A DNA stretch of 27,582 bases from a virus. Shown here piece by piece: positions 1-27,582 of this stretch. Position numbers and translations under genes: made by a program. The notes under the pieces are model-generated. The model did not search any database and was not told where the DNA came from. It saw only the letters and a program-made list of their open reading frames with translations. The first letter of the stretch is position 1; the number at the start of each line of letters is the position of its first letter. Where the stretch lies: positions 1 through 27,582 of IMG/VR virus record IMGVR_UViG_3300042465_001777; one strand, written 5' to 3'.

Positions 1-1323
1 CGTGGGGTAATTGCGGGTCTTGAATGAAACCACCGCCTCGCCCAAGGTCTGCTCATCCGGCACAACTTGCCGCACAGACATGATGTTGTCGCCATTGCCA
101 AGCTGAACTGGCCCAGACTCAGCAAAAACACTGGCGCTGTCATAGGCAAAGCCCACTTCGTGCTCGTAGATGTAGCCATCGCTTGACACCAGCAGCGGGT
201 TGGTAAACACACCCGCATCAGTGCCAGCGGTACGCGCCAATGAGCCAATATTCCAATGGTTTTCGCGGTAGTTGTAGGTGACATAGCTGTCATTCTCATT
301 GCTGCCGCTGCTTGGGTAGTACCACCAGATCTCACCAAATTGGCTATTGTGGACAGCGTAGACCTTGGACGCTTGGTTGAAGTTCATGTTGGTGAAAACA
401 TAATCCGACACATCACTGGGCAGCGGCTTGACATATCCGTCATAAGTCCAGAAACCGGACTTGCTCATCCAGATGGCCGCCGTGTCGATGGCCGCCACAG
501 CTTGAGCCGAGATCAGGCCGCAGCCAGATCCGGCCTTCTCAAAGCCGTAAACGAATGGTGCGCCGATATAGGTCGCCGTGTGGACATCCACATCGGTGAA
601 CAACAGGTTGACACCCTTGACGCGCTTGCCGGCAATCAATGAGCCAACAGTGGCCAACTCAAAATCACCCGCCTGATTGGTGGACAGTGGCGTCCAGACT
701 GTATTGTCCTCTTGGTCTGACCACTGCACCTTGCGCGGATTGCCGCCAGCGCCAAGGGCAAACAGGATGCGCTCAGCAGTCACCAAAAGAGCCTTGTTAC
801 CCGTTGGTGCGTTGGTGATGGCCGCAGCCAAGGTTGGCGTTGTAAAGCCAAGCTGCCACTCGTAGAGCTTGCCATCTGCGCTTGAGCACGCCACCAGATA
901 CTCGCCCCAAGTGTCCAAGCTCCATGTGGTGGCCGGAATCAGGCCACCTAAGTCTGGTCTGGCCACACCATAGGCGTATGAGCCATAAGTGCCGTAGCCG
1001 TAGCCGGTTTTGATCGTGGCATCGGCAATGCCAGCAGTGATGCCGGTAGGGGTAATTTCTTTGAGTGTCCCCGCCTCGTTCATGGCGTAGAGCTTGGATT
1101 GCGTACCGGCAGCAATCCAGCGTTCTGCACTGTTGTCACGCCAAGTGATGAAGCCCCTGCACAGACCCGTCATCTGGCTTGCCGAGCGTTTCCTCCAGCC
1201 GCCCATAGGCCGCAGGGTGTTCTCGTACCAGCGCACCAGATTCGCGTCATACCAGCGCCCCGCAGCTTGGTACTCCGTGCCGTTCCTGTAGATGCCTGGG
1301 GGTAGTTTTAGTGGGATGTACAT
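1..1323 (-). CDS. Tail/nozzle-like virion protein (3' end outside window)
   Basis: The minus frame is open from an ATG at 1323 to the window edge: 441 codons with no stop, so the C-terminus is missing. The N-terminus reads MYIPLKLPPGIYRNGTEYQ and is followed by a Trp/Tyr/Gly-rich, beta-strand-rich sequence with repeated W-x-Y and 'DGYIYEHEVGF'-like segments, as expected of a beta-propeller. Large proteins of this look sit downstream of the connector genes in P22/SU10-type podophages. There they form the tail hub or nozzle (P22 gp10 'packaged DNA stabilization' or T7 gp12-like role). The stop of the upstream gene is 2 bp away, so it belongs to the same late operon. The exact family is inferred from length, composition and position; a tail fibre-like role is the main alternative. 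Confidence 0.6.
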   Translation of the reverse strand, partial: MYIPLKLPPGIYRNGTEYQAAGRWYDANLVRWYENTLRPMGGWRKRSASQMTGLCRGFITWRDNSAERWIAAGTQSKLYAMNEAGTLKEITPTGITAGIADATIKTGYGYGTYGSYAYGVARPDLGGLIPATTWSLDTWGEYLVACSSADGKLYEWQLGFTTPTLAAAITNAPTGNKALLVTAERILFALGAGGNPRKVQWSDQEDNTVWTPLSTNQAGDFELATVGSLIAGKRVKGVNLLFTDVDVHTATYIGAPFVYGFEKAGSGCGLISAQAVAAIDTAAIWMSKSGFWTYDGYVKPLPSDVSDYVFTNMNFNQASKVYAVHNSQFGEIWWYYPSSGSNENDSYVTYNYRENHWNIGSLARTAGTDAGVFTNPLLVSSDGYIYEHEVGFAYDSASVFAESGPVQLGNGDNIMSVRQVVPDEQTLGEAVVSFKTRNYPT

Positions 1324-1325
1324 GG

Positions 1326-1973
1326 CTATATTGTCGGTAGGTTGGAGACAAAGCTCATTGTCGCAATGAGTGATGCCGTTGAGGGGTAATTTCCTGCTGC
1401 CGGATAAGCCTGAATGCTGATATTCGTGCTGTCAGTCTCCCACCACAACTCAACATAATCATTTGCATTTAAGCTCAAAAAATAATTCCAGCCAACAATG
1501 CTGTGGCCATCCACGCCGCCATGACTGTTTGGAACGGAAATAAATCCAGTTGATCCGGTCACCACAGTGCCGTTGATCTTGAGCCAAATTCTTGCATCAT
1601 GCAGTTGCGAGTCAGTGTTTTGAAACTGGCCAGACCACTGCAAGTTCCAGATGCCGGGGTCGGCCACTGTGATCCGCGAACTGCTGGCCACACTCACGCC
1701 ATTGGCGTAGTCGGTGGTGTTGAGCGTCATGGCGTAGGCCGTATTGGCTGCTGCCGCCGTCTGGTCTACAGTGCTTTGAAACGCCCCGTAGGGGTTGTTC
1801 ATAAACTTGCCGCCCTTGGGGCCAAACAGCGAGCCGAGGACGGAAGTCAGTTTTCTGGCAAAAATGTTCAGTGCGCCGTTGTTCTCGTTCAAGTTCCGGC
1901 GTTCATACACCTCTGGTGGATAACCCAGAGGAGAGAGTGAAGGCGTCTCTAATTGTTGCTTGACATTGGCCAT
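1326..1973 (-). CDS. Putative virion protein with C1q/TNF-like jelly-roll C-terminus
   Basis: This is a 215-aa protein. Residues 1-60 are polar and carry a 'GSLFGPKGGKFMNNPYG' linker. From about residue 65 the sequence becomes a beta-rich domain (FQSTVDQTAAAANTAYAM, then DPGIWNLQWSGQFQNT, SHGGVDGHSIVGWNYFLSL and NDYVELWWETDSTNISI). Alternating strands of this kind, ending in 'YVELWW' and 'ATMSFV', are typical of phage jelly-roll or C1q-like surface domains found on fibres and capsid decorations. It lies between the endolysin and the large tail protein and is probably a late structural gene. Function is inferred; no catalytic motif is visible. Confidence 0.55.
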   Translation of the reverse strand: MANVKQQLETPSLSPLGYPPEVYERRNLNENNGALNIFARKLTSVLGSLFGPKGGKFMNNPYGAFQSTVDQTAAAANTAYAMTLNTTDYANGVSVASSSRITVADPGIWNLQWSGQFQNTDSQLHDARIWLKINGTVVTGSTGFISVPNSHGGVDGHSIVGWNYFLSLNANDYVELWWETDSTNISIQAYPAAGNYPSTASLIATMSFVSNLPTI

Positions 1974-1989
1974 GAGGTGATTATTTCAC

Positions 1990-2496
1990 TTATGCCATGT
2001 CTGCGCCTACTTTGCCAACTTCAGCAACCCTGCGGCTCCAGCCCTTGCCAAAGGTAGCCCAGTGTGGCAAGTCCATCAGGAATGACAGCCTGCGCTTGCC
2101 ATAGTCATCAACCAGATCGCCCTGAAATGCTGCCACAGCCTGCAAAGTCTTTGGGCCAATGCCGCCGTCAGGATCAACACCCACGCACGCTTGCAGCCAC
2201 TTGGCAGCCCGACCTGGGCCGCTGTTCACCGCCGCATCAAACACCACATAATCCACGCCAGCCGGCAGGTCATCACCCTTGACCTTGTCCCAATACTTGG
2301 ATTTGTACATCGGGCCAACAGTCTCGGGGGTCAGGCCGCGCATGGTTTTTTCATCCACCTCATGCCCGACCCACTCCTCCCAGACCTTCTTGGTCACGCC
2401 GAGGTTGGTCATGCCGCCTGGGTCTGATGGATGGTTGACAAAGCCGCCCTCGTGGTGGAGGACAGCAGCCAGTGCGGAGTCAAAGTTTTCTTTCAT
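1990..2496 (-). CDS. Endolysin, GH108-type N-acetylmuramidase
   Basis: This 168-aa protein would cleave the glycan strands of peptidoglycan for host lysis. The N-terminal part has the glycoside hydrolase 108 signature: HHEGGFVNHPSDPGGMTNLG at about residues 14-33, with Glu16 of the EGG motif as the family catalytic acid. The C-terminal part (from about residue 95, NSGPGRAAKWLQ through DGGIGPKTLQAV) matches the peptidoglycan-binding domain usually paired with GH108. Length is normal for the family. No signal peptide is seen, so export depends on the holin. Its ATG overlaps the holin stop by 4 bp (ATGA), giving holin-endolysin translational coupling. Confidence 0.93.
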   Translation of the reverse strand: MKENFDSALAAVLHHEGGFVNHPSDPGGMTNLGVTKKVWEEWVGHEVDEKTMRGLTPETVGPMYKSKYWDKVKGDDLPAGVDYVVFDAAVNSGPGRAAKWLQACVGVDPDGGIGPKTLQAVAAFQGDLVDDYGKRRLSFLMDLPHWATFGKGWSRRVAEVGKVGADMA

Positions 2497-2906
2497 TTTT
2501 TACCCATCTTCATGTCAGCAAGTTTTTCAACAGTGCGGCCACCAAAGTAGGCCAAGAAAATGATCTGGCCCCACTGCCCCAACAACTGGACATAAGACTC
2601 TTGCGCGTTGTAGCCAAAGGCAGACATCATGGTGAACAGAAAGAAGGCAATGAAAATTGCAATCAGCGCCATCGGCCTGATGTTCTTTGAAAGCCAAGAG
2701 TCTGATGCCATGTCGGCAGTCCAGCGGTCAGTGGTGTTTTGCTGCTCCACCTCAAACAGCTTGGTGTCGTTGGCCATCTTGGCCAACTCGCCGTCTTGCT
2801 GCATCTTGATCAGTTCAGCTTGCGCTCTGGCCTTGGCCTCTGGATCTGGGATAAGTTTGTCAATCAGCTTGCCGCCGACTTCTAAAAGTGCTGTAAGGGG
2901 AAACAT
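2493..2906 (-). CDS. Holin, GTA_holin_3TM-like
   Basis: This 137-aa membrane protein opens with MFPLTALLEVGGKLIDKLIPDPEAK and a charged amphipathic helix (about residues 20-65). Hydrophobic segments follow, at about residues 78-98 (IRPMALIAIFIAFFLFTMM) and 108-122 (LLGQWGQIIFLAYFGG), with a basic tail. This layout matches the '3TM holin' family first named from gene transfer agents. It would permeabilise the inner membrane and release the endolysin encoded immediately downstream with a 4-bp overlap. An AGAAGG ribosome binding site precedes the ATG. Family recognition is by pattern. Confidence 0.82.
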   Translation of the reverse strand: MFPLTALLEVGGKLIDKLIPDPEAKARAQAELIKMQQDGELAKMANDTKLFEVEQQNTTDRWTADMASDSWLSKNIRPMALIAIFIAFFLFTMMSAFGYNAQESYVQLLGQWGQIIFLAYFGGRTVEKLADMKMGKK

Positions 2907-2917
2907 ATTTGACCTTC

Positions 2918-3106
2918 CTAGAAGGGGAGTTTAGAAGCTAAAAAATTGACAATCTTTTTGGAGTCATTGACAGGCAAGATGTAGAGCAGGTCTAGGAACC
3001 AATCAATCGCAAGAGCAGCAGCGCAGCACTTGATAAAACGATCAGCCCCAAGTCGCCAGTCATCGCCAACATCAAACCACTTGAGCAGACCAAACACATC
3101 AAACAC
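2918..3106 (-). CDS. Small membrane protein of the lysis region
   Basis: A 62-aa ORF whose start overlaps the end of the preceding gene by 8 bp and whose stop is 11 bp before the holin start. It has one hydrophobic stretch, about residues 28-47 (CCAAALAIDWFLDLLYILPV), and a short lysine-containing tail (KKIVNFLASKLPF). No family is recognised. Its place between another membrane protein and the holin suggests a lysis accessory role such as a second holin, antiholin or spanin-like piece. There is no lipobox, and that role is only inference from position. Confidence 0.5.
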   Translation of the reverse strand: MFDVFGLLKWFDVGDDWRLGADRFIKCCAAALAIDWFLDLLYILPVNDSKKIVNFLASKLPF

Positions 3107-3590
3107 ACCTTCCTGTTTTTTGGCAGAAGTCTATAAGTTCGCTCACGCCAAAAACCGCAAAGAACATTACAAAGAAAACAAAGCCTATGGCAAAAGCAAT
3201 CTCAGTCATCTCATCTGCTTTTTGTTTGGCTTTCTTTTCTTCGGCTTTCAGCGCACTAATTTCTTTCGCATCATCCCTGTCCATCTCTGCTTGACGGGCT
3301 TTGATCTTGTTCCACACATCTGCGCGGCCACTAGCTTGGAAAAGCATTTTTAGCTCTTCTTCAAACCTTTTCGCCTCATCCAGGGCAACCTCGATTTGGA
3401 GGGCAATACCGAGGTTAGATTTATTTTTTGAACGCTTGGCCTCAAGCATCGACTTTCTGGCCACGCTGGTCGCGTCAAACAGCTTCGCAATCATCGGAGC
3501 CAAGCCACCGATGTCGTTGGCGACCTTCGCTGCCTTCTTGACTAGCGAGATAGCTGAAGTGATACCAGCGAGGGCGCTTACTGGATCCAT
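3099..3590 (-). CDS. Helical protein with C-terminal membrane anchor, unknown function
   Basis: A 163-aa protein starting MDPVSALAGITSAISLVKKA. Residues 60-125 are strongly charged, rich in Lys, Glu and Ala (EVALDEAKRFEEELKML through EISALKAEEKKAKQKADE), and probably form a coiled coil. A single transmembrane segment follows at about residues 130-150 (IAFAIGFVFFVMFFAVFGV). Proteins with a similar 'MDP' start and tail anchor occur in environmental podophages near lysis genes, but none has an assigned function that I recall. The tail-anchored layout is the reverse of a classical inner spanin. It overlaps both neighbours, so it is translated as part of the lysis cassette. Confidence 0.7.
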   Translation of the reverse strand: MDPVSALAGITSAISLVKKAAKVANDIGGLAPMIAKLFDATSVARKSMLEAKRSKNKSNLGIALQIEVALDEAKRFEEELKMLFQASGRADVWNKIKARQAEMDRDDAKEISALKAEEKKAKQKADEMTEIAFAIGFVFFVMFFAVFGVSELIDFCQKTGRCV

Positions 3591-3751
3591 TGACTTTCAA
3601 CCTCTGAAACTTTTTTTGGCTCTGGCTTGCCACGCTCCCGCCACTTCAGACACCACACCAGCAGCCGGTCAGATGACCAGCCCCACCGCACGCACTCAAA
3701 GACCGGAGCCGGTGCTTGCGCTGCCGGTGGTGGTGGCGGCAGGGCGTCCAT
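3578..3751 (-). CDS. Small proline-rich protein
   Basis: A 57-aa ORF starting MDALPPPPPAAQAPAPVFE. The proline/alanine-rich head is followed by a Trp/Arg-rich part (CVRWGWSSDRLLVWCLKWRE) and a charged tail. Its ATG lies 2 bp after the upstream stop and its TAA falls 13 bp inside the next gene, the packing seen throughout this operon; this is the main reason to call it. No family, signal peptide or lipobox is recognised. It fills an otherwise empty 160-bp gap, which supports a real gene. Confidence 0.55.
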   Translation of the reverse strand: MDALPPPPPAAQAPAPVFECVRWGWSSDRLLVWCLKWRERGKPEPKKVSEVESQWIQ

Positions 3752-3753
3752 GA

Positions 3754-3954
3754 TTACATCAGGATTTTTTTCAGCAGTTCAGCGGCAAAGCCTGGGCCAA
3801 GCAGCGTCACCGCAATCAGCGCATAGAGGATGTACTCAATGCGGCTCATGCGCTTGCTGCCTGACTCAAAGCTCTTTTGGATCGCTTGATAGCGCAGCGC
3901 ACAGACTTCCTCATGCGTTGCAAGCCGAGCGTCTGTGGCGTCTATTTGATTCAC
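3754..3954 (-). CDS. Small tail-anchored membrane protein, XhlA-like layout
   Basis: A 66-aa protein with a GTG start at 3954 that overlaps the upstream TGA as GTGA. The first 46 residues are polar and helical ([20 protein letters not shown], then [10 protein letters not shown]). The end is a single membrane helix (about residues 47-60, [20 protein letters not shown]) with a lysine-containing tail. A short helical head plus one C-terminal membrane segment is the layout of XhlA-like and similar lysis-associated proteins. An upstream in-frame start at 3990 would lie inside the previous gene and is less likely. Lysis assignment is from layout and position only. Confidence 0.65.
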
Positions 3955-4106
3955 TCTGCGGCCTCTGGCGTGTTGCCCTCTGCCAGCCACTTCAAGTACT
4001 CTTGGTAGTCTGTGTTCGCTGGGTCAAAGGGGATGCAAGCACCATCTGCTGTACGAATGACGCTTTGTGCTGGCCCAAATTTATCGTTTGCAAGTGATTT
4101 GTACAT
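3951..4106 (-). CDS. Short tail-fibre-associated protein
   Basis: A 51-aa ORF, ATG at 4106, beginning [20 protein letters not shown] and ending [15 protein letters not shown]. The pattern of an I-x-R-x-x-D-G-A-x-I-P-F-D segment, then a '[14 protein letters not shown]' segment is widespread in short phage proteins encoded just after tail fibres, some annotated as fibre assembly proteins. Start is 2 bp after the fibre stop and its own stop overlaps the next start as GTGA. A chaperone-like role for the fibre is inferred from this neighbourhood. Confidence 0.75.
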
Positions 4107-4108
4107 AA

Positions 4109-5527
4109 TTAAAGCTCCGCTGTTGCGTCAAGGTATCCTGATGTTGAGTTGTTTGCTTGAAGCATTCCAACACGATTAGCAGTTAGCCCCCCGCCAGACG
4201 CGTTAAATGTTTGCGAAACATTGTCTACACCAGAACGATTTGTTCCTAAACTTGTAACCGCAGGATTAGCCGTATTATCATCCAGCCTAAGAGTTGAATA
4301 ATTAATAGTCGGCTGTGATCGCATTGAAACGGGTAATTTTGCGTATATTGATACTGCCGTAGCAGAACCAACAGAACCAATGCCTAGCATCCCAAACGCA
4401 TCACTTGCTTGCATCTTTGCGTAATACCGCTGACAAAGCGCCAACTCCGTCCCATAAGGCCTGTAGTCAAAGCTGGTGGCTGTGCTGCCTTTTTCTAGCT
4501 GCACGCCGGTGATGTAGAAGGTGGCGCCGCTTGTGCCGACTACGCTGGTTGCGCCTGTGGCGGAGTAGTAATTCGCTGTGGCCCAAGCATTTGCTGTGCC
4601 ACTAAATGTAGCCCCCGCGCCCAGAGAAAAAATCACGTTTAAGCCGCGACCATTGTCGGTTAGCCATGTTCCTGTAGTGTCACCAACAACAGTGATTGTT
4701 TTTTGTTCAAACGTATTTGCGGCATTTATCGTGTATGTAAACGGGTAAGAACGAGCACGGCTGGAATTCTGTAAAGAACCACCAAATGTACCTGTCAAGC
4801 TAGAGCGAACCCAGAACGAAAAAGTAAATGTGGCTGCGCTAGCCGTACCGAATCCCATATCTGCTACGTTGTACCCTTCAATAAACTGAGTGAGAACAAA
4901 AATCTCGCCAGCGCCTACTGTGTATGCAGATGTAGATGTTGCCAATAGTGAGTTAGTAAAGCCTGTGGGCGCTGTTGTGCTGCGCTGCACAGAGAATTTA
5001 GAAGTAACAGACAGCCCCGCCTCCCACCTGTCCAGCGTATAAGCCGAAGCCGTAGGAGTAACACTCGCCCCAGCGTTCCTCTGGTCGATCACCATTGCGC
5101 CGTTGATGATGCGGTTCTTGAAGCCGAAGTTGCTGGACGCATTAAAGACATCTTTGCCGTTGACATTGGCAATTATTTCTCCAGTGCCTTTTGAGATCAA
5201 CTCAATGCCGATATTGGTGTCGCCGCCTGATGCGGTAAGTGTTGGAACACCACCCGTGGCCGCATTGGCCAGTGTCAACTCGTTCACAGCAGACGCTGTG
5301 GCCGTCACCTTCAGCAACTCATTGCCGTTGGTGTCAATGATGTCGCCAACCAGCTTTAGCTTTTTACCAGAGCCGACATTCAGGCCAACAGATGTGCCTG
5401 TGCCGTCTGCCGCAAACAATGAGTCCACCGAGTCCCAATTCGTATTGCTCTTTGTTCCCCAGGTGTCTGTCGATGCCCCTACCTCTGGCTTTGTCAGCAG
5501 TAGGTTGGTGGTGGTGGTATCTGCCAT
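4109..5527 (-). CDS. Tail fibre/receptor-binding protein
   Basis: This 472-aa protein begins [20 protein letters not shown] followed by [19 protein letters not shown], the usual start of many environmental phage fibres and probably the virion-attachment part. Residues 60-135 are beta-rich repeats. Around residue 136 comes the characteristic '[17 protein letters not shown]' segment and 'YTLDRWEAG', which begins a large carbohydrate-binding-like beta-sandwich. '[20 protein letters not shown]' with '[12 protein letters not shown]' marks its end and is typical of this fibre type. The last 90 residues are a Ser/Thr/Asn-rich tip. It probably binds the host surface. The start follows an AGGAGT-like site. 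No catalytic or chaperone-autocleavage motif is evident. Confidence 0.85.
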
Positions 5528-5536
5528 GCGTTACTC

Positions 5537-6052
5537 CTAAATGGATGTCCAAGTCTCTGAATTATCAACGATTGCAGTCCAACTTTCTGCACTGTCGCTG
5601 ATCGGTGTGTAAGTTTCTGCGCTGTCCGGTATCGCACCCCAGCCAAAGCCAAACATAGTGCCGACAGCGCCAGTGGCTGCATTGCCGCTGATCTCAACCG
5701 AGATGACACCGACAACACTGTCAACTGATCCCGTACCCTCAACACCAGTGATGTCTTGGAACGATATGACCTCGGCCAGCACTGTGCCGACAGCACCCGT
5801 GGCGCTGTTGCCCGTGACAATTGGCGATACAAAAACGGATTGAACAGCACCTGTCGCCGCATTGCCGGTGATGGCAAGGGATACAGTCAGCCCGACTGTG
5901 CCGACATTGCCAGTGGCAATCGTCCCGTCTTCTTGGACGGATCTGCTGGCCAGCAAGTTGCCAACAGCACCAGCGGCTTGATTGCCGCTGATGACTACAT
6001 TGCCTATCCCGTAGACGCCCCTGCCGTAATAGCCTGACCCATAAGCAGCCAT
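5537..6052 (-). CDS. Repeat-containing virion-associated protein
   Basis: A 171-aa protein with a Gly/Tyr-rich start (MAAYGSGYYGRGVYGIG). It then has about six imperfect repeats of the form I/V-T/S-G-N-x-A-T-G-A-V-G-T-V, spaced roughly 17-25 residues apart (for example ITGNAATGAVQSV, VTGNSATGAVGTV, ISGNAATGAVGTM). The C-terminus carries three tandem decapeptides (DSAETYTPIS, DSAESWTAIV, DNSETWTSI). Both repeat types occur in minor structural proteins of environmental phages. It is cotranscribed between the fibre and other tail genes, so a surface-exposed or fibre-linked role is likely. Biochemical function is unknown. Confidence 0.7.
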   Translation of the reverse strand: MAAYGSGYYGRGVYGIGNVVISGNQAAGAVGNLLASRSVQEDGTIATGNVGTVGLTVSLAITGNAATGAVQSVFVSPIVTGNSATGAVGTVLAEVISFQDITGVEGTGSVDSVVGVISVEISGNAATGAVGTMFGFGWGAIPDSAETYTPISDSAESWTAIVDNSETWTSI

Positions 6053-6067
6053 GCCGCTGCCCCTTGG

Positions 6068-6523
6068 TTAAGCCAGCCGAATCAGGCCGGTGCTGGCATC
6101 GTTGACGGGCATGGTCAGCGTGAATGTCCCAGCAGTCACTGTCTGTGAGCCAAAGGTGTGGACGCTGACTGCCTTATTGCTTTGCGTGCTGTTGTAGATC
6201 AGGACGGCATCAAAGGCTGTTGACAGCGTGACAGCGCTATAGCTGATGCTGGCGCTGGGGGTCACAAAGGCAGTCGTGCCGCTGGTGCTCGGTGCAGTGC
6301 CAAAGGTCACTGTGACGCCGCCGGCAGTGTAGCCAGTGCCAGAGACTTCGCTGGTGGAACTGTAGGCCGTGGTGGCCGCATTGACAGTGGCGCTGGCCAA
6401 GTACAGCGCAGCCTTGAAAGTGTCGGCAGTCGTTGCGGCTCGGATGACGCCCGTGCCAAAGTTGTGGTGACCGACCAGCAGTTCGCCTTTGAAGCTGGTG
6501 CAGAGGGCTTGAGTATTAGCGAT
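6068..6523 (-). CDS. Conserved phage virion protein, apparent ATC start
   Basis: The 151-aa reading continues far upstream of any in-frame ATG, GTG or TTG except a late TTG at 6400. Residues upstream of that TTG are clearly part of the protein: ANTQALCTSFKGELLVGHHN and then ATTADTFKAALYLASAT. These match the N-terminus I know for this family (usually M-A-x-T-Q-A-x-C-T-S-F-K). The codon at the expected Met position is ATC (6521-6523), 7 nt after a strong AAGGGG site (6531-6536) that overlaps the upstream stop. The C-terminal half ends with an 'AVLIYNSTQSNKAV' and 'FTLTMPVNDASTGLIRLA' beta domain. It probably belongs to the tail or head-tail structure. A base error for ATG is the main alternative. 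Confidence 0.75.
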   Translation of the reverse strand: MANTQALCTSFKGELLVGHHNFGTGVIRAATTADTFKAALYLASATVNAATTAYSSTSEVSGTGYTAGGVTVTFGTAPSTSGTTAFVTPSASISYSAVTLSTAFDAVLIYNSTQSNKAVSVHTFGSQTVTAGTFTLTMPVNDASTGLIRLA

Positions 6524-6534
6524 GATATTTCCCC

Positions 6535-6723
6535 TTAAATTGTTTGGCTGATGCCATCAGCAAAAACACTGCGCTTTAGCGCCATGTGGACAGAACGATG
6601 CACCATCTCGCCGTTTAACCAGTACTCCACCCAGCTTGTTGTCTCGGTGTCGTTCTCCAGTGACCCTTCGCGCTTTTCAAGCAAAGAATCATCCATCTCG
6701 CCCTTGGTCGTTGTCACCAGCAT
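6535..6723 (-). CDS. Small conserved phage protein
   Basis: A 62-aa protein starting MLVTTTKGEMDDSLLEKREG, continuing with an acidic stretch and 'TSWVEYWLNGEMVHRSVHMALK'. This arrangement recurs in environmental and Pseudomonas/Burkholderia-type podophages, directly after the adaptor gene. No enzymatic motif is present. The start lies 3 bp after the adaptor stop, and its TAA forms part of the ribosome binding site of the next gene. A virion-assembly role is possible but unproven. Confidence 0.75.
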   Translation of the reverse strand: MLVTTTKGEMDDSLLEKREGSLENDTETTSWVEYWLNGEMVHRSVHMALKRSVFADGISQTI

Positions 6724-6726
6724 GGT

Positions 6727-7350
6727 TTACCCAAAAGTCTTTGCACGGGTCAACAAAGCTCCACCAGAGGAGGCGCTTCGATCATCGGCAGTTTGTGAAT
6801 CGTTTAAGGCTCGCTCATACAGCGTTGCCCATGTCTGAATTCTCGCATCATCTTGCAGATATGGCGCAGCCTGCAAAAGAGATCCGTACAGATAAATGTC
6901 TGGATTTGATGCCAAAAGCCAATTGCTGGCTACGCTGCCGGACAGCTTTGTCAGCTTGGCGTAATAGGTCAACTCAATCGTGTAGTTGGCATCCGGTGTT
7001 GGGACAATCCGGAACTGGCCACCGACCACGCCAAAGAACTTAGGCTTGCCGCTGGCCGTGTAGTTGGTCGCCTCATTGTCCAGCGCATCAATGCTCAAAA
7101 ACCCCAATGGGGTCTGGGGGTTGGTGCTGGTCAGCTTTAGGGATTTTGTCTCGAGAAAGTCATCAGGCACAGCGCCATACTGCGCGTCAAAGTACGCATT
7201 GGCCCTGACGATCATCTGCCTTGTGCGCAGCGTGCGCTCGACTTGTGCCTCGGCCAGAGAGATAAAGTCAGGAATGGTGGCCGTCAAATCAGAACGATTG
7301 AGCCAATCTGCAATCGATGCCTTTAGCTCGGTGTAGGTAGTCAGTGCCAT
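6727..7350 (-). CDS. Head-tail adaptor, SU10 adaptor-like
   Basis: This 207-aa protein would form the ring below the portal that joins head and tail. The N-terminus MALTTYTELKASIADWLNRS and the following 'IPDFISLAEAQVERTLRTR' helices are the signature I recognise for the SU10-type adaptor family. A mixed middle follows ('PDDFLETKSLKL', 'FRIVPTPDANYTIELTYYAKL'), then a C-terminal helix 'DDARIQTWATLYERALNDSQ'. Its ATG overlaps the preceding glycosyltransferase stop as TAATG. Position after capsid and before tail genes agrees with the role. Confidence 0.82.
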   Translation of the reverse strand: MALTTYTELKASIADWLNRSDLTATIPDFISLAEAQVERTLRTRQMIVRANAYFDAQYGAVPDDFLETKSLKLTSTNPQTPLGFLSIDALDNEATNYTASGKPKFFGVVGGQFRIVPTPDANYTIELTYYAKLTKLSGSVASNWLLASNPDIYLYGSLLQAAPYLQDDARIQTWATLYERALNDSQTADDRSASSGGALLTRAKTFG

Positions 7351-8000
7351 TATTGAGCCTCTTTTTCCATTTCCTCTTTGACGATCCAGGTGTGCTCATG
7401 GCGAAATTCAAATGTGCCAATGTGGCCAATTTCCTTTGAGACATCATGGTCGATGTACACCTTGTAACCAAGCTCTTGAGCTTTCTTACAAAAGAACACA
7501 TCCTCACCCATGTAGCCCCGTGAAGTCTGCCACGGCATATCAAACCACGGCTCGCTCATGCCCTCAAACACCTCGCGCTTGATGAGCATTATGCCAGTGC
7601 CAATGCTTCCCACCTCTTCCAATCCGGTGGATTCTGGCATGGTGTAGACAGATTTGCGCTTGCCTTCGGCGTCATAGTTCTGGGCAGTCGGGCCAGTGGG
7701 CATCCTGCGCCGTGCGCAATTGGCGGCCACGATGGGCTTGTCATGAGCCAACAGCTTGCCAACCATGTCCTGCGGGAAGGTCATGTCCGAGTCAATAAAA
7801 AGGATGTGCGTGCATCCTTCAGCCATCGCGTCCAAGCAAAGGTCAGCCCTTTGGTTTTGGATAATTGTGCCTTGCATCAATTTCAGACTGATTGCGTCTG
7901 TGGTGTTGAGCGTGTGATAGGCCACCATGTTCACCATGCAGTAGGTGTAGTTGGTGTGAACCTGATCACGGGCAGGGGTGCAAACGGCAATGTAGTTCAT
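7350..8000 (-). CDS. Glycosyltransferase (GT-A fold)
   Basis: A 216-aa protein that probably moves a sugar from a nucleotide-sugar to an acceptor in the cytoplasm. Visible motifs are 'CTPARDQVHTNYTYCMVNM' at the start, the DxD-type 'ILFIDSDMTFP' (about residues 68-78) for metal and nucleotide binding, 'GSIGTGIMLIKREVFEG' (acceptor loop) and 'GEDVFFCKKAQELGYKVYID' followed by a His used in metal binding by related GT-A enzymes. It sits inside the structural operon, 1 bp overlapped with the adaptor. A virion protein or host surface sugar is therefore a plausible target; the real acceptor cannot be read from sequence. Confidence 0.82.
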   Translation of the reverse strand: MNYIAVCTPARDQVHTNYTYCMVNMVAYHTLNTTDAISLKLMQGTIIQNQRADLCLDAMAEGCTHILFIDSDMTFPQDMVGKLLAHDKPIVAANCARRRMPTGPTAQNYDAEGKRKSVYTMPESTGLEEVGSIGTGIMLIKREVFEGMSEPWFDMPWQTSRGYMGEDVFFCKKAQELGYKVYIDHDVSKEIGHIGTFEFRHEHTWIVKEEMEKEAQ

Positions 8001-8314
8001 ACTTTCCCAGGTCGTGTTCTAAAGAACTGATTTTCACTTGAGTTGAGCCAGCGCTTCATGTACTCTTGATCATCGATCTTGCCCTCGGCCTTCATCTTGT
8101 AATAGAGAGCTTCGGGGATGGATGCCACCAAGTGCCACTCGCCTGTCCAGTTGGCTTTCTCATCAGTTGCGTTGTAGATGGCCTTGTTGGCCTCAATAAC
8201 CGCAGTCACATCTTGTTCTGTCGCAATGGTCACATCTCCGGTCTCTGGGTTTTCATGCCAGTAACGGGTGATGCCCTGATCTTTGTTTTCGCTAAGTAAT
8301 CTTTTGTGAATCAT
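7997..8314 (-). CDS. Conserved head-region protein, unknown function
   Basis: A 105-aa protein. The pattern 'TRYWHENPETGDVTIATEQD', then 'ANKAIYNATDE', 'GEWHLVASIPEALYYKMKAE' and the C-terminal 'WLNSSENQFFRTRPGKV' is well conserved in podophages. There the gene regularly follows the major capsid gene. The strongly conserved last 15 residues suggest a binding role. It starts just beyond the terminator that follows the capsid gene, so it is probably expressed less than capsid. Its stop overlaps the glycosyltransferase start by 4 bp. Confidence 0.78.
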   Translation of the reverse strand: MIHKRLLSENKDQGITRYWHENPETGDVTIATEQDVTAVIEANKAIYNATDEKANWTGEWHLVASIPEALYYKMKAEGKIDDQEYMKRWLNSSENQFFRTRPGKV

Positions 8315-8316
8315 TT

Positions 8317-8345
8317 AAAAAAGGGCCAGATTTCTCTGGCCCTTT
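8317..8345 (-). terminator. Rho-independent terminator after major capsid gene
   Basis: On the minus strand an 11-bp perfect stem (AAAGGGCCAGA/TCTGGCCCTTT) with a 4-nt loop is followed by a run of T (plus-strand A run 8317-8322). It begins 14 bp after the capsid stop and ends against the next gene's start. It probably acts as a partial terminator that keeps capsid expression above that of downstream genes. Confidence 0.85.
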
Positions 8346-8358
8346 CCGTTGCTTACTA

Positions 8359-9321
8359 TTAAGAAGTAATCAAGTCAGCGGCCAAGCCGTGGGCATTTTC
8401 AGCCAGCACTTTATGACCCCACTCAACGATCAGCATGCGCTTCTCAGCGTCACCTGTCTTAGCCAGTTCGACTTGCTGGTAAGGGCGCAGCACAGTCATC
8501 TTGGCGTAGTCAGGATCGATCACCCATGCATCACGCTCACGCTGAAAACGATTGGCAATAACTTGCACATTGCCGAAGTCAGAGACATAAATGTCCACTG
8601 CGCCGACCAGTGTTGCAGGCTTTGCACCGCCGTCAATGTTGAAACGGCTGGAGGCAATACCAGAGAAACCAGATACGCGCTGCTTGTTCACAGGGCCGCA
8701 CATCAGGATCTTCGGTGTACCACCAGCAGTCCACACCTTCTGGATCACATTCTTCAGAATGGTTTCAGTGAAGGTACGCACATTGCCATCAGTACGGGCG
8801 CTGTTTGGCAGCGTTGTATACGATGGGTCTACGCCGTTGGTCTGCTTGTCGGTGTTTGTTTTCACAAACGCGCCCAAGGAAGCAGTCACACGGGCAGTCG
8901 TAGAGTCGCCAGAAACAGCGATACCGCCGTTCAGCATGACAAACTCTTGATCGCGCTTCAACTCAGAACCACGCTTTGCGATCTGGTAAGCCAGTTCGCT
9001 GCGGCGGCCAGCCTTGTTCACCACTTCTTCAGTGGCAGACAGGATGATCGTCTTGCGTGAAATCTGTGCGTAGTTTTGCAGACGCACAGTAGCAGTTACA
9101 GAGTCAAACGATGCAACATCGTCACCCTCTAACTGTGCATTGGCAGCGGCTGCGGCCAATGTATCGGTTTGCCACTCGAACAGGCTATTGGACACATTCT
9201 CGCGTCCAATGTTGCTCATGTAAGGGGTTTCTTCAGGCGCAATGTTGGTGATCACATTGCTAAGATCTTCCCGAATACCCTTTGCAGAGTAGGTCAGGAA
9301 TGTGTTGCTAACGATAGCCAT
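8359..9321 (-). CDS. Major capsid protein, SU10-like (DUF5309)
   Basis: A 320-aa protein expected to form the HK97-fold capsid lattice. It matches the SU10/DUF5309 capsid family: MAIVSNTFLTYSAKGIREDL, then 'NVITNIAPEETPYMSNIGRE' (N-arm), 'FEWQTDTLAAAAANAQLEGD', 'RKTIILSATEEVVNKAGRRS' and 'AYQIAKRGSELKRDQEFVML' (spine helix). C-terminal features are 'GGTPKILMCGP' and 'VDIYVSDFGNVQVIANR'. Length is normal for the family and there is no delta domain; a separate scaffold gene precedes it by 7 bp. A terminator follows it directly. Confidence 0.93.
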   Translation of the reverse strand: MAIVSNTFLTYSAKGIREDLSNVITNIAPEETPYMSNIGRENVSNSLFEWQTDTLAAAAANAQLEGDDVASFDSVTATVRLQNYAQISRKTIILSATEEVVNKAGRRSELAYQIAKRGSELKRDQEFVMLNGGIAVSGDSTTARVTASLGAFVKTNTDKQTNGVDPSYTTLPNSARTDGNVRTFTETILKNVIQKVWTAGGTPKILMCGPVNKQRVSGFSGIASSRFNIDGGAKPATLVGAVDIYVSDFGNVQVIANRFQRERDAWVIDPDYAKMTVLRPYQQVELAKTGDAEKRMLIVEWGHKVLAENAHGLAADLITS

Positions 9322-9328
9322 GATTTCC

Positions 9329-10309
9329 TCATTTCAATAAAAGTTCAATTGCAGATACCGCATCATCGATGCGGCCGGTTTTTGCAAGACGCTGCTTTGC
9401 GCGAACACTCTCACTTGTTGTCGAAACCCGACCCGCTGCTCCTGGCTTGGCTGGTCGTGGGCCATTGTTCACCACAGGCTTGATGCCTTGACGCTTACTT
9501 ACCATCTGGTCAAACAGTGCTGCTTTACGCAACAGTAAAACCAGCCGGTGATCGTAAACACTCTTCAAGTCTTCATCAGAAAAACCGGCAGACTTGGCAG
9601 ACTCAATCAGCATTGCTTTTTCGAGCTTTGCTTTCTTTGGATCTTTCCACTCTGGCAGCGCAGCCAACAGCGCATCTTTCTGGCTCTCAAGATGCTGCTG
9701 AATAGATTGCTGCTGCTCTTGCTGACTCAACTGGTAAAGACGCTGCTGCTCGGCCTGAATAGCGTATGCCTTTTCCTGTCGATCCCGCAAAACCTCTTTT
9801 TGCCGCACCCACTCGATTGGGTCTTCGTTATAAAGACGATCCAGATCGACCTGCGGCTCTGAAGACTGAAGCTGGGCTTGCAATGCTCCCAACAATTGAG
9901 CGTACTGCTCACGCTCGGCCCGAACTGCCTGCGTTTCTTGCTCGACTTGCTTGCGCACCTCGGCAATCTGCTGCGTTTTTCGGGTGTAGTCCTGAGTCCT
10001 TGAATAGCCTTTTTGGAGTTCGTCCAGCGTCACAGCGACTTCCTTACCGTCAATTTTGACGGTGAAAGTCTGTGGCTGTTCTTGCTCCTCTGACTCTTCC
10101 TCTTCTCCAGACTGTTCCTCCGAGGTCTCTTCCTCTGGCGCGTCTTCCACACCAGAGTCATCCTCCTCGGAGGCCGCTGCCTCGGTATCCTCTTCGGACA
10201 CCTCGGCTGGCTGCGTCTCGTCAAGTTCTGCTTGTCCTTCTTCAGGGGCCAACATTGCCGAGATAGCACTGGCCGCATCGGCCAAATTCGTTGCTTGTAT
10301 TTCTGCCAT
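9329..10309 (-). CDS. Capsid scaffolding protein
   Basis: A 326-aa protein with the typical scaffold make-up. Residues 20-80 are extremely acidic (runs of Glu, Asp and Ser). A 'FTVKIDGKEVAVTLDELQKG' followed by 'YSRTQDYTRKTQQIAEVRK' unit is common to scaffold proteins of this phage type. A long Gln/Glu/Arg-rich coiled coil covers about 110-230, and the basic C-terminus presumably contacts the capsid protein. It sits between portal and capsid genes, the standard place. It would guide procapsid assembly and then leave; no protease domain is visible. Confidence 0.87.
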   Translation of the reverse strand: MAEIQATNLADAASAISAMLAPEEGQAELDETQPAEVSEEDTEAAASEEDDSGVEDAPEEETSEEQSGEEEESEEQEQPQTFTVKIDGKEVAVTLDELQKGYSRTQDYTRKTQQIAEVRKQVEQETQAVRAEREQYAQLLGALQAQLQSSEPQVDLDRLYNEDPIEWVRQKEVLRDRQEKAYAIQAEQQRLYQLSQQEQQQSIQQHLESQKDALLAALPEWKDPKKAKLEKAMLIESAKSAGFSDEDLKSVYDHRLVLLLRKAALFDQMVSKRQGIKPVVNNGPRPAKPGAAGRVSTTSESVRAKQRLAKTGRIDDAVSAIELLLK

Positions 10310-10318
10310 AGTATTTTC

Positions 10319-10582
10319 TTAAATTAGATTTTTCTGTGATTTTGAGATAGCGTTCTGTGCAATCTTGCCGTTGTCCATGATCCGGATCAACTCTTGCCGC
10401 AAGCCATCAATGGCCTGCAACATGCACCACGCTGTCTCTCTCTTCACAGACTCTTCGGGTTTCGAGGATCGAAATGCCCAAAGTTGGTCGTTTTCCAATT
10501 TTGCAATCGCAGTGTTGAGGGTTTCGTCCTCAAGTAGCTGCTTGGCCTTGCGGCCTTTGTTTACCTGGTCTTCATTTGTCAC
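10319..10582 (-). CDS. Small conserved phage protein next to portal
   Basis: An 87-aa, mostly helical protein beginning MTNEDQVNKGRKAKQLLEDE, with 'LENDQLWAFRSSKPEESVKR' and 'AWCMLQAIDGLRQELIRIMD'. Similar short helical proteins with a 'K/R-A-x-x-L-L-x-D-E' start and a 'W-x-x-L/W..R..LW' centre are found just downstream of the portal in many podophages. Function is unknown. Start and portal stop are directly adjacent. Confidence 0.75.
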   Translation of the reverse strand: MTNEDQVNKGRKAKQLLEDETLNTAIAKLENDQLWAFRSSKPEESVKRETAWCMLQAIDGLRQELIRIMDNGKIAQNAISKSQKNLI

Positions 10583-12799
10583 TTACTGTGCCATTCCTTG
10601 AAAGGTTGATGGATTCATCGGCTGCATCGGTGGCTGCTGCTGCTGCTCAATAAACTGAGCCGCCTGCTGCTGGGCCAGCGCTGCCTGCTGACGAATTGCT
10701 TCACGATCAATATTCTGAGCCGCATCGATCTCAGCCGTATTGATCTGTGAGTTGTACTTTAACTCAATTTCATACTTTTTGAGGTACAGGTCTTGGGCCA
10801 TCTGGTCGCGCTTCAAATCGTCATCCATGACCATCTGCTGGCGCTTTAGCTCCAACTCTGCCGCCTTCTTCTCGATGTCGGCCTTGATCGAATCGGCCTG
10901 CACCTGTGCCAGCAACTCCTCGGGCGTGGCCTTGGGCGCTGGTGGCGCTGGCGGCACATAGTCGGCAGGGATGTCCTGAAAGTAGCTGGACGCATCCTTA
11001 AACCCAGACAACTCCACGATCTTGCGCAGGGTGTTGGAAAACTGCTGCGGGGTGACCAGTGGGTTTTGAGTGCCAAGCTGCTGCAAGATCTGCTCTTGCT
11101 TGGCCATGATCATCATCAAGCCTTGCAAGCGCTCGTTAGTGTCGCCATTACCCAGAGCAATGTTGATATTGGCGTCCATGTTAGCGTCCCAATACCTTGG
11201 GTCGATCTGCACCCACTCGTTGCGCATCCGCACCATGCGAGCCTTGTCCTGATGCGTGGTGGACAAGAACAAAATGCCCTTGAACAGCTTTTTCATGCCC
11301 TCGGCCAGAATGCGTGCCGTCAATTCAATGCGGCCTTGGCTGGCTGAAATCGTTGCATTGACCGCCGCCTTGGTGGACGATTGCAGCGCGTCAGCGTTCA
11401 GACCCATCGCCGCCTTGCTCATGCCGGTGCGGTCTTCCTTGATCTGATCCATGTATTCCATCATCGGGAATGCGGCCTGACCGACAAATGGGGTGGTCAG
11501 GGGTTGCACCATCCCAGGGGCACGCATACGGATGATCGCGCCCGTCTCGTTGTTCAGCACATCGTCAATATTGACTTGTCCCTCAACCACCGCCGTGCGA
11601 GGGTGGATCGACTGAGCCAGACTGTCCAGCGTGTTGCGCAGGATCTCAGACTTGATCTCTTGCAGGTCGCGGGTGATGTCAAAAATTGACATCGCTTCCA
11701 GTGGGCTGGTGTGCGGCTCTGGATCGCATGGGAAGTCAGCAAACGGAATGTAGCTGGCCGGCAGATTCCTGACCACCTTGTAGCCGCCGCCCATGCAGCA
11801 GACCTTGCGCAACTCGGCAATGCCGTCATTGTCAAAGTCCACACGGGAATACGCCTCAATGTACAAAACTCGGCGCATCATAGGGTTGGCAGCGTCATTC
11901 GTGCCGAATGTGGTGCTCAGTGGCTGCCGCGCCAAGTACTCGTCATTGCTGTCCAAGTCAGTCGTTGACAGATTCTCTTCAATCTCGTCTTGGTCGTAGC
12001 CCATCGCAATCAGGTCAGCCACAGTGGCCATCTGCCTGTGGGCAATGATGGTGGAATCGTCAAATGATCGAGCACGCCGATCAAGCAGCAATTCCTCTGG
12101 CGGCACGGCCATGATCCTGATCCGGCCATCCTTGGTGATGCGCTTGATCTGCACATCGTGAATCATCGGGGCTGGCATTGCCACCGGCTGACCCGTCATC
12201 GGATCGATGGTGGTCATCTGCATCTCGTCAACTTCGGGGTCTGGGTAGGACACCACGATCTTGACTTCAGCACCAGGCTCCTGCATCAGCATCTCTAGCG
12301 TCTGGTCATCAAGGCCGGAATACTCCTCAATCCGCACCTTTTCTTCGTCTTCCCACCAGAATTTTGCAATTCCGCACTTGCGCACCAGTGCATCCTTGAA
12401 AATAGCGTAGGTCGTTAAAAATCCGCTGTTGTCGTTCTGGAATACATAGTTGGCGTAGTCAGTGGCTTGCTGCGCCATCTTGACATCTTCAGGCCCACGG
12501 GGCGCAAACTCGACAACATTCTCAGAATTGAAAAACACCCGCATCAGGCTGGGCAGCATGGCGCTGACAGTGTCGCGCACCTCCATCGCCACCACCTTGC
12601 TGTTGCCCTCGACCTCGTTGCCGAACAGGTCGCCTCGGTAGTACTCAGTCCCCTTGGCGCGTGTGGGCGACAGGTCGCTGTCCACATAGCTCACGGCATC
12701 GGTCAGGTCTTGCGTGATGATCGCTTGCAGTTCCGCATCGTCCATCGGCTCGGTGGCTGCAATGTCGGTGGATAGATTTTCAGTGACTTTTTCAATCAT
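10583..12799 (-). CDS. Portal protein, P22/SU10-type
   Basis: A 738-aa protein expected to form the dodecameric DNA entry vertex. Recognisable parts are 'SDLSPTRAKGTEYYRGDLFG' and 'GNSKVVAMEVRDTVSAMLPS' (N-terminal clip/wing region), 'GFLTTYAIFKDALVRKCGIA', the central 'SYIPFADFPCDPEPHTSPLE', and 'DITRDLQEIKSEILRNTLDS'. 'GMSKAAMGLNADALQSSTKA' is the hallmark helix of large P22-like portals. The C-terminal 120 residues are a helical, then Gln/Pro-rich barrel-like tail. Size fits this portal class. Its ATG overlaps the methyltransferase stop as ATGA. Confidence 0.93.
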   Translation of the reverse strand: MIEKVTENLSTDIAATEPMDDAELQAIITQDLTDAVSYVDSDLSPTRAKGTEYYRGDLFGNEVEGNSKVVAMEVRDTVSAMLPSLMRVFFNSENVVEFAPRGPEDVKMAQQATDYANYVFQNDNSGFLTTYAIFKDALVRKCGIAKFWWEDEEKVRIEEYSGLDDQTLEMLMQEPGAEVKIVVSYPDPEVDEMQMTTIDPMTGQPVAMPAPMIHDVQIKRITKDGRIRIMAVPPEELLLDRRARSFDDSTIIAHRQMATVADLIAMGYDQDEIEENLSTTDLDSNDEYLARQPLSTTFGTNDAANPMMRRVLYIEAYSRVDFDNDGIAELRKVCCMGGGYKVVRNLPASYIPFADFPCDPEPHTSPLEAMSIFDITRDLQEIKSEILRNTLDSLAQSIHPRTAVVEGQVNIDDVLNNETGAIIRMRAPGMVQPLTTPFVGQAAFPMMEYMDQIKEDRTGMSKAAMGLNADALQSSTKAAVNATISASQGRIELTARILAEGMKKLFKGILFLSTTHQDKARMVRMRNEWVQIDPRYWDANMDANINIALGNGDTNERLQGLMMIMAKQEQILQQLGTQNPLVTPQQFSNTLRKIVELSGFKDASSYFQDIPADYVPPAPPAPKATPEELLAQVQADSIKADIEKKAAELELKRQQMVMDDDLKRDQMAQDLYLKKYEIELKYNSQINTAEIDAAQNIDREAIRQQAALAQQQAAQFIEQQQQPPMQPMNPSTFQGMAQ

Positions 12800-13314
12800 G
12801 GCTTGACCTTTGTTAGAACCACATACATGGAGTCCACAGCGCGTGGCGTGCGGATGATTTCGTCTTGTGGCAATTCTAGTGCTTCTCCCACCTTTGAGAG
12901 CCTCATTTCCAGCATGGTCAACTCAAACCTGTCTGGCCAGCCTAAGTACCAGTGCCAGTCGGTGTAATAACGCCAAGAGTTCTCGTTGAATGCCCTGACA
13001 TGGGTCGGATCTTGCCACGCGCCAAGGCTCAACTCGTATGGCACATGAATCCGCATCTCCCCGCCCACCTTCAGCAATTCCTTGCAATTGGTCATGGCAG
13101 TAACCAGATCCGGCAAATGCTCCAAAATGTCATTGGCCAAGATCACATCAAACATGCCGCGCTCAATTGTCAGCAGCCCCTTGCGGGTCTTGAGTACCTC
13201 ACCCCAATTGACTTTTGTAATGTCCAGCAGCCAATCTGGCTTGACCCTTGCCTGAATATCTGCATTCAAACAATCTTCACGCCAATCTTTTCCAGAGCCT
13301 AGATTAAGAATCAA
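12796..13314 (-). CDS. SAM-dependent class I methyltransferase
   Basis: A 172-aa protein from a TTG start at 13314, preceded by AAAGG with a 6-nt gap. The start puts the SAM-binding motif I at the N-terminus (MILNLGSGKDWREDCLNAD), and 'FDVILANDILEHL' is the motif IV-like segment. 'VHVPYE'-like and 'DPTHVRAFNENSWRYYTDWH' resemble methyltransferases that act with glycosyltransferases on sugars. A longer in-frame start exists at 13437 but would lie inside the upstream gene and add non-conserved sequence. It is coupled to a glycosyltransferase upstream and the portal downstream. Sugar O-methylation is a reasonable guess; the substrate is unknown. Confidence 0.8.
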   Translation of the reverse strand: MILNLGSGKDWREDCLNADIQARVKPDWLLDITKVNWGEVLKTRKGLLTIERGMFDVILANDILEHLPDLVTAMTNCKELLKVGGEMRIHVPYELSLGAWQDPTHVRAFNENSWRYYTDWHWYLGWPDRFELTMLEMRLSKVGEALELPQDEIIRTPRAVDSMYVVLTKVKP

Positions 13315-13999
13315 ACCAAGCCTTTGCGTAAGTTGGACGATTTTCTTTGACCCACGGCAGCGCATCATTGTGCAGTTTGTTGGCATCAAAGCCAATTGTG
13401 TTGCTGCCGATGTGGTGGACATAGCTGGCCGACACAAAATGCGAGTAGCCTTTTTCGATCAGATCCCTACAATGCACATCGTCACTGTACCAATTCAGAG
13501 GTGGAAACTTTGCCTCCTCAAATGCATCGCTTGAGATCCACGCAAAGATCGGGCTGATCTCTTCCACCATCTTGATGTGGGCCTCAGACGGGAATTTGTA
13601 AAAGTTCAGCCTCTCCGGTTTCTCAGTAATCCTCACATTTTGACAAGGCCGCGCCGCATCAGTCCTCGATGCCACCCATCCGGCCTTGACGCTGTGCATG
13701 GTCTGGATAATCGCCACATCCTCCATCAGCACCTTTACGCTGGTCGGTGTCAGCACGATGTCATCGTTGGCCACCAGCACCCCGTCCCAATCCTTGAGTG
13801 CAGCCTCAATCACCTCGTTGTAGTCATCGCCAAAGTTTCTTGGCTGGCCGTAAATCTTGTGGTCAGCCTCAAAGTTCTCAAGCACTGACTCTGGCCCCCG
13901 CAGGTAGACCGGACACTCTGGAGCGTATTGCTTGATCGACTCTAGCAGCACCGCCAGACCATGCCCCCTGACTGTGGCAATGACAATGGGACAGATCAT
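13304..13999 (-). CDS. Glycosyltransferase-like protein (GT2/GT-A)
   Basis: A 231-aa protein with a compact GT-A look: 'MICPIVIATVRGHGLAVLLE' (first strand and helix), 'NFGDDYNEVIEAALKDWDGV' and 'LVANDDIVLTPTSVKVL', where NDD serves as the DxD-like site (about residues 77-79). 'SDAFEEAKFPPLNWYSDDVH' provides a second acidic patch, and 'YVHHIGSNTI' has histidines near the usual metal ligand. It differs clearly from the other glycosyltransferase in the window. It overlaps the methyltransferase start by 11 bp, so the two probably modify the same glycan. Confidence 0.78.
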   Translation of the reverse strand: MICPIVIATVRGHGLAVLLESIKQYAPECPVYLRGPESVLENFEADHKIYGQPRNFGDDYNEVIEAALKDWDGVLVANDDIVLTPTSVKVLMEDVAIIQTMHSVKAGWVASRTDAARPCQNVRITEKPERLNFYKFPSEAHIKMVEEISPIFAWISSDAFEEAKFPPLNWYSDDVHCRDLIEKGYSHFVSASYVHHIGSNTIGFDANKLHNDALPWVKENRPTYAKAWFDS

Positions 14000-14292
14000 T
14001 TCTTGGCCTTGTTTCTGGCGCTGATCGCCGCCGCCTTACTTTTGGCATCAGCCTTGGAGCTTGCGCCCCACGCCTTGAGACTTAGCAGCAGCCGAGTCGG
14101 CTCGCCGCCCTTCATCTCAGGCCCAGGCATATTGCCCATCCTTGCCAAGAAACTTGCCCGTCTCGGGTTGTCGCCAGCCTTGACGGGTGCTTTCAAGTTC
14201 ATGCCCTCGGCCTTCGCACTGGCGCGGCCCTTGGCATTCAAGCCACCGGATGGGCTTTTACCCTCCTTGCGCTGCCAAGCTGGGGTCTTCAT
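13996..14292 (-). CDS. Small basic phage protein, DUF6321-like
   Basis: A 98-aa, lysine/alanine-rich protein from the ATG at 14292. 'MKTPAWQRKEGKSPSGGLNA', 'NPRRASFLARMGNMPGPE' and 'PTRLLLSLKAWGASSKADAK' are the recognisable conserved segments of this phage family. The highly basic sequence suggests nucleic-acid or virion contact. A longer open frame runs upstream to 14706 but is an out-of-phase reading of two other genes. The start overlaps the previous stop as ATGA. Confidence 0.8.
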   Translation of the reverse strand: MKTPAWQRKEGKSPSGGLNAKGRASAKAEGMNLKAPVKAGDNPRRASFLARMGNMPGPEMKGGEPTRLLLSLKAWGASSKADAKSKAAAISARNKAKK

Positions 14293-14444
14293 TTCTTCTT
14301 CACTGGCTTGGCGGTCTTGGCCGCAGCCTTGAAGTCGGCAGCGCTTGGTGCGCCCTTGCTGCCAGGCTTGCGCATCTTCTCTTTGCTGCCGGCTGCGATA
14401 CGCGCCTGCTTGGCATTGATGTTGGCATAGAGTCCAGCTTTCAT
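14289..14444 (-). CDS. Very small basic phage protein
   Basis: A 51-aa ORF: 'MKAGLYANINAKQARIAAGS', 'KEKMRKPGSKGAPSAADFKA', then a lysine-rich end. The 'GLYANI.AK..RI..GS.EKMRKPGSKGAP' pattern is common in very small phage proteins beside DUF6321/DUF6496-type genes. Both ends overlap neighbours by 4 bp (ATGA). It is too short for many gene callers. Function is unknown; DNA or capsid interior association is possible from charge. Confidence 0.8.
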   Translation of the reverse strand: MKAGLYANINAKQARIAAGSKEKMRKPGSKGAPSAADFKAAAKTAKPVKKK

Positions 14445-14920
14445 TCCTCTTCTCCCTCTTCGTAGTTTTCAGATTCTTCACCCTCTTGCTCGCCCGTGTT
14501 CGGGCCACCCACCACCCACGCATCGCATGTACGGCTGGCTGCGCACTTGAAGTCAAATATCTCGCAGTAGCCCAAATCTGCCAGCTTGATCGTTCCCCAC
14601 GGGTCGGCTTCCATGCCAATGCCTTCGGCAATGCAGTTCTTAATCTCGTCAGAAACATTGAATGCCGCGCAGTTACCGCACAGGCTTTGCTTGGAATCCT
14701 CAACACTCACATCCCACTGGTCGGCTTTCTTTGCCCAAAAGGCGGTATTTGGCAGCTTTGGATTCTCAGGGCCGTAGGCCGCTGTGGTGATCGCTTTGGC
14801 CCGATTTTTCAGGTTGAGCGTGATGTCTTGCGTGGGCATCGGGCAGTTCTCGCCTGCGCTCATGTCCTCGCCCTCTTCCTTGTCCATGACTTGTCTCATG
14901 GTGCGCTGTAGCGTGGCCAT
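14441..14920 (-). CDS. Cysteine-rich conserved phage protein
   Basis: A 159-aa protein with a conserved cysteine core: 'SLCGNCAAFNVSDEIKNCIA' (about residues 79-98) and 'LGYCEIFDFKCAASRTCDAW' (about 117-136), six cysteines in all. The C-terminal 20 residues are almost all Glu, Gly, Asn and Ser. The spacing and aromatic context resemble small iron-sulfur (HiPIP-like) or zinc proteins, and the family is common in environmental phages next to DUF6496. No biochemical assignment is known to me. Coupling: TAATG with the upstream gene and ATGA with the downstream one. Confidence 0.78.
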   Translation of the reverse strand: MATLQRTMRQVMDKEEGEDMSAGENCPMPTQDITLNLKNRAKAITTAAYGPENPKLPNTAFWAKKADQWDVSVEDSKQSLCGNCAAFNVSDEIKNCIAEGIGMEADPWGTIKLADLGYCEIFDFKCAASRTCDAWVVGGPNTGEQEGEESENYEEGEEE

Positions 14921-15120
14921 TATTTTCTCGCCTTGTTCTTGGCCGTGCGCTGGCCACGCATGGGCAGCTTAGCCTCAGACATCGCAATGGCAATGGCCTG
15001 CTTGGGATTCTTGACCACAGGGCCGCCTTTGCCGCTGTGCAGCTTGCCAGAGCCAAATTCGCCCATCACCTTGCCGACCTTCTTCTGCGCTTTAGTCATC
15101 ATTTTCATGGATTTCCCCAT
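14920..15120 (-). CDS. DUF6496-like small basic protein
   Basis: A 66-aa protein with 'MGEFGSGKLHSGKGGPVVKN' and 'PKQAIAIAMSEAKLP', the core of the DUF6496 family: a Lys/Gly-rich strand followed by a K-N-P-K-Q-A-I-A-I-A helix. A basic tail follows. The family is common in phages and some bacteria, and its role is unknown. The gene lies 19 bp after the large terminase, and its stop shares one base with the next ATG. Confidence 0.85.
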   Translation of the reverse strand: MGKSMKMMTKAQKKVGKVMGEFGSGKLHSGKGGPVVKNPKQAIAIAMSEAKLPMRGQRTAKNKARK

Positions 15121-15139
15121 TGGTTAAAAACATGCCCAA

Positions 15140-16549
15140 TTATGCAACCCGCACCAAGTTCCGGCGTAAGGGTTGACTCCACTTGCTGCTGGCTGAACTG
15201 CCGTACATCCCCGTGATCGCGTCACTTGCAAAGGTCAAAACAAAGGCATCGGCCTTGTCCGGACTCGGCAGACCCCTCTTTTTGATCTCATCCTTGCCCT
15301 CGATGGCAATTTTGCCATTTGATGTGAAGGTGTAGCGTACAGTCGCCAACTCACTGATCAGCACCTCATCCTTGGCCAGTTTGCAGTCCCGCGCCTCCAG
15401 CCACGCCTTGGCCTTGTACCAAAGCTCGGCCTTCAGGTTGCGGTATGTCCCGCCCATCGCTGGGCTTTCTGACACATTGATCCCCCGCGCCGGCAGACCC
15501 AATTCCCGCAGCCGATCCACCACCCCAGCCCCCAGACCAATGCTGTCCACCAGAATTTCCTTGGGCTGCTCACTCGGGGCCAGCACCTGATACTCGGCCA
15601 CCACCGCCCCCGTCAACTGCATCAGATCCAGATTCTTCCAAGTGCGGATGCTCTCCGTCACCACATTGCCTTGGCGCTTGCACAGCGCTGATCTGTCACT
15701 GCCGAACCGCGCCACATCCAGCCCCCAGACCATCGGCGCTGATTTGCTGGCCGCCACATCCCTGTGCAGCGCACTCTCCAACAAATCCATCGGGATCACA
15801 GTGTCATCGTCACCCTTGGGAAACTCCCCGATCACCCTGATCCGGTAGACATTGCTGTCCTCGCCGTAGCGCATGGCCATCTCGTTGATGTACTCCTGAG
15901 ACACCCGTGGCGAGTCGCTGCACGCCACCTGAAAGGTAGTCCACTCGCCGGCCAGCCTTGTGTGCGTGTCGTAGAAGAACCCGCTGCTCCGCACCGGATT
16001 GCCCAGCAGCAGGGTCACAGCGTTGTGACCAGACATCGATCCCGCCGCCGCCTCAAACACCTGCTCTGGCACGCCGGATGCCTCATCGGCCACCAGCATC
16101 ACATACTCAGAGTGAATGCCCTGCAAAGCCTCGGGCTGCTCGGCCCGTGATGTCCTTGCCGATATAAACATCTCTGTCGGCGCAGCGTTGAACTCAATCC
16201 TCTCCTGCTTGACAGTCAGCAGGGTCTGCAATGGCGCAGGCATCGCGTTGATCCAGCGCTTCAACTCCGCAAACATCGCGTCATAAAGCTGGCTGCTGGT
16301 CGGCGCAGTGACCACCACCTTGACAGGTGATCGGGTCATAAAGTACCAAAGCATCGCCCATGAACTGGCCGTGGACTTGCCCACCCCGTGGCCAGAGCGC
16401 ACGCTGATCTTTCGATCTCCTCGGGCAATCGCCCCCAAGAACTTCTCTTGCCACGGGTCTGGGTCAACACCCAGCACCTCCTTGACAAAGAGCACAGGGT
16501 CGTTGTGGTATCGGGCAACCCACTCGGCAAAGACATTGTTTTTGATCAT
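15140..16549 (-). CDS. terL: Terminase large subunit
   Basis: A 469-aa packaging motor. The ATPase domain has a Walker A-like RSGHGVGKST (residues 51-60), a TAP coupling segment at about 81-83 and Walker B 'VMLVADEAS' (150-158). The nuclease domain has 'VWGLDVARFGSDRSALC' (Asp278), 'ILVDSIGLGAGVVDRL' (Asp335) and 'DKADAFVLTFA' (Asp431/434), the RNase H-fold acidic residues for DNA cutting. Length is normal for the family. It would work with the small terminase encoded about 3 kb upstream and the portal downstream. Its start overlaps the upstream gene by 4 bp. Confidence 0.95.
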   Translation of the reverse strand: MIKNNVFAEWVARYHNDPVLFVKEVLGVDPDPWQEKFLGAIARGDRKISVRSGHGVGKSTASSWAMLWYFMTRSPVKVVVTAPTSSQLYDAMFAELKRWINAMPAPLQTLLTVKQERIEFNAAPTEMFISARTSRAEQPEALQGIHSEYVMLVADEASGVPEQVFEAAAGSMSGHNAVTLLLGNPVRSSGFFYDTHTRLAGEWTTFQVACSDSPRVSQEYINEMAMRYGEDSNVYRIRVIGEFPKGDDDTVIPMDLLESALHRDVAASKSAPMVWGLDVARFGSDRSALCKRQGNVVTESIRTWKNLDLMQLTGAVVAEYQVLAPSEQPKEILVDSIGLGAGVVDRLRELGLPARGINVSESPAMGGTYRNLKAELWYKAKAWLEARDCKLAKDEVLISELATVRYTFTSNGKIAIEGKDEIKKRGLPSPDKADAFVLTFASDAITGMYGSSASSKWSQPLRRNLVRVA

Positions 16550-17304
16550 GTTGACTCTTTAGGTGCTGTCTCTCCAGCAGTCACGCATTTGCCGCCTGCG
16601 TTTGGCGTACTTACCGGCCCATGAGGAAATCCGTAAAAAGCCTGTGGGTCGGCTGCAATCGGCGGTGTGCATGTGTGAATCATAGTTGGGTCAGCAGTGC
16701 GCTTGCCACATCTTGGGCAGGAGTTGCGCTCCTGCACTGGCAGGGGTGGCTGTGCTGCAATAGCAATTTGCCCAGTACCCTTACATGGTTTGCAAGTTGC
16801 TATTGGGGATTCTGGAATGCCCGTTTCTCGATCCCCAGTTCCACCACAGCTTCTGCACGGGCGTGTATTGTTAGGCTCTCGCTCTGGCTGCACTGACTGT
16901 GCCAAGGCCGCACGCAAGCTGTCACGCTCAGCGATTAGCTCTGCGATCTTTTTGCAATAGCCAGCTACCGACTGGTCTGGCTGCACTGGCAGGGGTGTTG
17001 AAATCAAACCAGCGGCCATGTTGTCGATCTGTGTCAGCACACCTATTAAGTCGTCAAGTACCTGCCATTGAGGTGCTGTTTTTTGGTAGTGTTGCTTCCA
17101 AATCGAGGTTGCAAGGCGAGCAGCGTAGCCGTAACAATCCACCGGCTCCTGCTCTGGCTGCACTGGCTGTGCCAAGGCTTCTTTGATGGCGGTGATGGCT
17201 TGTTCTTTACGGAAAACCATATTGCCACTGCCATCATCAACCATATCCAATTCATCCGCTTCCAACGCTTCAAGCGCCAGTGTCAGTGCTTCGTCTTTGG
17301 TCAT
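16546..17304 (-). CDS. Phage accessory protein with DnaJ-like and other zinc knuckles
   Basis: A 252-aa protein from the ATG at 17304 (ATGA overlap). The N-terminus 'MTKDEALTLALEALEADELD' through 'AITAIKEALAQPVQPEQEP' is widespread in phages of Burkholderiales and relatives. The linkers repeat 'ALAQPVQPEQEP', 'PLPVQPDQSV', 'ALAQSVQPEREP' and 'PLPVQERN'. Two CxxCxGxG motifs, 'CRSCGGTGDR' (about residue 155) and 'CKPCKGTGQI' (about 174), form one DnaJ-type zinc site. A third set, 'CPRCGKRTADPTMIHTC' (about 197-213), may form another. Function is unknown. An in-frame extension to 17409 falls inside the previous gene and is not favoured. Confidence 0.75.
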   Translation of the reverse strand: MTKDEALTLALEALEADELDMVDDGSGNMVFRKEQAITAIKEALAQPVQPEQEPVDCYGYAARLATSIWKQHYQKTAPQWQVLDDLIGVLTQIDNMAAGLISTPLPVQPDQSVAGYCKKIAELIAERDSLRAALAQSVQPEREPNNTRPCRSCGGTGDRETGIPESPIATCKPCKGTGQIAIAAQPPLPVQERNSCPRCGKRTADPTMIHTCTPPIAADPQAFYGFPHGPVSTPNAGGKCVTAGETAPKEST

Positions 17305-17567
17305 ATCAGCAGACTCCAAATCCAAAGCCCCGTAAAGAACACCGCCAAGCAGATCACCATCAGCACCACCAGCGCAGCGCCCACCATCACGCTGCCGATC
17401 ACTTGCCATGTTTCCGGCACTGGCTCAATGTCATCCGGCACTGCCGGATACGCCTTGACCTTGCGGGTGGTCATGTCCTCCAGCCCCGCATCGGTGAAGT
17501 GGCAGAGGTGGGAGCACTGCGGCTTGTGTGGGCAGAGAGTGCTGCCCGTGTCGCATACTGTTTTCAT
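17301..17567 (-). CDS. Small membrane protein with Cys/His-rich N-terminus
   Basis: An 88-aa protein. Residues 1-24 (MKTVCDTGSTLCPHKPQCSH and then LCHF) contain four Cys and three His in metal-site-like spacing. A Pro/acidic linker follows, then one long hydrophobic segment (about residues 60-85, GSVMVGAALVVLMVICLAVFFTGL is split across it). It would be a single-pass membrane protein with a possible zinc head. No family is recognised. ATGA overlaps are seen at both ends. Confidence 0.65.
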   Translation of the reverse strand: MKTVCDTGSTLCPHKPQCSHLCHFTDAGLEDMTTRKVKAYPAVPDDIEPVPETWQVIGSVMVGAALVVLMVICLAVFFTGLWIWSLLI

Positions 17568-17803
17568 GCTTGCCTCGCTTTCAACATGGCGTCTGCCATG
17601 CGATATGCGCCTTCTGCCATTAGGTCAAACCATTCTTGGTCAGATTGAGAGCCAATTTGATCTCTAAAGTTTTGCAAAGCCCGTGCCGCAAAGTAGTCGC
17701 GCAGGCTCATGCCTTGGTGGCGAATAGGATTCACGGCTGACGGGTCATCACTGTTAATCCACTCCTCGGCTGGAAACGCCGGCCCAATTTTTCCTATGAT
17801 CAT
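17564..17803 (-). CDS. Small conserved phage protein
   Basis: A 79-aa protein with 'HQGMSLRDYFAARALQNFRD' and 'AEGAYRMADAMLKAR', a pair of segments found in very many small phage proteins (commonly G-M-S/T-L-R-D-Y-F-A-A and A-Y-x-M-A-D-A-M-L). No role is established. It lies in the accessory block with 4-bp overlaps on both sides. Confidence 0.8.
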   Translation of the reverse strand: MIIGKIGPAFPAEEWINSDDPSAVNPIRHQGMSLRDYFAARALQNFRDQIGSQSDQEWFDLMAEGAYRMADAMLKARQA

Positions 17804-18006
17804 GCCGCCTCCTCAGTCTTGCCAAGATACGCCTTCAGACGCTTGACCCTGTTCTTGTTGTAGGTCACCAGCGCTGTCGCGTACTCGACACCACTCTCAG
17901 CCTGCAAAAGCTCATGCTCCGCATGTAGCAACTCATGCGCCACGGCCTGCGCTGGCGTCACAGTTTTGAGCATCAACCGCAACTCAGTCCACATATATTT
18001 AATCAT
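17800..18006 (-). CDS. Small helical phage protein
   Basis: A 68-aa protein with an amphipathic helical body: 'TPAQAVAHELLHAEHELLQA', 'ESGVEYATALVTYNKNRVKR', 'LKAYLG'. The sequence recurs in small proteins of betaproteobacterial phages and prophages. Two other in-frame Met residues (positions 5 and 12) could serve as starts, but the first ATG overlaps the previous stop as ATGA. No function is known. Confidence 0.75.
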   Translation of the reverse strand: MIKYMWTELRLMLKTVTPAQAVAHELLHAEHELLQAESGVEYATALVTYNKNRVKRLKAYLGKTEEAA

Positions 18007-18179
18007 CGTTTCTCCCTTTTAATAATTCGACCAATTGTCATATCACTAACTTCAAATCTCTTGGCTATCTCTGTTCTAGTTAATCCCTGCTCGAATAACT
18101 TTAATACTCTGGCGATAGATATATTAATTCTCGGTCTGCCAGCGCCCTTTCTTTTGCCGCCATGATTTAATGGCTTCAT
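18003..18179 (-). CDS. Orphan Hin/resolvase-type DNA-binding domain
   Basis: A 58-aa protein from the ATG at 18179: 'MKPLNHGGKRKGAGRPRINI', 'SIARVLKLFEQGLTRTEIAK', 'RFEVSDMTIGRIIKREK'. The GRPR minor-groove arm followed by a three-helix HTH ('GLTRTEIAKRFEVSDMTIGRI') is the layout of the C-terminal DNA-binding domain of Hin-like invertases, here without a catalytic domain. It is probably a small regulator. Its codons are much richer in A and T than those of its neighbours (ATA, TTA, AGA), suggesting separate acquisition. ATGA overlaps are present at both ends. Confidence 0.75.
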   Translation of the reverse strand: MKPLNHGGKRKGAGRPRINISIARVLKLFEQGLTRTEIAKRFEVSDMTIGRIIKREKR

Positions 18180-18412
18180 TTATATCTATCCTCTTTAATC
18201 GCAATCTCAATTACTTCCTTCATGTCATCGCTGATTAACTCAAATATATCCGCGCCATTAACCCATACCTCAATAAGAATAACCTGTTCAGGAATGGCCG
18301 GCTCAATCACCACGCCGGCCTCTTTAACTTCAGGCTCTGCCGGCTCCCACTCGTACCAGCACTCCAGTGGCTGGCGGCATAACCCTGTCACATGTTCATG
18401 CATCAACTTCAT
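18176..18412 (-). CDS. Small hypothetical phage protein
   Basis: A 78-aa protein. The first part 'MKLMHEHVTGLCRQPLECWY' includes a Cys pair and Trp/Tyr. The middle repeats 'PAEPEVKEAGVVIEPAIPEQ', and the end is 'DMKEVIEIAIKEDRYK', an acidic helix. No family is recognised. The C-terminal third shares the A+T-rich composition of the following HTH gene. It is coupled to both neighbours by 4-bp overlaps. Confidence 0.65.
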   Translation of the reverse strand: MKLMHEHVTGLCRQPLECWYEWEPAEPEVKEAGVVIEPAIPEQVILIEVWVNGADIFELISDDMKEVIEIAIKEDRYK

Positions 18413-18711
18413 GCTGTCTCTCCTTGTGCTTTGGCAATGGCTGCACGGGCAATAATCACCTTGCTTTCAGTCTCAGGATCCCAGTTGCCAGCATCGCCAC
18501 TGTTGATGAGACCTGTGTAATGGTTAATCATGGCGATCAGCGCCTCCAGCAGATCAGGCGCTGCGGCTATCAGCCGTGCGTTGGCAACTGCCATAGGCTC
18601 GTTAGTCCAATTGCCGTTTTGGTCGCCGCATTCCCCGATGTAGCTCATGTGACCTTTAACGCCGATATAGCGCCCTTGTGCAAGCCAAGGCCCAGGTGTA
18701 TGTTTACTCAT
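18409..18711 (-). CDS. HTPGPW (Ea22-like) accessory protein
   Basis: A 100-aa protein with the two hallmarks of this widespread phage family: 'KHTPGPWLAQGRY' at the start and 'ANARLIAAAPDLLEALIAMI' after a Gly/Asn-rich middle. Such proteins are annotated as Ea22/ead-like and occur in the variable parts of phage and prophage genomes. Their molecular role is not established. Coupled to the recombinase upstream by ATGA. Confidence 0.85.
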   Translation of the reverse strand: MSKHTPGPWLAQGRYIGVKGHMSYIGECGDQNGNWTNEPMAVANARLIAAAPDLLEALIAMINHYTGLINSGDAGNWDPETESKVIIARAAIAKAQGETA

Positions 18712-19376
18712 GCTGTCTCTCCTTGTAATGCCCTGCGGATGGCCTCATGCGAGACAACTACCCCGTGGCTGGTTTTTAAGATACTCGATATTGCCCTAAA
18801 CGAAATCCCTGTCGCACGCATCTCCTTGGCGTACTTGAGTGCCGCCTGCTCCTCTGGCTTGGCCACCAGCGTGGCAGCTTGACCAGTGCCTTGGATGGCA
18901 TACCCGAACTTGGCCGAACCACCCAGATGCCCACCAGCCTTGCGCTTGGCGGCTTGCCCCTGCTTTTGGCGTTCTTTCAAGACTCTGCGCTCATGGCCGG
19001 CAAAGCTGCACAAGATCTCCAGCATCAACTGGGCGTAGATGTTGCTGGAGTCAGTCACATCACCATGGCCGTTGATGATCAACTTTATTTTTAACTCCTT
19101 GCATTTTTTTATAGACTGCAAGGCATCCAGCAGATCACGGCTGAACCGATCCAGCTTGGCCACAATCACAGTGTCGCCCTCCATGAGGGTCACGCCGTTG
19201 GCTTCCAGCCGCGCAAAGAAGGGGTCAGCGCCACTCACGCCGCCATCCTCAATGAACTGGTCAATGACCAAGTTGTGCGTCAGGGCATTGCCCTCGATCT
19301 GCCGCCTCTGCTCCTGCATGCTGGTGTTGTCCACCTGCTCCGTAGTGCTCACCCTCACATATCCAAACACCGTCAT
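18708..19376 (-). CDS. Serine recombinase, resolvase/invertase size
   Basis: A 222-aa protein. The N-terminal catalytic domain has 'MTVFGYVRVSTTEQ' with Arg8 and nucleophile Ser10, and 'VAKLDRFSRDLLDALQSIKK' with Asp76, Arg77 and Arg80. The long E helix 'LMLEILCSFAGHERRVLKER' follows. The C-terminal region (about residues 175-220, 'AALKYAKEMRATGISFRAIS' to 'VSHEAIRRAL') is an HTH DNA-binding domain. At this size it is a resolvase or invertase, not a large serine integrase. AAGGAG lies 7 nt before the ATG. It is the first gene of a block driven by the promoter at 19413-19440. Target sites were not identified. Confidence 0.92.
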   Translation of the reverse strand: MTVFGYVRVSTTEQVDNTSMQEQRRQIEGNALTHNLVIDQFIEDGGVSGADPFFARLEANGVTLMEGDTVIVAKLDRFSRDLLDALQSIKKCKELKIKLIINGHGDVTDSSNIYAQLMLEILCSFAGHERRVLKERQKQGQAAKRKAGGHLGGSAKFGYAIQGTGQAATLVAKPEEQAALKYAKEMRATGISFRAISSILKTSHGVVVSHEAIRRALQGETA

Positions 19377-19412
19377 AGTTGCGCTCCTTGTTAATTTTTA
19401 ACTTGTAGCGCA

Positions 19413-19465
19413 ATTATGATAGGGGTTGGCAGGTTGTCAAGGGGTTTTTAAAAAAAATTTTTTTT
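19413..19465 (-). promoter_or_regulatory. Strong sigma70-type promoter with A-tract UP element
   Basis: On the minus strand a perfect -35 TTGACA (19435-19440), a 16-bp spacer and -10 CATAAT (19413-19418) lie about 37 bp before the serine recombinase ATG. Immediately upstream of the -35 is A8T8 with extra T/A (19445-19465), placed as an UP element would be. It would drive the recombinase and the accessory block down to the large terminase. Confidence 0.75.
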
Positions 19466-19585
19466 AGGGGATGTAGGTTGGTAGGTGTTGAGTGCCGCAT
19501 CAGCCGCCCCCGCCGAGGCGCGGGACGGGGGGGGTCGCGGCGCGGCGGCGGCCAGCCGGCGGCCACCAGCCCCAGATTCCCAGGG
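19466..19585 (-). other. Non-coding gap with extreme G+C patch
   Basis: The gap between the small terminase stop (19586) and the A8T8 tract has no convincing gene. About 19501-19572 is almost pure G and C, including a run of eight G (19527-19534) and an imperfect repeat of GGCCGCC. It can fold heavily. An open frame crossing it (19414-19614, minus) is Pro/Arg low complexity and is not believed. It could contribute to termination, recombinase binding or packaging; nothing in sequence decides. Confidence 0.6.
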
Positions 19586-20095
19586 TTAACCCTCGTCAAT
19601 CGCGTCTTTGTCAATCCCGTTTACGGGCGTGACACTTCTATGCCTTAATGCGTCCAGCGCCAAGCTGCCAAGGTCGATGTTCACCAGAGGTGCGGCCTTG
19701 TCGCTGTACTCGTCATTGAGCTTGCCGGCCAGCCACGCACGCCTGTCGCAGCGCAGCTTGGCAAGCTGCACCTCTTGGATCGTTGCAGTGTCTGCAATGT
19801 CGATGGTTTGCTCTGCTAAACTCTGAGCGCTTCGCGTGCGTGCGCGTGCGTAGGCCGCCATGCGCGTCTCGCCGCCTCTATCAACCCATCGATCAAAGGT
19901 AGCTGTACCAATCTGCAATACCTTGCACAGTGCGGAAGTCGTGCCGCCGTTTGCAATGTATTCGATGACGGCATCCTCACCCCCGAACTTGTGAACAGCT
20001 TTGTTGGCTACGCTGAGTTCAGCCTTTTTGCCTTGTGCTGCCGCAATGTTGGCAGCGCTCTGGTCTGCAATCTCGGCCAATGTGTCACGACTCAT
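19586..20095 (-). CDS. terS: Terminase small subunit, Sf6-like
   Basis: A 169-aa protein. An N-terminal HTH is visible at about residues 52-75 (GGTTSALCKVLQIGTATFDR with 'WVDRGG'). It is followed by 'AYARARTRSAQSLAEQTIDI', 'ADTATIQEVQLAKLRCDRRA' and 'WLAGKLNDEYSDK', the characteristic oligomerisation helices of the Sf6-type small terminase. It would recognise the packaging site and deliver DNA to the large subunit, which is encoded about 3 kb downstream beyond an accessory block. It overlaps the VRR-NUC gene by 11 bp. Confidence 0.85.
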   Translation of the reverse strand: MSRDTLAEIADQSAANIAAAQGKKAELSVANKAVHKFGGEDAVIEYIANGGTTSALCKVLQIGTATFDRWVDRGGETRMAAYARARTRSAQSLAEQTIDIADTATIQEVQLAKLRCDRRAWLAGKLNDEYSDKAAPLVNIDLGSLALDALRHRSVTPVNGIDKDAIDEG

Positions 20096-20447
20096 CCAAG
20101 TACTCCTCGATTATTTTGAAACCCTCATCGGCTGATCTGGCGATAACGCACAGATAGCCTTCACTGTTTAATTGCTTTGCAATGCAAGACTGCTCTTTGC
20201 TGACAACCCCTATTTTGGTCTTCATCTCCACAAACAACCCGCCAAACCCCTTGGATCGCCGCAGGACGCACAGGTCAGGCATCCCAGCCAGTACACCCTC
20301 AGCGTGCAGCCTAACGCGCTCTGACGCCGATCTGTTGCCACCGTTTGGGATTGAGGCAATGAGCACATCCGGATAAAACGCCCTGACGCGCTGCACCAGC
20401 TTGACCTGTTCCTTGTGTTCTATGCTCTGTCTTAGTCTTGCCACCAT
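20085..20447 (-). CDS. VRR-NUC domain nuclease
   Basis: A 120-aa protein from the ATG at 20447. The VRR-NUC fold is shown by 'EHKEQVKLVQRVRAFYPDVL' and 'IASIPNGGNRSASERVRLHA' (IPNGG motif), 'EGVLAGMPDLCVL' (catalytic Asp in G-M-P-D), and 'GGLFVEMKTKIGVVSKEQ' (catalytic E-x-K). This is the standard small phage version of a PD-(D/E)XK enzyme, probably a structure-specific endonuclease in replication or packaging. A start at 20564 is also open, but its extra residues overlap the upstream gene heavily and look non-conserved. It is coupled to the small terminase. Confidence 0.88.
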   Translation of the reverse strand: MVARLRQSIEHKEQVKLVQRVRAFYPDVLIASIPNGGNRSASERVRLHAEGVLAGMPDLCVLRRSKGFGGLFVEMKTKIGVVSKEQSCIAKQLNSEGYLCVIARSADEGFKIIEEYLDES

Positions 20448-20797
20448 GAAGGTGATTCTACCGACCCTGCTGCTGTTTTTGCGCTTGAATGCAAGTTGCA
20501 GTGATGCTTCAAGTCCAGTGGCAGGGTTGGCCTTCCAAGGGTTTGGCACTGCCACTCTTGCCAAGACAGCTTTAACCAGCCACCGACCACTGCCTGCTCA
20601 TCGCCGGTCATGCCGACCTTCTGGCCTTTGGCTTTAAGTTCCTTGGCCTTTTTGAGGCTGACGAACTCGCTGCCCTGCACCTTGCTGGCGTGCGAGCATG
20701 TGCCGCAGGTGACTCTTTCATCGTCCATAAAGTGCTGAGTGCTGTCCATGATGCTATGCAAAGTGCAGGCAGTGCAAGGTGCAGGCTTTTTTTTCAA
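20432..20797 (-). CDS. Cys-rich (zinc-knuckle-like) protein of unknown function
   Basis: The open frame gives 121 aa from a TTG at 20797; ATG codons at 20749 and 20728 are alternatives, and I cannot decide. The conserved-looking part starts near 'MDDERVTCGTCSHASKVQGS', then 'KKAKELKAKGQKVGMTGDEQ', 'SWQEWQCQTLGRPTLPLDLK' and 'HHCNLH'. The CxxC-x2-H plus C and HHC-x2-H arrangement suggests a small zinc-binding domain. It overlaps the VRR-NUC start by 16 bp. No family name is assigned. Confidence 0.65.
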   Translation of the reverse strand: MKKKPAPCTACTLHSIMDSTQHFMDDERVTCGTCSHASKVQGSEFVSLKKAKELKAKGQKVGMTGDEQAVVGGWLKLSWQEWQCQTLGRPTLPLDLKHHCNLHSSAKTAAGSVESPSWWQD

Positions 20798-20974
20798 AGA
20801 CTTTCAAAGACCTGTAAAGTGTGTAGTGCATATCCCCTTATTTCCCTTATTTATTAATTAATATTCTTCTCTAAAGTAACCCTACCCTGCACTGCACTGC
20901 ACCACTTTTCAGAGGAGAAACGCAAAAAAGCAGACAGTGCAGGGTTGCTATCCAGTGCAACCTAACCCTGCACT
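20762..20974. repeat. CTGCACT/AGTGCAG repeats with AT-rich core (origin- or operator-like)
   Basis: The 177-bp gap after the primase gene, plus the edge of the next gene, has repeated GTGCA/TGCAC words. These are AGTGCAGG at 20762-20769, GTGCAAGGTGCAGG at 20772-20785, three tandem CTGCA units in CCCTGCACTGCACTGCACC (20885-20903), AGTGCAGGGTT (20936-20946) and AACCCTGCACT (20964-20974). A tandem TTTCAAAGAC x2 lies at 20792-20811 and an AT-rich stretch at about 20832-20876. Iterons flanking an AT-rich stretch beside a primase-helicase gene are typical of replication origins; promoter/operator function is the alternative. Confidence 0.55.
20924..20974 (-). terminator. Terminator-like hairpin after primase-helicase gene
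   Basis: Directly after the minus-strand stop at 20975, AGTGCAGGGTT (read on minus from 20974) pairs perfectly with AACCCTGCACT (ending at 20936). The stem is 11 bp with a 17-nt loop. A T6 run follows after six bases (plus A run 20924-20929). The spacing to the T run is longer than ideal, so strength is uncertain. The same bases take part in the TGCAC repeat set. Confidence 0.55.
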
Positions 20975-23119
20975 TCACAACCCAAAGTCGTTGACCGGCG
21001 GCGGTACGAGCCGCGAGGTCACCCCATTGCTTCGCCTAAATTTGACCCCCTGCACTGCCTTTAAGTGCAGGGCAATCCTCACAATGTCACCCTTTGTCGG
21101 AAAGGTTACACCTACCATCTCAGCCACCTCGGTCGATGTTTTGTAGCTCCACCTGGCCTTGTCAGCCGACCAATCGAGCTTGGTCTGAATCTTTTCAACG
21201 ATAGGGTCAACGGCTGTGAACTCTTTGTTGTGGGTGTTCAACTCACCCATCTGGTCACGGTCTAAGTACCAAGACTCGCCCGATTCGTAGATGGCCTTGA
21301 CCTCGGCCCAGAACTGCTGCATGTCAATCTGGTGGTCAAAGTCAATGGATTGACACTGAACAGTCCAGTAACGCCTGTTGCCGGTCTGGTCAGACAAGAA
21401 GCTCTCATCGTTGACGCTGGCAAAGAACACGGTCTGGCGCGGCTTGCTGGTGTTCTTTCTAGCGTAGGGCAGCCTGTATATATCCCTGTCGCTGGTCAGG
21501 AATGATTTAAGTGCGGCAATATCTGATTTTCTAAATGTCGCATCCAATTCACCTAATTCCACCATCCAGTGCGAGGTTGCCTGCCTGACTGAATCGGGAT
21601 TATCTGGGCGCAGAGTTAATCCGTCCTTGAGTAAATGCCCGTGGGCTAGGTTTTTAAACCAGCTTGTTTTACCGATACCTTGGTCACCGAGTAGAGTTAA
21701 TACGCCATGCGCTGATACGCCGTCTGGCCGGTAAAGGGCTGCAATAGCGCCGATAGCCCACTTGCGCATCATCATCTCTTTAATCTGGGTGTCGGGTGAT
21801 GTGATGGTTTGCATCCACTGACTTATTCGGCTCACCTTGTCCCAAGGCTTTGATTCAATCCAATCGACCGCTGGGTGAAAAGGGTGCTGTAGGCACTGCT
21901 GGGTCATGTACTCGGCCACCAGCGAGTGCGGCAGGCCGGACAGGATGGCTTGACTGACCATGTGGGTGACGGCAGCGTTGGCCTCATAGCCGTTGATGAC
22001 TTTGAGGTTTGGCACATGCACCACCTCCTCGCCTGACATGGTGTTGAACGAATACTGCACCTTGAGAAAATCAGACAGTGCGGCAAAGTTCTCAAGGGTA
22101 TTCAGGGGCTTGGGCTGCTTGCCTGCGGTCATGTGCGGCCAGACCAGGCCGACAGGCTCGTCATCAATCACCTCGACCTTGGTCACGGTCTTGGCCACCG
22201 ACAGGGGCGACCAGCCAAGAGATCGCGCCATCCAGATGAGCGAGCCAGCGCCGATCTGGGTGGGCTTGGCCTTGCGCCACTCACGCTCAGCAAAGGCTGC
22301 ATCGTGCTTGTGTGACTTGGCTGACCACGCCATAAAGATGCCGTGGCCGTCATCGCGCAGTGCGCCTTTGCTGGCGTACAAAACCTTCAGCCAATCCTCA
22401 AACGCGAGGTCAGGGTTTGGCATCTGAGCCAGCGCAGCCGTGGCCTGAATCGGGTCATTGGCCTCAAGCTGTCCAGGCTTGCGCTCTGCCAAGATGCTGG
22501 AGGTCATGGGCTTGCGGCCAATGAGCGTGCCGTGCAGCGAAAGCAAAGCCTCGCATCTCAGGATAATTTCACGGGCTTGAGCCTCGTCAAGGGTCATCAG
22601 GGCATCCCTGCCAACCAGCAAAGGCTCACCGCTGCCGTTCCATGAGTAGGGCTGGCCGGTGGTTGGGTGTACGGCATAGGCTACAAACTGCTGACCTGAT
22701 GCCAGAATCTCAACCTTTGAGCCTTTGATGACGCCATCGGCATCAGGCTTGTCGGTTTTCAGGGCGTAGGTGGCGGTGCTGACCTTGGCGAACTCTTCCT
22801 CGGTCCTGAACAGCAGTAGCTCGCGGGGTGCGTTGCCAATGCGCCGTGGTGGTGGCATCTCGTAGCAGCCAATGACATCGTAGGCAATGTCACGGATGGC
22901 GGCCACCAAGCCGGCGTGGCTGACATCGATGTCTATGCACGGGTTGTGCCGCGTCAAGATGCCGGTGTAGTTCTCGCTGTACTGGCTGGTGTGGGCCTCC
23001 CACCCGCCTTGCTGCCACTTGGCAGGGGCTGGCCGCTTCTCACCCCTGATGATGGGTACAGGCTCGTAGCCCTTGTCTGCGAGTAGCTGGGCGATGTCGC
23101 CAAAGGTTTGTTCAGTCAT
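20975..23119 (-). CDS. Primase-helicase: prim-pol N-terminus plus VapE-like helicase
   Basis: A 714-aa protein from the ATG at 23119 (MTEQTFGDIAQLLADKGYEP). Residues 1-200 look like a bifunctional primase-polymerase domain: 'GEKRPAPAKWQQGGWEAHTS', 'NPCIDIDVSHAGLVAAI' with a D-x-D metal site, and 'SKVEILASGQQFVAYAVHP'. The C-terminal half is a VapE/DUF927-type SF3-like ATPase with Walker A 'GDQGIGKTSW' near residue 478, 'SHWMVELGELDATFRKSDIA' as Walker B, and 'VFFASVNDESFLSDQTGNRR' plus 'YWTV' as sensor and arginine finger. It probably primes and unwinds DNA for phage replication. An in-frame extension to 23221 is Cys/Trp-rich noise inside the upstream gene. Confidence 0.9.
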   Translation of the reverse strand: MTEQTFGDIAQLLADKGYEPVPIIRGEKRPAPAKWQQGGWEAHTSQYSENYTGILTRHNPCIDIDVSHAGLVAAIRDIAYDVIGCYEMPPPRRIGNAPRELLLFRTEEEFAKVSTATYALKTDKPDADGVIKGSKVEILASGQQFVAYAVHPTTGQPYSWNGSGEPLLVGRDALMTLDEAQAREIILRCEALLSLHGTLIGRKPMTSSILAERKPGQLEANDPIQATAALAQMPNPDLAFEDWLKVLYASKGALRDDGHGIFMAWSAKSHKHDAAFAEREWRKAKPTQIGAGSLIWMARSLGWSPLSVAKTVTKVEVIDDEPVGLVWPHMTAGKQPKPLNTLENFAALSDFLKVQYSFNTMSGEEVVHVPNLKVINGYEANAAVTHMVSQAILSGLPHSLVAEYMTQQCLQHPFHPAVDWIESKPWDKVSRISQWMQTITSPDTQIKEMMMRKWAIGAIAALYRPDGVSAHGVLTLLGDQGIGKTSWFKNLAHGHLLKDGLTLRPDNPDSVRQATSHWMVELGELDATFRKSDIAALKSFLTSDRDIYRLPYARKNTSKPRQTVFFASVNDESFLSDQTGNRRYWTVQCQSIDFDHQIDMQQFWAEVKAIYESGESWYLDRDQMGELNTHNKEFTAVDPIVEKIQTKLDWSADKARWSYKTSTEVAEMVGVTFPTKGDIVRIALHLKAVQGVKFRRSNGVTSRLVPPPVNDFGL

Positions 23120-23402
23120 GCTGCACCCGATCTGGCCGTGCAGCTTGCCACTCAGACAAACCCAACAGCACATTGTGCAATTTGTGTGGGTCAATTTTGT
23201 ACACCACAACCAACAAAGCAAATTCTCGAAACAGACTGTCTGTTCTCTCTTTTACGGAAGCATTTCTATAGTCAGCCCAGCAAGCCAAGGTACTGGAATA
23301 TGCTGAGTGTTCCGGATCGCTGGTTGTCTCCGGCCAAGGTTTAAGAAGCACATTTCCTGTTTGACCATCCCACAGGAGCATCGTGTTGGTGCAATTCATC
23401 AT
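23112..23402 (-). CDS. Small phage protein upstream of primase-helicase
   Basis: A 96-aa ORF from the ATG at 23402 (a TTG at 23414 is also possible). The C-terminal part 'VVVYKIDPHKLHNVLLGLSE' with 'WQAARPDR' is a motif (D-P-x-x-H-x-V/A-L-x-x-L-x-E-W) that I recognise from small phage replication-region proteins, without a known role. The N-terminal half is polar. It starts just after the structured RNA/terminator, and its stop lies 8 bp inside the primase-helicase gene. Confidence 0.65.
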   Translation of the reverse strand: MMNCTNTMLLWDGQTGNVLLKPWPETTSDPEHSAYSSTLACWADYRNASVKERTDSLFREFALLVVVYKIDPHKLHNVLLGLSEWQAARPDRVQHD

Positions 23403-23412
23403 TTGTGGATCC

Positions 23413-23493
23413 AAAAAAAACCCAGGTCAACCTTTCTCTGGCGGTAGCCAGTTGGCAGACACGATGTAACTCGTGCAGAAAGGTTGGCCTGGG
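23413..23493 (-). ncRNA. Three-way-junction RNA ending in U8 (terminator or ncRNA)
   Basis: A 17-bp outer stem is formed by 23421-23437 (plus CCCAGGTCAACCTTTCT) and 23477-23493 (AGAAAGGTTGGCCTGGG), with a single non-Watson-Crick position (23427/23487). Two inner hairpins sit inside: CTGGC/GCCAG (23438-23442 and 23447-23451, 4-nt loop) and CACGA/TCGTG (23460-23464 and 23471-23475, 6-nt loop). On the minus strand eight T residues follow the stem at once (plus A run 23413-23420), so transcripts of this operon could terminate here. Known three-way-junction classes that I can check by motif (hammerhead, purine riboswitch) do not fit. Confidence 0.7.
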
Positions 23494-23497
23494 CCTG

Positions 23498-23683
23498 TTA
23501 CATATAAATCGCTGCCAAGCGATGTGCAGACTGTATCACATTGGGTAAAATACTCATGTTGTTGATCTCGCGGTTGACGACAAGTTGTTCTCCTTCTGGA
23601 GTGATCCAGTTACCCCTGATGGTTGACGCCGTCAGGGGTTTTTCTTTGGGGATGTTGATTCTAGTGCTTGGGCAGGTGGTCAC
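23498..23683 (-). CDS. Small ORF coupled to DNA methyltransferase, unknown function
   Basis: A 61-aa ORF with a GTG start at 23683 that overlaps the methyltransferase TGA as GTGA, the same coupling seen elsewhere in this phage. The sequence 'PLTASTIRGNWITPEGEQLV' and 'VNREINNMSILPNVIQSAHR' looks protein-like but matches no family I know. It ends just before the structured RNA. A plus-strand terminator-like hairpin (23613-23638) lies inside it. Without the start overlap I would rate it low. Confidence 0.5.
   Translation of the reverse strand: MTTCPSTRINIPKEKPLTASTIRGNWITPEGEQLVVNREINNMSILPNVIQSAHRLAAIYM
23613..23647 (+). terminator. Plus-strand rho-independent terminator-like hairpin
   Basis: On the plus strand CCCCTGATGG and CCGTCAGGGG form a 10-bp stem (one G-T pair) with a 6-nt loop, followed by TTTTTCTTT (23639-23647). 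This is a classical terminator layout, but it faces opposite to all genes here. It may stop antisense transcription from the left, or end an unrecognised plus-strand transcript. On the minus strand the hairpin is not followed by T. Confidence 0.6.
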
Positions 23684-24583
23684 TCAGCACTGAGGATTCT
23701 CCAAGCTGTTGCGGCACAGAGTGGCACTTGTCCATTGCCAATGGCTTTAAGTCTGTCCACCCTAGCGGCCACCCCATCAGCCACTCGACCCACATCGGGT
23801 TCAGTTTTCCACCAATGTCGGTCACTTGCTCCACGGCGTAATGCAAACTGTCCCAAGATCGATTCTTGCCGTCCTGTCGAATTACTGCTGCACTGCTGCC
23901 CTTGTACATGTTGGATGTTGGAGTCGGCCATGACTCTTTGGTTATGTAACCTATCGGCGGCCCCATTCCTGACCACTCCACCTGTTCTGACAGGCATCCT
24001 GCTCCCACCCCGTTCCTGCCTATCTTCGCCCTGTAATCCAAGCGCTTCTTCATTGATTCCGCTGACCTGGTTGGAATGTCTACTGTGCTTGGAGTTAGCC
24101 ACAATCCAGATTCGTTCTCGCTTGTGGTTTGCACCAATGTTGGCAGCAGATACAACTCCCCACCGACTGTCATACCCCATTGAGGAAAGGTCTGCAAGGA
24201 CTCGTCCAAGTCCTCTAGAAACGAGCATTGGACTGTTCTCCACGAATGCGTATCTCGGTCGAACTTCGCCAATAATCCGTGCCATTTCTCGCCACATTCC
24301 TGATCGCTCTCCATCGATCCCTGCCCCCCCCCCCCGCTGCGGAGATGTCTTGGCATGGAAACCCGCCAGATACGACATCAACAATGCCTCGCCACGGGAT
24401 TCCGTCAAAGGTTTGTACATCATCCCAAATCGGGAAAGGCGGGAGAAGGCCGTCATTTTGTCGGGCGCACAGTACGCTAGCTGGGTAGGGTTCCCACTCA
24501 ACGGCGCAGACTGTTCGCCATCCAAGGAGGTGTCCACCAAGTATTCCTCCACCAGCGCCTGCGAAAAGAGCCAGCTCATTCAT
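23680..24583 (-). CDS. DNA (cytosine-5) methyltransferase, frameshifted at G12 tract
   Basis: The gene starts at the ATG at 24583 (AAGGAG upstream, 8-bp overlap with DUF2800). Frame one carries motif I 'LALFAGAGGGILGGHLLGW' and the catalytic motif IV 'SGGFPCQDISAAG'. It then leaves frame at a run of 12 G (24324-24335). The other frame resumes with 'GAGIDGERSGMWREMARIIG', motif VI 'YAFVENSPML', motif VIII 'HKRERIWIVA' and the C-terminal motifs 'DVGRVADGVAARVDRLKAIG' and 'NGQVPLCAATAWRIL'. One G fewer would restore a 300-aa enzyme with normal spacing. It would methylate cytosine in phage DNA, probably against host restriction. Either a sequencing error or a real on/off tract. Confidence 0.88.
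24324..24335 (-). repeat. Poly-G tract (12 G on coding strand)
   Basis: Twelve consecutive C on the plus strand fall directly behind the catalytic Cys motif of the methyltransferase and separate its two reading frames. Runs this long are prone to slippage in replication and to sequencing miscalls. Confidence 0.95.
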
Positions 24584-25637
24584 GATTCTCCTTTTGGGCT
24601 TTTTCTTTGACCAAACTGGCAGCAGCATGCTTCTCGCCAATCAGGTCTTCGCTGATGGCAATGTCCAGCTTGGCAATGGCTGATGGACTTTTGAGATCGA
24701 ATGCATGCGGGTAGGACTTCAGAGCCTCGTAGGCCAAGGCGTCACTCTTCCAAAACTTAGTCTTGCGACCTGGTCGCAGTGTCCAGCCTTGGATGGTTGA
24801 CCCGCTGGTAATCTGTTTCTTTGCTGACTCCAGCACTGCATCCGACCACAGGGCTGCAAGCTGCGCCAGTTCAATCTCCTCGCCGGTGACATGAGGCACT
24901 GCAATGGTGTCATCCTTATCGGCCTGCTTGACAAGATCTGCAAACTCTTTGCGTGCGTTGTCCTGCACCTTCTGGCGCATGGATGGGCAGATGGGCTTGG
25001 CCTTGCAATACTTGCAATTGCTGGTCGATGGGTTGGTCGGTGCGTCATCGGTCAGCGCGAGGTTGGCAGCGGCCAGCAGGTCGTGGCCGTGCTTTTTTAG
25101 CTCTGCCCCTGTGGTCTTGTGTACGGATACGCCAGTGCCAGGCTGGAATATCACCAGATCAACATTGATTGACTCTGGAGCGTTGAGCTTGAGCATTGCG
25201 CCAAGCGCGTATGTTTTAAGCTGCATGTTGTCCTCGGCACTGACTGCAACCCTGCCGGTTTTTAAATCTAGACATGCCAGTGTGTCGCCTTCGACAAGGA
25301 TGGCATCGGCAGTGCCGCCAAGCGCGTAGTGGATAGACTTCAGTCCTTCATCCACATTGACCTCAATCAGCTTCTTGCGTGGGTTGGCAAAGTAGCCGTT
25401 CACAAAGTCGGCATACTCACGCGCCATAGTGATGTATTCGGGGTCAATGTCTGGGTTGTCAATCTCTTCACCCCGCAGCATTTTCTCTGACAGTTCATGG
25501 ATAGCCGTACCCTTGGCGGCAGCAGGCCCAGCCGGTTCATACGGCATGAGGCTTTCCAGCCTGTAGCTACCTGGACAGGACATGACCCGATCCATGCGTG
25601 AGGCTGAGAGACGGGCGTGCTTACGATTTTGGTGCAT
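24576..25637 (-). CDS. DUF2800 nuclease, Cas4/RecB-like PD-(D/E)XK
   Basis: A 353-aa protein. Nuclease residues are His47 ('GTAIHELSEKML'), Asp111 ('ALGGTADAILVEG'), Asp124 and Lys126 ('LACLDLKTGR') and Gln139/Tyr143 ('NMQLKTYALGAM'). Cys21 ('MSCPGSYR') and Cys208, Cys211 and Cys217 ('NCKYCKAKPICP') would hold a 4Fe-4S cluster, as in Cas4 and AddB. DUF2800 is typically encoded beside DUF2815, SNF2 helicase, VRR-NUC and a VapE or polymerase in phages, as here, and probably acts in recombination or replication. AAGGAG precedes the ATG. The HNH gene overlaps its first 17 bp. Confidence 0.92.
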   Translation of the reverse strand: MHQNRKHARLSASRMDRVMSCPGSYRLESLMPYEPAGPAAAKGTAIHELSEKMLRGEEIDNPDIDPEYITMAREYADFVNGYFANPRKKLIEVNVDEGLKSIHYALGGTADAILVEGDTLACLDLKTGRVAVSAEDNMQLKTYALGAMLKLNAPESINVDLVIFQPGTGVSVHKTTGAELKKHGHDLLAAANLALTDDAPTNPSTSNCKYCKAKPICPSMRQKVQDNARKEFADLVKQADKDDTIAVPHVTGEEIELAQLAALWSDAVLESAKKQITSGSTIQGWTLRPGRKTKFWKSDALAYEALKSYPHAFDLKSPSAIAKLDIAISEDLIGEKHAAASLVKEKAQKENHE

Positions 25638-26163
25638 GGTTGCTTTCTCCTTTTATTAATTTGACTGAGTGACCCCGAACTTTATGGCCCTTGATGATTG
25701 CTGACGCGACACTCGCGCCATGAACACCCAAGTGACGGGCAGCGGAGTTCTGGCTTGGAAACAAGACGCCATCGACATCAACCTGATTTGTCCACCTATG
25801 AGTTTTTCTTTGCAGAGATTGGTAGCTGTGGCGGTGGTTGTCTGAGCATGAAAGCCATTCAAGGTTTTCAACCCTGTTGTCGTTGCGCTGTCCATTCTTG
25901 TGATTGACCTGCAATGCTTTATCGCCATCAATGAAAGCGGCAGCAACAAGACGATGCACCAGCTTGCAATTTCCGCGACCCAAGACCACACCAACATATC
26001 CATTGGGATATGTGTGCGACTTCATTGGTCTACCCTTAAATCGTCTTTCGTTGTATGACCCGTAGCGATTGCGTAAAAGCCGCACACGATCAATACTTCG
26101 GACATTGCCAAGGCTGCTGACCTCGTATCCTGGCACATCATCAATTGCCTTCCAAGTTTCCAT
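25621..26163 (-). CDS. Free-standing HNH homing endonuclease (NUMOD4-HNH)
   Basis: A 180-aa protein from the ATG at 26163, with AGGAGGG 5 nt upstream. Residues 1-26 (METWKAIDDVPGYEVSSLGN, then VRSIDR) are a NUMOD4 DNA-binding motif. The HNH core runs 'CKLVHRLVAAAFIDG' to 'ALQVNHKNGQRNDNRVENLE', with His70, His88, Asn90 and Asn97 as expected catalytic and metal residues. The C-terminus ('VLFPSQNSAARHLGVHGASV' and on) looks like a NUMOD1/IENR-type HTH. It would cut a homing site in related genomes. It is wedged between helicase and DUF2800, overlapping the latter, with its own promoter-like -10. Confidence 0.92.
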   Translation of the reverse strand: METWKAIDDVPGYEVSSLGNVRSIDRVRLLRNRYGSYNERRFKGRPMKSHTYPNGYVGVVLGRGNCKLVHRLVAAAFIDGDKALQVNHKNGQRNDNRVENLEWLSCSDNHRHSYQSLQRKTHRWTNQVDVDGVLFPSQNSAARHLGVHGASVASAIIKGHKVRGHSVKLIKGESNHAPKS

Positions 26164-26185
26164 AATCACCCTCCTGTAAGTTTAT

Positions 26186-26194
26186 ATTGTATCA
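26186..26194 (-). promoter_or_regulatory. Extended -10 promoter element before HNH gene
   Basis: On the minus strand TGATACAAT forms an extended -10 (TG-n-TACAAT) in the 37-bp gap after the helicase, about 22 bp before the homing endonuclease ATG. No clear -35 is visible. Start would be near 26179, giving a short leader with the AGGAGGG site. Confidence 0.45.
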
Positions 26195-26200
26195 CAGGAT

Positions 26201-27427
26201 TTAGATGATCTGATTCACAATGTTCTGCTTTTCCAAAACGCGCTTTAGCACATTGTGGTCGAGTGATGCCCTGATCGTCAGCAGGTAGATCACCGGCTTA
26301 ACCCCTGCTTTGTTGATGTTCTCCACCCTGCTGGATGCCTGCTCTAGCGCAGAGGTTGACCATGTGCATTCAACAAAGACAATCGTGTCGGCTGCACTCA
26401 GGTCAACCCCCTCTGACATACTTTGTATGTTGCCCACAATGCACTTCGTGGCGCCGGACTGGAATGCGGCAATGTTCTCAGTGCGCTTGGCACTTGGCGT
26501 GTCGCCCACCACCACCACCGGCTTGTGGTCTTTGAGTTCTTCCACCAACCCATGCACGACATCCTTGTGGTGCGCAAACACCACGATTGGCTCACCGGAT
26601 TGCAGTAAGTCGCTGATGAATTCGGATGCCGCCTTGATCTTGCGCATGCCAGCCTCACGCATGATCTCGGCCAGCCCCTCAAAGGCCATCAGGGCGTTTG
26701 GGTTGGCGAGTAAGGCATCGGCATCAAAGGATTGCTCACGCTTGTCTATGGGCAGGTCAAAGGTCACCAAGCTCACCTGTGGCTGCTTGTAGTCCATAAA
26801 GATGTCCTCCTTCTTCCTGCGCAGGACATGGGGGCGCATCAGGGCTTTGAGTTCAGGGATGTTGGACGCGCCGGAGACATCCAGACCGCCCCAAGGGGGA
26901 TTCCATGCCTTGGCGTACCGATAGACAAAGTCAAACCAGCCACCCCTGTAAATGCCAAGACCATGCAATATCGGCCAAAGCTCTGCCGGCCTGTTTGGCA
27001 CGATAGTCCCGCTGAGGGCATAGACCCTGTCGATCTTTTTCATCATCAACATGGCCGCCTTGGTGCGGATGGCCTTGTTGTTTTTGAGCCTGTGGCACTC
27101 GTCAAAGACCACAGTTTTAATTCCTGAAAATGTCGTAACACTGCTCAGGATGTCGTAGTTCACGATGGTCACGCCGGAGCAAATAATCTCTGCCGCCTGC
27201 TTCTTGCCATTGATGACTTTCACTGGCACTGAGGGGTCGAGCTTGTTGAATGCCGCCTCCCAGACAGTCTTGGCAATGGCTGGGCAGACCACGATGGCCG
27301 GCAGGTGTTGCAAGGCCGCCGCAGCCGCCGGCAGGGTCTTGCCCACGCGGGGCTGGTCGGCCAGAATGCAGCGCCGGTTAGCCAGCAGGAATTGCTTGGC
27401 CTCTTCTTGATGTGGAAATAAAGTCAT
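26201..27427 (-). CDS. SNF2/DEAD-type superfamily 2 helicase
   Basis: A 408-aa protein from the ATG at 27427 (a TTG six codons upstream is also in frame). Motifs: Q-like 'LFPHQEEAKQFLL', motif I 'LADQPRVGKTLPAAAA' (Lys30), Ia 'PAIVVCPAIAKTVWEAAF', motif II DECH (109-112), III 'VYALSGTIVPNRPAELWPIL', V 'NIQSMSEGVDLSAADTIVFV' and VI 'SALEQASSRVENINK'. It is shorter than chromosomal SNF2 proteins but normal for the phage type found with DUF2800/DUF2815. It is an ATP-driven DNA translocase or helicase for replication or recombination. It diverges from the plus-strand gene at 27528. Confidence 0.92.
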   Translation of the reverse strand: MTLFPHQEEAKQFLLANRRCILADQPRVGKTLPAAAAALQHLPAIVVCPAIAKTVWEAAFNKLDPSVPVKVINGKKQAAEIICSGVTIVNYDILSSVTTFSGIKTVVFDECHRLKNNKAIRTKAAMLMMKKIDRVYALSGTIVPNRPAELWPILHGLGIYRGGWFDFVYRYAKAWNPPWGGLDVSGASNIPELKALMRPHVLRRKKEDIFMDYKQPQVSLVTFDLPIDKREQSFDADALLANPNALMAFEGLAEIMREAGMRKIKAASEFISDLLQSGEPIVVFAHHKDVVHGLVEELKDHKPVVVVGDTPSAKRTENIAAFQSGATKCIVGNIQSMSEGVDLSAADTIVFVECTWSTSALEQASSRVENINKAGVKPVIYLLTIRASLDHNVLKRVLEKQNIVNQII

Positions 27428-27527
27428 GCTGCAAGTCTCGCACAAAAAACTTTTTAGAACAACAAATAATTGATATACAATGCAAGTGCCGCATGTCGCG
27501 GCTTAAACGCTAAACAGGAAAAACGCT
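27428..27527. promoter_or_regulatory. Divergent intergenic control region with plus-strand promoter
   Basis: This 100-bp A+T-rich gap separates the leftward helicase operon from the rightward gene. A plus-strand promoter candidate is TTTAGA (27453-27458), a 17-bp spacer and TACAAT (27476-27481), placed about 45 bp before the ATG at 27528. No equally good leftward promoter was found, though one is expected for the helicase operon. GCCGCATGTCGCGGC (27488-27502) is a small hairpin in the leader. Confidence 0.55.
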
Positions 27528-27582
27528 ATGACTACACGGGTTGTTACCGGCAAATGCCGATTTGTTTATTGCTCAGTGATGA
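27528..27582 (+). CDS. DUF2815-like protein, N-terminal fragment
   Basis: Only the first 18 codons are in the window: MTTRVVTGKCRFVYCSVM. AGGA lies 8 nt before the ATG. The 'V-x-T-G-K-x-R-x-x-Y' start matches the N-terminus of DUF2815 proteins, probable phage single-stranded DNA-binding proteins usually encoded next to DUF2800 and a DNA polymerase. The fragment is too short for certainty, but the neighbourhood (DUF2800, SNF2 helicase, VRR-NUC) fits well. Confidence 0.6.
   Translation, partial: MTTRVVTGKCRFVYCSVM

Follow-up and report, generated by a model that had tools for sequence, protein, structure and literature searches.

Directly 3' of the Prim-Pol/VapE gene of this virus is an array of a short iteron (CCCTGCACT), in two sets of opposite orientation that enclose an A+T-rich spacer about 100 bp long. 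Comparison of sequences makes it probable that array and spacer together serve a tailed phage as its replication origin, with an iteron layout of the SaPI/PICI type. The initial annotation had proposed a candidate origin in this place, and the proposal gained support from the concerted drift of the repeat word (12 genomes), from an array that follows the VapE gene into Acinetobacter phage Alexa and from a nearby switch in GC skew.

Gene setting

The DNA analysed is the virus record IMGVR_UViG_3300042465_001777 (27,582 bases, positions 1 to 27,582), hereafter called the window. It is tailed-phage DNA, as it carries genes for the large (15140-16549) and small terminase (TerS, 19586-20095), portal, scaffold and major head proteins. 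The genes identified in the window lie on the minus strand. Behind the VapE stop codon follow the repeat gap, a small Cys-rich ORF (20432-20797, minus strand), a VRR-NUC nuclease gene and the small terminase gene. Neither Pfam nor PHROG gave a match for the Cys-rich ORF, and the window gave no hit with Rfam or in a search for tRNA genes. In the window clade the ATG that matches the start of this ORF is separated from it by eight consecutive A and lies in another frame (20750-20830, minus strand); in loci L005-L015 the ORF begins at ATG, and for the window clade a different start site or slippage is possible. Two further observations concern the rest of the window: the reading of a C5-methyltransferase (23661-24640, minus strand) is apparently divided between two frames at a run of C near 24324, seemingly by a frameshift, slippage or a sequencing error, and a NUMOD4/HNH endonuclease gene (25621-26169), likely a homing gene, is placed between an SNF2-type helicase and a DUF2800 exonuclease.

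The repeat array and its A+T-rich spacer

The pentamer TGCAC occurs 13 times within 400 bp (20676-21069), a density reached by none of 500 dinucleotide-preserving shuffles (maximum 11), and is depleted over the whole window (75 sites found, 121 expected from shuffles). Measured over 300 bp, TGCAC among 5-mers and AGTGCA among 6-mers are the most clustered words of the window. The cluster was thus confirmed, although it is wider than the 20762-20974 first given for it, and a search for the same repeats elsewhere found no scatter of these words, the second-best TGCAC cluster having just five sites per 400 bp. The (A)GTGCA(GG) copies named at the outset are present as AGTGCAGG at six positions (20762, 20886, 20936, 20967, 21049, 21064). 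With one mismatch allowed, AGTGCAGG is found 40 times across the window as compared to 36.7 expected, so that the signal consists in local clustering and not in window-wide enrichment.

Followed along the gene, the array starts with an inverted pair inside the VapE coding end (21051-21055, plus strand; 21065-21069, minus strand), which corresponds to the pair already reported there (CTGCACTGCCTTTAAGTGCAG at 21050-21070). Three scattered copies lie just 3' of the stop codon (20937-20941 and 20955-20959 on the minus strand, 20969-20973 on the plus strand) and are followed by iteron set A, three tandem TGCAC at 20888, 20893 and 20898 (20888-20902, plus strand), which reads GTGCAGTGCAGTGCAGG on the minus strand. 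Next come the spacer (20784-20887), our proposed melting site, with a single copy inside it (20826-20830, minus strand), and iteron set B (20763-20783, minus strand; TGCAC at 20763-20767, 20772-20776 and 20779-20783), which is inverted with respect to set A. The array core begins at the VapE stop codon (20975), as it does in relatives, and repeats extend into coding sequence on both sides. Membership of an outlying TGCAC in the Cys-rich ORF (20676-20680, plus strand) is doubtful, as it is absent at this place in L002. Four more copies of CTGCACT, all in one orientation, were noted at 16732-17164 within the ORF 16546-17409 and are probably a coding repeat.

No other 100 bp of the window are as rich in A+T as the stretch described beside the gene (20780-20879, A+T fraction 0.70), which the TGCAC cluster encloses. 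In all six contigs examined, a 100-bp stretch inside the cluster ranks first or second in A+T content, and each contig, as far as these partial contigs extend, has one dominant repeat cluster. The tandem pair was likewise found, as TTTCAAAGAC twice at 20792-20811. It is confined to the closest relatives of the window (the second copy matches at 9 of 10 positions in L002) and absent from L005-L015, and is therefore probably no part of the function.

Conservation and drift of the repeat word

A scan with the VapE protein yielded 21 loci, and a second scan with alignment listed 80. Downstream of the VapE stop, the copies keep their order and orientation in L002-L004 (90% identity), in ten loci of 63-65% identity (L005-L012, L014, L015) and in L024-L026, with one to three array copies missing in some of them. 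The copies just 3' of the stop codon (corresponding to 20937-20973) are similar in L002 and fewer in L005-L015. No TGCAC array was found after the gene in L016 and L018-L022, and none in L091, a locus of 34% identity in one Brevundimonas genome. L095, whose helicase half is 69% identical, likewise lacks TGCAC there and has a weak GTCCTAC array, matched by 5 of 200 shuffles.

In L005-L015 the Cys-rich ORF contains iteron set B in its 5' coding end. The translation of the set varies in the 63-65% group (DALYALDAL, VALVAL, VAPVAPVAP), which points to a constraint on the DNA rather than on the protein. The iteron has the form CCCTGCACT in the window clade, GGTTGCACC in L015 and most commonly GGTTGCACT (119 sites, 12 genomes). 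Bases flanking the repeats are more alike within genomes than between them (0.55 vs 0.45, seven genomes compared), which none of 1000 label shuffles reproduced; TGCAC is followed by C at nine of ten sites in L015 and by T in most others.

The drift of the word bears on the reading of the locus as a stem-loop origin of the kind proposed for pRN1 and Bordetella phage BIP-1, according to which a large stem-loop is the functional element and the repeats are merely its arms. Like the window protein, pRN1 ORF904 and the BIP-1 protein combine Prim-Pol, SF3 helicase and C-terminal winged helix, and their origins too are located 3' of the gene (PMC4234260, in the part available). The same part of that paper proposes stem-loops for proteins with this domain set, BIP-1 included, and there no origin-like iterons were found. 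The inverted sets can indeed pair, with z-scores of -2.1 in the window, -3.9 in L002, -3.3 in L007, -4.3 in L010, -3.1 in L014 and -2.4 in L015, and a strong hairpin (z -9.0) follows the primase gene of phage BPP-1. However, in three of nine loci z lies above -1.3 (L005, -1.2; L006, -0.9; L095, -0.7) although the repeats remain, and the spacings of the two arms are unequal (5/5 vs 7/9 in the window, 10 vs 8/9 in L007), so the stem would be bulged. Copies outside any possible hairpin, for example in L015, change their letters along with those inside, and the BPP-1 hairpin itself consists of inverted TTTGCCTCG copies. Conserved iterons and a hairpin that is not conserved thus set the window family apart from pRN1 and BIP-1, and we consider a stem-loop origin unlikely. 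The very stable BPP-1 hairpin (L119:1105-1250) is possibly the BIP-1 stem-loop of PMC4234260; the order nuclease-TerS-TerL in BPP-1 is that of the window.

GC skew

The skew was computed on related contigs that are all partial, the window itself being a 27.6 kb fragment. With arms of 3 kb the strongest switch from negative to positive skew lies at -261 bp from the iterons in L002, -473 bp in L026, -979 bp in L014 and +187 bp in the window, that is, within 1 kb of the repeats in four of the five testable contigs. The expectation of a skew switch at the array was therefore borne out in these four and not in L006, where the switch is 33.7 kb away with 3 kb arms and at -1954 bp with 5 kb arms. The longer arms gave offsets of +1739 (L002), -473 (L026), +41 (L014) and +2147 bp (window). 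In every contig used, one strand carries most of the long ORFs. As a separate observation, the L006 contig (39,996 bases) has the Cys-rich ORF, the nuclease and the small terminase twice, in diverged copies close to its two ends (L108:655-1776 and L109:16979-18097), which may represent tandem elements or a chimera.

The VapE protein as putative reader of the repeats

The proposed initiator gene (20975-23119, minus strand, stop codon 20975-20977) encodes Prim-Pol, PriCT_2 and a VapE-like SF3 helicase, for which Pfam gave values of 6.7e-5, 1.1e-10 and 7.6e-56, respectively. PDB entry 7pds ('Similar to D. nodosus vapE') matches profile positions 390-658 with an E-value of 1.9e-33. For the C-terminal end (20978-21230, minus strand) AlphaFold2 predicts a winged helix, our proposed repeat reader, with a mean pLDDT of 75.5 over the last 110 residues (72-91 in blocks from residue 31 on) and the order H-E-H-H-E-E; the full-length model, with a mean pLDDT of 35, was set aside. 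The best PDB comparison (9ivf_A, Z 5.3, rmsd 2.7 over 72 residues) is tied with Fur-type domains, and since Foldseek against the PDB returned no E-value below 0.02 and VIA-align no Z above 5.3, the domain was not assigned to a family. We could derive no recognition code relating winged-helix residues to repeat words.

Acinetobacter phage Alexa has 11 copies of AGTGCA in the 400 bp 3' of its VapE-type primase gene, and its extended word TAGGTTGCACTAGGT is that of the L005-L007 group. A comparison of all 211 window ORFs (at least 60 aa from stop to stop) with the Alexa genome detected VapE as the only shared protein (39% identity over 395 aa), leaving aside a shadow ORF antisense to this gene and a match of the winged-helix part to a second Alexa protein. 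The primase domain of the Alexa protein is TOPRIM and not Prim-Pol. The word therefore goes with the part comprising VapE and winged helix and not with the primase, the terminase or any other detectable gene, and from this comparison the C-terminal domain of VapE is the likeliest reader of the repeats. The second protein, Alexa_048 (L148:33143-33601; 152 aa, no Pfam match), resembles the VapE winged helix in its C-terminal part (31% over 65 aa) and is possibly a stand-alone competitor for the iterons.

The comparison with Alexa also speaks against two further explanations. A phage transcription regulator might control VapE or the packaging unit from an operator array, as many regulators bind repeats and the array is located between the replication gene and the nuclease and terminase genes; the initial annotation had named a regulator site as the alternative to an origin. 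Yet no sigma-70-like promoter was found in 20500-21200 (this promoter type being the only one searched for), the repeats enter coding sequence on both sides, and Alexa shares with the window no regulator, only VapE. We therefore regard an operator as quite improbable, and less likely than an origin. Packaging sites are often near terS, and TerS is indeed encoded nearby (19586-20095), but a cos or pac site read by it is highly improbable, because the same word is present in Alexa, where no homologue of the window TerS was detected, and the array stays with the VapE gene where, as in Alexa, the following genes differ.

If the array is an origin, the VapE protein would bind the iterons through its C-terminal winged helix, helicase subunits would assemble on both iteron sets and melt the A+T-rich spacer, and the primase part would then prime the exposed strands and so set up the forks. 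The window contains no exact DnaA box (TTWTNCACA) and one site with a single mismatch, in the gap (20790), so opening probably needs the phage protein only. This differs from DnaA-dependent iteron plasmid origins, in which DnaA boxes stand beside the iterons.

Comparison with known replication systems

The layout is of a known kind. As described in the accessible parts of PMC6092414 and PMC7581432, the origins of SaPIs and PICIs (SaPIbov1, EcCICFT073) are located directly 3' of the initiator gene, have two iteron sets flanking an A+T-rich region, and are served by an initiator made up of a helicase and a C-terminal DNA-binding domain, sometimes fused to a primase. The window matches the first two features, and its initiator likewise joins a VapE helicase domain to a predicted C-terminal winged helix. 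In SaPI Rep and SCCmec Cch2 the C-terminal domain reads iterons directly 3' of their own genes (PMC7581432, accessible part). One paper terms the layout unique to PICIs. Unlike these satellites, the carrier of the predicted origin in the window is a tailed phage that itself encodes terminase, portal, scaffold and major head proteins. New are the occurrence in ordinary tailed phages and the lineage-specific words within a constant layout.

The primase-helicase alpha of P4, which acts with ori/crr, also binds repeats through a winged helix (as cited in the available part of PMC4234260). Its primase is TOPRIM, as compared to Prim-Pol in the window, and Alexa combines TOPRIM and VapE with the window's word. 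The repeat sites of P4 are two separate ones, ori and crr. Streptococcus phage Sfi21 has in PER a short non-coding stretch of origin character, extra copies of which confer resistance (PMC6356513, part of the text). Among open-access papers, a search for prim-pol/PrimPol with iterons and phage retrieved only the SCCmec paper, and no paper among the matches listed combined 'iterons' with 'VapE'. The non-coding origin of Sfi21 is, we assume, situated 3' of a primase gene.

To our knowledge, the origin has been located in only a minority of phages. Should VapE-type phages have theirs beside the gene, marked by a readable word, many of these origins could be read off the sequence. Satellites of the PICI kind and ordinary phages would then share one replication scheme, and the stem-loop proposal for Prim-Pol/SF3/winged-helix proteins would give way to a testable iteron model.

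Other lineages with other words

The same layout recurs with other words in related phages, some of them laboratory-grown, and the words found by VapE lineage include TGCAC, GGGGTCA, AGGTGTCA, CAGGGTAC and GGTGAC, among others. GGGGTCA starts at +10 after the VapE stop in L132 and its kin (+43 in L139), AGGTGTCA at +3 in L134, L137 and L138, and CAGGGTAC at +86 in L145. L031, in which an AAA_25 ATPase replaces VapE, has TGCACAAA. In Bas97 (host Escherichia coli) 13 copies of GGTGAC within 400 bp occupy a non-coding gap that follows the primase gene at a distance of 1.76 kb; for similar arrays in Persinger and Mica this distance is 2.1-2.8 kb, and PPpW-3 has 17 CGCAGCC at +1353. No clear array was found near the gene in Mano, FoX1, VP16C, phiWae15 and MW202473.

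We surveyed 93 loci, a set free of near-duplicates, loci cut short and L017, of which 89 were usable and 46 remained after dereplication. A 6-mer cluster of seven or more in 400 bp was present in 24 of the 46. In 14 of these 24 the strong cluster is at -150 to +600 of the stop, limits that were set after looking at earlier array results, as compared to 2.5 expected by area (none of 200,000 simulations as high). Across all 46 loci 15 clusters fall in this range (5.1 expected), and 32 of the 46 have no strong array there. A first survey, which included the broken frame of L017, gave 6-mer counts of at least seven at 11 of 44 prim-pol stops and at 1 of 185 stops of other genes.

A search starting from the word itself found AGTGCAACCTAGTGCAWC in 19 stretches of viral contigs, 10 of which lie 74-107 bp behind a VapE gene; one locus found in this manner, L166 (45% VapE identity), has the same layout as the window. 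Seven stretches share a common context without VapE in an unrelated phage group, and two look incidental. GTGCAGTGCAGTGCAGGG gave four stretches, three in the window clade and one without VapE. The seven loci without VapE (L151, L152, L154, L156, L157, L158, L162) carry AGTGCAACCT repeats, up to four in tandem; L157, which was checked by protein family, encodes a DnaB-type primase/helicase and has its repeats between divergent transcription units. The AGTGCAACCT repeats are perhaps another origin or an operator. The presence of AGTGCAACCTAGTGCA repeats in a group of phages that encode a DnaB-type primase/helicase and lack VapE would fit a host protein as reader of the word, but we give this very little probability, as the words are wholly different from one VapE lineage to the next and also drift inside a single gene family, and the group without VapE may be convergent.

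Returning to VapE as the reader, we see about an even chance for a broader proposal, namely that VapE helicase, winged helix and adjacent iterons are one inherited origin module of tailed phages, in which the primase can be exchanged (Prim-Pol or TOPRIM) and word and reader diverge together. If so, the layout would be a general type of phage origin and no peculiarity of PICIs, and a code of origin recognition could be derived from sequence. A differently placed array was noted in Vibrio phage 1.009.O (L129:780-1240), where GGGGCACAA repeats are located upstream and not downstream of the Prim-Pol gene.

Follow-up and report, generated by a model that had tools for sequence, protein, structure and literature searches.

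A very strongly conserved and previously uncatalogued RNA carried by some freshwater phages

The stretch of DNA analysed here, referred to as the window, is an IMG/VR virus record (IMGVR_UViG_3300042465_001777) of 27,582 bases. The genes on its minus strand run in the order SNF2 helicase, NUMOD4-HNH endonuclease, PD-(D/E)XK exonuclease and C5 methyltransferase, followed by the primase/VapE gene. The methyltransferase gene ends at 23680, upstream of a structured RNA that an earlier note had placed at 23413–23493, between a methyltransferase-linked ORF and the primase gene. Both neighbours were identified correctly, but an ORF of 96 codons at 23112–23402 stands between the RNA and the primase. 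The features of the locus are as follows, from upstream to downstream on the minus strand.

23541–23671, minus: flanking module outside the RNA, with a terminator-like hairpin, an AAGGAG ribosome site, a short leader ORF and the codons MSILP; common to phages without the element
23530–23540, minus: TGTGMTACANT, similar to an extended -10 (TGnTACAnT), the first bases of the cassette; invariant columns in alignment A3, missing at empty sites (L014, L010, L016, L084 and others)
23508–23523, minus: P1 hairpin, AUCGC-UUGGCA-GCGAU; pair 19–32 is UA, UG or CG among homologues
23497–23502, minus: 5' strand of PK1, UGYAAC, with the P3 loop GUURCA as partner; compensatory U-A/C-G, columns 41–74
23477–23493, minus: 5' strand of the long stem P2, from the fold; compensatory pair 60–108, wobble 62–106
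23459–23476, minus: P3 hairpin, whose loop GUUACA is the PK1 partner; from fold and alignment
23452–23457, minus: junction UGCCAA, PK2 partner of the P1 loop UUGGCA; 6 of 6 complementary, invariant in all homologues
23438–23451, minus: P4 hairpin with hypervariable tetraloop; from the alignment
23421–23437, minus: 3' strand of P2; from fold and alignment
23413–23420, minus: U8 tract, predicted intrinsic terminator; T-run right after the stem in all homologues
23112–23402, minus: small ORF of 96 aa (MMNCTNTMLLWD...); its stop overlaps the primase ATG and it is 72% identical to the L032 ORF
20975–23119, minus: primase/VapE-type helicase gene (Pfam VapE-like, PriCT_2, Prim-Pol)

Folding of 23413–23493 gave -40.4 kcal/mol on the minus strand (z -6.5) and -42.4 kcal/mol on the plus strand (z -6.9), with none of 200 shuffles reaching the same value in either case. 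The three-way junction with two internal hairpins proposed for this region is therefore present, with a z of about -6 on both strands. The outer stem P2, which encloses the two hairpins, had been described as 17 bp long; 17 positions are indeed involved, but on the minus strand these comprise 16 standard pairs and one internal C·A. The single imperfect pair had been given as G-U on the plus strand and A-C on the minus strand, which is correct for that position, and the C·A mismatch is fixed in all homologues. The T8 run reported to follow the stem on the minus strand was found at 23413–23420, and at least six T lie directly 3' of the stem in all homologues. A stable stem followed immediately by a conserved U-tract has the form of an intrinsic terminator, from which we infer termination at this point.

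The boundaries first given for the element were too narrow. Both conservation and pairing extend about 50 bases upstream of the 5' end reported earlier, giving an extent of approximately 23413–23540 and adding a 5' hairpin, P1, and two pseudoknots. In PK1 the strand UGYAAC is complementary to the P3 loop GUURCA, and in PK2 the P1 loop UUGGCA is fully complementary to the UGCCAA junction between P3 and P4. The strand paths suggest that both pseudoknots are compatible with a fully formed terminator stem, as P3 and PK1 can stack and run alongside P2 while the AGG linker of three bases extends to the P2 foot.

The homologues were compared in a gapless alignment (A3) of 126 columns and eight distinct sequences, in which 352 of 352 pair cells were standard. 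The earlier note had named a lack of compensatory changes as grounds for refutation; such changes are present in P1 (U-A to C-G, with a U-G intermediate), PK1 (C-G to U-A) and P2 (C-G to U-A), where both sides of a pair have changed, and two further pairs show wobble-only changes. The covariation score and the percentage paired exceeded those of all 500 shuffles and of all six slid registers, while the number of double-changed pairs alone, drawn from eight sequences with few variable pairs, was not beyond shuffling (122 of 500). The support for PK2 is its invariant complementarity alone, without covariation in A3. The remaining variable columns of the RNA part are confined to the P4 tetraloop or the P1–PK1 linker. 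So little variation within the helices suggests that the RNA is recognised by a protein or packs tightly into a tertiary fold. The strand sense, formerly regarded as uncertain, could be settled from the variable pairs: read on the minus strand, eight of their cells are G-U and none is A·C, and on the plus strand the counts are inverted. Because these eight G-U cells would turn into A·C on the plus strand, the minus strand is taken as the functional RNA. A structured RNA at this position is well supported.

When 2.9 million viral contigs were scanned with DNA patterns, the element was located in eleven, all belonging to this phage group; the relatives obtained in a primase search were 97%, about 90% and about 64% identical. 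The whole window was without a match in Rfam 15, and positions 23350–23700 at a relaxed threshold gave only sub-threshold scores. BLAST of the element against phage and plasmid records returned no match, and on the host side no credible match was obtained in 400 genomes (the family of one Comamonadaceae bacterium). A match of 25 bits in genome G194 was taken as chance, as it sits in apparently ordinary host genes. Two relaxed DNA pattern matches, L038 and L066, were also attributed to chance, having no structure or lying within a long coding gene; 16 pattern matches in genome contigs gave no score with the covariance model, and weaker matches of the model on the plus strand were the reverse complement of the same element. 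The earlier proposals of an unnamed phage RNA motif and of a regulatory RNA are both supported by the compensatory changes and by the lack of an Rfam family match. The element is an RNA of about 110 bases, uncatalogued until now, that is carried by some freshwater phages and very strongly conserved.

The extent of this conservation was apparent when the RNA was compared with the adjacent genes. The intergenic DNA is 86–94% conserved where the primase proteins are 64–90% identical. Between the window and L027 the RNA is identical at 109 of 109 positions from P1 to the U-tract, compared to 88% nucleotide identity and 76% identity at third codon positions for the primase gene; at the average rate, the chance of zero changes in 109 bases is about 1e-6. 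Between the window and L032 the RNA is 93% identical, and the small ORFs, which are of the same family, share 72% of amino acids and 51% identity at third positions. These sequence comparisons point to strong constraint on the RNA; a recent exchange of the RNA by recombination between the window phage and L027 could add to the identity. A conserved leader peptide was ruled out as the cause of conservation, because its frame and length vary (9, 19 or 52 codons). In L028, L029 and L030 the leader ORF is open for 52 codons through the entire RNA and overlaps the start of the small ORF, and in other relatives it stops after 9 or 19 codons.

A small ORF is always found behind the element, of a zinc-ribbon type in ten contigs and of an unnamed type in the window and L032. 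It starts approximately 10–20 nt past the U-tract, where GGA is the sole possible ribosome site. Neither family gave a Pfam or PADLOC match above threshold, including Abi_2, and the window ORF was without a match in Pfam, PHROG or PADLOC; AlphaFold models of the two families were of low to medium confidence (pLDDT 60 and 74). The ORFs at 23112–23402 of the window (unnamed) and 47–271 of L027 (zinc-ribbon) are unrelated, yet both stand in this position after an RNA of identical sequence, and it follows that genes are exchanged at the site behind the RNA.

When the ORFs were used as queries, every locus recovered was one in which the RNA had already been located. L014, whose primase is 97% identical, matches the window as far as ATGAGTATTTTACCCAA, beyond which it runs straight into the primase; the window instead continues with TGTGATACAG..., followed by the RNA and the ORF. 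Eight empty sites of another clade (L007, L010, L016, L084, L085, L089, L093 and L097) are likewise without both RNA and ORF. L034 has a non-orthologous PriCT_2/AAA_25 protein in place of the primase, but retains the RNA and the zinc-ribbon ORF. The gene before the RNA is the methyltransferase in the window and directly the exonuclease in other relatives. Since empty sites have neither RNA nor ORF, the ORF is always behind the RNA and the primase is replaced in L034, the sequences indicate that the RNA forms a cassette with the small ORF and is tied neither to the primase nor to the gene upstream. The earlier suggestion of a structured 3' end protecting mRNA is a weaker proposal, because the RNA moves with the ORF that follows and not with the gene before it.

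A short leader peptide (M-x-IL....ARGxxHG*) is conserved at the eight empty sites of the other clade; its stop overlaps the primase start, and it is likely to provide translational coupling to the primase. An 8-mer shared at empty sites, GCCAGAGG, was not accepted as a relic of the element, as it could be chance. An int-alpA RNA (RF02996) was detected on the minus strand of L034 at 6207–6271, with 36.7 bits against a cutoff of 35.8. It lies directly after the cassette and before the non-orthologous primase, placing two structured RNAs in tandem. The int-alpA RNA resembles the element in being a phage-associated structured RNA before a primase, but the two are separate in sequence and, in L034, in position.

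The flanking module at 23541–23671 gave blastn matches of 80.7% to MW202879.1 and 89% to L014, and is also shared with L024–L026. Its hairpin, ribosome site, short TTG leader ORF and MSILP codons are joined to more than one type of primase among the window, L014, L024–L026 and MW202879.1, and the conserved MSILP leader module suggests a recombination joint. A terminator-like hairpin with a T-run is also located at 23612–23644 on the plus strand, opposing all the surrounding genes, and an equivalent is present upstream of the primase ribosome site in all inspected relatives.

After the block TGTGMTACANT come the most variable positions of the element, and after these an invariant CA at the P1 foot, spaced as is usual for a transcription start. 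This combination of an extended -10-like block and an invariant CA suggests, on the basis of the DNA pattern, that the RNA may have its own promoter and start with P1 at the predicted A23523. A consensus promoter scan did not list this candidate promoter, and the -35 box is poor.

Several known systems are similar in layout. The RCd22-abiF locus of a C. difficile prophage consists of a promoter, a structured RNA of approximately 100–130 nt, an intrinsic terminator and an ORF expressed by read-through (PMC12373285). The short IsrK RNA ends at a terminator, with a fraction of transcripts reading through to a small ORF and a phage gene, and works by base-pairing in trans with the long form of the same RNA (PMC4825925). 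In both systems the products are a short RNA ending at the terminator and a less abundant mRNA arising by read-through (PMC12373285, PMC4825925). The order of promoter-like site, RNA, terminator and ORF resembles that of RCd22-abiF (abiF RNA motif, RF03085), but the element has neither an Abi_2 protein nor the abiF motif and precedes two unrelated ORFs. The likeness to IsrK lies in the terminated short RNA and the read-through layout, predicted here from sequence, while the element has no Rfam match and its loops pair inside the RNA; it is placed outside both the IsrK and the RCd22-AbiF families. The P4 CI and P1 c4 RNAs (c4 family, RF01695) are also small structured RNAs, lying in leaders of replication or antirepressor genes of phages, but the element has no Rfam match and no antisense target of useful length was found near it, and its end is predicted at its own U-tract rather than by processing. 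Morons are inserts with their own promoter between genes that are adjacent in relatives. The cassette resembles them in this position and in its promoter-like site, but its terminator precedes the ORF and belongs to the conserved RNA.

The best explanation, which we consider probable on balance, is a phage cassette on the minus strand in which the structured RNA attenuates the small ORF and the primase and is also released as a free molecule. The cassette separates the primase gene from the ribosome site and starting codons that originally belonged to it. Transcription would begin near A23523 at the extended -10 TGTGATACAGT and also enter from the upstream operon. The RNA would fold as it is synthesised, P2 and the U8 tract acting as an intrinsic terminator that releases a stable RNA of approximately 111 nt, and a minority of polymerases would read through into the small ORF and primase. 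As an attenuator, the RNA would hold expression of both low. The free RNA probably also binds a protein or another RNA, since its sequence, and not only its pairing, is nearly frozen. RCd22-AbiF and IsrK provide parallels in which terminator read-through into the next ORF has been measured (PMC12373285, PMC4825925). Against the attenuator cassette stand the poor -35 box and the silence of the promoter scan, the eight distinct sequences with few variable pairs and a PK2 without covariation, and the leader ORF of L028–L030, which is open across the whole RNA so that ribosomes could unfold the terminator.

A riboswitch-like or protein-responsive leader, in which the junction would act as the sensor and a ligand or a protein of the phage would determine if the lower half of P2, below the C·A hinge, forms and terminates, is possible but rather doubtful. 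It would account for the near-frozen helices and loops, the two pseudoknots and the hinge mismatch kept in all homologues, and it fits a terminator stem continuous with the junction and a start codon soon after the U-tract. However, a complementarity search of the leader and downstream sequence found no antiterminator pairing of useful length (at most 8 nt), the strand paths suggest that PK1 can coexist with full P2 so that no switch is forced, and the downstream genes are non-metabolic and change while the RNA does not. That the element is an ordinary intrinsic terminator of the upstream operon with an elaborate apex by happenstance is unlikely; P2 and the U8 tract have the appropriate form, but such a terminator has no need of an invariant P1, PK1, junction and P3 or of pseudoknot covariation, and would not be expected to go with the ORF behind it instead of the gene before.

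The position before the primase gene also recalls P4, in which CI RNA controls the replication genes via premature termination, as outlined in PMC4825925. A P4 CI or P1 c4-like RNA that pairs with its own leader to terminate replication genes is improbable, given the absence of an Rfam match or of an antisense target of at least 9 nt in the leader or ORF, the internal pairing of the loops, and an RNA that is not bound to one primase, as L034 shows. Antisense action in general is less likely, because no sufficiently long target was found close by and the loops are engaged within the RNA. A feature acting in DNA, for example a replication origin or recombination site, would suit the adjoining primase, the exchanged neighbouring ORFs and single-stranded DNA that could use G-T wobbles, but is quite improbable; the element is missing from many close relatives with the same primase, so it is not an essential origin, and the U-tract and strand bias fit RNA. 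By analogy with RCd22-AbiF, which has the same order of promoter-like site, structured RNA, terminator and ORF (PMC12373285), the RNA might neutralise a toxic small protein of the next ORF as a type III toxin-antitoxin or AbiF-like unit. This is very unlikely, as the identical RNA fronts two unrelated ORFs, there is no Abi_2 or other PADLOC or Pfam match, and no Rfam match was obtained even though the abiF motif is included in that database.

In these phages an uncatalogued structured RNA, more conserved in sequence than the adjacent primase, marks a site where small genes are swapped. Rather speculatively, it may represent a new class of RNA, a double-pseudoknot junction joined to a terminator, which binds a host or phage factor when free or senses in cis and serves as a platform for exchanged small genes, possibly directed against the host. 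If the RNA attenuates or acts as a free molecule, it would provide a defined RNA of approximately 111 nt with a predicted pseudoknotted fold, and a handle by which the exchangeable small phage genes behind it may be found.
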